Of a stretch of DNA of 64,000 nucleotides, positions 1 to 64,000 are shown piece after piece; the stretch's first letter is position 1, and each line of letters starts with the position of its first letter. Position numbers and translations under genes: made by a program. The notes beneath the pieces were generated by a model. The model saw nothing but the letters and a program-made list of their open reading frames with translations. It ran no database searches and was not told the DNA's origin. The stretch is from Acidicapsa dinghuensis (GTDB lineage: Bacteria; Acidobacteriota; Terriglobia; Terriglobales; Acidobacteriaceae), in contig NZ_JAGSYH010000009.1 in the NCBI RefSeq assembly GCF_025685685.1, forward strand, positions 62,001 through 126,000, written 5' to 3'.

Positions 1-219
1 GAACAGGTCCGACTGTGGCGTCAGGAGTTCCAGACGAATGAGCCCGGCCAGTGTGCCACCGATCGCAAAGAAGAACGTGATCGAGATCAGATACAGGATT
101 GCTATGCGTTTATGGTCGCCAGTCAGCAACCAGCTCAGCAGGCCATTCTCGTTCGACAGATAATTGCGCTTCGGTATGCGTGCCGTCGCCTGATCGGGAA
201 GGCTCACAATTGTGCTCAT
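1..219 (-). CDS. coxA: Cytochrome c oxidase subunit I, N-terminal part (cut by window edge)
   Basis: Only the first 73 codons are in the window; the gene continues past base 1. The protein begins [16 protein letters not shown] and then shows TGDHKRIA followed by a hydrophobic stretch, which is the typical entry into the first transmembrane helix of heme-copper oxidase subunit I. The start ATG overlaps the stop of the upstream subunit II gene (ATGA), so translation is probably coupled. As subunit I it should carry the heme a and heme a3/CuB site that reduces oxygen at the cytoplasmic membrane, but none of the metal ligands lie in the visible part. It is the last visible gene of the act-sco-cox operon. 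Confidence 0.9.
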
Positions 220-1295
220 GGCTTTGTTACCCCCTGGGACGCCGGTTGAGTGGCGCCCGCCTGGCCGGCTGACCGCGCCGGCTGTTCGGGCAGCAGTTCC
301 GTAGTATTCAACGTCTGCTGTACCCGGTAGTTCGAGCTCAGGTTCTTTATGTATTCCACCAGCGAGATCAGTCCTTCCTCGCTGACCTGCCCCTGATATG
401 TGGGCATGATCGGCGCATATCCCTGAGTGATATGCGAGGACGGATTCAGAATAGCTTGCCGCAGATAAGCATCATCTACCTGTACGGCCTGCCCGGTTGA
501 CAGCGTCAATTTCGATCCGTACACATCAGCGAGACTTGGCCCGCGCGCGTCCGGACGTCCATTATGGCAGGCATTGCAGCTGAGACTTGCAAACAGCCGT
601 TCGCCGTTCTGTGCCAGTGAAACGCCGCTGGTTGATTCAGCGAGCCACTTCTTATAGTCATCTTTCGTCAGAACCGTAACTTCGCCGATCATTCCGGAGT
701 GCTCTGTGCCGCAGTATTGCGTGCAGAAGAGATGGTAGGTGCCCGGCGTAGTCGCCTCGAACCACTCCGTCGTGTAACGCCCCGGAATTGCTTCACGCTT
801 CACACGGAACGCGGGAATCGAGAAGCTATGGAAGACGTCCTGCGAAATCAGCGTGATCTGGATCGGAACGCCCGCCGGAATATGGAGTGCGTCGATCTCG
901 TGCTGCCCGGTCGGATGCTCTGCCTTCCACATCCATTGCTTGCCCACCACGTAAATGTTCATGGCATTCGGCGGAGGCGTGTAGATGCGGAAGTACAAGA
1001 CAGATCCCCAGACGAACATCACCAGGAACAGGCCCAGCGGAATAATCGTCCAGGTGGCTTCGAGCAATGTCGAGCCTTCGATCTGAGTGGCCACCGGGTT
1101 GCGGTCTTTGTTGTACAGGATCGAGAAGCCCGCTATCAGCATGCCGACCAGCACCAGACCGACCAGGCTCACCAGCGTCATAAAAACCAAAAGCGCATCG
1201 ACCTGCGGCGCCTGCGTAGAGGCCTCAGGCGGAATGACCGCAAAGTTGGTCAGCCACTTGACCAAAAACTGCCAAATTACTGGACTCAATCCCAT
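216..1295 (-). CDS. coxB: Cytochrome c oxidase subunit II with fused cytochrome c domain (caa3 type)
   Basis: The protein has 359 residues. Two transmembrane helices lie near residues 34-56 and 84-104, followed by a periplasmic cupredoxin domain. The CuA ligands are visible: His156, then [12 protein letters not shown] giving Cys191, Cys195, His199 and Met202. A C-terminal c-type cytochrome domain follows with CNACH at 240-244 and a likely Met ligand in the IMPTY segment near 299. This is the layout of caa3-type oxidases, in which the fused heme c passes electrons to CuA. It starts 6 bp after sco and overlaps coxA by 4 bp. Family assignment is secure. That its electrons come from the alternative complex III encoded in the same operon is inference from linkage. 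Confidence 0.95.
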
Positions 1296-1301
1296 AATCC
1301 G

Positions 1302-2264
1302 TTATCCGTTCACCTTTGTTGCGGCCGTATTGTGGCCGCTCGCATAGGGTCCATTTCTCAAAATCTTTGCTTTCTTCGCATCCTGGCGGAACATTAAGAA
1401 CATAAAACCGCCAAGAATGAGCAGCGTCAAAAGGCCGCCCAACTGTAGCACCCTGGCAACAATCAGACTGTGTGTATTGGTTGTAGGGTCATAGTGATAG
1501 CAGTACGTCAAAATGTTTGCCACTGGCGAGCCGATCTTATTGGAAGACGCCTCGATCAATCCCAACAGCAGATCCTTGGGCGAATACTCCACTCCCATGT
1601 AGTACTGAGCAAGCCTGCCCTGCGGCGTCACAATCTGGATGGCGCTCGCGTGCGCAAACTGCGTCAACTTTCCGTCAGGCCCCGGAATCTTCGTATAACC
1701 GAATCCAACGGCCTGCGTTAGAGCGTCGATGGATGCCTGCTGACCGGTCAGGAAATGCCATCCGTAGGCAGTCGATAAGTCCCCATAACGCTTGACGTAG
1801 CTTGCCTTCTTGGCCGCAGCCAGCGCAGGACCTTCCGTCGGATCGATGCTGACCACAACTACGTCGAAATCTTTGCCGGGCGTGAGATGCACCATCTTCA
1901 GCGCGGAGGTTAGACCGTTCAGCTCCTCCGAGCAGAGCATCGGGCACTGATAGTAGACCAACGCCAGAATTGCAGGATGCTTACCGAAGTAGCTTCCAAG
2001 CTGAACTGTTTTGCCCGTTTCATCCACAAAGGGCAGAGCCAGAGGAAGCTGTTCGTTGAGCCTCTGCGTGATGCCGACTTTACTCAGAACCGAAGGCTTG
2101 TCATTGGCCGGTCCCGCCTCTTTATCGCCGTAGCTTGAAACCTGTGCAATAGCCGGGAGCACACTCATGAGTGGAATCAAACCCGCGCACAGCAGCGTAA
2201 CGCCGCGCAACATCCGCATCGTTCCTTGCTTACTTGCTCGAATTGTGTTCCCGCTCTTCATCAC
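1302..2264 (-). CDS. sco: SCO1/SenC family copper chaperone with C-terminal membrane anchor
   Basis: The protein has 320 residues. A signal-like hydrophobic segment lies near residues 20-41. A thioredoxin-fold domain follows with the SCO copper site: CPMLC (Cys107 and Cys111) and a downstream His near 205 in the TQFAHAS segment. A hydrophobic helix near 270-292 should anchor it in the membrane, with a basic tail after it. SCO proteins deliver copper to, or reduce the thiols of, the CuA site of oxidase subunit II, and coxB starts 6 bp downstream, which fits. The start is not certain: several Met codons lie in the first 18 residues, and an AGGAG lies 13 bases before the first ATG. Confidence 0.9.
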   Translation of the reverse strand: MMKSGNTIRASKQGTMRMLRGVTLLCAGLIPLMSVLPAIAQVSSYGDKEAGPANDKPSVLSKVGITQRLNEQLPLALPFVDETGKTVQLGSYFGKHPAILALVYYQCPMLCSEELNGLTSALKMVHLTPGKDFDVVVVSIDPTEGPALAAAKKASYVKRYGDLSTAYGWHFLTGQQASIDALTQAVGFGYTKIPGPDGKLTQFAHASAIQIVTPQGRLAQYYMGVEYSPKDLLLGLIEASSNKIGSPVANILTYCYHYDPTTNTHSLIVARVLQLGGLLTLLILGGFMFLMFRQDAKKAKILRNGPYASGHNTAATKVNG

Positions 2265-2384
2265 TACCGTGATACTCCTGCTATTTATCTGCTCTCCGCC
2301 GCCTGGACCACAATGAATTGAAGCCCAGGTGCTTACATGAGGAACGAGCGTTGCTTTCTGGTTCCTAAGCCCTGTTCCCTGCCT

Positions 2385-3011
2385 TTAGTGATAGGCCTGC
2401 TCGTACTGCACCAGACCCTGCTTCTCGATCTGTTCCTGTTCGTACCCTGTTCTTGCAAATCCGTTCGTCAGCGGAGCTTTCACTGTCGGCTGCACATCAT
2501 GCGCCAGCATCGGGCCTTCCGCCGTTTGCGGAGCAACCGGCAAGCCGCGCTCTGCAATCAACTCCATCGCGCGCTCGATCGGTATCCGGACCGTGCCCCT
2601 GCTCTCGTCGATCCAGCTGTAGTTATCAAGCAGCAGATCTTCCTTCGCGTGAATATCCGTGACTTCCTGATAGCCGTCGTCGGTCTGCAGACGTGGCGAC
2701 GGGAATCGTGATGCGAGCTGAGCAAACTGCTTTTGAAGCTCAGGGCTTGTCGCCATGTTGCCGAGACTGCGCACATCTACCGGATGATTCCACTTCGTTG
2801 TGGGCCCGTCGGAGCGCGCAAGACCCGAGTTGATGGCCTTACCGATAAATACGCAAAGCAAACCGACGACCGCGACAAAGATGGCCAGCGCGGTTAGGAA
2901 TACAACGATTCCCGTTACCTTAACGTCTGTGCCTTCGTAGCCAAGCGAAGCATCGACTTCTTCGCCCAGCGGCTCGCGCTTGGGATCATGTGCATCACTA
3001 TGCGACGGCAT
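2385..3011 (-). CDS. Unknown single-span membrane protein of the complex III/oxidase operon
   Basis: The protein has 208 residues. The start at 3011 is chosen because GGAG lies 7 bases upstream; the reading frame extends further up, but only as a shadow inside actF. The N-terminus is hydrophilic (MPSHSDAHDPKREP). One transmembrane helix lies near residues 32-56, and the remaining ~150 residues carry no CxxCH or other cofactor motif. The C-terminal half contains YSWIDESRGTVRIPIERAMEL, a pattern I associate with small proteins beside alternative complex III genes in other bacteria, though I cannot name the family. It overlaps actF by 14 bp, so it is very likely co-translated and could be an assembly factor or accessory subunit; that role is inference. 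Confidence 0.75.
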   Translation of the reverse strand: MPSHSDAHDPKREPLGEEVDASLGYEGTDVKVTGIVVFLTALAIFVAVVGLLCVFIGKAINSGLARSDGPTTKWNHPVDVRSLGNMATSPELQKQFAQLASRFPSPRLQTDDGYQEVTDIHAKEDLLLDNYSWIDESRGTVRIPIERAMELIAERGLPVAPQTAEGPMLAHDVQPTVKAPLTNGFARTGYEQEQIEKQGLVQYEQAYH

Positions 3012-4290
3012 GTTCAGGCTCCAGAATCTCCGCCAGATGCGGATCGTTGACTTGTACCACCGGCCGCCGCTGCAACTCCCAGCAGAAGCACGCAACCCAA
3101 AGCGCTGTCATCGCGACCGGCACAGCGATGTACTCCAGAATTCCCCACGAGAAATGCAGATTCCGCGCTGCGTCCTTATAGCTCGGCTCAACCAGCCAAA
3201 AGAGGTCGAATGCCTTGGCGACAATCATGATCTGGCAGACGCGCGTCAGCCTCGTCTTGTTGCTCTTGAGATCACGCGAAAGCAGAAGCGAGAACGGAAT
3301 CAGCCAGTGCAGGAAGAAATCGATGGTGCAAATAATTCCCCAGTGGCCATTGATGCGATCCATGTACCAATTGATCTCTTCCGGCAGGTTGCCCGACCAG
3401 ATGATCAGGAACTGTCCGAAAGCGATGTACATGTTCAGCATGACAAAGGCAAAAGTGAACTTGCCCAGGTCGTACTGCTCCACGCCGCGCAAAATCGTCT
3501 TGAAAGGCTCGACCTTGGAAAGCGCCAGCGCCACGATGATGGCGAAGGCAAGCACTTGATAGGCCTGCCCTACCAGGAATAACAATCCGTAGACGGCGGA
3601 GTACCAGGTGACGTCAGTGGACATGACCCAGTAGATCGACAGTGCAGTCATCGTGAGGGAATACACCACGATACCGAAGCCCGAGAGGTTCTCGAATTTC
3701 TTGATCCAGTAAGGCGTCGCCGCCAGCGTGTCTTTGTCGCGCTGAAGGCTCATTGCGTTCAAACGGCTGGTGTAGAAAAACCAGATCGCGAAGCAGATGG
3801 CTCCGACCACCCAATACGTACCAACATTCAGCATCGGGTGCTTCCACTGGAGACAATGCTCGATTGCATTGAACTGCGTCGTGTTGATCAGGCCCTTGTC
3901 CACGCCTTCTTTGACCAGGCCGGGATTTGCCCACATGTAAAGCCTGCTCAGCATCAGACCAAGACCCAGCCAATACAAAATGATCAGCCACAGCGTCCGG
4001 CTCATCGCCTCAAACGGCCGACGCAGAAGCAGGCCCCACTTACCGCCCGTCACGTACTGCAGCATCAGCATCAGCAGGCCACCGCACGAGAAACCCCAGG
4101 TGAGCGTCAGCCCAACCAGGTAGCCCCGCCACAGATGATCCCATCCCGAAGCACCGCCGACAAACGCGAGAACCACGGCGGTGACCGCAAACAAAATTGC
4201 TACCACGAGCGCTCGTGCCTGCCAGGCCTTGACCATTGGCGGCGCGCTCAGATCCGCGGGAAGTACCTTTGCGTGTGAATAGTGTGCCAT
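2998..4290 (-). CDS. actF: Alternative complex III subunit ActF (NrfD/PsrC-like quinol-binding membrane protein)
   Basis: The protein has 430 residues and about ten hydrophobic helices. It begins MAHYSHAKVLP and soon enters the first span (ALVVAILFAVTAVVLAFVGG). ActF is the second NrfD-like integral membrane subunit of the quinol:cytochrome c/acceptor oxidoreductase. Its length and helix number fit that family, and it is paralogous to actC four genes upstream. It follows actE by 16 bp, with AAGGAG upstream of the start. The family and operon order (A-B-C-D-E-F) are clear. Whether this copy binds quinol itself cannot be seen from the sequence. Confidence 0.92.
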   Translation of the reverse strand: MAHYSHAKVLPADLSAPPMVKAWQARALVVAILFAVTAVVLAFVGGASGWDHLWRGYLVGLTLTWGFSCGGLLMLMLQYVTGGKWGLLLRRPFEAMSRTLWLIILYWLGLGLMLSRLYMWANPGLVKEGVDKGLINTTQFNAIEHCLQWKHPMLNVGTYWVVGAICFAIWFFYTSRLNAMSLQRDKDTLAATPYWIKKFENLSGFGIVVYSLTMTALSIYWVMSTDVTWYSAVYGLLFLVGQAYQVLAFAIIVALALSKVEPFKTILRGVEQYDLGKFTFAFVMLNMYIAFGQFLIIWSGNLPEEINWYMDRINGHWGIICTIDFFLHWLIPFSLLLSRDLKSNKTRLTRVCQIMIVAKAFDLFWLVEPSYKDAARNLHFSWGILEYIAVPVAMTALWVACFCWELQRRPVVQVNDPHLAEILEPEHAVA

Positions 4291-4306
4291 TCTTTAATCC
4301 CGCTCC

Positions 4307-5164
4307 TTATTTCCCCGGCCCGGCTGCAGGCTTGGCTGTTGCAGGCGCCGCAGTGTGCGGTACTTTGATCTCTGGATCCGCCGGGTACCCCTTGTTCATT
4401 GCCGGAGTTCCTTCACTGGCGACTGGTGGATACGCCTGAATTGCCGTCGGCCCGGGCAAATCCCATGGCTCGGCAAAACTGGCGGGCTCACCTTTAGCCG
4501 CGGCGATGTCTTTCAGCGTGTCAACCTTGGTGCCGGAGGGAACATCCTTCATCGTTCCTTCCGACTGGCTCAACTGCAGCGCGCGAATATAGGCCGCCAC
4601 CGCCCAGCGCTCGTCCGGCGTCAGTTGCGCCGAGTAATCGGGCATAGCGCCATACCCATGGCTCATGACGTAAAAGTAGTGGCTCAGCGGCTGCGAACGC
4701 CGCACCTGATCGTTCAGATTCGCTGCCGGTTTGTAGCCGCGCATCACAATGGCGCCGGCTCCGTTGCCCACGCGAGAGTGGCAGGGCGTGCAGTAAATAT
4801 TGAACCGCTCCTGCCCCTTTTCGAGCACAGTCATCGTAACCGGGAAGGGCAGCGCATCCTTTTCTTCCTTGTAGCCATTCGCGCCCTGCACCACACCCGT
4901 ATAGAAGTAGCTGTCTTCGTCCTGTATGCCGCGCGCCACGGTATTCGGCACCTGCGGGCGCGCCGATCGGTGATCGGCAAAGATCACCGACCCTCGCTGA
5001 GGATCCATCTTCGGCTGATCGTGCATGTCCTGCCGGCAGCCGGCCACGCCAAGCATCGCGAGGCTTACCACCGCCAATGCCGCAAACTGCCGTTTTCCGC
5101 CTGTCATTCTGGTCTGCGCGAGGGACACGTACTTAAGCCCTTGCACCTTGTGGAGGATCGCCAT
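4307..5164 (-). CDS. actE: Alternative complex III monoheme cytochrome c lipoprotein ActE
   Basis: The protein has 285 residues with one heme c site, CTPCH at 125-129. The N-terminal region has a lipoprotein signal with lipobox LGVAGC, Cys43 being the predicted lipidated residue. A typical lipoprotein signal would start at the internal Met20 (MTGGKRQF, base 5107), so that is a real alternative start; I keep 5164 because its ATG overlaps the actD stop (TAATG), suggesting coupled translation. ActE is the lipid-anchored monoheme cytochrome through which electrons leave the complex. The C-terminus is rich in Pro and Ala and probably unstructured. Confidence 0.92.
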   Translation of the reverse strand: MAILHKVQGLKYVSLAQTRMTGGKRQFAALAVVSLAMLGVAGCRQDMHDQPKMDPQRGSVIFADHRSARPQVPNTVARGIQDEDSYFYTGVVQGANGYKEEKDALPFPVTMTVLEKGQERFNIYCTPCHSRVGNGAGAIVMRGYKPAANLNDQVRRSQPLSHYFYVMSHGYGAMPDYSAQLTPDERWAVAAYIRALQLSQSEGTMKDVPSGTKVDTLKDIAAAKGEPASFAEPWDLPGPTAIQAYPPVASEGTPAMNKGYPADPEIKVPHTAAPATAKPAAGPGK

Positions 5165-5709
5165 TAGTACTCCACCTCCACCACCGAAACCGGTCCCTGC
5201 TCTTCCAGAAACTCTCTGGCGGAGACAATCTCAAATTTCGGATCCGTCGCTTCCAGGCAAAGGAAAAACTTATCGTCGGTCGCACCGCTACGAAAATTCG
5301 GCACATTGAACAAAGGGTGATACAGCGTCGGAAGACCGCACAAAGCCAGGGTCCCGAAACACGCCGAAAGACCGGCCCAGAGAATCGTCCATTCGTACGC
5401 AGGAACGACAAATGCAGGCCATGAGTAGAGCGGCCTTCCTGCGATATTCACCGGATACGCCAGCACCGAGATCCAGGTTTCCAGCGAAAACATCGCTACC
5501 AAACCCATCAGGCCGCCGATCAGCGTGATCAATGGCACCCTGTTCTTGTGAAATCCGATCGCTTCGGCCGCCTCTTCCACCGGATAGGGCGTGTAGCAGT
5601 CCATTCTTCGCCACCCGTTCTTGTACGCAGCCTGCGCCGCGCGTACCAGATCGGAAGGCGTCTCGAATTCGGCGAGCATGCCGTAGGTTCCTTCTACCGG
5701 TATAGCCAT
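5164..5709 (-). CDS. actD: Alternative complex III membrane subunit ActD (DUF3341)
   Basis: The protein has 181 residues. A cytoplasmic N-terminal segment containing GMLAEFETPSDLVRAA is followed by two transmembrane helices near residues 58-78 and 100-125, then the conserved-looking segment TLYHPLFNVPNF and a short soluble tail. This matches DUF3341, the ActD subunit. It overlaps actE by one base at the 3' end and actC by one base at the 5' end, so the three genes are tightly coupled. ActD has no cofactor; in the known complex it is a structural membrane subunit packed against ActC. Confidence 0.92.
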   Translation of the reverse strand: MAIPVEGTYGMLAEFETPSDLVRAAQAAYKNGWRRMDCYTPYPVEEAAEAIGFHKNRVPLITLIGGLMGLVAMFSLETWISVLAYPVNIAGRPLYSWPAFVVPAYEWTILWAGLSACFGTLALCGLPTLYHPLFNVPNFRSGATDDKFFLCLEATDPKFEIVSAREFLEEQGPVSVVEVEY

Positions 5710-7136
5710 TAGTGTCCCTCCGAACCGGCAGCTGCCGGCTCCTTCGGCTTGATCTTGGCCGAGGGCAGCATCAACTTGATCTCATTCATCGGAATCATGG
5801 GCAGGAAGCGCACAAACAACAGGAACAGGAAGGTGAACAGTCCCAGCGTCCCGAAGAACGTCGCATAATCCCACTTAGTGGCGCGATACGTACCCCACGA
5901 GGAGGGAAGGAAGTCGCGATACAGGCTGGTCACGACGATCACAAATCGCTCAAACCACATACCCGTGTTCACGATCAGCGACAGGATGAACATGAACGTG
6001 ATGTTGGTGCGCCATTTGCGTACCCAGAGCGTAGTCAGCGGGAAGGCGATATTGCAGAAGATCAGCACCAGATACGCCCAGCCCATCGGGCCGAACATAC
6101 GGTTCCACATCATGAAGAATTCCCAGTGCGACGCCGAATACCAGCTCATGAATACTTCCATGCCGTATCCGTAGGCCACGATGCCGCCAGTGCCCAGCAT
6201 GACCTTACCCATGTTGTCGATATGGCGTTCCGTAACCAGCGCTTCCAGGTGGTAGAACTTGCGCAACGGAATCGCCAGCGTGAGCACCATGGCAAAACCG
6301 GAGTAGATAGCGCCGGCCACGAAGTACGGCGGGAAGATTGTTGTATGCCAGCCCGGAAGAACGGCGACAGCGAAGTCGAAGCTGATGACCGTATGTACCG
6401 AGAGCACCAGCGGCGTCGCCAAACCAGCCAACAACAGCGAAGCCGTCTCATAGCGCATCCAGTGCTTGACACTGCCGCGCCAGCCCAGCGACATCATTCC
6501 GTAAAAATATTGCGCAAACGGCGACTTGGCCCGGTCGCGCAGCGTGCCGAAATCCGGCACCATACCGAGATACCAGAAGACCACCGAGATCGTTGCGTAG
6601 GTCGAGACCGCGAATACGTCCCACAGCAGCGGCGACCGGAACTGCGGCCACACGTTCATCGTGAACGGCAGCGGAAAGAGCCAGTACCCGAGCCACGGAC
6701 GGCCTACGTGGATCAGCGGGAACATGCCGGCGCAAACGACTGCGAAGATCGTCATTGCCTCGGCAAACCGGTTGATCGAGTTACGCCAGCCCTGCTTAAA
6801 GAGCAGCAGAATTGCCGAGATCAGTGTCCCAGCATGGCCGATACCGATCCACCAGACGAAGTTGATGATGGCGAAGCCCCACGCAACCGGCTGCGTGATG
6901 GCCCAGATGCCCACACCCTTCAGGAACAGCCAGGTCACAGCGGTCATCAAAATACCTGTGACCGACCCGGCTACCACGAAAAAGCCGTACCAACCCCATG
7001 GAGTGTGCGGTGTCAGCACAATATCCGAGATCTTCGCCGTCACCGAGTTAAAGGTCTGTCCCTGCCCAAGTACGCGGAACTCCCCTGTCTCCGGGTCGAT
7101 CATGGGATCGTTTGTCGTAAAATCTTTCGTTGCCAT
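5709..7136 (-). CDS. actC: Alternative complex III subunit ActC (NrfD/PsrC-like quinol-binding membrane protein)
   Basis: The protein has 475 residues and about ten predicted helices, with the NrfD-like signature around [14 protein letters not shown] and PLIHVGRPW. In alternative complex III this subunit binds the quinol on the periplasmic side and passes electrons to the iron-sulfur protein ActB. The N-terminal ~40 residues are hydrophilic, and the C-terminus ends in a short charged tail ([15 protein letters not shown]). A 62-bp gap separates it from actB, the largest gap in the operon. I see no hairpin there. Confidence 0.94.
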
Positions 7137-7198
7137 CGCCTAATAAAGCCTCTCAGCGTTATGTGCCGCAACTTTCTCAGTCATCGATTCACCGTCGC

Positions 7199-10314
<3,116 letters not shown>

Positions 10315-10318
<4 letters not shown>

Positions 10319-11190
10319 CGGTGGCATACCTCGCAGCTGGAGAGCTCGTTCGGCTTGCGAATCTTGTAGTGGTCAACCAGGAACCTGCCGAGATCCTCCT
10401 GGCTGGTGAACTTCGTATAGCTCAATTGCGCCGGAATCACCGCGCCAGCACCGGCCTGCGCAGAGACAGCGCCCATGCCCGGCAGCCGCACGGCATCCAG
10501 ACTGAGCGATGCCACCTGCGTCCCATTCTTCGCCGGATCGCGGGTCACGCAGTCCACGCTCTGCGCCGTCGGCTTATCGGCCTGCTCGCCATTCACCGCG
10601 CACCACACTGGCTTCTGGCTTGAAGGACCCTCCCAGGCCATGTTGTAGATCTGGCTCACCGGCCGCAGATTCTTCGCCGGATTGCGATGACAGTTCAGAC
10701 ACCACTCCATCTGCAGCGTGTTCTGCTGGTACATCAGCGGCATCAAGTCCACACGGCCGTGACAGCTCGAACAGCCAATGCCCTTGTTCACATGTACGGA
10801 GTGGTTGAAATAGACATAGTCGGGCAGATCGTGCACTTTGGTCCACACCAGGCTCTCGCCCGTCGCCCAGCTATGGCGCACAGGCTCAAGCAGCGATGCG
10901 TTGGTCCAGATCTGCGCATGACAGTTCATACACGTTTTGGTCGGGGGTATGCCGGCATAGCTCGACTTCTCGACCGTCACGTGGCAGTACTGGCATTGCA
11001 ATCCCAGTCCCTGTACATGGTGTTTGTGGCTGAACGGCACCGGCTGATCCGGCCGCTGTCCCTGCCGCGTCACCCATGGCGAACGCTGCAGTCCATCCAG
11101 CGTTACCCCGAGTGCGATCACAATCAATCCCGTAAGGACCAGGCTCATGCGTGCCAGTGCATTGGAGCTGCGGTCGAAAATCTGCGCCAT
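10315..11190 (-). CDS. actA: Alternative complex III pentaheme cytochrome c ActA
   Basis: The protein has 291 residues. One N-terminal helix near 15-35 anchors it. Five heme c motifs are visible: CQYCH (66-70), CMNCH (87-91), CSSCH (140-144), CLNCH (164-168) and CEVCH (286-290, two residues before the end). Five hemes is the normal count for ActA. It is the first gene of the operon that runs down to coxA, so the promoter should lie in the ~500-bp region beyond 11190. ActA acts on the periplasmic side and connects the iron-sulfur subunit with ActE. Confidence 0.95.
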
Positions 11191-11695
11191 GAATGCTTCC
11201 CTGTTTCCGGTTCCCCGCCAAAGGAATGCGGGTCGTTTAGTTCTGCTTCAAGTTGCGTACTGCGTAGATCCTGTTGCTTGCCTCACCAATCGAATGTGGA
11301 CTGGAACGGTCACACAAACCGACGGCATCTTCTAATACCTCAATAATCACGAACCCACCCTGCTCAGTGATTCCATGGCCACTGCATATCGGCAACGGAA
11401 ACGATCTGATATATCCCATGAACTAAAACGAGCAAGGAAGATTAGCGACAGGGTGTACCGAACCGGACACCCCGAAAAATCAATATAGCAGCCCGATCCC
11501 GGAACCGGCACCTATCCTCTTTGCGTCCTTAAAAATTTGTTTCTAGTTTGGAACCTCTTTAACCGCATGAAAACAAACAATCTTGCCAAACAAGGAATTT
11601 GAGCGCATCTCAACGGCTCTCGAAACGAGCTTCCGTCTCAAAAGGTGAGAAGGATGCACGGTCTTTCGATGAAAATTTCCACGCTTCAGCCAACC
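11191..11695. other. Intergenic region upstream of the respiratory operon
   Basis: About 500 bp lie between the start of actA and the end of the lipase-like gene, both on the minus strand. Short open frames here (for example 11237-11419 and 11599-11820) have no ribosome site or recognisable product and I do not call them. The region should hold the operon promoter; one candidate is listed separately. The part near 11460-11600 is more AT-rich than the surrounding genes. I see no RNA gene or clear terminator. Confidence 0.6.
11408..11435 (-). promoter_or_regulatory. Possible promoter of the actABCDEF-cox operon
   Basis: On the minus strand TTGCTC (11435-11430) is followed after 16 bases by TATATC (11413-11408). 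The match to the housekeeping consensus is moderate. It would give a leader of about 210 bases before actA. It is the best candidate I found by eye in this gap, but not the only possible one. Confidence 0.25.
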
Positions 11696-13159
11696 TTATT
11701 GCTGGCTTGAGCTTCCGTTCTGCCGCGCAGGGAAAGGAGGAAGCCACTCGAAGATCCCTTCCACTTTGTCGAATGGATACGGCACACGGTTCAGAACCAC
11801 CTCTACCAGCGTCGTCGTAAAAGGATGAAACAAGGTAGCGTCCTTATCCTTCAGCGCATCACTGATGTCTATGGTCACTGGATCGCTGTCGGCGCGCATC
11901 TCCATTTTCTGGTCATCGCTTCCGTAGCCCTGATACGTCATCACGTCCGTTCCCGTCGACGCCTGGATGCGAATCTGCATCGGTCTTGGCGTCGTCGTGA
12001 TTCCCTTCGGCAACTGTACGTGGAGACAGCGGTAACTCGGGTCCGCGCCATAGGCATGCACGTCCACCGAAATCTCCTCTGCCCTCTGCCATGTCACCCC
12101 ATCGGGGCCCAGTTCATACACCTCGATCATGTAATCCTTCACCGGATCGCCATGTGCGTCGCGAGCCCGCACGACAAATTGTTGCCATCCATCGAGCTCT
12201 TCGGTCTCCCAGAAAGCAAAGAGATGCCCCTTGCTCTTCAACATCTGCTGCTGTGCCGGAGCGCTCCACTGTTGCGCTTCGGCAAGCCAAGCATTGTATT
12301 GATCGATATTTCCGATCTCCAGAAACGACGCAATCCGGTCCACCATCCCTGCATCGGGGTTGGAGACCAGGGTCCCGTGGTCGCGGCCATCGACTGCCAG
12401 CATCGGCACATTCAACCGCGACTCACTCGCCCACGGACTCATCGTTACCCGGCTCCGTGGTTTGCCATGCTCATCCGTCGGCGTCTTCGTCAGGTCCAGC
12501 GCGATCTTGCGTGTGTTCAAGCCGCAGCCCGACCAGCGCACCGTACCATCCGTCCCCGGATCGTTGGCCAGACTTGAGAGACCTGTGTACGGCGTGTTGC
12601 CGATGAAAACCGTCACATACGGCGTATTCGATCCGGTGCCGAAATACGGCTCAGGACCCAGCAGATCGGCATGCGCCAGATCCCATGTGAACTTGCTCGC
12701 GAGTTCCAATCCATCCAGCACCAGGTCTCCGGCATTCAGAAAATCCGGCCCCGGTGTCTTGCTTCCCTTCACCAGCGCACCCAGCCATGTCCGTCCTTTA
12801 TGTGCCTGCGGCGATCCCCACGTCGCCGGAGCCAGGCCGATCAGATGCTTCAATCGCTTCAGCCGGTCATTCGCGTCAGGCGTAATATTCTGGTGCGCCA
12901 GCCACGCCCGCACCACCAGCATGCCCGTCGAATGCACAATTGCGTCGAACTCTTCCGACGCGTCCAGCTTCGTCAGGCTGATGGCCCGCTGCATTCCTTC
13001 CGCAATGTCCTCGATGGTGATCTCGTTATTGAGGGAAATGTAGTTGCCCACATTCAGCAGCTCTACATCAACCTTCTTGTCGACCAGCGCCCAGTAGAGA
13101 TTGGTGAAATCGAGGCCAGTAGCCGAGTAGCCATGGATTAGCAAGAGCGGTCGCGTCAT
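11696..13159 (-). CDS. Alpha/beta-hydrolase (lipase/esterase-like) with C-terminal beta-rich domain
   Basis: The protein has 487 residues. The start at 13159 (MTRPLLLIHGYSATG) is preferred because GGGAG lies 6 bases upstream. LLLIHGYSATG is the oxyanion strand of an alpha/beta-hydrolase, and DAIVHSTGMLV near residue 90 holds the probable nucleophile Ser, with V in place of the first Gly of GxSxG. A later DGRDHGTLVSNPD segment probably holds the catalytic His. The last ~180 residues look like an accessory beta-sandwich. I see no signal peptide. The substrate is unknown; a lipid or ester is likely from the fold. Confidence 0.75.
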   Translation of the reverse strand: MTRPLLLIHGYSATGLDFTNLYWALVDKKVDVELLNVGNYISLNNEITIEDIAEGMQRAISLTKLDASEEFDAIVHSTGMLVVRAWLAHQNITPDANDRLKRLKHLIGLAPATWGSPQAHKGRTWLGALVKGSKTPGPDFLNAGDLVLDGLELASKFTWDLAHADLLGPEPYFGTGSNTPYVTVFIGNTPYTGLSSLANDPGTDGTVRWSGCGLNTRKIALDLTKTPTDEHGKPRSRVTMSPWASESRLNVPMLAVDGRDHGTLVSNPDAGMVDRIASFLEIGNIDQYNAWLAEAQQWSAPAQQQMLKSKGHLFAFWETEELDGWQQFVVRARDAHGDPVKDYMIEVYELGPDGVTWQRAEEISVDVHAYGADPSYRCLHVQLPKGITTTPRPMQIRIQASTGTDVMTYQGYGSDDQKMEMRADSDPVTIDISDALKDKDATLFHPFTTTLVEVVLNRVPYPFDKVEGIFEWLPPFPARQNGSSSQQ

Positions 13160-13275
13160 CACGTACTCCCATCGTTTGGCAATTGATTCGCGCAGCAAAT
13201 CTATCACTCTTCGATGGCCGCACGATCACAAATATTTCGTGATTCGATCCGCTCCTTCCGTTACAAAAATCGGCC

Positions 13276-14733
13276 CTAAACTCCGGCCATCACCAGCATC
13301 CGTGGCTCCGTCATCTCTTCAATCGCCCAGCGAATGCCCTCACGCCCCAGCCCTGAATCCTTAACGCCGCCATACGGCATCGGATCGAGCCGCCACGTCG
13401 GCGTATCGCCCACAATCACGGCGCCCACTTCCAGCTCGCGAAACGCCGTCATAATCCGCCCCGCGTCGCGCGTGTACAAGCCGGTCTGCAATCCATAACG
13501 CGAGTGGTTCACCATCGCGAGCGCCTCTTCAAAATCGTCGTAAGGCTCAATCGCCACCACGGGTCCGAAGATCTCTTCGTCATGCACCTTCATGCCGGGC
13601 CGAGTGCCGGTGAGAATCGTCGGCGCAAGCACCGATCCCTCACGCGCGCTGCTCTCCACAATCTTCGCGCCTGCCTCGACCGCTTCCTTCACCCATGCCT
13701 CAACGCGCTCGGCATCTGCTGGGCGAATCACTGGACCTACTTCCGTCGTCTCATTCGCGGGATCGCCGCACACCATCTTGTTTGCGCGTTCCACTACCTT
13801 CCACAGGAAGCTTTGGAAGATCGGCCGGTGTACATAGACCCGCTGCACGCTGATGCAGCTCTGTCCCGCGTATCCAAACGCTCCATGCGCGGTTCGCATC
13901 GCCGCCGCATCGAGAACCGCATCATCCCCTCCCGCCCAATCCGAATGCACAATCAGCGCAGCGTTCCCGCCCAGCTCCAGCGCAACACGCTTCTTGCCGC
14001 TCTTGGCCTTCAGCGTCCAGCCCACCGCTGCCGATCCGGTAAAGCTCACCAGTTTCAGCCGGTCTTCCCGCTCCGCCAGCCACGCCGTATCCTCATTCGC
14101 CAGCGGCAATATCGCAAGCGCTTCTTCCGGCCACCCAGCCTTGAGCACAACCTCACCCAGCGCCAGCGCGGTAAACGGCGTCTGCGGAGCAGGTTTCAGA
14201 ATCACCGGACATCCGCAGGCAATCGCCGGAGCCAGCTTGTGCGCTACCAGCATCAGCGGAAAATTAAACGGCGTAATCGCCAGCACCGGACCGCGCGCAA
14301 AACGCTGCACCAGCCCCCAGCGGCCTTCGTTGCCTTCCGTCAGGTCCAGCGGAATCGACTCACCACCCAGCCGGATCACATCCTCCGCCGCCGTCTTGAA
14401 CGTAAGAATCGCGCGCTCCACTTCCACCCGCGCCGTGCGGATCGGCTTGCCCGCCTCTGCCACTATCAACTGCGCAAAGCGCTCCTTCTGCTCAATCAGG
14501 GCAGCGGCAATATCTTCCAGAATCTCCTTGCGCTTCCATCGCGGCAGCGCCCGCAGCCTCCGCATCGAGGCCACGGCATGATTCACCGCTTCGCGCGCAT
14601 CCTTGCGCGTCGCAACCGTCACCTTGCCCAGCAGACCCTGGTCCCATGGCGAACGCACCTCTATCGCCTCGCCATCCACCCATTCCTTACCGCACAACAG
14701 AAACCCAGTCTGCGCACCCGGTCGCATCTTCAT
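13276..14733 (-). CDS. NAD(P)-dependent aldehyde dehydrogenase
   Basis: The protein has 485 residues from the start at 14733 (MKMRPGAQTGF), which has GAGGAG 9 bases upstream. It has the full ALDH layout: the TPFNFPLML and ILKPAPQTP cofactor segments, VSFTGSAAVG, the general base Glu in LELGGNAALIV, the catalytic Cys in GYAGQSCISVQR, and the EEIFGPVV segment. The acceptor-binding end is PMPYGGVKDSGLGREG. The full length and intact catalytic residues indicate an active enzyme that oxidises an aldehyde to the acid. Substrate cannot be set; lactaldehyde- or GapN-type relatives look most similar. It sits 116 bp upstream of the hydrolase on the same strand. Confidence 0.88.
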   Translation of the reverse strand: MKMRPGAQTGFLLCGKEWVDGEAIEVRSPWDQGLLGKVTVATRKDAREAVNHAVASMRRLRALPRWKRKEILEDIAAALIEQKERFAQLIVAEAGKPIRTARVEVERAILTFKTAAEDVIRLGGESIPLDLTEGNEGRWGLVQRFARGPVLAITPFNFPLMLVAHKLAPAIACGCPVILKPAPQTPFTALALGEVVLKAGWPEEALAILPLANEDTAWLAEREDRLKLVSFTGSAAVGWTLKAKSGKKRVALELGGNAALIVHSDWAGGDDAVLDAAAMRTAHGAFGYAGQSCISVQRVYVHRPIFQSFLWKVVERANKMVCGDPANETTEVGPVIRPADAERVEAWVKEAVEAGAKIVESSAREGSVLAPTILTGTRPGMKVHDEEIFGPVVAIEPYDDFEEALAMVNHSRYGLQTGLYTRDAGRIMTAFRELEVGAVIVGDTPTWRLDPMPYGGVKDSGLGREGIRWAIEEMTEPRMLVMAGV

Positions 14734-14830
14734 CGCGCCATTCTCCTCAACATCCCTCCATCCTAAATGCGCAGCACTCACACCCAACTCGCACCGCCTG
14801 CGATCTTGCGAATTCGGCCTTCGTGAAACA

Positions 14831-15310
14831 ATGAGTAGAAGTATGCGAAAGCTGCTCGAACTTCTGGCAATCGCCGCCCTCGCGGCCCTCTTCTACTTCA
14901 CCTGGACCGCTCTCTACGGTCCCAATCATCTCTCCGGCCAGATCCCCACGCACTTCAACGGCGCAGGCGAGCCCACTTCTTACGGACCCGCATCCACGCT
15001 CTGGCTGCTGCCCATCATCGGCGCAGCCCTCTACACACTTATTACCGTTGTTAGCCTCTTCCCCAGCTCATTCAACTTCCCAGTCCGCGTCACGGCGCAA
15101 AATCGCAATCGCCTCCATCGCATCGCAGTCCGCATGGTCGTCAGCATCAAGGCAGAAGTCCTCCTCCTCTTCGCCGTCCTGCAATATGCCATCATCCAAT
15201 CCGTCCGCACCCAGACCAACTCCCTGCCGATCCTGCTCATGCCCATCGCCCTCGGCGTCATCTTCCTCACCCTCGCGCTGCATCTCGTCGCGCTTCGTCG
15301 CTCAGCGTGA
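14831..15310 (+). CDS. DUF1648 family membrane protein
   Basis: The protein is about 159 residues with four hydrophobic helices. After the first helix comes IPTHFNGAGEPTSYG, the signature loop of DUF1648, which is found in SdpI-like immunity proteins and in membrane proteins of unknown role. The start is uncertain: ATG at 14831 or the in-frame ATG at 14843, neither with a strong ribosome site. It is transcribed divergently from the aldehyde dehydrogenase, about 100 bp away. Function is unknown. Confidence 0.7.
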   Translation: MSRSMRKLLELLAIAALAALFYFTWTALYGPNHLSGQIPTHFNGAGEPTSYGPASTLWLLPIIGAALYTLITVVSLFPSSFNFPVRVTAQNRNRLHRIAVRMVVSIKAEVLLLFAVLQYAIIQSVRTQTNSLPILLMPIALGVIFLTLALHLVALRRSA

Positions 15311-15429
15311 GAGATTGCCGTTCCGATTCAGCACCACTCATCGCACAATCCCGTCGCGGGAAATTCCTCCATCGATTTCAGCGGCATTGAAACGCAGCAG
15401 CCTCGAAGCGCACTAACTTCAAAAGAAGC

Positions 15430-17676
15430 ATGGCTGCCGCAGCCCTTCCCCAATCTCTCCTCGCACCACCACCCCGCATTTCTACCCTTCCAGACCCTCC
15501 CCCGACACCCTCCCCCAATCCGGCAGCCAACCCCTACCCGCTTCATCACGCCCGTGAGCTTCATGCGAGTGGCCAACTGCTGCATGCGGCCGAAGCCTAC
15601 CGGCAGACACTCATCACCGATCCGCGCAACCAGTCAGCATTGCTCGGCCTGAGCCTCATCGCACGCCAGAGCAAACAGGCGCTGCCCGCCCTGCGCATGG
15701 CGCGAGCCGCCATTGCCACCGGTCCTGCCAATGCCATCGTCTGGGCCAACTATGCCGATACCCTCGCGGCGCTCGGCAAACCAGCATTAGCGCAGCCTGC
15801 GTATCAACGCGCCATCGCACTCGACTCCTCTATCGCCCCCGCCCACTACGGCCTCGGCAACTCCTTCGCATCGCAAACCAACTATGCGGCAGCGCTCACA
15901 AGCTTCGAAACCGCCGTCCATCTCGCTCCCGGTGTTGCGGACTTTCACTTCGCGCTTGCCTTCACCCTTGGCAAGCTCGGCCGCCACACCGATGCCGCGA
16001 GCTCCTACCACCGCGCAATTACGCTGCGGCCCAGCTTTCCCTCCGCATGGCTCAATCTCGGCGTAGAACTCGTCGCCGACGGACGCAGTCATCTCGCCGC
16101 TCCCTGCTACGGACAGGCAATCGCAACCGCTACGCCTCTCGGCCCACGGGGACATGCAACCCGCATCTCCGCGCATCTCAACCTCGGCCATCTCGCCCGT
16201 AGTCACCGCCGATACGACGAGGCACAGCTTCAGTACGAGCGCGCACTCACCCTTGCTGACGATCTCAAAGCATCCACACGATTCGCCCGCCTCGCCGAAG
16301 TCCACATCGCCTTCGCCTGCCTTCATCTCGACCGCAAACAATTCCCGCAGGCCTGGCAATCCCTCCGCGAAGCCGAAGCCTCCGACACGCAAAGCAACCC
16401 CAATCACCCCAACCCCGAGATCGCCAACACTCGCGGCATTCTTCTTCTCGCCGAACACACTGCCGCAGTAGCCTCAGATGTCCCCGAGCCATACACCGTG
16501 CTACTCGAAGAAGCCATCGAGGCCTTCGCACAAGCCGAATCCGCCGGTCACAATACCGCAGCCTCTAATCGTGGCAACACCCTGCTTCGTCTCGGCCACT
16601 GTGATGAAGCCCTCGCAGCCCACCAGGCCGCCATCGACCGCGATCCGCACCACGCAGGCGCACGCTACAACCTCGCGCTCACCCAACTACGCATGGGCAA
16701 CTTCACGCACGGCTGGCCCAACTACGAAATCCGCTGGTCTTTCCGCGACGTCCATCCACGCCCACGCCGCTTTCCGCAACCACGCTGGCACGGCGAACCA
16801 CTAGCTGAGTCAAGCACACTCTTTCTCTATGCCGAGCAGGGACTCGGCGACACCATCCAGTTCTTCCGCTATCTGCCTCTCTCAGCCGAACGCGCGCCCG
16901 GCAGCAGCATCGTCGTCGAGGTCCAGGCGCCGCTCCTGCGTCTTCTGCAAGGCTTTGCAGAGCAAACCTCCACGGCAACCGGTACAAAGATCCATCTCAT
17001 CCCGCAAGGCAGCCAACTCCCAGCCATCACGCATCACTGCCCGCTTATGAGCCTGCCAGCCCTCTTCGGCACAACACTCGACTCTATTTCGGCAACCATC
17101 CCCTACCTCTATGCAGACCCTCAGCTCGTCCGTATCCGCGCCGCCGAGCTGGCGCACCAGCCGACCGACTCATCCCAACGCGTCGGCATCAACTGGGCAG
17201 GCAACCCCAACTACCGCGCCGATCACGAGCGCTCCACGCATCTCAAAACCTTCCACCCGCTTCTCGCGCTCCCTAACATCCACTGGGTCTCCCTGCAAAA
17301 AGGCAAACCTGCCGAAGAAATGCGCGGCCTTCCCCCTAATCTTCACCTGCAAGACCTTGGCTCCCACGACCGCGATCTCGCCGACACTGCGGCCGTCATC
17401 GCAAACCTCGACCTCGTCATCACCACCGACACTGCCGTCGCCCATCTCGCCGGAGCACTCGGCAAACCGCTCTGGCTCTTGCTGCCATGGCAATCCGACT
17501 GGCGATGGATGCAGGAATGCCCCTGCACGCCCTGGTATCCTCAGGCGCGCCTCTTTCGCCAATCGAGCCCCTGCAACTGGCAAGAGTTGATGCAGCGCGT
17601 AGGTCGTGAGCTCTCTAAGTCCACCAGCCACTGTCCACCGTGTACCGCCCGTTGTGATACAACAAAGTCGGCGTGA
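15430..17676 (+). CDS. TPR-repeat protein with C-terminal glycosyltransferase family 9-like domain
   Basis: The protein has 748 residues. The first ~35 are Pro-rich. From about 40 to 410 there are tandem 34-residue TPR units, for example AHYGLGNSFASQTNYAAALT and AWLNLGVELVADGRSHLA. The C-terminal ~300 residues resemble heptosyltransferase-like GT9 domains: LYAEQGLGDTIQFFRYLPL, VGINWAGNPNY, and DLVITTDTAVAHLAGALGKP, which is the nucleotide-sugar binding end. Such fusions are common in soil bacteria and presumably glycosylate a protein or surface polymer held by the TPR. Its stop overlaps the GTG start of the next gene, so the two are probably translated together. Confidence 0.85.
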   Translation: MAAAALPQSLLAPPPRISTLPDPPPTPSPNPAANPYPLHHARELHASGQLLHAAEAYRQTLITDPRNQSALLGLSLIARQSKQALPALRMARAAIATGPANAIVWANYADTLAALGKPALAQPAYQRAIALDSSIAPAHYGLGNSFASQTNYAAALTSFETAVHLAPGVADFHFALAFTLGKLGRHTDAASSYHRAITLRPSFPSAWLNLGVELVADGRSHLAAPCYGQAIATATPLGPRGHATRISAHLNLGHLARSHRRYDEAQLQYERALTLADDLKASTRFARLAEVHIAFACLHLDRKQFPQAWQSLREAEASDTQSNPNHPNPEIANTRGILLLAEHTAAVASDVPEPYTVLLEEAIEAFAQAESAGHNTAASNRGNTLLRLGHCDEALAAHQAAIDRDPHHAGARYNLALTQLRMGNFTHGWPNYEIRWSFRDVHPRPRRFPQPRWHGEPLAESSTLFLYAEQGLGDTIQFFRYLPLSAERAPGSSIVVEVQAPLLRLLQGFAEQTSTATGTKIHLIPQGSQLPAITHHCPLMSLPALFGTTLDSISATIPYLYADPQLVRIRAAELAHQPTDSSQRVGINWAGNPNYRADHERSTHLKTFHPLLALPNIHWVSLQKGKPAEEMRGLPPNLHLQDLGSHDRDLADTAAVIANLDLVITTDTAVAHLAGALGKPLWLLLPWQSDWRWMQECPCTPWYPQARLFRQSSPCNWQELMQRVGRELSKSTSHCPPCTARCDTTKSA

Positions 17677-18671
17677 ACCATCCCCAGCAATTCGTCCTCG
17701 TCTATGACGTTGGCGGCAGCCACATTTCGGCAGCCGTCTGTGAATCCGAGTCCTTCCGTCTGCGCGGACTCTCGCAGGCGCCGCTTCCATCCGAAGGCTC
17801 AGGCCACATCTCCGCTGCCAGCTTTGGCCGTCTCATCCACACCCTCGGTGAAACCGCCGCTGCATCCGCGCAGATTCCTCTCAGCAACATTTCAGGCGCA
17901 TCGCTAGCCATGCCCGGCCCATTCGACTACGAAAACGGCATCAGCCAGATGAAGCACAAGCTGCCCGCTCTCTTCGGCGTCGATCTCAAATCCGCACTCG
18001 CAACCCGCTTCGGCTGGCAGCCTTCCGCGCTCCGCTTCGTCAATGACGCTGCAGCTTTTCTACTGGGCGAAATGGGCGCAGGCGCTGCCCGCGGCTTTGA
18101 TCGCGCCATCGGCATCACTCTCGGCACCGGCATCGGCTGCGCCTTCGGAATTCATAATGACAAGGGCAGCCACATCGCCATTCCATCCGATCAGCCCAAT
18201 GGCGACCCCGGCGTTCCACCCGGCGGCGAAATCTGGAATCTTCCCTATAACAACGCCACTGTCGAAGATTTTGTCTCCACTCGTTTTTTGCGTGGCCAGT
18301 ATCAGGTCTTCACTGGCGTCGAAGCAGAGGTCTCCGCCATCGCTGACAAAGCTAAAGGCGACCATCCCTGCCCTGAGCCGCCGGCAATTTTGCCGCCCGA
18401 AGACCCCTTCGCCGCTCACTGCCGCGCCCGCGAAGCCTTCCGTGACTTCGGCCGGCATCTCGGCCTCGCGCTCGATCAGCACTGCGCCGCGTTCCATCCC
18501 GATGTCATCGTCTTCGGCGGCGGCATCAGCCGCGCTCATCATCTCTTCCTGCCAGCCGCACGCAGGGCCATGACCGGCATTCACGCCGAGCTCGTCATCT
18601 CCCGCCTCATGGACGAAGCCCCGCTCACTGGCGCGGGCGTTCGCTGGTTCACTGCCCAGGCAATGGCGTAA
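17673..18671 (+). CDS. ROK-family-like sugar kinase
   Basis: The protein has 332 residues and starts with GTG inside the stop of the upstream gene (GTGA). It has the actin-fold phosphate motifs: VYDVGGSHISAAV at the N-terminus, VNDAAAFLLGE around the catalytic Asp, LGTGIGCAFG, and VFGGGIS near the C-terminus. The zinc-binding cysteine cluster common in ROK glucokinases is absent. The likely reaction is ATP-dependent phosphorylation of a hexose or amino sugar. Coupling to the TPR-glycosyltransferase hints at sugar donor supply, which is inference. Its 3' end overlaps the convergent kinase gene by 23 bp. Confidence 0.8.
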   Translation: MNHPQQFVLVYDVGGSHISAAVCESESFRLRGLSQAPLPSEGSGHISAASFGRLIHTLGETAAASAQIPLSNISGASLAMPGPFDYENGISQMKHKLPALFGVDLKSALATRFGWQPSALRFVNDAAAFLLGEMGAGAARGFDRAIGITLGTGIGCAFGIHNDKGSHIAIPSDQPNGDPGVPPGGEIWNLPYNNATVEDFVSTRFLRGQYQVFTGVEAEVSAIADKAKGDHPCPEPPAILPPEDPFAAHCRAREAFRDFGRHLGLALDQHCAAFHPDVIVFGGGISRAHHLFLPAARRAMTGIHAELVISRLMDEAPLTGAGVRWFTAQAMA

Positions 18672-19197
18672 GAGCGAGCCGTTCGGTAATCAACATCGCA
18701 GCCGCGCGCGGCTCCATCTCACTCGTATCCACACGAAGCTCCGGCTCAGGCATGGCATAGCCCCGAAACACGCCCTCGGCATGGAGCTTCTCAAACAGCT
18801 CCACTGAGCTCAGCTTGCCAAACTGCCTGCGCGCCTCCGTCGATACCCGTTCTTTCAACTCTCCGAAAGGACAAACCAATTCAACAAACCGCACTTCGTC
18901 GGCGCATCGTGTCATAAGCCGCACAACCTCATCGACAAACCCCGCGCGCACCGTAGCCTCTGGAGCAAACGTGAAAATCAGCCCTGGCATCCCACTCTTC
19001 GCCGCCCGCTCAAAGATCGAGAGCCACATCTCTTCGCGCAACTCCACAAACGGCGCACTGCCAAACTCAAACAGCCCCAGCAGCAGGTCCACCACCAGAT
19101 GATTGTGAAACAGCTTGAATCCCGTCATCGCAGCCAGCTCCCGGCCCACCGTAAGCTTCCCCGTCGCCGGCATTCCATATAGAAAAACAAGCTTCAT
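18649..19197 (-). CDS. P-loop kinase-like protein (AAA/shikimate-kinase type)
   Basis: The protein has 182 residues. The start MKLVFLYGMPATGKLT at 19197 puts the Walker A motif (GMPATGKLT) at the N-terminus as usual for small kinases; a frame extension to 19293 is rejected because it would run through a terminator hairpin. A LIFTFAPE strand and an Arg-rich lid-like region near 120-135 (ERVSTEARRQFGK) follow. It should bind ATP and phosphorylate a small molecule, or modify one as the chloramphenicol-phosphotransferase-like members do; the substrate is unknown. Confidence 0.7.
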   Translation of the reverse strand: MKLVFLYGMPATGKLTVGRELAAMTGFKLFHNHLVVDLLLGLFEFGSAPFVELREEMWLSIFERAAKSGMPGLIFTFAPEATVRAGFVDEVVRLMTRCADEVRFVELVCPFGELKERVSTEARRQFGKLSSVELFEKLHAEGVFRGYAMPEPELRVDTSEMEPRAAAMLITERLALTPLPGQ

Positions 19198-19230
19198 CGC
19201 ACGGACCCTCACCGATCGGAACGTAGCAGC

Positions 19231-19262
19231 AAAAACAAAACGGCCAGGCCGAAGCCTGACCG
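19231..19262 (-). terminator. Rho-independent terminator after the 167-residue secreted protein gene
   Basis: On the minus strand CGGTCAGGC, a TTCG tetraloop and GCCTGGCCG form a 9-bp stem with one G-U pair, followed directly by TTTTGTTTTT. It lies 21 bases after the stop at 19283 and before the start of the P-loop kinase gene, which therefore probably needs its own promoter. Confidence 0.8.
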
Positions 19263-19282
19263 CTTCCCCGCTTCTTGTGAGC

Positions 19283-19786
19283 TTACCGCGCAAACGCTAT
19301 ATATTTGCGCCCCTCATACAACCGGAATCCGCCATTATCCGCCTTGACTATCTCCAGCGGTCGCGGACGCTTCATCTCCGCATCGTTATGCGCATCCACC
19401 TGCAGCAGATCGTGCGCACCCACATCCAACACTAAAAACTTATCGCCTACGAAGCCCACGCCATAAATACCTGCGGGCAGCTTCTTGCCTTCGATCTCAA
19501 TCGGATCCTCAGTAATGAAATACGCCTGATATTTTTGCTGGACGTCGCTCGAGTATCCGCTCGTATCCACCATCACCGAGAGCAGATAGCTGCCATCCGC
19601 AAACTTCACACCGCCAGAGTTCCGCAACTGCGTCGTCGCTGACTGTCCCTTGAAATACACTGCCGGAGGCAGCAGCTTCGTCGCATCTGCGACTGACAAC
19701 ACTGTGTCTCCGCCTTGCGCCCAGGCTCCCACGCCTGCTGCAAGCACCATAAGCGGCAGCCAAAAATGAATTGCCTTTTTACCCAT
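19283..19786 (-). CDS. Secreted protein of unknown function
   Basis: The protein has 167 residues. It starts MGKKAIHFWLPLMVLAAGVGAWAQ, a clean signal peptide with cleavage expected after AWA. The mature part has regular beta-strand-like alternation (YFKGQSATTQLRN, GSYLLSVMVDTSGY, PAGIYGVGFVGDKFLVLDVG) and a KYIAF end, resembling a small beta-sandwich. I do not recognise the family; short exported proteins of this look are frequent in acidobacterial genomes. A strong terminator follows it. Confidence 0.7.
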   Translation of the reverse strand: MGKKAIHFWLPLMVLAAGVGAWAQGGDTVLSVADATKLLPPAVYFKGQSATTQLRNSGGVKFADGSYLLSVMVDTSGYSSDVQQKYQAYFITEDPIEIEGKKLPAGIYGVGFVGDKFLVLDVGAHDLLQVDAHNDAEMKRPRPLEIVKADNGGFRLYEGRKYIAFAR

Positions 19787-20017
19787 CTTGCTCCTCTAAC
19801 TCCCCATCAATTCGCTGAAATAACTGCCCGGAGTATAGCGCAGCCCGCTCCCGGCCTGGATCTTTCGGTCGAGGTCTGCCCTGGTTCATCTACCTGCCCC
19901 AGCCTCGGAATCGTGACATTTCGAACATTCATGGCCTTCCATCGCCGGCACCGCATCCTACAACCGGAACTGAAGAAATAATTAAGCTCTTCGAAATCAC
20001 AAGAATGGTCCCCAATT

Positions 20018-20926
20018 ATGCAAGTAAGTACAGGCTTTTCCGAGAAACTTCGCGTTTCTCACTTTTGCTCCCTGCATTTCCTTCGCACATCCGCTTTTCT
20101 GTCGCTCGTGGTCATGACAACATCCGTTCTTATGGCGCAAACCAGCCAGGCCCAAATATCGCAGCAGACATCTCAACTGACATCTCAATTGCCAGACAAT
20201 CCCTCAATCAGCGTTTTACAAGAGGGTCAGACAGATATTCAGCTTGCAAGCTCGCTACAGCAGAGCAGTCCGCAGTCCCCGCTTCAGACTCCATCCACAG
20301 CTCAGCCATCACCTACCAACCCAATGCCGATGGATACTCCCGTACCGGTGCATCCATCGCACTACATGACGCTCAACGAGCGCTTTCGCCTCCAGGCCCA
20401 CACCACATTCAGTCCCGAGGCCATCGTCCTGCCTGCGGCTGAGGCAGGCATCACCATGGCCCATCCGGCACGCCGTTTTCCTCGCGACTGGTCGGACGGC
20501 GGGGCAGCCTTTGCCCGCAACTACGGTTCAACCGCTGGAGGCCGTACCGTCGGAGGCTTCACCGATTTTGGTGTCGCCTGGCTCGATCACGAAGATCCTC
20601 GCTACTTCCGCTCGCTTGATCACCGCGTCACACACCGTATCTCCCATGCCATCTTTTTCACTTTCTTCGATCGTATGAATTCTGGCCAACGCACCTTTGC
20701 TGTTTCAAACTTTGCGGCAGCTTCCGCATCAGGATTCATCTGCAATCTCTGGCAACCCGATGGCTTCAACGACATCGCCCATGGCCTGCAACGTTCTGAA
20801 CGCGGGTTTGCTGCCATCACCACCGCCAACATCATTGCCGAGTTTTCGCCTGACCTCTCAAAGCTGATGCACAAAGCGCACCTGCCCGACGGCGTAGCCA
20901 ACTCCATCCTTCCCCGCTCGTTCTGA
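20018..20926 (+). CDS. Secreted protein of unknown function (acidobacterial)
   Basis: The protein has 302 residues. A hydrophobic segment near 22-42 after an Arg, ending MAQTSQAQ, looks like a signal peptide. A Gln/Ser/Pro-rich low-complexity linker spans about residues 45-115. The C-terminal ~180 residues are conserved-looking, with WLDHEDPRYFRS, HRISHAIFFTFFDRMNSG, and a hydrophobic FAAASASGFICNLW segment that could insert in a membrane. No catalytic motif is evident. The start is not well set; no clear ribosome site precedes 20018, and Met33 (20114) would give a shorter signal. Function unknown. Confidence 0.65.
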   Translation: MQVSTGFSEKLRVSHFCSLHFLRTSAFLSLVVMTTSVLMAQTSQAQISQQTSQLTSQLPDNPSISVLQEGQTDIQLASSLQQSSPQSPLQTPSTAQPSPTNPMPMDTPVPVHPSHYMTLNERFRLQAHTTFSPEAIVLPAAEAGITMAHPARRFPRDWSDGGAAFARNYGSTAGGRTVGGFTDFGVAWLDHEDPRYFRSLDHRVTHRISHAIFFTFFDRMNSGQRTFAVSNFAAASASGFICNLWQPDGFNDIAHGLQRSERGFAAITTANIIAEFSPDLSKLMHKAHLPDGVANSILPRSF

Positions 20927-20945
20927 GCGCAGGTTCATCTCAATT

Positions 20946-21001
20946 TTCCTCTTGACAATCAAGAGGAACAGGTTTCTCCTCTTGATAATCGAGAGGAGAA
21001 A
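20946..21001 (+). promoter_or_regulatory. Twin inverted repeats upstream of padR (probable PadR operator)
   Basis: Two palindromes lie side by side. The first is TTCCTCTTGA - CAA - TCAAGAGGAA (20946-20968), perfect over 10-bp arms. The second is TTTCTCCTCTTGA - TAA - TCGAGAGGAGAAA (20973-21001), 13-bp arms with one mismatch. Their centres are 30 bp apart, near three helical turns. The second overlaps the GAGGAG ribosome site of padR. Autoregulation by the PadR encoded 7 bp downstream is the likely role (inference). Confidence 0.65.
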
Positions 21002-21007
21002 CCGGCC

Positions 21008-21385
21008 TTGCCCGAATTTCCCAAATCTGAAGAATCCGAGAAAGCCCCTTCCATCCCGGAGCCCAAGTCAGGTGATCTCGTCCAGGGAACCCTGGAGATG
21101 CTCATCCTCAAAACCCTCGCCCTGCAGCCCATGCACGGATACGGCGTCGCCCTGCGCATCGAGCAGGTCTCCGGCGGCGTCTTCCGCGTCAACCCCGGCT
21201 CGCTCCTTCCTGCGCTCAGCCGCATGGAACGCGCCGGTCATGTGAAATCCGAATGGCGCGCCAGCGAAAACAACCGTCGCGCCAAGTACTACCTGCTGAC
21301 CGCCAAGGGCCGTAATGCCCTCGAAGCCGAAACCGAACAATGGGACCGCCAGGCTGCCGCCATTCGCCGCATCCTCGAGGCCTGA
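21008..21385 (+). CDS. PadR-family transcriptional regulator
   Basis: The protein is 125 residues with a TTG start; GAGGAG lies 9 bases upstream. After a ~20-residue charged N-terminus comes the PadR winged helix: LVQGTLEMLILKTLAL, HGYGVALRIEQVSGG, NPGSLLPALSRMERAGHVKSEW, and the wing NNRRAKYYLLTAKGRNAL. The C-terminal helix (EAETEQWDRQAAAIRRILEA) is short, as in the PadR subfamily that accompanies acidobacterial permeases. It should repress the two permease genes that follow and itself through the twin palindromes upstream. The inducing signal is unknown. Confidence 0.92.
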   Translation: MPEFPKSEESEKAPSIPEPKSGDLVQGTLEMLILKTLALQPMHGYGVALRIEQVSGGVFRVNPGSLLPALSRMERAGHVKSEWRASENNRRAKYYLLTAKGRNALEAETEQWDRQAAAIRRILEA

Positions 21386-21410
21386 GGCATATCGACGTTC
21401 CGCAAATTCG

Positions 21411-21441
21411 GGTGCCCCAGGTCTCGACTTTGAGACCTGGG
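21411..21441. repeat. REP-like palindrome between padR and the first permease gene
   Basis: GGTGCCCCAGGTCTC GACTTT GAGACCTGGG: a perfect 10-bp stem (21416-21425 with 21432-21441) behind the GGTGC lead. Related GGTGCCCCA-headed hairpins flank the RAYT gene near 50.1-51.4 kb. It lies between two genes of one operon, so it would appear in the transcript as a hairpin. Confidence 0.75.
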
Positions 21442-21485
21442 ATCAACAAGACCCGCTATCAAAAGATCCCCGCCAAGAGGAAACC

Positions 21486-24317
21486 ATGACCTGGCTCCGA
21501 AACCTCACCCACGGCCTCCGTTCCCTAATCCATAAGCCCAGCGTCGACCGCGAACTCGATGAAGAGCTCGCCGCATTCGCTGCTGCCTCAGCCGCTGACA
21601 AACAGCGCTCCGGCATGTCCGCGCGGGAAGCTCGCCGCGCCGCGCGAGCCGAGATTGGCAGCATGGGAGCCGTCAAGCATCAGGTCTGGTCCTCCCGCTG
21701 GGAAGGCACCTTCGACGCCATCCTCCAGGACACGCGCTTCAGCCTGCGCATGCTCCTCAAGAGCCCCGGCTTCACCTTCGTCGCGCTGCTCTCGCTCGCT
21801 CTCGGCATCGGAGCCAACACCGCCATCTTCACCCTGCTCAATCAGGTTCTACTCCAGAACCTTCCCGTCGAACACCCCGAACAGCTCGTCACGCTCGGCG
21901 AAACCAGCAGCTCCGGAGTGGCCGGCGGCATCGATCTAGGCGACTATGGTCTCTTTCCCTGGTACTTCGCCCGCCAGCTTGCCTCTGACCACGGCCCATT
22001 CCAGGGCATCGCCTCGTACTGCAGCTTCTCCGACAAGGCCAGCATCCGCCTGCCCGGCAGCGCCTCGACTGACGCAGCCATTCTCGCGCCCGTCACACTG
22101 GTCTCCGGCAACTATTTTGATTTGATCGGCGCCCACCCATTCCTGGGTCGCGCCATTAATAACACCGATGACGCCACCCCCGGCAGCGGAGCCGTCGTGG
22201 TGCTCAGTTACCACTTCTGGCAGGAGCAGCTCTCCGCCAACCCCAATATTCTCGGCAAAACTCTCACCGTCAACGGCACACCCTTCGCCATTGTCGGCAT
22301 CATGCCTCCGTCCTTCCACGGCCTCAAACAGGATCTCGTAGCCGCCGATCTGTGGACACCCATCAGCATGCAGCCCCAGGTCCTCAGCCAGGCATCCTTC
22401 CTCACCCGCGATGGGCCCTACTTCCTGCAGCTCTTCGCCCGCCTCAGCCCACAGGCCGCCAACGACAAGGCAGCCTTCGCGCAATCGCAGGCCTGGCTCG
22501 ACCAGCAGATCCGCACCGGCATCCGCGCCAATGACGCCACCCAGATCACCCCAGCGCGCGAGGGTGAAATCGCCCGCCACACCGTTCCGCTCATTCCCGC
22601 CGCGCGCGGAGCATCCTTCCTGCGCAGCCGCTACGGTGCATCGCTTTGGATACTCATGGGTGTTGTGGGGCTCGTCCTGCTCATCGCATGCGCCAATCTC
22701 GCCAACTTCTTGTTGGCTCGCGCCACCGCCCGGCAGCGTGAACTCGCAACCCGTCTTGCTCTCGGTTCCAGCCGTATCCGCATCCTGCGTCAGAGCCTCA
22801 TCGAAACGCTCCTGCTCTCGCTCCTCGGCGGCGCGCTCGGACTGACCCTGGCCTTCGTGGCGACGCGTGTCCTCATCGCGTATGTCAGCAACGGTGAGGG
22901 ATACACAGCCCTGTCCCCCACACCCGATCCTGCCGTTCTGCTATTCACGCTCGGCGTCTGCGTCACCACGGCGTTGCTCTTCGGCATCGCACCGGCTCTT
23001 ACCGCCGCTCGTACCGGAGCCGGCTCACTCACCAGTAACACCCGTGTATCCACTGCAGGCCGCTCCGCTCAACTGCTGCCCAAGTCGCTCGTCGCCGCGC
23101 AGGTCATTTTGTCTCTGCTCCTGCTCATCACTGCCGGTCTCTTCCTGCGCACACTGCAAAATCTCCAGGACCAGGACTTTGGCTTCGACAGCTCGCATCT
23201 GCTTATTGCCTGGATCAACCCCAAGCTCGTCGGCTACAAACCCAGCCAGACTCCCGCTCTGCATCAGTCGCTGCTCGAACGCATCTCCGCCATTCCCGGC
23301 GTTCGTTCAGCAGCGCTCGCCGCCGCCCCGCCCATGAGCTCGGGCAACTGGTCTTCCTCGTTCAAGATCGAGGGCTACACACCCGGGCCCAAAGAGAGCA
23401 TGAACTCCGTCCTCAATCGCGTCTCGGGCCAATACTTCGAGACCGCTGGCATTCCGATCATTACTGGTCGCGCCATCGGTGACTCCGATACCCAGACCAC
23501 CGGTAAGGTCGCCATCATCAATGAATCCGCCGCCCGCCGTTTCTTCCCCAAAGGCGGCATCATTGGCCGCAATATCACCATCGACATCGATTCCGTGAAA
23601 GGTCCGTGGCGCATCGTCGGCATCGCCCGCGACACCAAGAACATCGATCCACGCCAGACCGATCAGCCCATCATGATCTGGATTCCTCTTGCGCAGATTC
23701 CGCCCATGGCGCCCGTGGCTTTCGTTGGCCCTCCCACTCCAGGCCAACCCGTCCCGCAGGAAGAAAATCAGGACCGCTTCGCCAGCGTCATCCTCGCCCG
23801 CACCACTGGTGACCCCGCAAAAACCATTGCCGATCTTCGCTCCGCTGTAACGCAGGTCGACCCCAACCTGCCCATCATCGACATCCGCACCATCGAGCAG
23901 CACATCGGCGGCTTCATGACTCAGCTCACGCTGGTCTCTCGCCTCTGCGGCTTCTTCTCCATCCTCGCACTCGTACTCGCCGCCATCGGCCTCTACGGAG
24001 TCATGAGCTATTCGGTCGTCCGCCGCACCAGCGAGATCGGCATCCGTCTCGCCCTCGGTGCGCAGGCCCAGACCGTCCTCTGGATGATCCTCCGCGAATC
24101 CCTGCTGCTCCTCATCATCGGTGTCGCTGTCGGCCTCCCGCTAACGTTGAGCCTCACCCGCCTTCTTCGCGACCAACTCTACGGCCTTACCGCCACTGAC
24201 CCCATCACCTTTGCCGGCGCCATCGCCGTCGTTGCTCTCATCACTGTCGTCGCCGCATGGCTACCCGCCCGCCGCGCCGCCAAAGTCGACCCCATGATCG
24301 CTCTCCGCTGCGAGTAG
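21486..24317 (+). CDS. ADOP-family permease (duplicated MacB/FtsX-type ABC permease without ATPase)
   Basis: The protein is 943 residues. The start at 21486 (MTWLRNLTHGLRSL) has AGAGGA just upstream; the open frame further up is not coding. The order is a charged N-terminal segment of ~85 residues with an ELDEELAAFAA helix, a first TM helix near 100 (SPGFTFVALLSLALGIGANT), a MacB-like periplasmic domain, an FtsX block of three helices (~400-520), then a second helix, periplasmic domain and FtsX block ending PARRAAKVDPMIALRCE. This is the acidobacterial duplicated orphan permease architecture. No ATPase gene is adjacent. Transport or mechanotransmission substrate is unknown. Confidence 0.9.
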   Translation: MTWLRNLTHGLRSLIHKPSVDRELDEELAAFAAASAADKQRSGMSAREARRAARAEIGSMGAVKHQVWSSRWEGTFDAILQDTRFSLRMLLKSPGFTFVALLSLALGIGANTAIFTLLNQVLLQNLPVEHPEQLVTLGETSSSGVAGGIDLGDYGLFPWYFARQLASDHGPFQGIASYCSFSDKASIRLPGSASTDAAILAPVTLVSGNYFDLIGAHPFLGRAINNTDDATPGSGAVVVLSYHFWQEQLSANPNILGKTLTVNGTPFAIVGIMPPSFHGLKQDLVAADLWTPISMQPQVLSQASFLTRDGPYFLQLFARLSPQAANDKAAFAQSQAWLDQQIRTGIRANDATQITPAREGEIARHTVPLIPAARGASFLRSRYGASLWILMGVVGLVLLIACANLANFLLARATARQRELATRLALGSSRIRILRQSLIETLLLSLLGGALGLTLAFVATRVLIAYVSNGEGYTALSPTPDPAVLLFTLGVCVTTALLFGIAPALTAARTGAGSLTSNTRVSTAGRSAQLLPKSLVAAQVILSLLLLITAGLFLRTLQNLQDQDFGFDSSHLLIAWINPKLVGYKPSQTPALHQSLLERISAIPGVRSAALAAAPPMSSGNWSSSFKIEGYTPGPKESMNSVLNRVSGQYFETAGIPIITGRAIGDSDTQTTGKVAIINESAARRFFPKGGIIGRNITIDIDSVKGPWRIVGIARDTKNIDPRQTDQPIMIWIPLAQIPPMAPVAFVGPPTPGQPVPQEENQDRFASVILARTTGDPAKTIADLRSAVTQVDPNLPIIDIRTIEQHIGGFMTQLTLVSRLCGFFSILALVLAAIGLYGVMSYSVVRRTSEIGIRLALGAQAQTVLWMILRESLLLLIIGVAVGLPLTLSLTRLLRDQLYGLTATDPITFAGAIAVVALITVVAAWLPARRAAKVDPMIALRCE

Positions 24318-24333
24318 GACACGAGGAATCCAA

Positions 24334-27084
24334 ATGACCTGGTTACGTAATCTCACCACCGGCCTCCGCTCCCTGATTTCCAAGCCTCGCGTCGACAGCG
24401 AGCTTGACGAAGAACTAGCCTCTTTCGCCGCCTCCTCAGCCGCGGACAAACAGCGCGCCGGTATGAGCCCGCGCGAAGCCCGCCGCGCCGCGCGAGCCGA
24501 GATCGGCAGCGTCGCCGCTGTGAAGCATCAGGTCTGGTCCTCGCGTTGGGAAGGCGTCCTCGACAACTTCTTCCACGATCTTCGCTACAGCTTCCGCATG
24601 ATGCTCAAGAGCCCCGGCTTCACACTCATTGCGCTGCTCTCGCTCGCGCTCGGCATCGGTGCCAACACTGCCATCTTCACCCTGCTCAACGCAATCCTGC
24701 TGCGCCCCCTGCCGGTCCTCAAGCCACAAGAGTTATACCTCTTCGGACCCGGAAGAGCCGCGGGAAGCGCAGGTGGTCTACCCGACGACAAAACCCAGCT
24801 TTTTTCCTATCCCTTCTTCCGTGAAATCAGCCAGAAGACGCAAAGCTTCTCCGGTATTGCTTCTCTTTGCAGCCTCCAGCTCGGCAACTACGCTTCCATC
24901 GACGGGGCACCTTACACTCCGGTCCACATCGATCTCGTTTCGGGCAATTATTTCTCTGTTCTTGGCGTACCAGCATTCCTCGGCCGCACCATCTCCACGG
25001 ACGACGATCGCACAGCCGGCGCTGGCCCCGTCGCCGTCGCAAGCTACGCGTGGTTCCAGCGGCAATTTCACGGCGACCCATCAGCTCTCGGCAAAATCAT
25101 CCACATACAGGAGCATGATTACACCCTTATCGGCGTAGCCCAGCCCGGCTTCTTCGGCGTCACCGTTGGCCAGTCCACTAACCTCTGGATTCCGCTCTCC
25201 ATGGAGAAAGAAGTCTCGCCCGGCTGGAATGGTCTCAACGACAAGCTCTTTCAGTCGCTCTATCTGATCGGACGTCTCAAACCTGGTATCTCAGTAAGCC
25301 AGGCCAGCGCTGAAACCAACGCATTCTTCAAGCAGGTTTTGCGCGCCGAATACGTCGGCAACCCACCCTCGCAAAAAGAACTGCAAGCCATCCAGCATGC
25401 AAGCATCGAGCTGACTCCCGCAGAGCGCGGCATCTCTCGTCTGCGCCGCGCCTTCGGCCTGCCGCTCAAGATCCTCATGACTATCGTCGCGCTCGTACTC
25501 CTCATCGCCTGCGCCAACATCGCCAACATGCTGCTTGCACGCGGCGTCGCACGCACACGCGAAATCGCCGTGCGCATGGCCCTCGGAGCCTCCCGCGCCC
25601 GCATCGTCATTCAGCTTTTAACCGAATCCCTCCTGCTCGCCTGCCTCGGTGCAGGCATTGGCGTCGCCCTCGCCTGGCGCACCGGAGCCATGTTGCTCAA
25701 CATGGCCGCGCCTGGCCCCGAGCCCGTTCCCGTCAACCTCACGCCAGACCTGCCAGTCCTTGGATTCACGCTCGGCATCACTGTCGTGACCGCGCTTCTC
25801 TTCGGCATGCTGCCTGCCTTCAAGGCCACCAGTCTTGAATTCACGCCTGCTCTCAAAGATGGTCGCGGCAGCTCTTCCGCCAAGACACGCGGCGCACTCT
25901 CGCGCTCACTCATCGTCGGTCAGGTCGCCCTCTCGGTTCTGCTCCTCATCGCTGCAGGCCTCTTCCTGCATAGCCTCCTCAAGCTCACATCCATCGATAC
26001 GGGCTTTGACAAGCGCAACACCCTTCTCTTTTCCATGGACTCCAGCACCGCCAATCTCCCCCATGGCACGCCCGATGAAATCCGCTCCGTTCATCTGCAG
26101 GAACAGATCGAGCAGCGCGTCCAGTCCATCCCCGGCGTCAAGGCCGACAGCTTCGCCTTCTTCACCTTCAACGAAGGCGGCTGGACCTCCGATGTCACCT
26201 TCAACGGAATACCTCGCACGCCCGAAAATAGCCGCGCGGTCGCAAACAATAATGTCGGCAACGGTTTCTTTGAAGCCATGGGCATTCCCCTCGTTGCTGG
26301 CCGCGCCTTCAACGATCACGACACGCAGACCTCACCCAAGGTCGCCATCATCAACGAAACCATGGCGCACCGTTTCTTCCCGAATGAATCACCCATAGGC
26401 CGTCGCTTCGGCTTCGGCGAAGACACCGCGCACAGTAACGACATTGAAGTCGTCGGCGTCGTCAAAGACGCCAAGTACTTCGGCCTCACCGAAGACGCAA
26501 CCATGGCCGATTACTTCCCTTGCACCCAGAACGTCGGCTTCTACGGCAACTTCCTCGTCCGCTATGCCCCCGGCGCGAACCGCCAGCTTCTCGTCTCCCA
26601 GATCCGCGCCGCCATCGCTCAGACCAACCCCAACATCCTCGTCACCAATGTCAGCAGTCTTGAGGAACAGGTCGATCAATCCATCTCCACTCAGTCCCTC
26701 ATCGCCAAGCTCTCCGCGTTCTTCGGAGTCCTCGCCGTCTTCCTCGCCTGCATCGGCATCTACGGTCTGCTCAATTACTCCGTAGCCCGCCGCACCAGCG
26801 AACTCGGCATCCGCCTCGCCCTCGGCGCGCAATCCAACAGCCTGCTCTGGATGATCCTCCGCGAATCCATCGTCCTGCTCACCGTCGGGCTCGTCATCGG
26901 CGTTCCCGTCGCGCTCGCTACAACACGCATCCTTAAGAGCCAACTCTATGAGCTCAGCCCGCTCGATCCGCTATCAATCTCGACTGCTGTCGCCATCATC
27001 GCCGTCATGACCGTCTTCGCGGCATGGCTGCCAGCCCGCCGAGCCACCCGCATTGATCCCATGACCGCTCTCCGCTGCGAATAA
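24334..27084 (+). CDS. ADOP-family permease (second of the first PadR unit)
   Basis: The protein has 916 residues, starts 16 bp after the previous permease and has GAGGA upstream of its ATG. It shares the paralogue's N-terminus almost residue for residue (MTWLRNLTTGLRSLISKPRVDSELDEELASFAA) and the identical VKHQVWSSRWEG segment, but the periplasmic domains are divergent. It ends ARRATRIDPMTALRCE. The layout is again N-terminal helix, MacB-like domain, FtsX block, duplicated. Tandem position and shared ends point to local duplication. It would be co-transcribed with the first permease under PadR control. Confidence 0.9.
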   Translation: MTWLRNLTTGLRSLISKPRVDSELDEELASFAASSAADKQRAGMSPREARRAARAEIGSVAAVKHQVWSSRWEGVLDNFFHDLRYSFRMMLKSPGFTLIALLSLALGIGANTAIFTLLNAILLRPLPVLKPQELYLFGPGRAAGSAGGLPDDKTQLFSYPFFREISQKTQSFSGIASLCSLQLGNYASIDGAPYTPVHIDLVSGNYFSVLGVPAFLGRTISTDDDRTAGAGPVAVASYAWFQRQFHGDPSALGKIIHIQEHDYTLIGVAQPGFFGVTVGQSTNLWIPLSMEKEVSPGWNGLNDKLFQSLYLIGRLKPGISVSQASAETNAFFKQVLRAEYVGNPPSQKELQAIQHASIELTPAERGISRLRRAFGLPLKILMTIVALVLLIACANIANMLLARGVARTREIAVRMALGASRARIVIQLLTESLLLACLGAGIGVALAWRTGAMLLNMAAPGPEPVPVNLTPDLPVLGFTLGITVVTALLFGMLPAFKATSLEFTPALKDGRGSSSAKTRGALSRSLIVGQVALSVLLLIAAGLFLHSLLKLTSIDTGFDKRNTLLFSMDSSTANLPHGTPDEIRSVHLQEQIEQRVQSIPGVKADSFAFFTFNEGGWTSDVTFNGIPRTPENSRAVANNNVGNGFFEAMGIPLVAGRAFNDHDTQTSPKVAIINETMAHRFFPNESPIGRRFGFGEDTAHSNDIEVVGVVKDAKYFGLTEDATMADYFPCTQNVGFYGNFLVRYAPGANRQLLVSQIRAAIAQTNPNILVTNVSSLEEQVDQSISTQSLIAKLSAFFGVLAVFLACIGIYGLLNYSVARRTSELGIRLALGAQSNSLLWMILRESIVLLTVGLVIGVPVALATTRILKSQLYELSPLDPLSISTAVAIIAVMTVFAAWLPARRATRIDPMTALRCE

Positions 27085-27118
27085 CAGCAGAGCGAGGACG
27101 CTGACAAACCTGTCCAAA

Positions 27119-27149
27119 AGTAAGCCGGGGATTTATCCCCGGCACAAAA
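27119..27149. repeat. Dispersed palindrome GCCGGGGAT-TT-ATCCCCGGC, copy 1
   Basis: A perfect 9-bp inverted repeat (27124-27132 with 27135-27143) followed by ACAAAAC and preceded by AAGTAA. A second copy with the same right flank lies at 34111-34141. It sits 40 bp after the permease stop; without a T-run it is not a standard terminator, though it may act as one. Confidence 0.7.
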
Positions 27150-27255
27150 CTGCTGCGAATGAGCAACGGAGAGCATTAACCGTCACTCCTAACAAACTCT
27201 GGTATAACTCTCACCATCTCCCCGCCGAGCGCCCCCACGCACGGCAAAAGGCGGC

Positions 27256-28857
27256 GTGGTGAACCAGGAAGACCTTCCCAGCCAGTCCCGGCAAATCTTC
27301 GAGCAGGCGCTCACCGCAACCCTACGCGAGCACAACCGTCCGCTGCCCGAAGACTGGCTCTTCCACACCCTCGCCGACCTGCTCCTCACCCGCGAAGCAG
27401 TCCTGAGCCTGCTTCAGCATCTCTCAGTCGCTCTGCAACACCACGGCTTCGATGGCGGCTTCCCGCCCGAGTCCGCCGACTTCTTCTTCACCTCCACACA
27501 AAAGTGCGGCGCATGGATCGGCGAAATCTATAATCTGCTCGCAATCAGCGCAATGCCCGGAGGCGATTCTCTCGAAGATATGCTGGCGCAGGTCGATAAT
27601 GCTTCTCCTCACGCCGGTGCAGTAGAACCTCCGACACCATCCGCCGCAAAGCCCGATATTCCAACCTTCTCCGCCCCTGCACCCTCACAAAGAGCCACTC
27701 TTGCGGAAGGCTCCCGCATACAGGGTCTTAGGCCCTCTCAAGTGACGCGCACGGGCATGGCGCAAGAGCCCTCACCGGCATCTGAAAAGAGCACGATTGG
27801 CGAATTCACCCGAATTTTTTCGACGCAACCAGTCATGGCTCCGGAGCCGTCCCCAACCCGCGTCACCCAGCCCTACACGCAGGCCAGCATCGTCCGCGTC
27901 TTCTACGCGACAGATCGCAACCAGACCTCGTTATCCGGTCTCGACATCGGCTACGACGCCAACCGCTCCCCCAACGGCCAACTCCACTACGGCCTCTGCG
28001 AAGTCTCGATTCCTAAAGTCCACAAGACCGGCCATCTCGAATCACCCTCCATCCTGCGCCTTGAGTTCCGCCCCGACCCCAGCAAGCACATCCTGCTCCA
28101 GCAAACGCTCTCGTTCGCCGAGCAGGAGTTCTTCCAGCAAATCACGGCATCCGTCCAGAGCTCTCCACTCCGCGATGCCTTCGTCTTCGTCCACGGCTAC
28201 AATGTGTCTTTTGAAGACGCCGCCCGCCGCACAGGACAGGTCGCCTTCGACCTCCAATTCGCTGGAGCGCCCATCTTCTACAGCTGGCCCTCACTCGGCC
28301 ACTTTGCCGATTATCTGCGCGACGAAACCAACGTCGCATGGTCCGCTCCGCATTTCGAGCGATTCCTTCATCTGCTGGCTCAATACACCGGAGCCACACG
28401 CATCCACGTCATCGCGCACAGCATGGGCAACCGCGCCGTCTGCGAAGCTCTCAACAACATGAGCCGCGACCCAGCCACCAGCCTGCGGTTAACGCATCTC
28501 GTCCTGGCCGCGCCCGACATCGATGCGCAGACCTTCGCCGAGCTCGCCGGCGCTCTCCAGCGCCTCTCCACCCGCATCACCCTCTACGAGTCCGTCAACG
28601 ACAAAGCCCTGCAGGCCTCCCGCCGCATCCACGGCAATCCCCGCGCCGGTGAACCATTGCTCATCGTCCCCGGTCTCGACACCATCGATGCCTCGCTCAT
28701 CGATACCGACTTCCTCGGCCACTCCTACTTCAGCGACAACTGGCCGCTCCTCGCTGACATTCACTCCATCCTCGCCAGCGACGAATCTCCCTCACAGCGC
28801 TTCGGCCTAGTAGCCATGCAGCATGCACAGGGCAATTACTACTCCTTCCGGCGATAA
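27256..28857 (+). CDS. Alpha/beta-hydrolase of the DUF900 family with long N-terminal extension
   Basis: The protein is 533 residues and starts with GTG (GTG GTG AAC), with AAGG just upstream. Residues 1-110 are helical; 110-220 are Pro/Ala/Ser-rich and probably flexible. From about 220 the DUF900 hydrolase begins with VRVFYATDRNQT, then DAFVFVHGYNVSFEDAARR (oxyanion strand), IFYSWPSLG, VIAHSMGNRAVCEAL with the nucleophile Ser in HSMGN, VLAAPDIDAQTF with the acid, and a late His in LGHSYFSDNW. All catalytic elements are present. No signal peptide is seen. The substrate is unknown. Confidence 0.82.
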   Translation: MVNQEDLPSQSRQIFEQALTATLREHNRPLPEDWLFHTLADLLLTREAVLSLLQHLSVALQHHGFDGGFPPESADFFFTSTQKCGAWIGEIYNLLAISAMPGGDSLEDMLAQVDNASPHAGAVEPPTPSAAKPDIPTFSAPAPSQRATLAEGSRIQGLRPSQVTRTGMAQEPSPASEKSTIGEFTRIFSTQPVMAPEPSPTRVTQPYTQASIVRVFYATDRNQTSLSGLDIGYDANRSPNGQLHYGLCEVSIPKVHKTGHLESPSILRLEFRPDPSKHILLQQTLSFAEQEFFQQITASVQSSPLRDAFVFVHGYNVSFEDAARRTGQVAFDLQFAGAPIFYSWPSLGHFADYLRDETNVAWSAPHFERFLHLLAQYTGATRIHVIAHSMGNRAVCEALNNMSRDPATSLRLTHLVLAAPDIDAQTFAELAGALQRLSTRITLYESVNDKALQASRRIHGNPRAGEPLLIVPGLDTIDASLIDTDFLGHSYFSDNWPLLADIHSILASDESPSQRFGLVAMQHAQGNYYSFRR

Positions 28858-28987
28858 TGCCCTTCGTGCGACGCCTGAACTGGCATCGTGTGACCACAAA
28901 TCCCTCATACCACTCAATCTACTGACAACATTTCTCAAAGCCGCGCGCTATACTTCCCGCACTTTGAAAGCAGTAAAGGAAGATCTC

Positions 28988-29521
28988 ATGAAAAATCTCG
29001 CTCTCCTGCTTCTCCTCACACTGCCCGCGGCATCCCTCGCTCAAACCAAAAAGCCGCCCACAGACCTGCGCGGCGTCCTCACCGAAGAACTGCACTCAAC
29101 CCACGATGTAGAAGATTGGTTCGTCCCCGCCAGCACTGCCGTCGCCGGCCTCACCGCCGATCAGGCCAAATGGACTCCCGGCAAAGACCAGCACTCCGTC
29201 GGCCAACTCGCCTATCACATCTGGTTTTGGGACACGCAGGCTCTGGCTCGCTTCAAAGGCGAAAAAGCCACTCCGGCGCCAAGCAACAATGACGAAACCT
29301 TCAACGATTACAGCCCCGCGCAATGGGATGAACTCGTTAAGAAACTCAACCAGGTGATGACCGACTGGGACACTGCCGTCGCCGCAGCGGATGACGCCAA
29401 GCTCGCTGCCAATGCCTCGCTCATCGCACACGTCGCCACGCACAACGCCTATCACATCGGCCAGATCCTCTACGTCCGCAAACTCCAGGGAGCGTGGGAT
29501 CCGAGCAAGGGTGTCAAGTAA
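28988..29521 (+). CDS. Secreted DinB-superfamily protein
   Basis: The protein is 177 residues from the ATG at 28988, which has AAGGAAG just upstream; the frame extends further 5' but without a ribosome site. MKNLALLLLLTLPAASLAQ is a signal peptide. The rest is a four-helix DinB-type fold with the usual metal-binding histidines: HSTHD near 36-40, QLAYHIWFWD near 75, and HNAYHIGQI near 150. DinB proteins bind a divalent metal and some are thiol-dependent transferases. Export of a DinB protein is known in acidobacteria-like genomes, but its role is not known. Confidence 0.82.
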   Translation: MKNLALLLLLTLPAASLAQTKKPPTDLRGVLTEELHSTHDVEDWFVPASTAVAGLTADQAKWTPGKDQHSVGQLAYHIWFWDTQALARFKGEKATPAPSNNDETFNDYSPAQWDELVKKLNQVMTDWDTAVAAADDAKLAANASLIAHVATHNAYHIGQILYVRKLQGAWDPSKGVK

Positions 29522-29605
29522 ACTCCTGCCCCACATAAGCTCCTGCTCCGCAGCGTAACGTCAGGCGTGCCTGCATGAACATACAACCAGATTGTCGGAA
29601 GATTT

Positions 29606-30010
29606 ATGACCTTGACGGACTTCGAACAAGCCCATCTCGATCTCATTCGAGATTATTTTGCTTCCATCGAATCGGGTGTATCCACGCGCGCCTTCTTCAC
29701 TGAAGATATGCTTCAAATCGAGTTCCCGAATCGCCTCAACCCCAAAGGCCAGCGTAGCGATCTCGTTTCCCTGATCCAGCGCAGCGAGATGGGAAAGAAG
29801 GTCCTCACCAGCCAGCACTACGAGATCGTTTCCGCCATCGCTCAGGGCAACCGCGCCGCCGTCGAAGCTGTCTGGACAGGCACTCTCGCCATTCCTTTCG
29901 GGGCCTTATCCGCGGGCTCTGTGATGAAGGCGTACTTCGCCATCTTCTTCCAATTCCGCGACGGCAAAATCGCCCTTCAACACAACTACGATTGTTTCGA
30001 ACCCTGGTAG
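29606..30010 (+). CDS. SnoaL/NTF2-like small protein
   Basis: The protein is 134 residues. The cone-shaped NTF2 fold is suggested by an N-terminal helix (DFEQAHLDLIRDYFASIESG), an FTEDMLQIEFP strand, the VEAVWTGTLAIPFG hairpin and a FFQFRDGKIALQHNYDCFEPW end. GGAAG lies four bases before the ATG. Members include isomerases, hydrolases and stress proteins; residues for a specific reaction cannot be assigned. It lies between DinB and the convergent propeller gene. Confidence 0.72.
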   Translation: MTLTDFEQAHLDLIRDYFASIESGVSTRAFFTEDMLQIEFPNRLNPKGQRSDLVSLIQRSEMGKKVLTSQHYEIVSAIAQGNRAAVEAVWTGTLAIPFGALSAGSVMKAYFAIFFQFRDGKIALQHNYDCFEPW

Positions 30011-30027
30011 CCGCGCTTTCACCAACT

Positions 30028-31287
30028 TCACTTCAGGCGGAACCGCATCACTCGCGCCGGGGACATCTTCATCCCCGGCTTCACATCACCGTGCTCATCC
30101 AACTTGTCCCAGCCTGAATTAGCGATGTAATAGAACCACTCACCCACTACCACCCCATGAGTCGGATCACCCAGCTCCGGTCCGCGCTCAATAACATCCT
30201 GCGTTGTAACCCGTGTCCATGAATCTTTCGTGCGCATCCGCATAACGCGTTCTGGCGTTGTGCCGTTCTGTGTCAGCAGCATTGCGTCCTGCGCAACATA
30301 CACACCATCAACTCCACTCAGCGCCGCACCACCCTCTTCATTCACCCACCGCACATCGCCGGTTTCAAGATCGAGCGATCCGATCCCACGCACATAATCC
30401 GGCACCAGAGCATGCTTTCCATCTGCAAGCATCGCGGGCGTCTGCGGAGAAATAAAATCCCTTCCATTGATCAGCGCAAGCTTCCCATCTTTCACTCGAT
30501 ATACACCGCCGCCCTCGCCATCACTCACAATCGGCTCGCCGCTCGGCATTAGCGCCATATCTCCCAGTGCTCGCTTTCCTCCATCGATACGCTGCCGCAC
30601 CGCACCGGTCTTGAGATCCAGGCACAACACTTCAGAGCGTCCCCAATCCTCCTTCGCAACATTGCTGAACCCATCGATCGCCGACTCCGTCGCCCACACC
30701 TGGCCGCGTACGGTGTCCACTTTGATCGCCATCATCGACCAGCCATGCGGCGATTTCGCAAAGTCGGTAATCTCGCCTTTCTCAGACACACGCACAATCT
30801 TCTTCTCAAGCACGCTCGTCATCAGAAAGCCTCTCGATGACGGATCGTAATCCATGTCCTCTGCAAGCACTCCGGCATCCTTCAGCGAAAACGCCGTCTC
30901 CCCACGCTGCACCGCACTCTCACTTGCCTTCATCTGATCGAGAATTGCCTGGTATCGCGGCATCTCCTGCAACGCCGCAAACTGCGCGGCTTTACCCTGC
31001 AACATCGCGTCATCCGTCTGCCCCATATCCACGAATTCCTTCAATGCAGCCAGCGCACGCTCATTCTCGTTCCCTTCCGCATACACACGCGCCTCAGACA
31101 TCACCACCGCCGGCGAATGATGCAGCATCTTTGCCAGCTCCACTACCGCCGCAACGCGCGCTGCGTGTTCGCCGGCCTTCTTCGCCTCCGCCGCCTGTTT
31201 CTGCAGCCGCGCGAATTGCTCCTGAGCAGTCTCAATAGACTGAGAAGCCCAACCTGCAAGTACAAATGCCGCAATCACAAGCCGCAT
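30028..31287 (-). CDS. Exported protein with helical N-terminus and beta-propeller domain (SMP-30-like)
   Basis: The protein is 419 residues. Three ATGs stand in a row (31293, 31290, 31287); the last is chosen since GAGG lies 7 bases before it. MRLVIAAFVLAGWASQS looks like a signal peptide. Residues 20-130 form Ala/Lys-rich helices resembling short TPR units. The rest consists of repeated propeller blades, for example GRSEVLCLDLKTGAVRQRIDG and GIGSLDLETGDVRWVNEEGG, as in SMP-30/gluconolactonase-like sensors. No enzyme residues could be set. It ends 18 bp from the convergent SnoaL-like gene. Confidence 0.7.
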   Translation of the reverse strand: MRLVIAAFVLAGWASQSIETAQEQFARLQKQAAEAKKAGEHAARVAAVVELAKMLHHSPAVVMSEARVYAEGNENERALAALKEFVDMGQTDDAMLQGKAAQFAALQEMPRYQAILDQMKASESAVQRGETAFSLKDAGVLAEDMDYDPSSRGFLMTSVLEKKIVRVSEKGEITDFAKSPHGWSMMAIKVDTVRGQVWATESAIDGFSNVAKEDWGRSEVLCLDLKTGAVRQRIDGGKRALGDMALMPSGEPIVSDGEGGGVYRVKDGKLALINGRDFISPQTPAMLADGKHALVPDYVRGIGSLDLETGDVRWVNEEGGAALSGVDGVYVAQDAMLLTQNGTTPERVMRMRTKDSWTRVTTQDVIERGPELGDPTHGVVVGEWFYYIANSGWDKLDEHGDVKPGMKMSPARVMRFRLK

Positions 31288-31362
31288 CATCATGCCTCGC
31301 ATTCTATCCACATCCGCATGCAAGTTCTCATCTGCAAGACGCTGCTACCATGAACTCGTCGC

Positions 31363-32013
31363 ATGACCCCTGCACTCGAAACCCGACGCCTCATTCTCCG
31401 CCCTCTCGCTCTTGAAGACGCTGAGCAGGTGCAGCATATCTTTCCTCAATGGACTATCGTTCAACATCTCAATGCCATCGTCCCCTGGCCATATCCGCCA
31501 GACGGCGTTCTCACCTACTACCGCGATCTCGCGATGCCTGCTATCGCTAGCAACAATGAGTGGCACTGGACCCTCCGCCTCAAACTCGCGCCCGAAATCA
31601 TCGTTGGCGCCATTGGCCTCATGCGCACCCTTGATCCAGCAGTCCCCATGCACAACCGAGGCTTCTGGCTTGATCCCACACATCACAACCAGGGCCTGAT
31701 GACCGAAGCCGTCATAGCTGCCAACGAATACTGGTTCGATGTTCTCGGATATCCAATCCTCAGCACTGGCAAAGCCACAGCCAACATCGCCTCGCGTCGC
31801 ATCAGCGAAAAAACCGGCATGCGTCTCGTCTCCACTGGAGAAAGCAACTATGTCTGCGGCCGCCTGCCCAGCGAAAACTGGGAGATCACCCGCGAAGAAT
31901 GGCATACCTGGCGAGCTACCCATCTACGCACCGACAAAACAGCATCAAAATCCCAGGAGATTCCGTCTCCTGGAGATGCTGCGCATGATTCTGGTCACGG
32001 GGGCCACCGGTAA
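31363..32013 (+). CDS. GNAT-family N-acetyltransferase (RimJ/RimL-like)
   Basis: The protein is 216 residues. It begins TPALETRRLILRPLALEDAEQV, the N-terminus typical of RimJ/RimL-type acetyltransferases. It continues through GAIGLM and RGFWLDPTHHNQGLMTEAV, the acetyl-CoA pyrophosphate loop, and ends the fold with TANIASRRISEKTGMRLVSTG. The C-terminal ~25 residues are a His/Ser/Gly-rich tail that overlaps the next gene by 29 bp. It probably acetylates an amino group of a protein or small molecule; the target is unknown. Confidence 0.85.
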   Translation: MTPALETRRLILRPLALEDAEQVQHIFPQWTIVQHLNAIVPWPYPPDGVLTYYRDLAMPAIASNNEWHWTLRLKLAPEIIVGAIGLMRTLDPAVPMHNRGFWLDPTHHNQGLMTEAVIAANEYWFDVLGYPILSTGKATANIASRRISEKTGMRLVSTGESNYVCGRLPSENWEITREEWHTWRATHLRTDKTASKSQEIPSPGDAAHDSGHGGHR

Positions 32014-32839
32014 AAACGGAACTGAACTGATCAAGCTCCTCACGGCACGCGAGATACCTCTACGCGCCATGGTCCACAGTGCCGAAAAATCACCTAAGAC
32101 CTACGGTCCCGGCATCGATTACGTCGTAGCCGACTTCGATGATGAGCCCAGCCTCCGCCGCGCCCTCGGCGGCATCGACCGAGCATTCCTCGTTACACCT
32201 TCGTCGGAAAAAGTGGAAGAGCGGCAGCTTCGTTTCGTACGTCTCGCAGCCGAAGCCCATGTTAAACACATCGTCTATCTCTCCCAGCTCGATGCCGACT
32301 CCAGTTCCTCGCTTCGTTTCCTGCGCTACCACGGTGTAGTAGAAGACGCCATCCGCACTTCAGGCATGGCCTTCACCATGCTTCGCCCAAATCAATACAT
32401 GCAATCGCTCGCCGCATTCAAAGGCACCCTCGCAAGCGAGGGCAAAATCTACGCTCCCATCGGCGATGCCCGCCTGAGCATCATCGACGTGCGCGACATC
32501 GCTGCCGTAGCCGCCGAAGCTCTGTCCGGCCCGGACCTCGAAGGCAAATCCTACGACCTCACCGGCCCCGAAAGCCTCACCCACTCCGAGATAGCCGCGC
32601 ACTTGTCCGCCGCCCTCGACAAGCCCATCGAATTCATCAACATCACCGGCGACATGCTTCTCAACGCTCTGGTCTCTCAAGGCTTCCCCGAGTGGCAGGC
32701 CGCGGGCATTGTCGAAGACTACGAAAGCTATCATCGTGGCGAAGCCGCTAAAATTTCACCGGCAGTCAAAGAAGTCACCGACAAAGAATCGACCTCCTTT
32801 GCCCAGTTCCTCGCCGATAACAAAGAGCTCTTCCTGTAA
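31985..32839 (+). CDS. NmrA-type NAD(P)H-binding reductase
   Basis: The protein is 284 residues. The start at 31985 (MILVTGATGKNGTEL) has GGAG 9 bases upstream and puts the Rossmann motif GATGKNG at the N-terminus. Further family features are YVVADFDDEPSLRRALGGID, AFLVTPSS, IVYLSQLDAD, the LRPNQYMQSL segment and the YDLTGPESLTHSEIA segment shared with NmrA/QOR2-like proteins. It overlaps the acetyltransferase gene by 29 bp in another frame, so the two are co-transcribed. It likely acts as an NADPH sensor or quinone reductase; which is open. Confidence 0.85.
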   Translation: MILVTGATGKNGTELIKLLTAREIPLRAMVHSAEKSPKTYGPGIDYVVADFDDEPSLRRALGGIDRAFLVTPSSEKVEERQLRFVRLAAEAHVKHIVYLSQLDADSSSSLRFLRYHGVVEDAIRTSGMAFTMLRPNQYMQSLAAFKGTLASEGKIYAPIGDARLSIIDVRDIAAVAAEALSGPDLEGKSYDLTGPESLTHSEIAAHLSAALDKPIEFINITGDMLLNALVSQGFPEWQAAGIVEDYESYHRGEAAKISPAVKEVTDKESTSFAQFLADNKELFL

Positions 32840-32943
32840 CCTTCATCCTCCCGAACCCTGTTTCACTCTCGGTAAAACGCCGTCCATCACCCCAAAAACG
32901 CTGAAACGACAAGATCATTCGCCTCACTTACGTGTATCTGTGC

Positions 32944-32949
32944 TATAAC
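32944..32949 (+). promoter_or_regulatory. Extended -10 promoter candidate for the S1/P1 nuclease
   Basis: TGCTATAAC (32942-32950 region) is an extended -10 element (TGn TATAAC) 47 bases before the start codon. No good -35 is present at 17-18 bases, as often with extended -10 promoters. Confidence 0.35.
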
Positions 32950-32995
32950 TGCGTCCACGTTCCCGCACAACCGATTCGCGTAAGGAGTGCTACTC

Positions 32996-34036
32996 ATGCA
33001 TAAGACCGCTTGCAGGGCTACCCTCGCTACCGTGCTGTCGCTTCTCCTCGTTTTTCCCCAGTCCTCGTGGTCCTGGGGTAACTCGGGTCATGAAGCCGTC
33101 GCCTACGTAGCATGGCAACTTCTCACCCCCCAAACCAAAGCCCGCGTCATCGCCCTGCTCAAACAGGTCCCCGCGCTCAAGGGCACCACCGGCACCATTG
33201 CCGGATACAACGAGTGGGTGCAGCAGCTCCCCGCAGGCACCACCGGCGATCTCGAAGATGAGTACCTCTTCATGCGCGCCGCCACCTGGCCGGACAGCAT
33301 CAAGCACGAGGGCCTCCACGACTCCGATACCCCGCCCCACGGCGTCAGCCAGGACCCCGTCGTCGGATTCACCGACAAAGACAGCCACGGCTACTGGCAC
33401 TTCGTCGATGCACCCTTTGCCTCCGACAGCGCCACTTATCCCACAGATACTCCCGCCCCCAACGCTGCCACACAAATCAGCGTGATGCGCCAGCACATCG
33501 CTTCAGACGACAGCGACGCCCTCAAGGCCTACGAAGTCATCTGGCTTGAGCACATGCTCGGCGACATTCACCAGCCCTTGCACGGCAGCAACCGCTTCAA
33601 TGCCAGCGCCGGCGATGCCGGCGGCAATCTCGTCAAAATCAAGCTCTCGCCCGTACTCGAAAAGAAGTTCCAGTGCCCGCCCGAAGCACCCTCCAAAACC
33701 GCACCGCGCGAGCTCCACGCCTTCTGGGATCAGCTACCCGGCTCCTGCTCAGCCATCACCGCACTCGCACCCGCCGCGGCCTTCGGACAAGCCGTTCCCG
33801 CCGCGCCCGAGGACAAAGTCGCCGACACCGATCCCAATGATTGGGCTGCAGAATCCCTCGCCCTGGCCAAGTCCGACGCCTACAAGATCCCCATCGGTCC
33901 CGGCGTAAAACCTGCCGGCGGTACAGAATACGTCATAACCCAGGACTACTACGACCAGGCCTTCCTCGACGCGCAAACCCGTGTTGCCCTCGCCGGAGCA
34001 CGCCTCGCCAAACTGCTCAACGAAAACCTGAAGTAG
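32996..34036 (+). CDS. Secreted S1/P1-type zinc nuclease
   Basis: The protein is 346 residues; the ATG at 32996 has AAGGAG 8 bases upstream, whereas an upstream GTG would abut it. The signal peptide ends FPQSSWS, leaving a mature N-terminal Trp in WGNSGHEAVAYVAW. In S1/P1 nucleases this Trp1 and the following His6 bind zinc. The other ligands are visible: Asp in ATWPDSIK, His in YWHFVD, HMLGDIHQPLH (the H-x3-D-x5-H site) and the HAFWD motif. All nine metal ligands appear present, so it should degrade single-stranded DNA and RNA outside the cytoplasm, for nutrient scavenging. Confidence 0.93.
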   Translation: MHKTACRATLATVLSLLLVFPQSSWSWGNSGHEAVAYVAWQLLTPQTKARVIALLKQVPALKGTTGTIAGYNEWVQQLPAGTTGDLEDEYLFMRAATWPDSIKHEGLHDSDTPPHGVSQDPVVGFTDKDSHGYWHFVDAPFASDSATYPTDTPAPNAATQISVMRQHIASDDSDALKAYEVIWLEHMLGDIHQPLHGSNRFNASAGDAGGNLVKIKLSPVLEKKFQCPPEAPSKTAPRELHAFWDQLPGSCSAITALAPAAAFGQAVPAAPEDKVADTDPNDWAAESLALAKSDAYKIPIGPGVKPAGGTEYVITQDYYDQAFLDAQTRVALAGARLAKLLNENLK

Positions 34037-34047
34037 CCCCAAAACAA

Positions 34048-34073
34048 AAGCGGCCTTCGGATGAGGGCCGCTT
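34048..34073 (+). terminator. Hairpin after the S1/P1 nuclease gene
   Basis: AAGCGGCC (34048-34055) pairs with GGCCGCTT (34066-34073) around a 10-base loop, starting 11 bases after the nuclease stop. No T-run follows, so termination would be weak or factor-aided. Confidence 0.5.
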
Positions 34074-34110
34074 GAGGATGCTTGAAAGCCTGTGATGACA
34101 GGTGAAAAAG

Positions 34111-34141
34111 GTAGGCCGGGGATTTATCCCCGGCACAAAAC
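34111..34141. repeat. Dispersed palindrome GCCGGGGAT-TT-ATCCCCGGC, copy 2
   Basis: It is identical to the copy at 27119-27149 through the palindrome (34115-34134) and the ACAAAAC right flank. It lies between the convergent ends of the nuclease and the metallo-beta-lactamase-fold gene. Confidence 0.7.
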
Positions 34142-34225
34142 CAACGCCATCATCGGGCTCCAGCCCCTGAGGCGAGATTTCTGATCTTTATTAACAGTCA
34201 GCGCGTCCTCTGCAAGCCAGGCACA

Positions 34226-35260
34226 TCATCCCCGAGCATCCGCCGCATACTCGCGCGCACTCACATTCACACCCACCGGATCGACCCCGCGCCACCAGCA
34301 GCTTCCCTGCTCCATAGCCTCCAGACGCACCATCTCGCCAAATCGCGGAGTGCAAACATCCACGCCCTCGCGCGCGGCTATCGCCTGTATCCGTTCCATC
34401 GGCTCCGTCCACGCATGCATCGCCAGATCAAACGTTCCGTTGTGAATCGGAATCAGCCAGCGCCCACGCAGATCCCGATGCGCCTTCACCGTCTCCTCCG
34501 GCTGCATGTGGATCACCGGCCAGCGCACGTTGTACGCGCCATTCTCAATCAGTGTCACGTCAAACGGTCCAAGTCGCTCGCCAATCTTCTCAAAACCACA
34601 GAAGTACCCCGAATCCGCCCCGTAGAAGATCTTGAAATCGCCATCCTCAATCGCCCACGCCGTCCAAAGCGTTTCGTTGCGATGAAAGAGATTCCGTCCT
34701 GAAAAATGCTGCGTAGGCGCAGACGTCAGCCGCAATCCGCCAATCTCCACCGGCTCCCACCAGTCGCGCTCCACAATCTTCGCGTCATCCACGCCCCAGC
34801 CCGCGATGATTGCTCCCACCCCACGCGGCACAATAAACCAATCAGCCTTGTCCCTCAGCTTCTTGATCGCCGCCTTATCCAGATGGTCATAGTGATCGTG
34901 CGAAATCACCACCGCCTTCAACTGCGGCAATTCGCTAATCGAAATCGGCGGCTGATGAAACCGCTTCGGTCCGGCAAACCTCACCGGAGAAGCCCGCTCT
35001 GCAAACACCGGGTCCGTCAGCCAGAATCCGCCGCGCAGCTTCATCAGCACCGTCGAGTGCCCCAGCCGCCAAAGCGCCCGGTCTGGAGCCGCCAAGAGTT
35101 CCTCGCGCGTCATCTTCACCACCGGAATAACCCCGCGCGGCCGCGTCCACGCCGGCTTATCAAAGGTGAACTTCCAGAACACTTTAGCCGTGCGCCAAAG
35201 CACTCCAGCCCTCTGCCGGAACCCCCTCACATCCCCATCCAACCGATCCGAATCCGCCAC
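34226..35260 (-). CDS. Metallo-beta-lactamase-fold hydrolase (NAPE-PLD/UlaG-like)
   Basis: The protein is 344 residues. It has the signature SHDHYDHLD (HxHxDH) near 120-127, QHFSGRN near 186, GADSGYF with the bridging Asp near 213, and the late metal-ligand His in PIHNGTFDLAMH. The LGHSTVLMKLRGGFWLTDPVF block with ASPVRFAGPKRF is characteristic of the NAPE-PLD/UlaG branch, which hydrolyses phosphodiesters or lactones using two metal ions. No signal peptide is present. A phospholipase D-like activity on N-acyl lipids is one option; the substrate is not established. Confidence 0.85.
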   Translation of the reverse strand: MADSDRLDGDVRGFRQRAGVLWRTAKVFWKFTFDKPAWTRPRGVIPVVKMTREELLAAPDRALWRLGHSTVLMKLRGGFWLTDPVFAERASPVRFAGPKRFHQPPISISELPQLKAVVISHDHYDHLDKAAIKKLRDKADWFIVPRGVGAIIAGWGVDDAKIVERDWWEPVEIGGLRLTSAPTQHFSGRNLFHRNETLWTAWAIEDGDFKIFYGADSGYFCGFEKIGERLGPFDVTLIENGAYNVRWPVIHMQPEETVKAHRDLRGRWLIPIHNGTFDLAMHAWTEPMERIQAIAAREGVDVCTPRFGEMVRLEAMEQGSCWWRGVDPVGVNVSAREYAADARG

Positions 35261-35405
35261 AGTCCTCCTAAGGCATCAACACTAAATTGGATGCGGCCCG
35301 CCAGACCCAGCTTCAGTTTTGTATCGCAAGCTGCCCGGAGGCGTTTATGCGAGACTCTATGTGGTCTCGATTCGTCCTGAGAAACAGAACTTGCGGAGGC
35401 GGTGG

Positions 35406-37019
35406 ATGGTATCTCGGTGGCTCATGCAAGTTATGGCATATTCGCTCGGCACTGCCGCCGCGCTGCCCTTCCCCGCCTCATCCACGGCACAGCAGACGCA
35501 ATCCGGAGAGGCCATGCAACAACAGTCCACGCCCAACGGGGATGGGAACATTCCCGTGATTCGATCCACCACCACACTGGTGTATCTGGATGTGACTGTG
35601 CTCGACAAAAAGGGACATCCGGTAGTGAAGGGACTTACTCAGGATGACTTCAGCATTACAGAAGACAAGAAGCCTGAACGCATCTTTTCGTTTGAAGAGC
35701 CCGAAGCTCACGATGGGAAGAGTGGAAAGGGTGAGGTTCCAAAAACGGTTCTCCTGCTGGACCTATTGAACACTCCATTTTCAGATTTTGCATATGTGCG
35801 TGATCAGGCCCAGCAATTCCTGCTGGATCAGCCGGATGAACTGAACAGCGAAACAGAGCTGATGGTGGTGGGCAACCAGACAACGGAGTTGCTGCAGGGT
35901 TTCACGCGCAGCCAGAAGGATCTGCTGTTTGCATTGGATCATTTACCCAGAATGTTGCCATCCAAGCTCGGACCCGATTGGAAATCGGATCGCATCCGGC
36001 AGTCTTATATCGCTTTGCAACAGATCTCAGTACAGAACAGAGGCCTGCCTGGCCGCAAAAATGTAATGTGGATTGGCAGCGGCAGTCCGAATTTGCCCGC
36101 AAACGAGATACCCGATCCGGACTACGACAAGGTACAGCAGTACCTGCATCGCATGGTCAACATGATGGTGGAGTCGCGCATCAGCCTTTTTCTTATCTAT
36201 CCCAAGTTTCGGGTCGGATTTGCAAAGCTGGCCAGACAGGCCAGCAATTCGACTTTAGATGAGAATACCCCTAATCCGTTTTCTGGTAGCAGCTTCACCG
36301 AATTTGTATACGAAACTGGTGGCAAGGTCTTTGATCTGAATGACGTGAGCAGGGAAATCGACGACTCGGTACAGCTGGGATCGAAGTATTACACACTGAC
36401 CTATCAGCCTCCGGACGACAAGATAGATGGAGGGTTCCGGCGTATTCAGGTGAAACTGCGAAATCCTGAGCTGCATGTGATGACCAAAGCAGGCTTCTTT
36501 GCGCGAAACCAGAAGGAAGCGGCGGAGTCAGACGATAAAACGTTGAACATGCTTACGGAGGCATCGCTAGCCGCCATTCCAATGAAGGCTCTGCAGGTGA
36601 GCCTGGCGCAAATAGTGCGGCATCCGGATGCGAAAACAGTGGAGATCACCGTTCAACTGGACGATAACAAGCTGGGTTGGGAAGCTGCGGAGCGTGGCCT
36701 GAGTAATACATTCGTCATCGTAACGGCAGTCAGCAGATCTGGATTCGGAGACGTACTCGCCTCAAAAGTCGGCAAGTATGAGCTGACTGCGACCTCGCAG
36801 GATGCATCCAGGCTCGCCAACGTTAAGCCCGAAATAAAATTCACATTGCGGCTGCCACGCAGTACGAAAAATGTGCGCGTAGCAATTGCAACCAGGGATG
36901 GCGAGAGAATCGGCGCATTGGATCTGAGCCGCAAAGACATTGACGCCGCGCCTGCAACTCTTACACCTGACCCGAGACTTCTGACTCCAAGGAACAGGGT
37001 GGCACAAGAAGCAAACTAG
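35406..37019 (+). CDS. VWFA-related acidobacterial-domain exported protein
   Basis: The protein is 537 residues. The start at 35406 (MVSRWLMQVMAYSLG) has GGAGG 6 bases upstream and yields a signal peptide ending FPASSTAQ. A Gln-rich segment is followed by an N-terminal beta domain (LVYLDVTVLDKKGHPVVKGLTQDDFSITED), then a von Willebrand A-like domain with KTVLLLDLLNT in place of the usual metal-site DxSxS, which is normal for this acidobacterial family. A C-terminal beta-rich region follows. Codon choice is less GC3-biased than in the flanking genes (for example many ATT and AAA codons). It lies 118 bp upstream of the second padR unit. It is probably an envelope protein; partners are unknown. 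Confidence 0.82.
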   Translation: MVSRWLMQVMAYSLGTAAALPFPASSTAQQTQSGEAMQQQSTPNGDGNIPVIRSTTTLVYLDVTVLDKKGHPVVKGLTQDDFSITEDKKPERIFSFEEPEAHDGKSGKGEVPKTVLLLDLLNTPFSDFAYVRDQAQQFLLDQPDELNSETELMVVGNQTTELLQGFTRSQKDLLFALDHLPRMLPSKLGPDWKSDRIRQSYIALQQISVQNRGLPGRKNVMWIGSGSPNLPANEIPDPDYDKVQQYLHRMVNMMVESRISLFLIYPKFRVGFAKLARQASNSTLDENTPNPFSGSSFTEFVYETGGKVFDLNDVSREIDDSVQLGSKYYTLTYQPPDDKIDGGFRRIQVKLRNPELHVMTKAGFFARNQKEAAESDDKTLNMLTEASLAAIPMKALQVSLAQIVRHPDAKTVEITVQLDDNKLGWEAAERGLSNTFVIVTAVSRSGFGDVLASKVGKYELTATSQDASRLANVKPEIKFTLRLPRSTKNVRVAIATRDGERIGALDLSRKDIDAAPATLTPDPRLLTPRNRVAQEAN

Positions 37020-37100
37020 GACGGAGCTATTCGCACAAGGAACCCTTTCGATACGAAAGGCTCGTTCTAATCACCGTCCACGCTCTCTCCACAGTTCCTG

Positions 37101-37129
37101 TTGACATCCGACCCAAGAACTGTCAAACT
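37101..37129 (+). promoter_or_regulatory. Promoter and possible operator of the second padR
   Basis: TTGACA (37101-37106) is a perfect -35 box; 17 bases on, CAAACT (37124-37129) is a weak -10. The predicted transcription start falls within about two bases of the padR ATG at 37138, implying a leaderless message; no ribosome site is seen. TTGACA and TGTCAA (37121-37126) form an inverted repeat across the promoter, a plausible repressor site. Confidence 0.45.
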
Positions 37130-37137
37130 CCTGTCGT

Positions 37138-37497
37138 ATGCCGACCCAAAGTGACGACTCCGATCGCATCGCCCTCCTGCAAGGCACCCTCGACCTGCTC
37201 ATCCTCAAAACGCTCCTCTTCGGCGCAGTCCACGGACAGGGCATCGCCCGCTCCATTCAGCACCAAAGCGAAGAAACATTCCTCGTCGACCACGGCTCAC
37301 TCTACCTGGCCCTGCAGCGCCTCGAAGACCAGAAGCTAATCAGCGCCAAATGGGGCGTCTCAGAAAACAACCGCAAAGCCCGCTTCTATACCCTCACTGC
37401 AAAAGGCCGCAAAGAACTCGACACAAAAACAAGCCAATGGAACCGCCTGACCCGCGCCATGGGCCTCATCCTCTCCCCGCAATCCGAAGAGTCGTAG
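37138..37497 (+). CDS. PadR-family transcriptional regulator
   Basis: The protein is 119 residues. The winged-helix segments are clear: LLQGTLDLLILKTLLF, HGQGIARSIQHQSEE, DHGSLYLALQRLEDQKLIS and NNRKARFYTLTAKGRKEL. It is homologous to the regulator at 21008 but has a shorter N-terminus and different sequence in the recognition region (Ser-Leu-Tyr against Ser-Leu-Leu). It precedes three ADOP permeases by 51 bp and should control them. No ribosome site precedes the ATG; a leaderless transcript is suggested by the promoter placement. Confidence 0.92.
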   Translation: MPTQSDDSDRIALLQGTLDLLILKTLLFGAVHGQGIARSIQHQSEETFLVDHGSLYLALQRLEDQKLISAKWGVSENNRKARFYTLTAKGRKELDTKTSQWNRLTRAMGLILSPQSEES

Positions 37498-37548
37498 CTC
37501 AACACTTACATCTGTCACTCATCACCAACCACTGCCACCGAGGCCGCC

Positions 37549-40284
37549 ATGTTCCACCGCAAGCAGCGCAGCGCCGAAGACTTCGCCGAAGAAATTCGCA
37601 GCCACCTTGCCATCGAAGCCGACCAACTCGCTTCAGAGGGCACAAGCCAACAGGAGGCCGCACGCCGCGCCCGCGTCGCTTTCGGCAACAAAGCGGCAGC
37701 TCAGGAACGTTTCCGTTTGCGGGGCCGCATCGTCTGGTTTGAAAACCTTCGCCAGGACTTGCGCTTTGCGGCGCGCACCATGTTCCGCAATCCCGGCTTC
37801 ACTGTCCTCGCTATCCTCACACTCGCACTGGGTATCGCCGTCAGCACCACGGCCTTCACCTGGATCGACGCCGTCCTGCTCCAGCCGCTGAGCGGCGTCG
37901 CCGACCCATCCCGCCTCGTCACTCTCGAGTCCATCGCTCCCGACGGCAGCCAGATCCCCAACTCCTACCCCGACTACATCGATTTCCGCGACCGCCTCAA
38001 GCTTCTCTCGGGCGTAGCCGTCACCCGACCCAACGCCTTCACCGTCACCCAGTCCGCAAACGACGGCCGCGCGGAACGCGTTTGGGGAGAGCTGGTCTCC
38101 GGCAACTTCTTCGCCGTCCTTGGCGTCCAGCCCCAACTCGGCCGCGTCTTCACCCCCGCCGAATACGCCGACACTCCCAACGCCTTCCCTCTCGTCGTCA
38201 TCAGTGACCGTTTCTGGCGCTCCCACTTCCACGCCGACCCCGCCGCCATCGGCCAGACCCTCCGCGTGAACCAGCACCCGCTTACCATCATTGGCGTCGC
38301 CCCGCCCGCATTTCACGGATCCATGCCCGTAACCGCCTACGACCTCTGGATCCCGTACATGCAGCAACCCATCCTCAACGGTGTGCAAGAGTGGATGCTC
38401 CGCGATCGCCATAATCGCAACATGCTCGGCATCGTCCGCCTGGCCCCCGGCGTGACCCTGCCACGGGCGCGCGCCGAGCTCGATTCCCTCGCCCGCTACA
38501 TGGCCGTCGCCAACGCCGACGTCAGCGAAGGCATGACCGCGACCCTACTGCCCCTCTGGCAATCGCCCCATGGCCCGCAGGGCCTGCTCGTCGGTCCGTT
38601 GCGCATCCTCATGGCGGTAAGCCTCCTGGTTCTGCTTATCGTCTGCGCTAATGTCGCCAACCTGCTCCTCGCCCGTGCCACGGCTCGCGAAAAGGAGTTC
38701 ACCGCCCGCCTCGCCCTCGGCGCAGGCCGCTTCCGGCTCGTCCGCCAGCTCCTCACCGAGTCGCTCCTCCTCGCAGCGCTCGGCTCCGCACTCGGCCTCG
38801 CCGCCACACCTCTGCTCGCTCACGGCCTCAAGCTCCTCATGCCACCCAGCGAGCTTTCTTCGCTTCTTTCCCTCAATACTCAGCTCAACGGCCGCATCCT
38901 GGCCTTCACCCTCGGTCTCTGCTGCCTCGCCGCACTCGCCGCAGGCCTTGCCCCCGCCCTGCAAGTCAGCCGCATGAACCTGAGCGCCAAACTTAACGAC
39001 GGCGGCCGCAGCGGCTCAGCAGGCCGCGCTCATCACCGCCTCCGCTCCACTCTCGTCTGCTCGGAGGTCGCACTCGCTCTCGTCGCTCTCGCTGGCGCAG
39101 GCCTCTTCTCGGAGAGCTTCCGCCAAACGCTCCACATTGATCCCGGCTTCTCACCTGACCACGTGCTCCTCAGCCGCTTCTATCTCAACACCGCCGGATA
39201 CAGCCTCCAGCAGCGCAAAGAGTTCTGCCGCCGCCTCGAAACCGCCATGCTCTCCGCCCCTGGCGTCACCAACGTCGCGTACTCCGACGGCGTCCCTCTC
39301 GGCTTCGAGCCCTCCTGGTGGGAAGAGCTGGATATCCAGGGCTACGCCCGCACCCGCGGCGAAAACATGAACATTTTCCGCAACGTCATCTCCCCCGGCT
39401 ACCTCGACCTCATGCACATCCCCATCGTCGCCGGGCGCAACTTCACCGCTGCCGACACCGAACAGACCCAGCCCGTCATGATCGTCAGCCAAGCCTTCGT
39501 CCATCGCTTCTTTGCCAACCGCAACCCGCTCGGTGCACAAGTCCATGGCTGGGGAAAATGGTTCCGCATCGTCGGCGTCGCGCAAGACTCGAAGTACCAC
39601 TACCTCAACGAGCCAGCCACCCCTTACTTCTACGTCGACTTCCGCCAGCTCTACCGCGAAGACGAATCGCTCGCCTTCTATGTCAGGACGAAAGGTGATC
39701 CCGATACCGCCCTAGCCGTCCTCCGCGCCCAAACCCACGCCATCGACCCCAACGTCAACGTCTTCGACTCTGTCCCGCTCGCCGAATTCATCGGTGCATC
39801 TCTCTATCCGCAGCGCGTCGCCGCCAGCCTCATGACCGTCCTCGGCAGCATTGCCGTCCTGCTCGCCGCCGTCGGCCTCTACGGAGTCATGGCCTTTTCC
39901 GTCGCCCAGCGCACGCAAGAGATCGGCGTCCGCATGGCCCTCGGCGCCGAGCCCCGTCACGTCCAGCGCATGATCCTTCGCCAATCCCTCGCGCTCACTC
40001 TCTTTGGCCTCGCCGCCGGCCTCCTGCTGACTTTGGCCCTGACTCAAACTGTCTCTTCCATCACCGTCACCAACAGCGCCCAGGGCGCCAGCACCCCTCT
40101 CCTGGCAAACTCTGCTAATCCCGCTGGCTCCACTCGATTTTTGGCCGCGCTCTTCAACCCAACGCACCTCGCCATCTACACACTCTCCGCCATCTTCCTC
40201 TGCGGAATCACCTGCATCGCCGCCTGGCTCCCTGCTCGCCGGGCCAGCCACATCGACCCCATGGAGGCCCTCCGCTGCGACTAA
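37549..40284 (+). CDS. ADOP-family permease (first of the second PadR unit)
   Basis: The protein is 911 residues; GAGG lies 5 bases before the ATG. It starts MFHRKQRSAEDFAEEIRSHLAIEADQL, a different N-terminal helix from the pair at 21-27 kb, then a TM helix (NPGFTVLAILTLALGIAVST), a MacB-like domain, an FtsX block with VCANVANLLLARATAREKE, a second TM helix and domain, and the closing FtsX block ending PARRASHIDPMEALRCD. A loop insertion of about 25 residues (NSAQGASTPLLANSANPAG) lies in the last FtsX block. No ATPase is encoded nearby. Confidence 0.9.
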   Translation: MFHRKQRSAEDFAEEIRSHLAIEADQLASEGTSQQEAARRARVAFGNKAAAQERFRLRGRIVWFENLRQDLRFAARTMFRNPGFTVLAILTLALGIAVSTTAFTWIDAVLLQPLSGVADPSRLVTLESIAPDGSQIPNSYPDYIDFRDRLKLLSGVAVTRPNAFTVTQSANDGRAERVWGELVSGNFFAVLGVQPQLGRVFTPAEYADTPNAFPLVVISDRFWRSHFHADPAAIGQTLRVNQHPLTIIGVAPPAFHGSMPVTAYDLWIPYMQQPILNGVQEWMLRDRHNRNMLGIVRLAPGVTLPRARAELDSLARYMAVANADVSEGMTATLLPLWQSPHGPQGLLVGPLRILMAVSLLVLLIVCANVANLLLARATAREKEFTARLALGAGRFRLVRQLLTESLLLAALGSALGLAATPLLAHGLKLLMPPSELSSLLSLNTQLNGRILAFTLGLCCLAALAAGLAPALQVSRMNLSAKLNDGGRSGSAGRAHHRLRSTLVCSEVALALVALAGAGLFSESFRQTLHIDPGFSPDHVLLSRFYLNTAGYSLQQRKEFCRRLETAMLSAPGVTNVAYSDGVPLGFEPSWWEELDIQGYARTRGENMNIFRNVISPGYLDLMHIPIVAGRNFTAADTEQTQPVMIVSQAFVHRFFANRNPLGAQVHGWGKWFRIVGVAQDSKYHYLNEPATPYFYVDFRQLYREDESLAFYVRTKGDPDTALAVLRAQTHAIDPNVNVFDSVPLAEFIGASLYPQRVAASLMTVLGSIAVLLAAVGLYGVMAFSVAQRTQEIGVRMALGAEPRHVQRMILRQSLALTLFGLAAGLLLTLALTQTVSSITVTNSAQGASTPLLANSANPAGSTRFLAALFNPTHLAIYTLSAIFLCGITCIAAWLPARRASHIDPMEALRCD

Positions 40285-40386
40285 CGCGTATCAACTAACT
40301 TTCAGCTTTTAGCTTGCTAACTGTTAGCCCTCAACCGCGAATTGATCTCTGTCCCCTGCTCTCTGATCTCTTATTCCGAGGTCCCC

Positions 40387-43074
40387 ATGCCTTTCCGCAA
40401 TCCGTTCCGTCGCAAACGCCGCAGCGCCGAAGACTTCACCGAAGAAATCCGCACTCATCTCGCGCTTGAAACAGATGAGCTGGAGTCCTCTGGCCTACCC
40501 AGCAAAGAAGCCAGACGCCGCGCCCGCGCCACCTTCGGCAGCATTCCCGCAGCACGAGAGCAATTCCATCTCCGCAGCCGCATCGCATGGATCGAACATC
40601 TCCGCCAGGACCTTCGCTATGCTTTGCGCGCCCTGTGGCGAAGTCCGGGTTTCACCTTCACGGTCGGTCTTACACTCGCTCTTGGCATGGGTATGACGAC
40701 CGCCATCTTCACCGCCGTCGACACGCTGATGTTGCAGCCATTGCCATTTCCGCGCGCCCACCAGCTGACTTTCATCGCAGCCGACTTCCGCGGCACGGCG
40801 ATGAACTCCTTATTCGCACCGGATTTCGCTGCCATGCAGACCGGTGGCGTCCACTCCTTCGCGCGGATCGGCGGCTTCGTTGCAACAGCAGACGCCAACC
40901 TGACTGACGGCAAAATCCCGCTGCGCGTAACCAGCATGGGCATAACCGCAAGCCTTCTGGATACGCTCCAGGTTCATCCACAGCTCGGCCGCAATATCGC
41001 AAAGGAAGAAGACGTTTTAGGTGGTGGCCACGTCGTGCTGATCAGTGACCGGCTCTGGCGCAATCGCTTCGGAGCCGACGTCAGCATCATCGGTAAATCG
41101 ATCGTTCTCAATGGCGAGCATCACACCGTCATTGGCGTGCTGCCTCGCGGCTTCGTCTTTCCAGACCCCTCCATCGAACCGGACATCTACACACCCGCGG
41201 CACTCCCTACAAACACAAATTTTGACGGCAGACCAGAGCCCGGCGTAATGGCTATCGCTAGGCTGCGCAACGGAGTAGCCATTCGGCAGGCCGACGCAGA
41301 GGTAAAGACACTCTTCGAATCAAGAAAACACATGTACCCGCCTGGCTGGGCCACCTCATCCAGCGGATATGTTGTCCGCGTGGAATCGCTCCAGCAGTAC
41401 GTCACCGGCGACTACAGCAAATCGCTTCTGCTGCTCATGGCCTGCGTGGCTTGTGTCCTCATGGTTGCCTGCGCCAACGTGGCAAACCTGCAGTTCGCGC
41501 GCGCCGCTGCCAGAGCCCACGAAATCGCCGTTCGCGAAGCGCTCGGCGCCACGCGAGGTCGGCTTATCCGGCAGTTTCTCATTGAAAGCCTCCTGTTATC
41601 CCTCGCGGCATCGCTTGCAAGCCTCGTTCTTGTCCAGCTCTCCTTGTCGATGCTGCGTGGATCGGCTCTTTTGCCTTTCTCTTCCAGCGGCATCACGGCG
41701 CTTGCTTCATTCTTCGGCAAATCTGGCAACGCGATCCACCTGGACAGCTCAATCCTGCTATTCGCCATCGCGCTTGCAATAGGCACAACGGTGCTCTTTG
41801 CCATTGTTCCCGCAATCAATGCAACAGGATCACGTTCATTTCGAGGTCTGCAGTCGAATACAGACAAAATAACGGCTGGACATTCTCATCGCCGATTGAG
41901 ACACGTCCTTCTCGTACTTGAGGTCTCAGCCTCGATAGCACTTCTCTCGTGCGCCGGGCTTCTCATTCGTAGCTTTGTCAATGTGATGAGCTATGAATCT
42001 GGATTCGATCCCAGCAACACCGTGACCGCCGCGCTCTCGCTCGATGGCAGCTCGTATCAATCGCCGTCTGCAGTAAGAAGATTCGCAGCAGATCTCCTTC
42101 CACGTCTGCAGGCATTGCCCGGAACAGAAACAGCCACGCTTACCAGCTCGCTCCCCCTCGATAACACGTTTAAAACGCGTTTCTCTCTGGATGATGATCC
42201 CAATCCACCGTTTGATCCCTGGCATCTCGTCACTTTCATAGCTGTATCACCGGACTACTTTCGCACTTTGAAGACACCTGTCATCCAAGGAAGAAGCTTT
42301 CGCACCGATGATACGGCGACTGCGCCGCGTGTACTGATCGTGAATCGCAAACTCGCATCACGGTTCTTTGGTGGAAACGCTTTGGGGAAACGAATGTACA
42401 TGCGCTATATCGAAACCGACACCCCACAATTCATTCCGGCAACAATCGTTGGTGTAGCTGAAGATGTACCCCACAATGGCCTACTGCAGCCGGTTGAACC
42501 GGAGGTTTATCTGCCACTCACGCAGGAGCCTTTGCACGCGTTGCAGATAGCAGTTCGGTCTAAAGAAGCTCCAGCAGCGCTTGCACCGGGTATCGTCCAT
42601 GCCGTCGCCGATGCAGATCGGGAAGTCCCAATTTTCAGCGTGCAGACGATGGATGACAACGTTGCTGCCGAGGTAGCAAAGCGAAAGGCAATCATGGCCT
42701 TGATGTCAGCCTTTGCGGTGCTCGCGGTTGTGATGTCTGCGGTCGGCGTCGCTGGTGTGTTTGCCTACCTGGTTTCGCAGCGTACTCGCGAGATGGGCAT
42801 TCGTCTCGCGCTTGGAGCCTCTCGTGTAAACCTCGTCCGTTTGGTAATAAGTGAAGCCTCCATAATCATTAATCTTGGCGGTCTTCTCGGTTTGTTCATC
42901 GCTTTGTTCGCAGACCGGCTCGTAGCTTCGATGCTTGTTGGAATTGGCCAACATGATCCAGCCATCATGGCGGGCGCCTTGATTCTGATGACGGCTGTTG
43001 CCCTCTGTGCCGCGTTACTGCCAGCAATACGCGCATCCAGAACCGATGTGCTGTCGGTTCTGCGCAATGAATGA
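40387..43074 (+). CDS. ADOP-family permease (second of the second PadR unit)
   Basis: The protein is 895 residues from the ATG at 40387 (MPFRNPFRRKRRSAEDF). The architecture is as in its neighbours, with N-terminal module, TM, MacB-like, FtsX, and the same again, ending PAIRASRTDVLSVLRNE. The first ~110 codons are nearly the same DNA as in the following gene, while the body differs. Codon use in the body is visibly less GC-rich at third positions than in the other permeases (many GCA, ATA and TCA codons). That points to a mosaic origin. The 102-bp gap before it shows no clear ribosome site. Confidence 0.88.
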   Translation: MPFRNPFRRKRRSAEDFTEEIRTHLALETDELESSGLPSKEARRRARATFGSIPAAREQFHLRSRIAWIEHLRQDLRYALRALWRSPGFTFTVGLTLALGMGMTTAIFTAVDTLMLQPLPFPRAHQLTFIAADFRGTAMNSLFAPDFAAMQTGGVHSFARIGGFVATADANLTDGKIPLRVTSMGITASLLDTLQVHPQLGRNIAKEEDVLGGGHVVLISDRLWRNRFGADVSIIGKSIVLNGEHHTVIGVLPRGFVFPDPSIEPDIYTPAALPTNTNFDGRPEPGVMAIARLRNGVAIRQADAEVKTLFESRKHMYPPGWATSSSGYVVRVESLQQYVTGDYSKSLLLLMACVACVLMVACANVANLQFARAAARAHEIAVREALGATRGRLIRQFLIESLLLSLAASLASLVLVQLSLSMLRGSALLPFSSSGITALASFFGKSGNAIHLDSSILLFAIALAIGTTVLFAIVPAINATGSRSFRGLQSNTDKITAGHSHRRLRHVLLVLEVSASIALLSCAGLLIRSFVNVMSYESGFDPSNTVTAALSLDGSSYQSPSAVRRFAADLLPRLQALPGTETATLTSSLPLDNTFKTRFSLDDDPNPPFDPWHLVTFIAVSPDYFRTLKTPVIQGRSFRTDDTATAPRVLIVNRKLASRFFGGNALGKRMYMRYIETDTPQFIPATIVGVAEDVPHNGLLQPVEPEVYLPLTQEPLHALQIAVRSKEAPAALAPGIVHAVADADREVPIFSVQTMDDNVAAEVAKRKAIMALMSAFAVLAVVMSAVGVAGVFAYLVSQRTREMGIRLALGASRVNLVRLVISEASIIINLGGLLGLFIALFADRLVASMLVGIGQHDPAIMAGALILMTAVALCAALLPAIRASRTDVLSVLRNE

Positions 43075-43161
43075 CCAAATCATGCAAGGAACGACTTGCC
43101 TACACGAATTCCGAAGTTATAGATCACTACGAAGAATCGCAGCAGGAAATCGGAGTTGACC

Positions 43162-45804
43162 ATGTTTCGCAACCGACGCAGAAGCAAAGAGGACTTCGCT
43201 GAAGAGATCCGCACCCACCTCGCCCTGGAGGCAGATGAACTGGCGTCCTCCGGCCTATCCAGCAGAGAAGCCAGCCGTCGCGCCCGCGCCACCTTCGGCA
43301 GCATTCCTGCAGCACGAGAGCAATTCCATCTCCGCAGCCGCATCGCATGGATCGAGCATCTTAGCCAGGACCTTCGCTATGCCTTGCGCGCCCTGATCCA
43401 GAGCCCAGCCTTCACCAGTACCGCGATTCTCACGCTCGCGCTCGGCATGGGAGCCAACATCGCCATCTTCTCGCTCATCGATGCGGTCCTGCTGCGCTCC
43501 CTGCCTGTCCAGCAGCCCGACCAGCTCTACTTCCTTAAATACGCTGGAGCGAAAGGCATCGGCCTCGCGCCGCCATACCCCTGCTTCGAACGCCTTCATG
43601 CGCAATCCAAATCTTTCACCAGCATGGCAGCTTTTGCTGGCGGCCCTTACGAGCTCAAGGTTCGTATCGGTGGCAGTCTCGAACGAGCCTTCGGAACGCG
43701 CGTATCCGGCGACTATTTCACCACTCTCGATCTCCAACCCGTCGCCGGTCGACTGCTCACACCCGCGGACCAGCAACTCGCTCCCGCAACCGCCGTTATC
43801 AGTTACGACTACTGGCAGCGCCGATTCGGCCTCAACCCCGCAGCTATTGGCTCAAACTTCACTCTCGATAACACCCGCTTCACCATCGTCGGCGTCGCCC
43901 CACGCAGCTTCCATGGACTCTTCCCCGGCCACCAGGCCGACTTCACACTGCCCATGACCACCATGCTGCTAGGCCCACACGACGGTGCAGGCATGCTCGC
44001 CGATACCGGCTCTCCATGGTTCGACATCGTCGCTCGCCTGAAACCCGGCACATCGCCCCAACAGGCCCGTGCCGAGGCCGACACCATCTTCCAGTCCTAC
44101 ATGCAGCAGTATCCAATGCCGCCCGACCTTCGCCGCGACGTCTTCAACCACATGGTCCTCGTCCCCGCCTCTCGCGGAATCGATGACCTGCGCAAGCAAT
44201 ATTCACGGCCGCTCCTCGCGCTTATGTTCGTCGTCGCGCTCGTGCTCCTGATCGCCTGCGCAAACATCACGAATCTCCTGCTCGCCCGCGCCGTCCGCCG
44301 TCAGCGAGAATTCGCCGTCCGCGTCGCTCTCGGAGCGGGCCGCAGCCGTCTCGTCCGACAGCTTCTCGCCGAAAATACTCTTCTCTTCACCCTCGGAGCA
44401 CTCGCAGGCGCCTGTCTCGCAGCCTTTGCCATCCATGCAATCGATCACTTCTTCTCGTCAGGCTCGCAGCCCATCACACTCGACGTACACATGGATTGGC
44501 GACTCGCAGCCTTCACCGCCGCCATCGCGCTCCTCGCCACACTCCTCTTCGGAGCGGCACCTATCCTCCGCGCACTTCGTACAGACCCCAACTCAGCACT
44601 CAAATCAGGCGCGCAAACTACCACTTCGAATCACAAATTTAGCGGTATCGACCTGGGGCGCGCACTCATCGTCCTTCAGATCGCTCTATCGCTCATCCTT
44701 CTCGTCGGCGCGTCCCTCTTCCTCCGTACCCTCAACAACCTCTACGCCATCGACGCCGGATTCCAGCCCGAGCACGTCCTGCTCTCGACCATTCAACTCC
44801 TTGAGTCTTCCTACCCCGGCGAAACGCAGCGCATCTCCGCCTGGAGCCGCATCCTCGATCGCATCCGCAGCATCCCCGGGGTCGAATCAGCAGGCGTATC
44901 GGAGATGACCCCGCTAGACGGCAGCGGACGTCACGTCGGCTTCCAGCCAAACGGTGGCGCAGCCGGCGGCCTCAACATGAACACCGTCAGCGAAGACTAC
45001 TTTGCCACCACTGGCACACGTCTCATCCGTGGCCACTCCTTCACCCAGAGTGACAATCTCGCATCGCCGCACGTCGCCATCCTGAACCAAAGCGCAGTGA
45101 AGGAGTTCTTTCCCGATCGCGATCCCCTCGGCGTCACTGTCCATGTCAACGACGACGCCACCTATCAGATCGTCGGCGTCGTGCAGGACGTGAAAGAACG
45201 CGGACTTCGCCAGGATGCCGGCTCATTCATCTATCTCCCCTTCCGTCAGCCCTACGACCGCAACTTCCGCATGACCCTCTCGGTTCGTACTGCCCTCAAC
45301 CCGGAAGCCCTCGCGCCCACGATCCAGAAGCTCATCCAATCCTCAGGTCCCGACATCCTCATCACCCGCACCGAGACCCTCACCGAGCAGCTCGACTCAA
45401 GCGTCGCACAGCAACGCCTCATCTCCGCTCTGGCCTCCATCTTCGGCCTGCTGGCTCTCGTTCTCTCCGCCATCGGACTCTACGGCGTACTAGCCTGCTC
45501 TGTCTTAGCGCGCACCCGCGAAATCGGCATCCGTCTCGCCCTCGGTGAACTACCCAGCCGCATCCTGCGCGGCTTTCTTACCGAAACCTCGCGCCTGATC
45601 ATTCTCGGATCGGCCATCGGCATCCCCGCCTCGCTCTTGCTCGCGCGAGCAGCAAACAGCCTCCTCTACGGCGTCACTTCAAATAACTTCGCAACCCAGA
45701 TCCTTTGCCTCGCAATTCTCGCGGCAGTTGCCTTGGGAGCCAGTCTTCTTCCCGCCCATCGAGCCAGCCGGATCAACCCGATGGAAGCCCTGCGCATGGA
45801 ATAA
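43162..45804 (+). CDS. ADOP-family permease (third of the second PadR unit)
   Basis: The protein is 880 residues. The start at 43162 (MFRNRRRSKEDFAEEI) has GGAG 6 bases upstream; a TTG six bases earlier is less likely. It has the same double MacB/FtsX layout, with ACANITNLLLARAVRRQRE in the first FtsX block and an end of AHRASRINPMEALRME. It shares with the previous gene a nearly identical stretch coding for RARATFGSIPAAREQFHLRS. It closes the padR-ADOP x3 unit. No terminator hairpin with a T-run was seen behind it. Confidence 0.9.
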   Translation: MFRNRRRSKEDFAEEIRTHLALEADELASSGLSSREASRRARATFGSIPAAREQFHLRSRIAWIEHLSQDLRYALRALIQSPAFTSTAILTLALGMGANIAIFSLIDAVLLRSLPVQQPDQLYFLKYAGAKGIGLAPPYPCFERLHAQSKSFTSMAAFAGGPYELKVRIGGSLERAFGTRVSGDYFTTLDLQPVAGRLLTPADQQLAPATAVISYDYWQRRFGLNPAAIGSNFTLDNTRFTIVGVAPRSFHGLFPGHQADFTLPMTTMLLGPHDGAGMLADTGSPWFDIVARLKPGTSPQQARAEADTIFQSYMQQYPMPPDLRRDVFNHMVLVPASRGIDDLRKQYSRPLLALMFVVALVLLIACANITNLLLARAVRRQREFAVRVALGAGRSRLVRQLLAENTLLFTLGALAGACLAAFAIHAIDHFFSSGSQPITLDVHMDWRLAAFTAAIALLATLLFGAAPILRALRTDPNSALKSGAQTTTSNHKFSGIDLGRALIVLQIALSLILLVGASLFLRTLNNLYAIDAGFQPEHVLLSTIQLLESSYPGETQRISAWSRILDRIRSIPGVESAGVSEMTPLDGSGRHVGFQPNGGAAGGLNMNTVSEDYFATTGTRLIRGHSFTQSDNLASPHVAILNQSAVKEFFPDRDPLGVTVHVNDDATYQIVGVVQDVKERGLRQDAGSFIYLPFRQPYDRNFRMTLSVRTALNPEALAPTIQKLIQSSGPDILITRTETLTEQLDSSVAQQRLISALASIFGLLALVLSAIGLYGVLACSVLARTREIGIRLALGELPSRILRGFLTETSRLIILGSAIGIPASLLLARAANSLLYGVTSNNFATQILCLAILAAVALGASLLPAHRASRINPMEALRME

Positions 45805-46321
45805 AACATCGAGAACTGCTCCAATCTTCATCGTCTGCGACGGATTTACCCGAATTCTTGATTACATAGGTTCAAAGTGATCAGCTTTCATTGACAGCCT
45901 CAGGCTTCACATTCTATTTATCAACAAGATAGATATGCGTCGTCTCGTCAGATCAGACGGCAAGCCTCGCGGCGTCCGACAGACCGTTGAGGCTCACACT
46001 TAACGCCACGGCACGTCTGTACCACGCAAAGGGATCTTTCAAGACCCCTCCTGACTGCCAAGTCGTTGCACGGTCTTTCCTCCCGATGGAGCCTGAATCA
46101 AGGCACCTGCACGGTTACAGGAGAAGGAACCGGCTAGAAATCGTCACCTGAACCCGCATCCTCTCTCAAAGGGATGAGTTTTTAACTTTGAGAATACGTT
46201 TTCTAAACGTATGCGCTCGATTCACGGATCGGAACGAACATACACAAAGATTCGACCCGATCGACCCTTCGCAAGCGGCAACCGTCCCGTTTCAACCGGC
46301 TTACCTTTGGAGGATTCAGCC
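45805..46321. other. Long untranslated region upstream of the TonB-dependent receptor
   Basis: This 517-bp stretch has no credible gene. Between about 45950 and 46140 several complementary segments occur (for example GCCTC with GAGGC, and AAGACC with GGTCTT), which could fold, but I cannot match them to a named riboswitch. CTCAAAG (46166-46172 region) and CTTTGAG (46186-46192 region) form another inverted repeat just before the LacI-like palindrome. A structured leader is possible but unproven. Confidence 0.5.
46194..46212 (+). promoter_or_regulatory. LacI-like operator palindrome upstream of the TonB-dependent receptor
   Basis: ATACGTTT - TCT - AAACGTAT is a perfect 8-bp-arm inverted repeat, 110 bp before the receptor start. 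The AACGTT-type half-sites resemble LacI/GalR-family operators, except for the odd three-base spacer. No LacI-family gene lies in the window. Confidence 0.5.
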
Positions 46322-49300
46322 ATGCAATCCATCAGGCCAACCTGGCGCGTCATTCTTTGCATTCTTGGCCTTTTCGCATTCTGCGCAACCAGCAGTCTCT
46401 ACGCGCAGGTCGATCAGGGATCTATCAGCGGCACCGTTGCCGACAACTCAGGCGGCGTCATTCCTGGTGCCACCGTCACCATCTCTAGCGACGCCACCGG
46501 ACTCACCTTCACTCGCACCACAAACGGAAACGGCTTCTACACCTTCACCCCCATTAAGATCGGCACCTACACCGTTTCTGTTACCGCTCCCAACTTTGAG
46601 AAGTTCGTCCAGCAAAACGTCCACGTCGACGTCAGCCAGTCCGTCGGACTCAACATCGCTCTCAAGCCCGGAGCAGTCACGGAAACCGTCACCGTCACTG
46701 CCGCTCCCGAACTGCAAACTCAGGAAGCCTCCACAGGCCAGGTCTTCGATACTCAGACCATCGACCAGACCCCGCTGAACGGCCGCAACTACGTCTTCAT
46801 CGCGCAACTCACCACCGGCGTAGCCGCTCCCAATCAGGGATTCTCGCAAGTCTCAGGCGCGGGTGATTTCACCTCCAACGGTGGCCGCGTCTCGCAGAAT
46901 AACTTCATCCTCGACGGTGTCGACAACAATTCCAACATGCAAGACTTCCTCAACGGCGCCACCTACGCCGTGCGCCCTCCGCCTGACGCTCTGGCCGAAT
47001 TCAAGGTCGAGAGCAGCGACTACAGCGCCGAGCTTGGCCGCTCCACCGGAGCCGCCATCAACGCCTCCATCAAGTCCGGCAGCAACCAGTTCCACGGCTC
47101 CCTGTGGGAGTATCTGCAAAACGATCGCATGGACGCGGCGGACTACTTCGACAGAAGCGGCAAAACCGCCTATCACCAGAACCAATTCGGTGGAACCTTC
47201 GGTGGACCAATCCTGCGTGACAAAATCTTCTTCTTCGCAGACGCGCAGGCCACTCTGATCTCATCCTTCCAACCTGAACAGCCAAACAACACGGTCCCCA
47301 CCGCTCTTGAGCGCACCGGCGACTTCACCGAGATGCTCAACCCCGCCAACACCGCAGGTAACGGCTCCATCGCTCTCTATCAGCCCGGCGGAACACCCAC
47401 CGTCACCGCTGGCGGCTCGCAGGTTCCCGGAGCGCCACCACCATATCTCACCTGCAACGGCGTACAAAACGTCATCTGCTCACCCAATCCCATCGCTGCA
47501 AAGATCCTGAGCCTCTTCCCCATGCCCAATCAGGGTGCGACTGGCCAGGTCTTCAACAACTACACCATTCCTGCCGCGGCAGTCACCAACAACACCACCC
47601 AGTATGACGCCCGGCTCGATTACAACTTCTCGTCAAAAGATCAGCTCTTCGGCCGCTACAGCTACTCCAACAACCCCAGAAACTACGCCCCTCCGCTAGG
47701 CATTCTGGACGGCGGCGGTTTTGGCACCACCGGCCAGGACAGTGACTACGGCAAGAGCGCAGTAATCAGCGAAACCCACTTCTTCTCGCCGACCCTTTCC
47801 AATGAATTCCGCGTCGGTTTCAACTGGCTTTCCGCAGGCTACCTCCAAGTCAACAATGGAACCGACATCGCCGCGCAGTATGGCCTTGGCGGCATCCCCT
47901 TCGGCCCCGCGCTCGGCGGCTTCCCCGCCATCAGCTTTGGCGGATACATCAATGGCATCGGCGTTCCCTCCTACATGCCGTCGTATGAAAAACAGAACGT
48001 TCTCCAGATCATCGACAACGTCAATAAAGTCTGGGGCAATCACTCCGTCAAGTTCGGCGTCGACTTCCAGCACGTGCGCTTCTACGGTCTTCAGCCTCCC
48101 GATGGCATCGGAAGCCAGAGCTTCAGCGGCACCTACACCGGCGATCCCAGCCAGCCCACCATCGTCACCGGCTCCGGCGTCGCCGACTTCCTGCTCGACG
48201 ACATGAACAGCTCCAGCCTCAACACCGTCACACCCGTCACCAATCTGCGTTGGTATTCGGCTGCCTACGCACAAGATGATTGGAAAATAACGCCACGCCT
48301 CACCGTAAATCTCGGCCTCCGCTGGGAATACACTCAGCCCTTCAGCGCTCTCAATGATGCACAGGCAAACTTCACCGGCACCTACGTAAATAACAATCAG
48401 GGCACGGGAACCTATCTCATTCCTCAATCGCAAAAGAGCTTCCCGGTTTCTCCATCCTTGCTGCAGTATCTGGCTGCCGATAACATCGCCATTCAATACA
48501 GCTCTAACCATTACCTCGTGAACACGTACAAGGCGAACTTCGCTCCACGGCTCGGCATAGCCTATGCGCTCACGCCCAGGTCTGTCGTTCGCGCCGGAGG
48601 AGGTCTTTTCTACGGCGGTCAGGAGAACGTGGGTCTAGGCCTGAACCTCGGCAACAACGCGCCCTTCTTCGTCACCGCTGGTTTCATCCCCACACCCAAT
48701 GTCTGCCAGAACGTGCTCGGCACCGTAACCTGCCCCACCAACGGCCAGACTCTCGAAACCGGCTTCGGCGCAGCAGCCACCAGCGCTTCAGCTCTCGCCG
48801 ACGCAGCGGGAGTAGGCACCATCTACGCCAACAACCAGGTCGCCAAGACGGCGGTAACCGCAGCCTACAACCTCAGCTATCAACGCGAGCTCACCAACTC
48901 GCTCTCGTTTACCATCAGCTATCAGGGCAACCAGAGCAAGCATCTCCGCGCAAGCTACGCAGCCAATACCTATCTCGGAGCCTTTCCACACGGTGGCGAC
49001 GGACAGGACCTGCAACCCTTCCACGACTTCTACATCGTCAACGTCGCAAACGAGGGCGTCAGCGAATACAACTCGCTTCAAGCCAAGTTGGACAAGAGGT
49101 TTACGAATGGCCTCGGCTTCCTCGCCGGCTACACCTGGGGTCACTGCCTCGACGACGCCTTCGGCCCCATTGGCCAAAGTCAGGACGGCGGATATCGTAA
49201 CCCCGGCTTCCTCGGCTTCCGCTATGACTACGGCGCCTGCACACAGGATGTCCGCAGCCGCTTCACCTTCTCACCTCAGTATCAGCTCCCCTTCGGCAGA

Positions 49301-49891
49301 GGCCGCCACTTCCTCAATCATGGTGGAGTAGTCGATCAGGTCGCCGGCGGATGGACCACCAGCTTCATCTTCCAGGCACAAACCGGCAATCCCGTGTTCC
49401 TGACTTCCACCAACCAGGGCGAGAGCTATCCAGTTCGCATCTTCGATCCCTACGGAACCGGAGGTACAGCCGACCCAGCCACACAGCCGCAATTCAACTG
49501 CGCCGCGAAAACACGCACTCTGGGCCAGTGGTTCAATCCCTGCGCCTTCAAAAACCCACCGCAGGCCGCACCTCAAACCAGCGCCGCCAACAACTGGATC
49601 GATGAAACCGTCGCCGGAACCATCCCCTTCGGCCCGGCAGGCCGCGAATCCATCGTAGGCCCCGGCTTCTACAAGCTTGATGCCTCGCTCTTCAAGACCT
49701 TCCCCATCGCATTCCACGAGTCGTCGGTGCAACTCCGCGCCGATGCCTTCAATCTCCTCAATCACCCAAGCTACGGCAATCCAGGCAGCGGTCTCTCAGG
49801 CGCAAACAGCCAGGCCATCAACTCCACCCGCTTCAGCGGCATCATTCCAGACGCCCGCGTCCTCCAGGTAGCAGCGCGCCTGACCTTCTAA
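46322..49891 (+). CDS. TonB-dependent receptor, Oar-like, with N-terminal carboxypeptidase-regulatory-like domain
   Basis: The protein is 1189 residues; the ATG at 46322 has GGAGG 8 bases upstream. A signal peptide ends ATSSLYAQ. An Ig-like regulatory domain follows (GSISGTVADNSGGVIPGATV), typical of Oar-like receptors. The plug includes ETVTVTAAP and the NGRNYVFIAQLTTGV and FILDGVDNN segments, and the rest is a large outer-membrane barrel with many aromatic-ended strands and a final RVLQVAARLTF. It should import a TonB-energised ligand, often an oligosaccharide in this phylum. A GH27 galactosidase lies 1.6 kb downstream, but the terminator between them argues against one transcript. Confidence 0.93.
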   Translation: MQSIRPTWRVILCILGLFAFCATSSLYAQVDQGSISGTVADNSGGVIPGATVTISSDATGLTFTRTTNGNGFYTFTPIKIGTYTVSVTAPNFEKFVQQNVHVDVSQSVGLNIALKPGAVTETVTVTAAPELQTQEASTGQVFDTQTIDQTPLNGRNYVFIAQLTTGVAAPNQGFSQVSGAGDFTSNGGRVSQNNFILDGVDNNSNMQDFLNGATYAVRPPPDALAEFKVESSDYSAELGRSTGAAINASIKSGSNQFHGSLWEYLQNDRMDAADYFDRSGKTAYHQNQFGGTFGGPILRDKIFFFADAQATLISSFQPEQPNNTVPTALERTGDFTEMLNPANTAGNGSIALYQPGGTPTVTAGGSQVPGAPPPYLTCNGVQNVICSPNPIAAKILSLFPMPNQGATGQVFNNYTIPAAAVTNNTTQYDARLDYNFSSKDQLFGRYSYSNNPRNYAPPLGILDGGGFGTTGQDSDYGKSAVISETHFFSPTLSNEFRVGFNWLSAGYLQVNNGTDIAAQYGLGGIPFGPALGGFPAISFGGYINGIGVPSYMPSYEKQNVLQIIDNVNKVWGNHSVKFGVDFQHVRFYGLQPPDGIGSQSFSGTYTGDPSQPTIVTGSGVADFLLDDMNSSSLNTVTPVTNLRWYSAAYAQDDWKITPRLTVNLGLRWEYTQPFSALNDAQANFTGTYVNNNQGTGTYLIPQSQKSFPVSPSLLQYLAADNIAIQYSSNHYLVNTYKANFAPRLGIAYALTPRSVVRAGGGLFYGGQENVGLGLNLGNNAPFFVTAGFIPTPNVCQNVLGTVTCPTNGQTLETGFGAAATSASALADAAGVGTIYANNQVAKTAVTAAYNLSYQRELTNSLSFTISYQGNQSKHLRASYAANTYLGAFPHGGDGQDLQPFHDFYIVNVANEGVSEYNSLQAKLDKRFTNGLGFLAGYTWGHCLDDAFGPIGQSQDGGYRNPGFLGFRYDYGACTQDVRSRFTFSPQYQLPFGRGRHFLNHGGVVDQVAGGWTTSFIFQAQTGNPVFLTSTNQGESYPVRIFDPYGTGGTADPATQPQFNCAAKTRTLGQWFNPCAFKNPPQAAPQTSAANNWIDETVAGTIPFGPAGRESIVGPGFYKLDASLFKTFPIAFHESSVQLRADAFNLLNHPSYGNPGSGLSGANSQAINSTRFSGIIPDARVLQVAARLTF

Positions 49892-49907
49892 ACGATCCAC
49901 ACACACA

Positions 49908-49949
49908 AAAGCCGCTCCGCGACCATCCTTCGCGGAGCGGCTTTTTCTT
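49908..49949 (+). terminator. Strong Rho-independent terminator after the TonB-dependent receptor
   Basis: AAAGCCGCTCCGCGA (49908-49922) and TCGCGGAGCGGCTTT (49930-49944) form a perfect 15-bp stem with a 7-base loop, followed by a T-rich run (CTTT). It starts 16 bases after the stop codon. Confidence 0.95.
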
Positions 49950-50045
49950 TGCCCTACAACCTACTTCCAGATCCACAAGATTTCCTTCGTTGGCAGCCGG
50001 GTGCCCACCCTTCATTTTCAGCCCCTCAAGCTACCACAACTCTCG

Positions 50046-50086
50046 GAGTGCCCCATCCTTTCTACGTTCTTTGTAGAAAGGGTGGG
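50046..50086. repeat. REP-like palindrome upstream of the RAYT gene
   Basis: GAGTGCC then CCCATCCTTTCTAC (50052-50065), loop GTTCTTT, and GTAGAAAGGGTGGG (50073-50086): a 14-bp stem with one mismatch. A degenerate GGGTGCCCACCCTTCATTTT near 50000 looks like a broken further copy. Confidence 0.75.
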
Positions 50087-50152
50087 AACCACCACTGTCC
50101 GCAGCGCATAAGCCATATTCGTGCGCAGCACGAACCCACTACAATCCGTAAC

Positions 50153-50653
50153 ATGCCCACAGGTCTAGTTCGATACCAACAATCGGGAGGCTTCCATTTC
50201 CTCACCTTCAGTTGTTATCGCCGCCGGCCCTACCTGAAAGAGTCTGCGGCCATGGATCTCTTTGAAGACGCGCTGGAACGCACCCGCCTCCGCTATCTCT
50301 TTGTCGTCGCCGGCTATGTCGTTATGCCTGAGCATGTGCATCTGCTGATCAACGAACCCCGGTACGCGCTCCTATTCGGTGCCAATCGCACCGTAATGCC
50401 TATGCCTCTTGCGCAACCACGGGAAATGAGGGAAATTCAGATGCTGGAAGTGAAAAAGATCGCTGAAGACCTGTACATCGCAATTGCGACCCCTCCCGAA
50501 GTGGACGAAGAGTGGTTCACTCCGAAGGCACTGAGCGCACACCAGCTAATCAAGGAGCTTAGCAACAGGGGAGCGCACTCGACCGACATCGGCGATGCTA
50601 TGTATCAACAGGATCCTGCATGGCTTGAGAAGGCTCAGGGACCGTACGAGTGA
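50153..50653 (+). CDS. REP-associated tyrosine transposase (RAYT), N-terminal half joined to an unrelated tail
   Basis: The protein is 166 residues from the ATG at 50153. Residues 1-66 are clearly Y1/RAYT: VRYQQSGGFHFLTFSCYRRRPYL, then GYVVMPEHVHLL with the HUH pair His61 and His63. After about residue 70 it no longer resembles the family: the usual segment after HVHLL with the catalytic Tyr and the RFYD-type end is missing, replaced by an acidic tail (EVDEEWFTPKALSAHQLIKEL). It is probably a deletion or fusion relic without full activity. REP hairpins lie on both sides, as expected for a RAYT locus. Confidence 0.65.
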   Translation: MPTGLVRYQQSGGFHFLTFSCYRRRPYLKESAAMDLFEDALERTRLRYLFVVAGYVVMPEHVHLLINEPRYALLFGANRTVMPMPLAQPREMREIQMLEVKKIAEDLYIAIATPPEVDEEWFTPKALSAHQLIKELSNRGAHSTDIGDAMYQQDPAWLEKAQGPYE

Positions 50654-50706
50654 CCAGAACTAGCGGCTAAGAGGGCGTTGGCTCAGATCCGAGATACTGA
50701 GATTCT

Positions 50707-50737
50707 GGTGCCCCAGCTTTCGCTTTTGAGACTTGGG
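50707..50737. repeat. REP-like palindrome between two RAYT copies
   Basis: GGTGCCCCAGCTTTCGCTTTTGAGACTTGGG: the same head as the copy at 21411 and an imperfect stem (CCCAGCTTTC with GAGACTTGGG), 53 bases after the RAYT stop. Confidence 0.65.
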
Positions 50738-50750
50738 TTACGATGCTCCC

Positions 50751-50894
50751 ATGGCCAATAAGCTAAACCAATATCAGCAGACAGGCGACTTCCATTTCAT
50801 CACCTTCAGTTGCTACCGGAATAAAGCGCACCTCTGGCACCTCAGTAGTGAAATAAACATAAGACCTAGGCCAATTCCTCCGGGACCCTTTTGA
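50751..50894 (+). pseudogene. Truncated second RAYT copy
   Basis: An ATG frame of 47 codons begins MANKLNQYQQTGDFHFITFS and CYR, matching the first 23 residues of the RAYT at 50153 (YQQSGGFHFLTFSCYR), then drifts into unrelated sequence and stops. The catalytic part is absent. It has the same placement relative to a REP hairpin as the intact start: hairpin, short gap, ATG. Confidence 0.75.
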
Positions 50895-50903
50895 GGTCAG
50901 AAA

Positions 50904-51359
50904 ATGAACGGACTGAGATTTGATGACATCGAGCGGATGGTGCCCGTTTCCATAGGATTCGGTATTGGTTATTTGGGGTTTGTCAGCAGCCTCGATGACA
51001 TTGAAGTTTGGTTTCAGCTCACGGATTTTCAAGGGATTCTCGCCACTCTTGAAAAAGGACTCGCTTCCAATGTTCATGAGGGGCGGCTATTTTATCGGTT
51101 CGATAATCGGGGTGGAGATGACGGATCGGAACGAGCCGCTTTTCTGGTCCGCGAACACTTCGACGGAATTGAGATAACTCTCGTCAGCGGATTGGAAGAG
51201 AGCGACGACCTATCAGGTCTGGAAATGGGTGGCATGTCGGTGTGCATTTCCAAATCCGATGCGAGGACGCTGATGAATGACTTCTCAAGGTTGTTGAATT
51301 CCTCTCTCGACCCAGCCGACCGCCCGACACCTGGCCCATATCTAAACTCAAACCACTGA
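50904..51359 (+). CDS. Acidic protein of unknown function
   Basis: The protein is 151 residues starting MNGLRFDDIERMVPVS; TTGAGGTC precedes the ATG as a fair ribosome site. It is acidic, lacks a signal peptide or membrane helix, and alternates strands and helices (IGFGIGYLGFVSSLDDIEVWFQLTDF, GIEITLVSGLEESDDLSG in parts). I do not recognise a family; size and charge recall immunity-type proteins, without further support. It lies inside the REP/RAYT block, between a broken RAYT and a further REP hairpin, so it may be recently acquired. Codon use is less biased than in neighbouring genes. Confidence 0.55.
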   Translation: MNGLRFDDIERMVPVSIGFGIGYLGFVSSLDDIEVWFQLTDFQGILATLEKGLASNVHEGRLFYRFDNRGGDDGSERAAFLVREHFDGIEITLVSGLEESDDLSGLEMGGMSVCISKSDARTLMNDFSRLLNSSLDPADRPTPGPYLNSNH

Positions 51360-51360
51360 G

Positions 51361-51388
51361 GGTGCCCCAGGTCTTAACGAGACCTCGG
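51361..51388. repeat. REP-like palindrome closing the RAYT block
   Basis: GGTGCCCCAGGTCTTAACGAGACCTCGG: CCCAGGTCT pairs with AGACCTCGG with one mismatch. It is two bases after the stop of the acidic protein and shares the GGTGCCCCAG head with the copies at 21411 and 50707. Confidence 0.7.
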
Positions 51389-51441
51389 TTATGACGCTCC
51401 CCTGGTGAGTAGGTTGAAGACCTGAAAGTGTTGCGATTCCT

Positions 51442-51471
51442 TTTACTGCGAACGCAACCGCTGTCTATAAT
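51442..51471 (+). promoter_or_regulatory. Promoter candidate for the alpha-galactosidase gene
   Basis: TATAAT (51466-51471) is a perfect -10 box; TTTACT (51442-51447) 18 bases upstream matches four of six -35 positions. It lies 40 bp before the start codon. Confidence 0.6.
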
Positions 51472-51510
51472 TCGCGCGTGCTGTAAACGATTTCTCGTGC
51501 CGGAGATTGC

Positions 51511-53169
51511 ATGCCGACAACCCCTCGTTCCATCCGCCTTGGAGCCATTCTTCTCTTCTCCATACTGGCGATAGGCTCTCTTCCCGTTTGGTCGCAAGCC
51601 GGTGGAGATGCTGCAATTCCTCTGCCTCCGATGGGCTGGTCTTCCTGGAACAGCTTCTCCAACCGCATCGATTCAAAGATCGCCATGCAACAGGCGCAGG
51701 CGCTCATCAGCACAGGCATGGCCAAGCAGGGCTTTCAATTCGTAAACATCGATGAAGGCTGGTGGCTGGGCACGCGGGACTCGGAAGGCAACATCGTCGT
51801 CGAACCAACGCGATGGCCCGCCATCGCCCCCGGCGAGCACGCTGGCGATATGAGCAACATCGTTCGCTACATCCACGGGCTCGGATTGAAGGCCGGCATC
51901 TATACCGACGCCGGTAATGACGGCTGCAGCTTCTACGGCCCCGACCTCGGCCCCAAGATGCCCCATACCGGCAGCGAAGGCCATTACGAACAGGACTTTC
52001 TCCAGTTCGCAAAGTGGGGCTTCGATTACGTCAAGGTCGATTGGTGCGGCGGCAACGGCGAAAACCTCGACCCCGCGCTGCAGTACGCCGAAGTAGCGCG
52101 CGCCATTCACCGCGCCGAGGTCATCACCGGACACAAGCTCTACTACTCCATCTGCAACTGGGGAAAAGACAGCCCCTGGACATGGGCGCCCGGCATCGGC
52201 GGAGTGCAAGCCGATATCTGGCGAACCAGCGGAGATATCGTCGCCCCCATCGTCGCGGACTCCCCAAACAGCAGCCGCCGCGCGACATTGGAAGAGGTCC
52301 TGGGCAACTTCGACAAAGGCATTCATCCCGAAGCGCAGCACACCGGCTACTACAACGATCCGGACATGATGGTTCTCGGCATGCCGGGGCTTGGCGATGT
52401 TGAGAACCGGCTGCACATGACGCTATGGGCTATATCCGGCGCTCCGTTACTGGTAGGAGCCGACCTCACCAAACTCTCACCCGGCGCGCAGGCCGACCTC
52501 ACCAACTCCGAAGTCATCGCCATCGATCAGGACCCGCTTGGGCTCCAGGCGGTTTGCGTTTCTCCTCCCGATGCCAAAGTGGAAGTGTGGGTTAAGAAGC
52601 TCGCGAACACAGATCGCGGCAAACGCGCTGTTCTTCTCCTGAATCGTTCCGCAACAGAACAGCACGCGCACGTATCGTTGAGCGAACTATCGCTCGCTGC
52701 CGGCGATGCTCAGGTTCGAGATGTGTGGACCCATCGCAATCTCGACAGGCAAAGCCTAGACCAGGCCGTAGTCCCCGCACACGACGCGCTTCTGTTCATC
52801 GTTGAGGGCCGCGAACCCGAAGGGGCAGGCTACGCTCCCGCAGCAACAGCCAACGATGCCCCCGACAACCGCTTCGCCGGAAGCGCCTGGAATTTCTCTG
52901 GAGTAAAAGCTGCTGATGGACGAGCCTGGATCACTCTCAACTACTCAAATCCTGGTGACACGACAGAGCTGATGGAGCTGCGAGTCAACGGTATCCGGCA
53001 AAGCGCGATAGCCCTTCCCGCATCCAATGCCTCGCAAAATACCGTGACTCTCGAAGTCAATCTCGAAGCAGGAAACCATCCCAACCAGATCACCCTGCTC
53101 GGACAAACCGGAGGCAAGGCATCTCCCACCGCAATCAAGGTAATCGCCATCTCTGGTAGCCAGAAATAG
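51511..53169 (+). CDS. Exported glycoside hydrolase family 27 alpha-galactosidase
   Basis: The protein is 552 residues; GGAG lies 7 bases before the ATG. A signal peptide covers about residues 1-30. The GH27 barrel starts PLPPMGWSSWNSF, continues with FVNIDEGWW and LGLKAGIYTDAG, holds the catalytic nucleophile Asp in YVKVDWCGG and the acid/base Asp in WRTSGDI, then NDPDMMVLGMPG. The C-terminal ~150 residues form a beta domain that ends the fold and perhaps an extra carbohydrate-binding module. It should remove terminal alpha-galactose from oligosaccharides in the periplasm or outside the cell. Confidence 0.93.
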   Translation: MPTTPRSIRLGAILLFSILAIGSLPVWSQAGGDAAIPLPPMGWSSWNSFSNRIDSKIAMQQAQALISTGMAKQGFQFVNIDEGWWLGTRDSEGNIVVEPTRWPAIAPGEHAGDMSNIVRYIHGLGLKAGIYTDAGNDGCSFYGPDLGPKMPHTGSEGHYEQDFLQFAKWGFDYVKVDWCGGNGENLDPALQYAEVARAIHRAEVITGHKLYYSICNWGKDSPWTWAPGIGGVQADIWRTSGDIVAPIVADSPNSSRRATLEEVLGNFDKGIHPEAQHTGYYNDPDMMVLGMPGLGDVENRLHMTLWAISGAPLLVGADLTKLSPGAQADLTNSEVIAIDQDPLGLQAVCVSPPDAKVEVWVKKLANTDRGKRAVLLLNRSATEQHAHVSLSELSLAAGDAQVRDVWTHRNLDRQSLDQAVVPAHDALLFIVEGREPEGAGYAPAATANDAPDNRFAGSAWNFSGVKAADGRAWITLNYSNPGDTTELMELRVNGIRQSAIALPASNASQNTVTLEVNLEAGNHPNQITLLGQTGGKASPTAIKVIAISGSQK

Positions 53170-53183
53170 CGTCTACTCGTAGC

Positions 53184-53207
53184 CGCCACCTACCCCGGTA
53201 GATGGCG
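53184..53207 (+). terminator. Hairpin after the alpha-galactosidase gene
   Basis: CGCCACCTACC (53184-53194) and GGTAGATGGCG (53197-53207) form an 11-bp stem with one mismatch and a 2-base gap, 15 bases after the stop. No T-run follows, so the terminator role is uncertain. Confidence 0.4.
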
Positions 53208-53270
53208 CTCCAAACCTCGCCTCACTCCCACTTTCCCAAGCGCCACCGCGTGTGGAACATACCACAACAG

Positions 53271-53293
53271 GGTATAAATATATTTGACACACC
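53271..53293 (+). repeat. Left terminal inverted repeat of the IS1595-family element
   Basis: It starts GGTATAAATATATTTGACAC and ends ACC at 53293. It matches the reverse complement of the right end at 20 of 23 positions. It contains the TTGACA used as the -35 box of the transposase promoter. Confidence 0.9.
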
Positions 53294-53312
53294 ATGATTG
53301 TTTCGATAGTAT
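53284..53312 (+). promoter_or_regulatory. Transposase promoter, -35 box inside the left inverted repeat
   Basis: TTGACA (53284-53289) and TAGTAT (53307-53312) are 17 bases apart. The expected start of transcription, about 7 bases after the -10, falls on the A of the transposase ATG (53319), so the message is probably leaderless. No ribosome site exists before the ATG. Confidence 0.65.
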
Positions 53313-53318
53313 TAGTTC

Positions 53319-54308
53319 ATGGCAAAGACAGAAAAAGTTCCGCAAAGCTTGCTTGAGGCGACTCGATACTTCGCCGATCCCGACGTGTGTGTAGACTTCG
53401 TGGCTGCGATGCGTTGGCCGGATGGTGTGGAATGCCCACACTGCGGGAGCAAGCGCGTTTCGTATCTCTCTTCGCGCCGTATCTGGAAGTGCATGGCAAA
53501 AGAGTGCCATAAGCAATTCAGCGTCAAGACTCAATCTGTCTTTGAAGACTCGCCGATCTCTCTCGATAAGTGGCTTACCGCCGTGTGGCTGGTCGTCAAT
53601 TGCAAGAATGGCATTAGCTCTTACGAAATCGCACGCGACTTGAAAGTCACTCAGAAATCAGCGTGGTTTATGCTGCATCGTATTCGTCTTGCGCTGAAGA
53701 CTCAGAACTGGAGCAAGATGGGTTCCGGTGGTGGTCCCGTGGAAGTAGATGAAGCATTCATCGGGGGATCGCCTAAGAACTGGCATCTCGCAAAGCGTGC
53801 CAAGCGTGCGCGATTCAGCGAAGACAAGCCAGCGGATCATAAGACTGCCGTGGTCGGATTGCTTGACCGTGACACTCGCCAGGTACGCGCCAAAGTCATT
53901 CCCAACGTGAAGCGTGAAGTCTTGCAGGATGCCATTCTTCAGAACGTTGTAGGGACCGGCAAGGTCTACACCGATGGTTGGAAAGCCTACAGCAATCTCC
54001 CTGCGCTCGAATTCGTGCATGAGACTGTAGACCACCTGAACGAGTATGTACGCGGTGAAGTACACACCAACGGAATTGAGAATTTCTGGTCATTGCTCAA
54101 GCGCGGATTGAAAGGCACCTATGTTGCCGTCGAGCCATTTCACCTTGAGCGTTACGTCGATGAGCAGGTTTTCCGGTTCAATAATCGCGCCACTAAATAC
54201 GCGCCGATGACCGATTCAGATCGTTTCATTCTTGCCTTATCGCAGATCGCGGGAAAGCGGTTAACCTACGCGGAACTGACCGGCAAGGTGGGAGAAACGG
54301 CGGTATAA
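53319..54308 (+). CDS. IS1595-family (ISXO2-like) transposase
   Basis: The protein is 329 residues. An N-terminal zinc ribbon has CPHC (39-42) and CMAKEC (58-63). The ISXO2-like catalytic domain follows with Asp144 in VEVDEAFIGG, Asp219 in VYTDGWKAY, and HTNGIENFWSLLKRG with Asn251 and Glu254. This is the complete DD(N/E) set of the family. It catalyses cut-and-paste movement of the surrounding element using its terminal repeats. Length is normal and there is no frameshift, so it is probably active. Confidence 0.95.
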   Translation: MAKTEKVPQSLLEATRYFADPDVCVDFVAAMRWPDGVECPHCGSKRVSYLSSRRIWKCMAKECHKQFSVKTQSVFEDSPISLDKWLTAVWLVVNCKNGISSYEIARDLKVTQKSAWFMLHRIRLALKTQNWSKMGSGGGPVEVDEAFIGGSPKNWHLAKRAKRARFSEDKPADHKTAVVGLLDRDTRQVRAKVIPNVKREVLQDAILQNVVGTGKVYTDGWKAYSNLPALEFVHETVDHLNEYVRGEVHTNGIENFWSLLKRGLKGTYVAVEPFHLERYVDEQVFRFNNRATKYAPMTDSDRFILALSQIAGKRLTYAELTGKVGETAV

Positions 54309-54347
54309 CTCATTCTGGAAACCACGCCAGCAAAGGGGCAAACGCAA

Positions 54348-54548
54348 ATGACCAAGGAAGAGATTCAGAGCGTGATGTTGCAAGCGAGACTGGAAGCTGG
54401 CCTCACACAACAGGATATGGCGAACATGATGGCGACGAAGCAATCTACGATTGCGCGTATGGAATCAGGCCGGTATCCGGTGCGTTTGCTTACGCTGATG
54501 AAGTGGGCGGAAGTGACGGGCAAGCGATTAGAAATCAGGCTCGTTTAG
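54348..54548 (+). CDS. Small HTH (XRE/HigA-like) protein, IS passenger
   Basis: The protein is 66 residues with AGGGG 9 bases before the ATG. LEAGLTQQDMANMMATKQSTIARMESG is a Cro/C1-type helix-turn-helix, given here as LTQQDMANMM and QSTIARMESG. The end KWAEVTGKRLEIRLV is like HigA antitoxins, which finish with a strand after the HTH. No HigB/RelE toxin is visible next to it. It may regulate the transposase or the passenger genes. Its 3' end overlaps the convergent 46-residue gene by 14 bp. Confidence 0.8.
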   Translation: MTKEEIQSVMLQARLEAGLTQQDMANMMATKQSTIARMESGRYPVRLLTLMKWAEVTGKRLEIRLV

Positions 54549-54675
54549 AGCGCGGTTTCTTGCCCGTCTTCTCTGCATCAATCCGCTGTACCATTTCCTT
54601 TTTCGACACCTTGAGTATCGTCTTCAAAGCATCCCTGAAACGGGCGAATTCGGGATTGTTTGGCGGAGTCTTCAT
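54535..54675 (-). CDS. 46-residue basic protein (NPEFxRF type), partner of the DUF3800 gene
   Basis: It begins MKTPPNNPEFARFRDALKTI and ends in a Lys/Arg-rich tail (KTGKKPRSKRA). It starts 5 bp after the DUF3800 stop, so the two form an operon. I recall short proteins with an N-P-E-F-x-R-F start and a K-E helix (here LKVSKKEMVQRID) recurring beside DUF3800 genes and phage genes; that is memory of a pattern, not a search. AGG lies close before the ATG. It could be an antitoxin- or adaptor-like partner; nothing in the sequence proves it. Confidence 0.65.
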   Translation of the reverse strand: MKTPPNNPEFARFRDALKTILKVSKKEMVQRIDAEKTGKKPRSKRA

Positions 54676-54680
54676 GGAAC

Positions 54681-55685
54681 CTATGATAGCTCCTCGCTGT
54701 CCTCGGCGCTGAGAACCATTGGATCTATTCCAGTTGCCTCTATGTACCTCTTCCTAAACTCCTGATAAGCAGGATCATTCTCAAGGAATTCAACGAGTCG
54801 CTTGCGTTGCAAATTGACAAATGCTTCAAGCGCGAAGAGGTTGGCAAGGCGTTCGTGCGCCTCTTCTGGGCTTAACAGGTTCTGTCTTTGTAATTTCAAA
54901 AACTCACCCACTTCGCCCCTTAACACGGAACCGAACGTCAGCAAATCAAGCATCCGCATGTGCTGCGCGGGTGGCTCACAACGCAAATATCCAACGTCAT
55001 TTCGGGTTCCAATAATTCTCAAAGCTTCGCTGCGTACTTGGGTTTCCCCCTCTACGGAGAATTCTCCGGCCAATAAGTCCGCCATTTGGAGCGCTGCAAC
55101 TTCCTCGTCTTTCCCTGGGGTACATGTTCCAGCATGACGCATGTAGTCGCGAAGGAAGGGTTCTTCCTTATTCGCGTTGAAGTTCTCGATGTTGAATCGA
55201 AGGGCAGAGTGCTCGTCGAAGATGAAGTCTACCTTCTCGCCATCGGGTTGTGGCTCCATCCACTGAAAGGTCATCTTCGTTGCGGTAATAAACCCCCAAT
55301 CATATGCTTTAGCCGCACCCCGCGCATATTTTCGGGAGGCTTTGTCGATGTCGCCCAGCGCATGAGGAACAATCGCGCAGAGTCCTTGCAAGTCAAAGTT
55401 GCTAATCACGGCAGCTAGATCAAGCATCTTTTGATCGGCTTGCTCTCGATTAAATTTCCAGAATTGACCGCTCAGGCTCTGGCATTCGTAGTGTTTGAAA
55501 AATTCGATTCTCGGATGTTGATGAAGACAGTCATCCCATGCGTCCTCAATCTTTAACCACTCATCAACATGACCGACGAAGCCGCCCATGATCAGGGCCC
55601 TGTTTCGCCTTCGGTCATTTCCGCTCTCGTCGAAGAATGCTCTAAACACGGACACTAGCCTTTGCAGGCGCCGAGAGCGCGACAT
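54681..55685 (-). CDS. DUF3800 protein, IS passenger
   Basis: The protein is 334 residues from the ATG at 55685; a TTG at 55727 and GTG codons near 55650 are alternative starts, the latter with AAAGG upstream. It has the DUF3800 signatures: FFDESGND near residue 17 and a later acidic motif in EVAALQMADLLAGE, with FIFDEHSA between. Spaced acidic residues in this family suggest an RNase H-like fold and metal-dependent nuclease, which is a prediction and not shown. The C-terminal ~100 residues are helical. It is transcribed inward from the right end of the element, opposite to the transposase. Confidence 0.82.
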   Translation of the reverse strand: MSRSRRLQRLVSVFRAFFDESGNDRRRNRALIMGGFVGHVDEWLKIEDAWDDCLHQHPRIEFFKHYECQSLSGQFWKFNREQADQKMLDLAAVISNFDLQGLCAIVPHALGDIDKASRKYARGAAKAYDWGFITATKMTFQWMEPQPDGEKVDFIFDEHSALRFNIENFNANKEEPFLRDYMRHAGTCTPGKDEEVAALQMADLLAGEFSVEGETQVRSEALRIIGTRNDVGYLRCEPPAQHMRMLDLLTFGSVLRGEVGEFLKLQRQNLLSPEEAHERLANLFALEAFVNLQRKRLVEFLENDPAYQEFRKRYIEATGIDPMVLSAEDSEELS

Positions 55686-55767
55686 ACCGCATAGATGGGG
55701 AACGATACGAATAATTGGTAAATGCAATTGCTTTCATCGCTTTCCTCAGCATGCAATACATCGACTT

Positions 55768-55790
55768 GGTGCGTCAAATATATTAATGCC
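55768..55790 (-). repeat. Right terminal inverted repeat of the IS1595-family element
   Basis: Read from outside on the minus strand it starts GGCATTAATATATTTGACGC and ends ACC. Differences from the left end are at positions 3, 6 and 19. Like the left end it carries an inward-pointing TTGAC box (TTGACG). Confidence 0.9.
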
Positions 55791-55934
55791 CACAACAGGT
55801 ATAAATTCCCCGCGACCTTCCGGTGCATGCACAAACACCCGTAATTCCACGCAAAAATATCGCAAGCAAATCCACTGACTTACAGAAAACTTCGCTTGAC
55901 ATAGCCCGTCCGCCGGCATCCACCTGCGCCAGAA

Positions 55935-56099
55935 TGTTCCACGAGGAACATTCCTTCGCCGCAGCAGAAAATTGCTCCACGTAGAACACTCCAATTGCTC
56001 TACGTGGAACACTCCTCAATCAGAATCAGTTCCGCAAAATGTTCCACGTGGAACATTCTGGCGTCTTCGCGTCCAGACAAAATTGCTCCACGTGGAGCA
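55935..56099. other. Cluster of five parS-like sites (ParB binding)
   Basis: Five 16-bp palindrome-like sites occur in 165 bp: TGTTCCACGAGGAACA (55935), TGCTCCACGTAGAACA (55973), TGCTCTACGTGGAACA (55996), TGTTCCACGTGGAACA (56040) and TGCTCCACGTGGAGCA (56084). Sites 4 and 5 are perfect palindromes, extended to 20 bp by AA/TT or AT flanks. The sequence at 56040 is the form of parS recognised by chromosomal ParB proteins in many bacteria. The cluster lies behind the 3' end of the gene ending at 56182 and has no start codon within 1 kb on its left outside the IS, so a promoter operator is less likely. No parA or parB is in the window. Confidence 0.8.
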
Positions 56100-56181
56100 A
56101 TTGCAATCAGCTCCATCCAACACACACTACGGCTTGCACTGAATTAACGAAAGAGTGCGCATAATGGAAGCGGGCATCGCC

Positions 56182-57186
56182 TCACTTCGAGGCCCAGGCC
56201 AGACCATCCGAAACCGGGCCAGTTGAAAGCAGCCGCGTTTCGCGGAAAGTCGCCATATCAATCTCCGCGACCTTGCCCGGCTTATCGCAGGAGACATAAG
56301 CAACCATGCCGTCTGGCCTGACCAGCGTTTCCTGCGGATGTGTGCCCTGGCCAAGATCGATGTTGCGCGCAACCGTCATCGTCTTCAGATCAATCACGGC
56401 CACTGCATCCGAATCCATCATCGGCACCAGCAGAAACTTGCCGTCGGGAGTCGTCGCCGTGCCATAACCCGCGCTCTTCATCGGGATACGCTTGGCAATC
56501 TTATCCGTTGCCGCATCGATGACGACAAGATCAGGCTTCACCTGGTCAGAAGTGAAAACCCACTTGCCATCACGCGAGACCGAGATGCGCTGCACGTTTT
56601 TTGATACGGGAATTACGGTCTTCAACTTGCGCGCCTTCAGATCCAGCACCGAAACCGTGCCCGGTCCAACGTTGGCAGTGTAGCCCCAGAGTCCATCGGG
56701 CGAGATCGCCAGCATGTGGCTCTGCTCCTGCCCTGTCGGCACTGTGCCCACAATCTTGAGCGTTTTCGGATCGATGATGCTGACGGTTTTATCCAGCTCA
56801 GTTGTTACATAAAGCATTCCGTCGCGCGGATTCATCACCGGGCAATGCGGCCTTATGCCGCGGCCAAAGTCCAGGTGGCCCACGATTTTGTGCGACGCAA
56901 TATCGATCGCCACCAGCACGGAACCATCGGTACCGGGCTTGCCCACACCCGAGTTGCCGTAGATCGGTACAAACGCGGTCTTGCCATCAAGCGAAGCAGT
57001 TACTTCATGGCCAGTGATACCGCCCTCCGGCACGGAAGCAAGTTCCCTGCCCGACGCGGCATCCACAATGCCGAGTGCCTGCGCACCTTTTTCCGCCACC
57101 AGCAGATAACCATCCGACGCTGCAAACGCCGATCCCGAAGACGCCACGAGCGCCAAGGCAAGCCCACCAACCCAAATCCGCTTCAT
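56182..57186 (-). CDS. Exported YncE-like seven-bladed beta-propeller protein
   Basis: The protein is 334 residues; AGGAG lies 7 bases before the ATG at 57186. A signal peptide ends GSAFA. The rest is a run of ~40-residue propeller blades of the YVTN/40-residue repeat type, for example MLYVTTELDKTVSIIDPKTL, YTANVGPGTVSVLDLKARK and VFTSDQVKPDLVVIDAATDK. The family includes YncE and surface-layer-like proteins in the periplasm; some bind DNA or ligands, many have no known role. It is divergent from doxX with a 118-bp gap. Confidence 0.82.
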   Translation of the reverse strand: MKRIWVGGLALALVASSGSAFAASDGYLLVAEKGAQALGIVDAASGRELASVPEGGITGHEVTASLDGKTAFVPIYGNSGVGKPGTDGSVLVAIDIASHKIVGHLDFGRGIRPHCPVMNPRDGMLYVTTELDKTVSIIDPKTLKIVGTVPTGQEQSHMLAISPDGLWGYTANVGPGTVSVLDLKARKLKTVIPVSKNVQRISVSRDGKWVFTSDQVKPDLVVIDAATDKIAKRIPMKSAGYGTATTPDGKFLLVPMMDSDAVAVIDLKTMTVARNIDLGQGTHPQETLVRPDGMVAYVSCDKPGKVAEIDMATFRETRLLSTGPVSDGLAWASK

Positions 57187-57304
57187 TCCAACTCTCCTAT
57201 TTACCGACGCCCCAACTATATCGCACTGCTCGTGTAGCCTTCTGCTCGACCGTCGATGAGTGAAGTCAACTATGATGTGTGTTCGGAAATGGAGCAACTC
57301 CAGC

Positions 57305-57730
57305 ATGGCTATTCAGAATTCAACATCCGGCCTTGGCTTATTTCTTGTGCGCCTGCTCGTCGGTGGAGTGTTCCTTACGGAAGGCATCCAGAAGTTTCTC
57401 TTTCCTGCCGCGCTCGGAGCGGGCCGTTTTGCAAAGATCGGCATCCCGGCGCCGCAATACACAGCGCGGTTTGTTGGCGGAGTGGAAGTGCTCTTCGGCG
57501 GTCTGCTGATTCTTGGGCTTTTCACAACCCTCTCAGCAATTCCGCTTCTGATCGATATCTCTGTTGCTCTCTACATTACAAAGTGGCCGATGCTGCACAA
57601 GGAAGGCATTTGGCCCACGATGCATGAGTCGCGTGTCGATCTCTGCATGTTCCTCGGATTGCTGGCAATTCTGCTGCTCGGGCCAGGAGGGTTATCCTTC
57701 GATCGCTTTCGTAGACGCTCGTTGCGATGA
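57305..57730 (+). CDS. DoxX-family membrane protein
   Basis: The protein is 141 residues from ATG 57305, with GGAG 10 bases upstream. Four helices are evident. The first contains LVRLLVGGVFLTEGIQKFLFP, the common DoxX signature with EGxxKF. It continues with GRFAKIGIPAP and the GGVEVLFGGLLILGL helix. DoxX-type proteins are found in oxidoreductase and redox-stress settings. The neighbouring genes (a secreted propeller and a flavin oxidoreductase on the same strand) do not set its role. Confidence 0.85.
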   Translation: MAIQNSTSGLGLFLVRLLVGGVFLTEGIQKFLFPAALGAGRFAKIGIPAPQYTARFVGGVEVLFGGLLILGLFTTLSAIPLLIDISVALYITKWPMLHKEGIWPTMHESRVDLCMFLGLLAILLLGPGGLSFDRFRRRSLR

Positions 57731-57793
57731 CCGTCGCAAGCGAGAGCCTCTTTAACGCCACAAATCTCACGACTTTCTTATCGCGTATTTCTC

Positions 57794-57822
57794 TTGACTT
57801 GGCTTTCCGGGAAAGCTAGCCT
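57794..57822 (+). promoter_or_regulatory. Promoter candidate for the flavin oxidoreductase gene
   Basis: TTGACT (57794-57799) and TAGCCT (57817-57822) are 17 bases apart, giving a leader of about 130 bases. The -35 is good and the -10 weak. Confidence 0.3.
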
Positions 57823-57960
57823 GATGCGGATTTTCCAGGCAGCCGCTCAAAACTCCCAAAACTTCTCGTGCGGCTGGCCTCTCATCTGCTCTCAGGCTTT
57901 GCCGCCGCCTGCGCGCCGCGGCTCTCCGCAGCACCCATCCCATCCAAGCGAGGCGCAAGC

Positions 57961-59346
57961 ATGGCTACTAGTACGACCACACCTGCCAATACCGTCACGA
58001 ACTGGTTTGGCAACGTTGTTTCTCACCCCGCCGTCATCGTCGATGCCCACTCTGTCGATGACATTATTGCTGTCTTGAAAAATCCCGCGAAATACCCGGC
58101 GCCAGTGCGTGCCGTCGGCTCCAACCACTCCACCGCTCCCTGCGGTACTGCGGATGGCGGCACGCTTATTCGCATGAAGATGAACCAGATTCTGAACATC
58201 AACCCCGGTGGGAATCCGCCCACCATTACGGCGCAAGCAGACTGCACTCATCTGCAGATGGCCAAGGCCTTGCAGGCGCAGAAGCTGCAGTTTTATGTAA
58301 ACACTGAGATCGGTAGTCTCTCGGCAGGCAGCGCCTCCTGTGCAGGAACCAAAGATGCGTCTTTTCCCGGCGAATACGGCCAGGTGGGCTCGTATGTTAT
58401 CGGCGTGAAGATGGTTTTGCCCTCGGGCGAATTGCTGGAAGTGACAGAGGCAGAGAATCCTGCGCTGATGCAGCTTGTCCGCAGCAGTTACGGGCTTTTC
58501 GGTGTCATCTATGAGGTCACCTATCAGGTCAAGGCGCTCACGCCGATGCATGTTCATCACACGACATATTCACTAGCGGATTTTCTGAAGGCTCTACCCG
58601 ATTTTCAAGCGCTCGGTTACTCGATCATGTACTACATGTTCCCGTTTGTGGACAAAATCACGGTCGAGTTCCGCAAGTACAATCCCACAGCCACTGGCGA
58701 TCCTGCGCACTTTCCCTGGGTGCTGCGCAACCAGCTCTGGGGAACGACGGGACCCAAGGCAGGCCATGATATCGAACAGAACTTCTCCGTCCCCGCCATT
58801 CGCTATGGAATCATCGACTCCTTTAACGCCTTCTGGCGCTCGCAGCTTGAGAATGTCGTGGTCGGTGATAACACGCTACCTGCAGATCAGATCATCGACT
58901 ATCCGCCCGTCTCCAACGATAGCCGCTATACCTTCTCGCTCTTCGCATTCCCTGAGGCGGAGTTTCCTGCGGCCATCACCGACTTTTATAAGTTCTGCAA
59001 TGACTACTACAAGCAGAAGGGATACCGCTCAAATCTTCTCTACGTCGGTTATCGCATCGCGCAGGATCAGAAAGCGCTACTCTCCTATTCGTGGGATGGA
59101 CCGGTACTGACACTCGATCCGGTCTCGACTGCCAATCCTGGTTGGGAGGATTTTCTAGTTGCCTACAACCAGTGGTGCAGCGACCGCAACGGACTGCCAC
59201 TACTGAATCAGACGCCGGATCTCACGCCAGCTATTTTGCAGAAGGCTTATGGTTCGCGTCTCACGCAACTGAACGAAGCACGCAAACAATACGATCCGGG
59301 CGATCGCCTGCTCAATGACTATTTCCGTGTTCTCCTATCGATATAG
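57961..59346 (+). CDS. FAD-dependent oxidoreductase of the aldonolactone-oxidase (VAO) type
   Basis: The protein is 461 residues from ATG 57961, with GAGG 7 bases before; an upstream GTG at 57868 has no ribosome site. The FAD-binding domain is recognised by NWFGNVVSHPAVIVDAHSVDD, PVRAVGSNHSTAPCG near residue 55, TITAQADCTHLQMAKAL, and GSYVIGVKMVLPSGELLEV; the ALO-like C-terminal domain follows. The usual GHS/GHG histidine is placed as NHS here. It likely oxidises a sugar lactone or polyol, using oxygen or another acceptor. The last 35 bp overlap the convergent glycosyltransferase gene. Confidence 0.8.
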   Translation: MATSTTTPANTVTNWFGNVVSHPAVIVDAHSVDDIIAVLKNPAKYPAPVRAVGSNHSTAPCGTADGGTLIRMKMNQILNINPGGNPPTITAQADCTHLQMAKALQAQKLQFYVNTEIGSLSAGSASCAGTKDASFPGEYGQVGSYVIGVKMVLPSGELLEVTEAENPALMQLVRSSYGLFGVIYEVTYQVKALTPMHVHHTTYSLADFLKALPDFQALGYSIMYYMFPFVDKITVEFRKYNPTATGDPAHFPWVLRNQLWGTTGPKAGHDIEQNFSVPAIRYGIIDSFNAFWRSQLENVVVGDNTLPADQIIDYPPVSNDSRYTFSLFAFPEAEFPAAITDFYKFCNDYYKQKGYRSNLLYVGYRIAQDQKALLSYSWDGPVLTLDPVSTANPGWEDFLVAYNQWCSDRNGLPLLNQTPDLTPAILQKAYGSRLTQLNEARKQYDPGDRLLNDYFRVLLSI

Positions 59347-60667
59347 GGGAACGCGGCAACCGGGGAGGCTCAAGCAGCCGGATGAGATATCCGGCTGCGA
59401 GCAAAGATATCCAGAGTACGGGATAGCGGTAACGCATGTCGGACACGACGACGTAATAGAGCAAGGGGTAGAGTGCGAGCGCAGCGATTATGAACCAAAT
59501 GACAGGCTCACGCCTGCGCATCATTACGATGAGCCCTGGAATGGAGAGCACCGTAGCGAAACGCATCACGTATGCGGTGACATTCTGTTCCGCGATCCAA
59601 CTTTGCGCAGCCTGCGATCCGCCGCGCCCAACAGATCGAGAGACAAAATCGGGTGGAATCTTTTCGACAACGGGAAACCAGAACGCGATGAACCTCTCGG
59701 CTGTGAGTTGTAAAAATTGGCCTTCGTGCGAGGCGATCCATTGTTTGGTTTCCTGAGTCTTGAGCCGGTCGTATCGTACTTCACCCAGGCTTAGAACTGC
59801 CTGGGCTTCAGCAGGATTTGTGTTGGGATGATGCGCCTGATAGCAGCCATCAAACTCCTCGCTGATAAGACTAGGGGTGGCGCAATCGTTGTTCGATGCG
59901 TACATGGTTGCGCCGAGGTTCGTCCGGGTTACAAATGCGCCTAAAACCAGGTAGTTTCGAGTGCACCAGCCGAAGATGGCAACAGCAAGCACCGAGCATG
60001 CAATGAGAGCATTTCTGACGGCTTTGGAGCGTGAACCCTCCGCACGCCAAACGGTGTAGGCCATCCAGGGAATAACTACCAGCAAGACGGAGGGATTGAG
60101 CAGAAACAACAGCCCTGCAATGACACCAGCCAGAAGCGTTGCCTGCAGTTCTCGCCCTTTGCTCTCTGAAGGCACCGCGATAAGCAAACAGAACAAGAGA
60201 ATTCCTGCCACTGTGTAGCTGGTATCCCATCCTGGGAGGCAAGGCATCATACCGATCCACAAAATGGATGCCGCTATACCTGGCAGTTCATCGGCGAAGA
60301 ACACGTTCGCTATGCGGGGAAGCAACACTGCGGTTACAGCGTTTGCGATCATTGACCCCAATACGGCTGCCAGATATACCAGGCTTGGCAGCCTTAGAAT
60401 GCGTATGAGAAAAGCTACCATCAGCGGATAGAGCGGTGGATTCATCGCAGTTGGGCCGGTTGCCATGACCCGAAATGGATCACGATAGGAACCGGTGGAC
60501 ACAATGTTTTGCGCAAGCCGCATCATCTCATCGCCTGCGTCTGCGGGATGAATCCACTGAATGACGACTCCAACTAATCCCGCCGCTAAGAAGAGCAGCA
60601 GGTGTACATCGGAGCGATGCGTCCGCAGGAGCTTAAGAAACGCACGAGTGCGCGTAAGATTTAGCAT
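59312..60667 (-). CDS. Polytopic membrane glycosyltransferase-like protein (GT-C fold)
   Basis: The protein is 451 residues with about ten helices. After the first helix comes IHPADAGDEMMRLAQNIV, an acidic loop of the kind holding the catalytic Asp/Glu in GT-C enzymes, and later MNPPLYPLMVAFLIRIL. A soluble loop near 260-350 (NDCATPSLISEEFDGCYQAHH) follows. Such proteins move sugars from polyprenyl-phosphate donors to lipids or proteins on the outer face of the membrane. It starts 7 bp after the permease gene stop, so it is in the same transcript. Substrate unknown. Confidence 0.7.
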   Translation of the reverse strand: MLNLTRTRAFLKLLRTHRSDVHLLLFLAAGLVGVVIQWIHPADAGDEMMRLAQNIVSTGSYRDPFRVMATGPTAMNPPLYPLMVAFLIRILRLPSLVYLAAVLGSMIANAVTAVLLPRIANVFFADELPGIAASILWIGMMPCLPGWDTSYTVAGILLFCLLIAVPSESKGRELQATLLAGVIAGLLFLLNPSVLLVVIPWMAYTVWRAEGSRSKAVRNALIACSVLAVAIFGWCTRNYLVLGAFVTRTNLGATMYASNNDCATPSLISEEFDGCYQAHHPNTNPAEAQAVLSLGEVRYDRLKTQETKQWIASHEGQFLQLTAERFIAFWFPVVEKIPPDFVSRSVGRGGSQAAQSWIAEQNVTAYVMRFATVLSIPGLIVMMRRREPVIWFIIAALALYPLLYYVVVSDMRYRYPVLWISLLAAGYLIRLLEPPRLPRSPISIGEHGNSH

Positions 60668-60674
60668 TTTGCAT

Positions 60675-62138
60675 CTACTCTAACCGAGTATTTAGTTCCA
60701 TGCCAGCGTCGCGACGCCATGTACGCTTTCGCCAAAGATAGAAGCAAATTGCGGCACTATTGCTGACGAGCACGGTTGCGATAATTTTGCCGGCGTAGAT
60801 CGCAGGATTGACGACCTTGACGTAGGGGAAGATTGAGATGAGCAGGCTGAAAAGCGTGGCGAGAAACCCCACGACGCAAACTGCCTTGAGCCAGGGTGAA
60901 AATTGCCTGCGCAGTGCGGTCACGCCCGCGATTGGCGCTGCGAACATGGCGAGGTACGTCAGCTCGTAATGCGTAAGACCCGCATTGGTGAGAAGCTGGA
61001 AGGCTTCCTGTGCATGCACGCCCGATGTTGCCATGACGACGAGCACCAGCACCAGAGCTGTGGCGCAGAGCGTTGAATTGACCGGTGTCTTCCATCGAGG
61101 GCTGAGGCGTGTAAACCATGCGGGAACCAGCGTGTCCCAGCCGACGGCCATGGGTAGGCGCGTTGCTCCAGTGAAGAGATAGCTGGCTGCGCCGAGCAGG
61201 CGAAGCTCAAGCAGAAGGATCGCTGTGATCGCCAGCAAGTTGCCGATGCCGGTGTTGCCGAGGGCGATGCGCAGCACCTGCGGAATGGGTGCAATGTAGT
61301 CGATGTGGCCGGGCTGCACGAACGTTGCAACCGAGCAGGTGCCGAGGATAAACATGGCGCAGATTACGGGTGACGAGATCCACACGGACTGCGCGATACT
61401 GCGGCCGGGATGCTTGCTCTCGCCGGCGAAGATGGCGATGTATTCGAGCCCGCATAACGCTCCGAAGAGCATCTGGCCGAATTGCGCTATGGAGCGAAGA
61501 TCCACTTGAGGCGTAGCGACCGTGAGCCCAGCATAGTGCGTGATGTGTCCGCGCCATATAGCCCATAGCGGTAGAAAGATAAGTGCGGCAAAGACTGCGA
61601 GAATAGCGGCTCCGCCGATGTTGTGAATCCACTTGCCTACTTCAAGGCCGCGAATGGCAGCTACGGTGAGCACGACGAGCAATCCCGCAACGATGGCGAA
61701 GGATGCGGCTGGGCTTTCGGGCAGCCATTTTGCGGATGGGCCGATGAGATAGGAAATCTCTGTCGGTGTGGAATAAAGAATGGTCGCTGTAACGGCGATG
61801 CTGTAAATCCAGAGATTCCATGCGGTCAGAAATCCGCCGAGGTTGCCGAAGGCTTTGTGCGCCCAGATGTAGAGACCGCCTTCGAGCGGCATGGCTGAGT
61901 TGAGCCAGATGACGGCTGCGGCCATTGGCAAATAGAAGGCCAGCATGGCCGCGATCCACATGACAGTCTGCGATGGACCGAGGCCCGCAGCGACTCCGAC
62001 CCAACTGCTGCCGACCACGCAGAGGATTTGTGCCAGCACCAGATCGGCAACACGCAACTGGCGATGGAGCTGATGTTCTTCTGTGGGAGCGGCTGTCTGT
62101 GTTTGCGGATCGGCAGATGCGGAGGGCAGCGCAGACAT
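60675..62138 (-). CDS. APC-family amino acid/polyamine permease
   Basis: The protein is 487 residues with about twelve hydrophobic helices. The first, VADLVLAQILCVVGSSWVGVAAG, carries the small-residue break typical of APC helix 1, and GGLYIWAHKAFGNLGGFLTAWN is the conserved helix 2-3 region. MLFGALCGLEYIAIFAGESKHPGRSIAQS is the helix 6 region with the ESK loop. Transport of an amino acid or amine in symport or exchange is likely. It lies 69 bp after the Rieske gene on the same strand. Confidence 0.88.
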   Translation of the reverse strand: MSALPSASADPQTQTAAPTEEHQLHRQLRVADLVLAQILCVVGSSWVGVAAGLGPSQTVMWIAAMLAFYLPMAAAVIWLNSAMPLEGGLYIWAHKAFGNLGGFLTAWNLWIYSIAVTATILYSTPTEISYLIGPSAKWLPESPAASFAIVAGLLVVLTVAAIRGLEVGKWIHNIGGAAILAVFAALIFLPLWAIWRGHITHYAGLTVATPQVDLRSIAQFGQMLFGALCGLEYIAIFAGESKHPGRSIAQSVWISSPVICAMFILGTCSVATFVQPGHIDYIAPIPQVLRIALGNTGIGNLLAITAILLLELRLLGAASYLFTGATRLPMAVGWDTLVPAWFTRLSPRWKTPVNSTLCATALVLVLVVMATSGVHAQEAFQLLTNAGLTHYELTYLAMFAAPIAGVTALRRQFSPWLKAVCVVGFLATLFSLLISIFPYVKVVNPAIYAGKIIATVLVSNSAAICFYLWRKRTWRRDAGMELNTRLE

Positions 62139-62207
62139 GGTGCGCTGATGATTGCATATTGGCGGCGAATCCCCTAGAGCGATTTTGATGATGCGAATTG
62201 GGGTGAG

Positions 62208-63308
62208 TTAACTGCGCCAGTGCAGATCGACGGGGCCGTCCATCGGATGTTTGCCGGAGCCATCGAGGCGCGCCTGCTTCAGTGCGAAGTACCACTTGGC
62301 CGGCTTGTCCGCGTCGTCGATCAGCATGAGGCTCGGGTTGTGACGCAGGCCCTCGGCCTGCTGGATCATCGTCTCCTGATCCTGCTGGACGAACTTCGCT
62401 CCGAAGAACTTTGCGATCGGTGTGACGAAGGGAACGTAGTAGAAGACATTCCACGCGCCGATGACATCGATGCGGCAGGTGGAGGCTGTGACAGGCGTGA
62501 TGGTTGTGAGGCTGGCGAACCATTTTTTGCCGCAGCGGATGGTTTCGGAGCGGCGATTGGGCAGGACGAAATCGATGGTGGTCTCGACGGGTTCGCCGTA
62601 GATGCCGAGCAATTTGTAGGGAGCGGAGTTACCGCTGGGCGCGTGAGCTGCCATGCGAAAGCCCTCGGGAATGGGCTCAAAGCGCTTGGTTTTTTCGCGG
62701 ATGGATGATCGGCTGCGCCACCACCATGCCTGATGCACGAAGGGACCGTGGGCTGGGTCCATGAGGCCGATGATTCCGTGATCGACGTTGCAGGGTAGAT
62801 CGGCGGTGAGATGGGCGCTGCGATAGTGCTGGCTGAATTTCGGCAGTTCCGGTACGGGTGGAAGCGCATCCACATCTTTGACGCGGCCAGAGCCGGGACC
62901 GGGCACATAGACCCAGGCGTAGCCATCGCGCTCGACGCAAGGGAACGAGGTGGCGTAGATCTTTGTGGCATCAAGATGGTCGTGGCTGGAGAGCGATGGA
63001 ATCAGTTCGCAGCGGCCCGAGCATGGCTCGAACTCCCAGCCGTGATAGCGGCAGGTGACGCGATTGCCATCGAACCAACCGACGCTGAGCGGGATACCGC
63101 GGTGCGGGCAACTGTCGCGCATCGCGAAGATGGAGCCGTCGTTGCGGCGGCCGAGGACGAGCGGAAAATCGAGCAACATTGCTGTCTTGAGCTGTTTGGC
63201 GCGAAGCTCGCTGGAGCGAATGGCCGGGTACCAGTCGTCATAGATGAGCGTGGCGCTTGGGCCGGGGATTTGCGTGCCGGCAGGATCGATTGTGGTCAGT
63301 CTTGCCAT
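62208..63308 (-). CDS. Rieske non-heme iron oxygenase (PaO/Kshl-like alpha subunit)
   Basis: The protein is 366 residues; GAGGA lies just before the ATG. The Rieske cluster ligands are DSCPHRGIPL (Cys67, His69) and TCRYHGWEFEP (Cys86, His89). The mononuclear iron site is suggested by CNVDHGIIGLMDPAHGPFVH near 175-195, and the C-terminal domain follows. Enzymes of this group hydroxylate or demethylate bulky substrates such as pigments, sterols and lipids. The upstream neighbour is a GT21/HpnI-like glucosyltransferase, so a membrane-lipid substrate is possible, which is inference. Electron donors are not encoded next to it. Confidence 0.85.
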   Translation of the reverse strand: MARLTTIDPAGTQIPGPSATLIYDDWYPAIRSSELRAKQLKTAMLLDFPLVLGRRNDGSIFAMRDSCPHRGIPLSVGWFDGNRVTCRYHGWEFEPCSGRCELIPSLSSHDHLDATKIYATSFPCVERDGYAWVYVPGPGSGRVKDVDALPPVPELPKFSQHYRSAHLTADLPCNVDHGIIGLMDPAHGPFVHQAWWWRSRSSIREKTKRFEPIPEGFRMAAHAPSGNSAPYKLLGIYGEPVETTIDFVLPNRRSETIRCGKKWFASLTTITPVTASTCRIDVIGAWNVFYYVPFVTPIAKFFGAKFVQQDQETMIQQAEGLRHNPSLMLIDDADKPAKWYFALKQARLDGSGKHPMDGPVDLHWRS

Positions 63309-63350
63309 CGTTCCTCACGATAGCACCCGGTGCGCGCAGGTGTTTGTGAT

Positions 63351-64000
63351 CTATGTCGCATGCGGCTCGTTCATCTTGACGAGTTTGCCGTCTTTGAGCA
63401 GGAAGCGCTCGCCGCGCCACTCGATGGTGTGGCTGGCGAAGCTCCAGACCCAGATGGCAAAACCAACGAGATCGCGGATGGGCAGCAACCAGAGATCGCG
63501 TAATACTTGACGATCGTGCAGCACGCCGACGCCGACCTGCATGGCCGCGCCGAGGCGGAGGCAGAGTGCGAGGCAGAGCAGCCAGAGGCTCCAGAAGCTG
63601 GCGCCGGAGGCGAGCACATTGATGCAGGCGAGCGGGATCAGATGCGTGAAGAGAAGGCCGACATAGCCCCACTTGCGGCTGTCGCGCACGGTGCGCGCCC
63701 AGCGAAGCTGGTGGCTCCAGAAGCCGCGCCAGTTGTAGGCCGGGACGTGTGTCTCGACGGTCTCGGGCGCAAGTTGGATTGCGTAGCCTGCGGCGGCGAT
63801 GCGCGCTCCCATCTCGTAATCGTCGGCGAGTTGATCGACGAGGGCTTCGAGGCCTCCGCCAGCCGCGAGGGCTTCGCGGCGGACGGCCAGCGTGGAGCCG
63901 AGGCCGAAATGAATGCCGCGCTCGATGAGCCGGGCGACGAGGACGCCGGCCTGGAAGTCGGTGGCGATGCCGAGTGCTTCGAGTTTGGAGCCGAGGGTGA
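63351..64000 (-). CDS. GT21 ceramide-glucosyltransferase/HpnI-like protein, C-terminal part (cut by window edge)
   Basis: The last ~215 codons are in the window; the frame is open to base 64000 and the N-terminus lies beyond. Visible are GSTLAVRREALAAGGGLEAL, LADDYEMGARIAAAG holding the acidic D3 motif, and WSHQLRWARTVR, the QxxRW catalytic-region motif of processive and lipid glycosyltransferases. Hydrophobic helices follow, then WRGERFLLKDGKLVK. This pattern belongs to GT21, which includes ceramide glucosyltransferase and hopanoid HpnI. It starts the group with the Rieske gene 42 bp downstream. The acceptor lipid cannot be set. Confidence 0.82.
   Translation of the reverse strand, partial: TLGSKLEALGIATDFQAGVLVARLIERGIHFGLGSTLAVRREALAAGGGLEALVDQLADDYEMGARIAAAGYAIQLAPETVETHVPAYNWRGFWSHQLRWARTVRDSRKWGYVGLLFTHLIPLACINVLASGASFWSLWLLCLALCLRLGAAMQVGVGVLHDRQVLRDLWLLPIRDLVGFAIWVWSFASHTIEWRGERFLLKDGKLVKMNEPHAT

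Follow-up and report, generated by a model that had tools for sequence, protein, structure and literature searches.

A probable two-gene core with exchangeable cargo in an IS1595-type transposon of Acidicapsa dinghuensis

An IS1595-type transposon was analysed in a 64,000-nucleotide stretch of Acidicapsa dinghuensis DNA (hereafter, the window), and its organisation is probably that of a fixed two-gene core joined to an exchangeable payload, in which a small protein acts as a helper or regulator of transposition. The core would comprise the two 25-bp ends, a second small gene and the transposase, whose promoter has its −35 box inside the left end. The payload would be the stretch from the small gene to the right end, here occupied by a DUF3800 gene, and in this element would also include an HTH gene placed between the transposase and the small gene. 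The coordinates of all features are listed in Table 1.

Table 1. Features of the IS1595-type element and its flanks (positions in the window)
Feature	Position	Strand	Basis and remarks
Left target-site duplication, CACAACAG	53263..53270		Sequence; present once at each of seven uninterrupted paralogous sites, substitution in L156
Left terminal inverted repeat, 25 bp, of which 21 match the right repeat	53271..53295	+	Sequence
Predicted transposase promoter	53284..53312	+	−35 TTGACA inside left end, 17-bp spacer, −10 TAGTAT (53307-53312)
IS1595-family DDE transposase, 329 aa, intact	53319..54308	+	PF12762, PF12760, NF033547
HTH_3 protein, 66 aa	54348..54548	+	PF01381 (3.1e-10); second cargo position, flanked by transposase and small gene
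Small basic two-helix protein, 46 aa, MKTPPNNPEFARFRDALKTILKVSKKEM...	54535..54675	-	Profile match, AF2 helices, clade-wide presence; core second gene of IS1595 clade
DUF3800 protein, 348 aa, TTG start, predicted RNase H-like fold, cargo	54681..55727	-	PF12686, AF2 model, invariant residues
Right terminal inverted repeat	55766..55790	-	Sequence
Right target-site duplication, CACAACAG	55791..55798		Exact copy of the left one; paralogous sites
Remainder of target dispersed repeat	55799..56100		Opens GTATAAATTCCCC, then TGTTCCACGNGGAACA-type palindromes

Boundaries, transposase and target site

The element spans 2,520 bp (53271–55790) and is a complete member of the IS1595 family, as the initial annotation had proposed; sequence comparison establishes its boundaries and 8-bp duplication. 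The terminal repeats cover 25 bp with 21 matches, and the 23-bp ends with 20 matches described at first were recovered within them (20/23 over the first 23 positions). The left end at 53271 reads GGTATAAATATATTTGACACACC, the right end, given as the reverse complement finishing at 55790, reads GGCATTAATATATTTGACGCACC, and the consensus of 62 elements is GGcAAtAATATACTTGACtcACcan. The duplication claimed earlier is exact, with CACAACAG on both sides, and the element carries the GG-starting ends and 8-bp target duplication of the IS1595 family. A scripted search, run without a shuffled control, recovered this kind of end together with an 8-bp duplication (one mismatch allowed) in 61 of 80 related loci, in addition to the window; the shortest of the 62 bounded elements measures 1,799 bp.

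The insertion target is a dispersed repeat, and similar stretches occur at many places in the same genome. Seven of the eight copies fetched (L155–L160 and L162; 71–82% identical) run across the junction uninterrupted and read CACAACAG, with a single substitution in L156, and then TATAAAT or a near variant of it. A pattern search for uninterrupted sites found six, and its reversed control none. These paralogous copies represent empty sites within the same genome. The IS-end-like right flank is part of the dispersed repeat and is present in these empty copies, which bears out the earlier suggestion that the insertion site already resembled the IS end.

The transposase frame is unbroken, and all three models score above their cut-offs, namely, DDE_Tnp_IS1595 (PF12762; 3.2e-40, 138.1 bits, cut-off 27), the N-terminal zinc ribbon (PF12760; 3.9e-12, 46.4 bits, cut-off 25.4) and the NCBIfam IS1595 model (NF033547; 1.6e-53, 181.8 bits, cut-off 75). 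TTGAC occurs in the left end of 54/62 elements with a −10-like hexamer at a spacing of 16–18, and this hexamer has a mean of 4.04 of 6 matches versus 2.29 in the control. The right end was also considered as a cargo promoter, for which the signal was weak (TTGAC kept in 28/62 right ends; mean −10 match 3.5 versus 2.37 in the control). Three further genes (HTH, the 46-aa frame and DUF3800) lie between the ends, as originally noted, so the element is not a simple IS with a single transposase gene and no others, and represents a passenger-bearing variant.

The small gene in the transposase clade

The 46-aa frame is the protein named NPEFxRF in the initial annotation. Its AF2 model contains helices at residues 8–21 and 25–38 (pLDDT 78). 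Convincing matches were found neither in Pfam or NCBIfam, searched with 62 members, nor in PHROGs, searched with two members; the best of the scattered weak matches was a coronavirus nucleocapsid model (E 8.5e-4, in 2 of 62 members). PDB sequences gave nothing below E 0.1, Foldseek returned no fold matches for the model, and no description appeared among the papers listed in literature searches.

The window protein matched a first-pass profile at E 2.0e-13, the window being absent from the 22 seeds. This profile detected the small protein at E below 0.01 in 64 of 81 loci (22 of those being seeds), and an iterated profile, grown by a rule favouring hits that adjoin the transposase, detected relatives in 78 of the 81; the three loci missed have merely 29, 588 and 673 bp to the right of the transposase match. 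With a fixed model, the small gene was found at 41 of 45 in-clade but 0 of 48 out-of-clade IS1595 transposase loci, some of the genomes searched overlapping loci that had trained the profile. The small gene was not recognisable at the in-clade loci L173, L193 and L228, and L231 reached E 0.043 only. Carriers and non-carriers are split by one branch of the transposase tree (support 99); the tree label count of 1 follows from the score-defined groups, and the single separating branch is the informative point. When out-of-clade frames at the transposase 3′ end were clustered, most were apparent antisense shadows of the transposase C-terminus, and one type, P[FI][TS]RxxF, looked real.

When the small-protein alignment was used in three genome searches, 60 distinct loci were obtained, window included. 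An IS1595 transposase or fragment lies nearby in 44, and 8 more carry a terminal repeat that matches at 16/18 or better (0 of 60 shuffles). Three have a repeat of 14–15/18, which is at chance level, and among these L128/L133 has both ends; the remaining five have neither transposase nor terminal repeat, and no IS1595 context.

The dN/dS ratio of the small protein was 0.10–0.36 in the 8 computable of 10 pairs, which are partly non-independent (L035, L053 and L056 were each used twice), and this shows purifying selection acting on the protein. The small gene and the transposase are co-inherited: their protein identities are correlated (Mantel r 0.46; 0 of 2000 permutations), and in 7/9 near pairs DNA homology spans the left end, the transposase and the small gene, whereas the cargo differs. 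Given the transposase, the small protein and the terminal repeats showed a partial correlation of 0.18 (0 of 1000), which vanished without one subtype (0.06; 151 of 1000) and thus rests on one lineage; such co-variation was dropped as proof of end binding. On the presence in 78/81 loci, the swap pairs, the clade restriction and the dN/dS values, the readings as cargo or as a chance frame were rejected, and on these comparisons the small gene is a core component of the transposase clade.

Cargo genes and their exchange

The initial annotation had proposed that the HTH, DUF3800 and NPEFxRF genes move together as cargo. This holds for HTH and DUF3800, but the NPEFxRF gene stays when cargo is exchanged and belongs to the core of the clade. 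Passenger contents vary across relatives, none of which was seen to keep the four genes in a fixed order in the absence of the terminal repeats. A further frame of at least 120 aa is present in 61/62 bounded elements, and the cargo includes DUF3800, RelA/SpoT-like, AIPR/AbiU, GmrSD and Panacea proteins and many unknowns. DUF3800 is carried by 12/62 bounded elements, and its distribution over the transposase tree requires no fewer than 10 changes, counted without a shuffled-label control. Judged from these sequences, the cargo is replaced while the core stays. Many payloads match no Pfam family; for 22 of 40 scanned proteins, no family reached E 0.01.

Defence or toxin genes (AbiU/AIPR, GmrSD, RelA/SpoT-like and others) appear among the cargo of sister elements, and the cargo includes strong matches to defence models; the PADLOC comparison with background used best E-values alone, among the matches listed (25/73 and 25/51 families), and part of the background frames and of the + strand cargo frames were called mechanically as ORFs and may be antisense. 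The DUF3800 and small proteins of the window, in contrast, gave no PADLOC match with an E-value of 1 or below, and the transposase and HTH protein gave weak generic hits alone.

The DUF3800 protein exceeds the Pfam cut-off (PF12686; 27.6 bits, cut-off 21), and D33, Q214 and D217 are invariant in an alignment of 13 rows. Its AF2 model (pLDDT 79.9) matched RNase HII (1eke) with Z 10.8 and rmsd 5.4 over 177 residues; the RNase H matches lie just moderately above helical-bundle rows, so the sequence motif and the literature carry part of the fold claim. Passages of two papers describe DUF3800 as an RNase H-fold accessory nuclease of some Cas12a2 and VI-F loci (PMC10910872, PMC12669027). The window protein resembles these in its Pfam match and in a model that agrees with the published fold; it differs in being transposon-borne, with no cas gene among the four genes of the element. 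The cargo is thus modelled as having an RNase H-like fold with the conserved acidic residues D33 and D217, and the putative nuclease may be retained as host-protective, defence-like cargo. A DUF3800-type structured RNA was not found: Rfam gave no match over threshold in 53150–56150, and the two matches below threshold (E 0.14 and 0.3) concerned other families.

The HTH protein may repress expression of the element or its cargo. Its gene occupies a second cargo position, at which 377 bp are inserted in L066 relative to its near twin L056. The label 'HigA-like' was not established: the protein is a generic HTH_3 member, the best toxin–antitoxin model (TIGR03070) scored 29.9 bits against a cut-off of 71.65 with other listed models lower, and no HigB-type toxin adjoins it, the neighbours being the IS1595 transposase and the 46-aa protein without a family.

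The role of the small protein and comparison with known elements

A role as helper or regulator of transposition is about evenly poised. The small, basic helical-hairpin protein might work with the transposase or its DNA ends, either as a helper or as a copy-number regulator, and its gene would also be kept in transposase-less derivatives, which would move in trans.

The protein could instead partner the cargo, serving as antitoxin, regulator or adaptor to an effector that is toxic or acts in defence, which we consider rather unlikely. The small gene lies downstream of a cargo gene, on one strand and within 120 bp, in 25/62 elements, and occurs as a C-terminal fusion to DUF3800 in L069 and to a trypsin-like protein (PF13365) in L110; these neighbours and fusions also suit a cargo-linked role. 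It is moreover retained with cargo in the transposase-less L131 and L133. However, one small family stands beside unrelated cargo families, the same cargo adds nothing to small-protein similarity once the transposase is given (r 0.015; 295 of 1000), and the gene stays with the transposase in swap pairs and lies on the transposase strand in 10/62 elements. L058 has a doubtful start codon and was left out of the fusion count.

The usual description of IS1595-family elements is that of insertion sequences with one gene. The extra genes could be random hitchhikers in an ordinary passenger-carrying IS, with the small frame having no common function. Passenger genes in IS elements are a recognised class, and the term tIS (transporter IS) is traced to a 2009 description of the IS1595 family, according to passages of two reviews (PMC3129680, PMC7986276). 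This reading is disfavoured and improbable, given that one small family is near-universal in the clade, its dN/dS is well under 1 and one branch splits carriers from non-carriers. What is conserved at the transposase 3′ end might also be an antisense RNA or a terminator in tail-to-tail arrangement, the frame being a by-product, but this is highly improbable: convergence in 52/62 elements and an identical stop-codon overlap in 34 of those 52 would suit it, but synonymous changes dominate the small gene, which lies on the transposase strand in the other 10 and is displaced by 227–1056 bp from the transposase stop in 7/52 convergent elements, including the window (227 bp).

The window element shares with IS1595 the DDE_Tnp_IS1595 and zinc-ribbon domains, GG-starting ends and 8-bp duplications. 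Members of IS1595 are described as having a single transposase gene (PMC8101967), and for the Xanthomonas and Ralstonia members 1000 bp holding one ORF are reported (PMC11092175). Here, unlike in that description, a second small gene is clade-wide and part of the core. Such an arrangement may be likened to two-component insertion sequences, for example, IS21 (IstA/IstB) and IS66 (TnpA/B/C), in which the transposase is accompanied by separate conserved helper-type genes; unlike these, the small protein is tiny, has no known domain and is usually encoded convergently with the transposase.

Recognition of a conserved second gene that its small size had concealed would alter the annotation of IS1595 elements and ideas on their movement, and the pattern of a constant core with a changing payload offers a direct route to new defence-like genes, which can be sought in the segment bounded by the small gene and the right end. 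More tentatively, the clade as a whole may serve as a set of interchangeable vehicles for immune cargo, mostly of one gene each. Their two-gene core would include a tiny, previously unnoticed basic helical-hairpin protein that controls transposition or its targeting, both in cis and in trans, and that transposase-less derivatives keep for the movability it confers. If so, the further small-protein type (P[FI][TS]RxxFxxLL) of a different IS1595 lineage would extend the principle to the entire family.

Boundaries and target site of the element

The ends, the 8-bp duplication, the intact transposase and the three further genes claimed in the initial annotation were all present, with CACAACAG exact on both sides. 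Over 23 bp the terminal repeats had 20 matches, and over 25 bp they had 21; the DUF3800 and 46-aa frames lay on the same strand, with 5 bp from the end of the former to the start of the latter.

Features of the element and its flanks in the window
Feature	Position	Strand	Remark
Duplication, left copy	53263-53270		CACAACAG
Element	53271-55790		2,520 bp
IS1595 transposase	53319-54308	+	intact; inside element
HTH_3 protein	54348-54548	+	inside element
Small-protein frame	54535-54675	-	46 aa; inside element
DUF3800 protein	54681-55727	-	inside element
Duplication, right copy	55791-55798		CACAACAG
Target repeat	55799-56100		also at many places in the genome

The right flank was a member of a repeat dispersed in the same genome. 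Seven of the eight fetched copies (L155-L160 and L162; 71-82% identical) ran uninterrupted across the junction as CGTGTGGAACATACCACAACAG-A-TATAAATTCCCC with some substitutions, and the eighth (L161) aligned only piecewise and away from the junction. Pattern searching returned six uninterrupted sites and none in the reversed control. The uninterrupted junctions settle where the element begins and ends, and the 8-bp duplication as well; they are paralogous copies within this genome and not the sister-strain allele that had been suggested as a check. The reported likeness of the right flank to the IS end was also borne out, and arises because GTATAAAT is a piece of the target repeat that resembles the end by chance. 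Such likeness was not general (8/12 in the window; mean 4.1 over the 62 elements bounded at both ends).

The target repeat carried TGYTCCACGNGGARCA palindromes, with 48 forward and 51 reverse matches in the genome when full palindromes were counted on both strands (reversed control, 0). They were often clustered, occurred on most contigs, and resemble ParB-binding parS sites.

A -35-like TTGACA within the left end was followed 17 bp downstream by TAGTAT, ahead of the transposase. In 54/62 elements the left end kept TTGAC, accompanied by -10-like hexamers in clear excess over control; the right end kept it in 28/62.

The full-length element occurred once in the genome, and partial similarity was confined to contig C4, where another element of this type (L144, 676-2534) had its own ends, target-site duplication ATAGTTTG and small gene. 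Its cargo, a 229-aa protein unlike the cargo in the window, contained a DIDNRLKTLFDALR motif reminiscent of RusA-type resolvases.

Core retention and cargo exchange in related elements

Genome contigs were scanned with the transposase, and the best 80 of 218 relatives were kept; going by record titles, most belonged to Acidobacteriota, and Cyanobacteria, Actinobacteria, Chloroflexi, Planctomycetota, Binatus and deltaproteobacteria were also represented. A script detected inverted ends flanked by an 8-bp duplication, allowing no more than one mismatch, in 61 of the 80 as well as in the window. The bounded elements (n = 62) were 1.8-4.7 kb long, and 61 had at least one frame of at least 120 aa besides the transposase, the exception (L052) having shorter frames only; L038 enclosed a nested transposase of a different family.

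Nine near pairs were aligned as DNA. The left end, transposase and small gene were homologous in seven (L083/L085, L056/L066, L034/L035, L069/L071, L075/L089, L068/L090 and L082/L105; transposases 79-98% identical), and homology stopped at the transposase end in L046/L052 and inside the small gene in L044/L046. Past this point the pairs had little in common except the final 22-116 bp, apart from additional common pieces of about 150 bp in L034/L035; no shared right-hand stretch was detectable in L056/L066 and L044/L046 by this comparison. Between its transposase and its small gene, L066 held 377 bp more than L056, at a second position that is also occupied by the HTH gene of the window.

Transposase and small-protein identities were correlated (r 0.46, 0/2000 permutations), and shared cargo added no small-protein likeness (partial r 0.015, 295/1000). 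DUF3800 was present in 12/62 elements by clustering and alignment (Pfam was run on four: the window, L100, L106 and L107). Mapped onto the transposase tree, its distribution required no fewer than 10 changes, and that of the shared cargo clusters in 33 elements no fewer than 17. On sequence comparison, the elements retain, under selection, a core of demonstrated anatomy and boundaries and swap their cargo.

Nature and distribution of the small gene

By sequence criteria, the small frame is a protein-coding gene. The dN/dS was 0.10-0.36 in eight of ten pairs, dS being saturated in the other two; the median pI was 10.1, and net charge was positive in 87% (n = 78). The AlphaFold2 model placed helices at 8-21 and 25-38 (mean pLDDT 78), and no convincing relative was found in Pfam, NCBIfam, PHROGs, PDB sequences or Foldseek. 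The gene was convergent to the transposase in 52/62 elements and on its strand in 10/62. Stop codons of the two overlapped identically in 34 of the 52 convergent pairs, despite the sequence-variable C-termini of both proteins; in seven of the 52, including the window, the small gene lay 227-1056 bp off.

A first profile (22 seeds, window excluded) detected the small gene at E <0.01 in 64/81 loci. An iterated profile, to be read with caution as matches up to E 0.5 were admitted when adjoining the transposase, detected it in 78/81, and sequence at the three misses stopped 29, 588 and 673 bp past the transposase match. A fixed profile was applied to 90 loci among the PF12762 matches listed (100-genome family sample) and three plasmid loci, and found the gene at E <0.01 in 41/45 in-clade versus 0/48 out-of-clade loci, some test genomes overlapping training loci. 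The in-clade loci without a match at this threshold were L173 and L193 (1.4 kb flank), L228, and L231, the last with an evident NFDQFREAMRTLLKAKP frame at E 0.043; weaker out-of-clade matches were L164 (E 0.02), L253 (E 0.023) and L197 (E 0.86). Transposase profile scores left a gap between the groups (294 vs 427), and a single FastTree branch (support 99) divided 125 in-clade from 48 other transposases. Three other IS1595-family transposases of the genome (C13:171088, C17:35519 and C12:242882) were out-of-clade and had no small gene beside them at E <0.01, with a weak match (0.86) at C17.

Small-protein searches over 199, 117 and 151 partly shared genomes yielded at least 60 distinct loci, including the window. 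Among 60, an IS1595 transposase or fragment lay in the stretch at 44; eight more had a terminal repeat of at least 16/18 positions (shuffled stretches, 0/60), three had 14-15/18 (4/60 shuffles reached 14), and five had neither transposase nor terminal repeat. From the profiles, tree and searches, the small gene is therefore almost diagnostic of these transposons.

A different small protein, P[FI][TS]RxxFxxLLxxA, belonged to a separate IS1595 lineage (L168, L192, L196, L200, L212, L218, L224, L230, L235 and L249) and lay within a long frame in L230 and L235; ends began GGTAATTATCCCTTGAC in L200 and L212, and those of L196 were alike.

Passenger-bearing IS (tIS) and IS1595 are already described in PMC3129680, PMC7986276 and PMC8101967. 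Among the papers listed from the freely accessible literature, none was seen to report a second conserved gene in IS1595, and none joined IS1595 with DUF3800.

Cargo content and proposed role of the small protein

A Pfam family was matched at E <=0.01 in 18 of 40 cargo frames scanned: DUF3800 (3), RelA_SpoT (2), AIPR (2), GmrSD, SocA_Panacea, IrrE with HTH, DUF4411, Trypsin_2, DUF6941, DUF7689, P63C and a nested transposase; DUF1877 and DUF4145 matches fell under their cut-offs. The best PADLOC matches of 60 main cargo proteins were AbiU (2e-176, two members), PD-Lambda-5_A (4e-117), PDC-S33 (9e-109, two members), HEC-06 (1e-89) and Orf5 (2e-72), versus 4e-28 at best for 60 background frames from the same loci. 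Cargo therefore leans toward defence or toxin-like genes, as judged by best E-values. The out-of-clade IS1595 element L163 (Methylobacterium oryzae plasmid pMOC1), with matching ends and target-site duplication AATCGGAA, enclosed an annotated VapC-family toxin; cargo therefore also occurs beyond this clade.

The DUF3800 model (pLDDT 79.9) aligned best with RNase HII (Z 10.8), and D33, Q214 and D217 were invariant in 13 aligned proteins. The predicted structure agrees with the RNase H nuclease fold given for DUF3800, found with some Cas12a2 and VI-F loci, in PMC10910872 and PMC12669027.

The small module occurred as a C-terminal fusion on a DUF3800 protein (L069) and on a trypsin-like protein (L110). 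It was kept, along with one cargo gene between two IS1595-type ends, in the transposase-less derivatives L131 (6434-7477; 275-aa cargo frame) and L133 (6028-7514; DUF3800 and a one-mismatch duplication). Such retention is compatible with mobilisation in trans and also with a partnership with the cargo. All-against-all comparison showed small frames linking elements with unlike cargo. Fusion to cargo, or shared operons with it, argues against a role in transposition, as does the loss of the correlation between small protein and terminal repeats once one subtype is left out; attachment of the gene to the transposase and the basic hairpin nature of its product argue for such a role. We infer that the small protein would help or control transposition of these elements.
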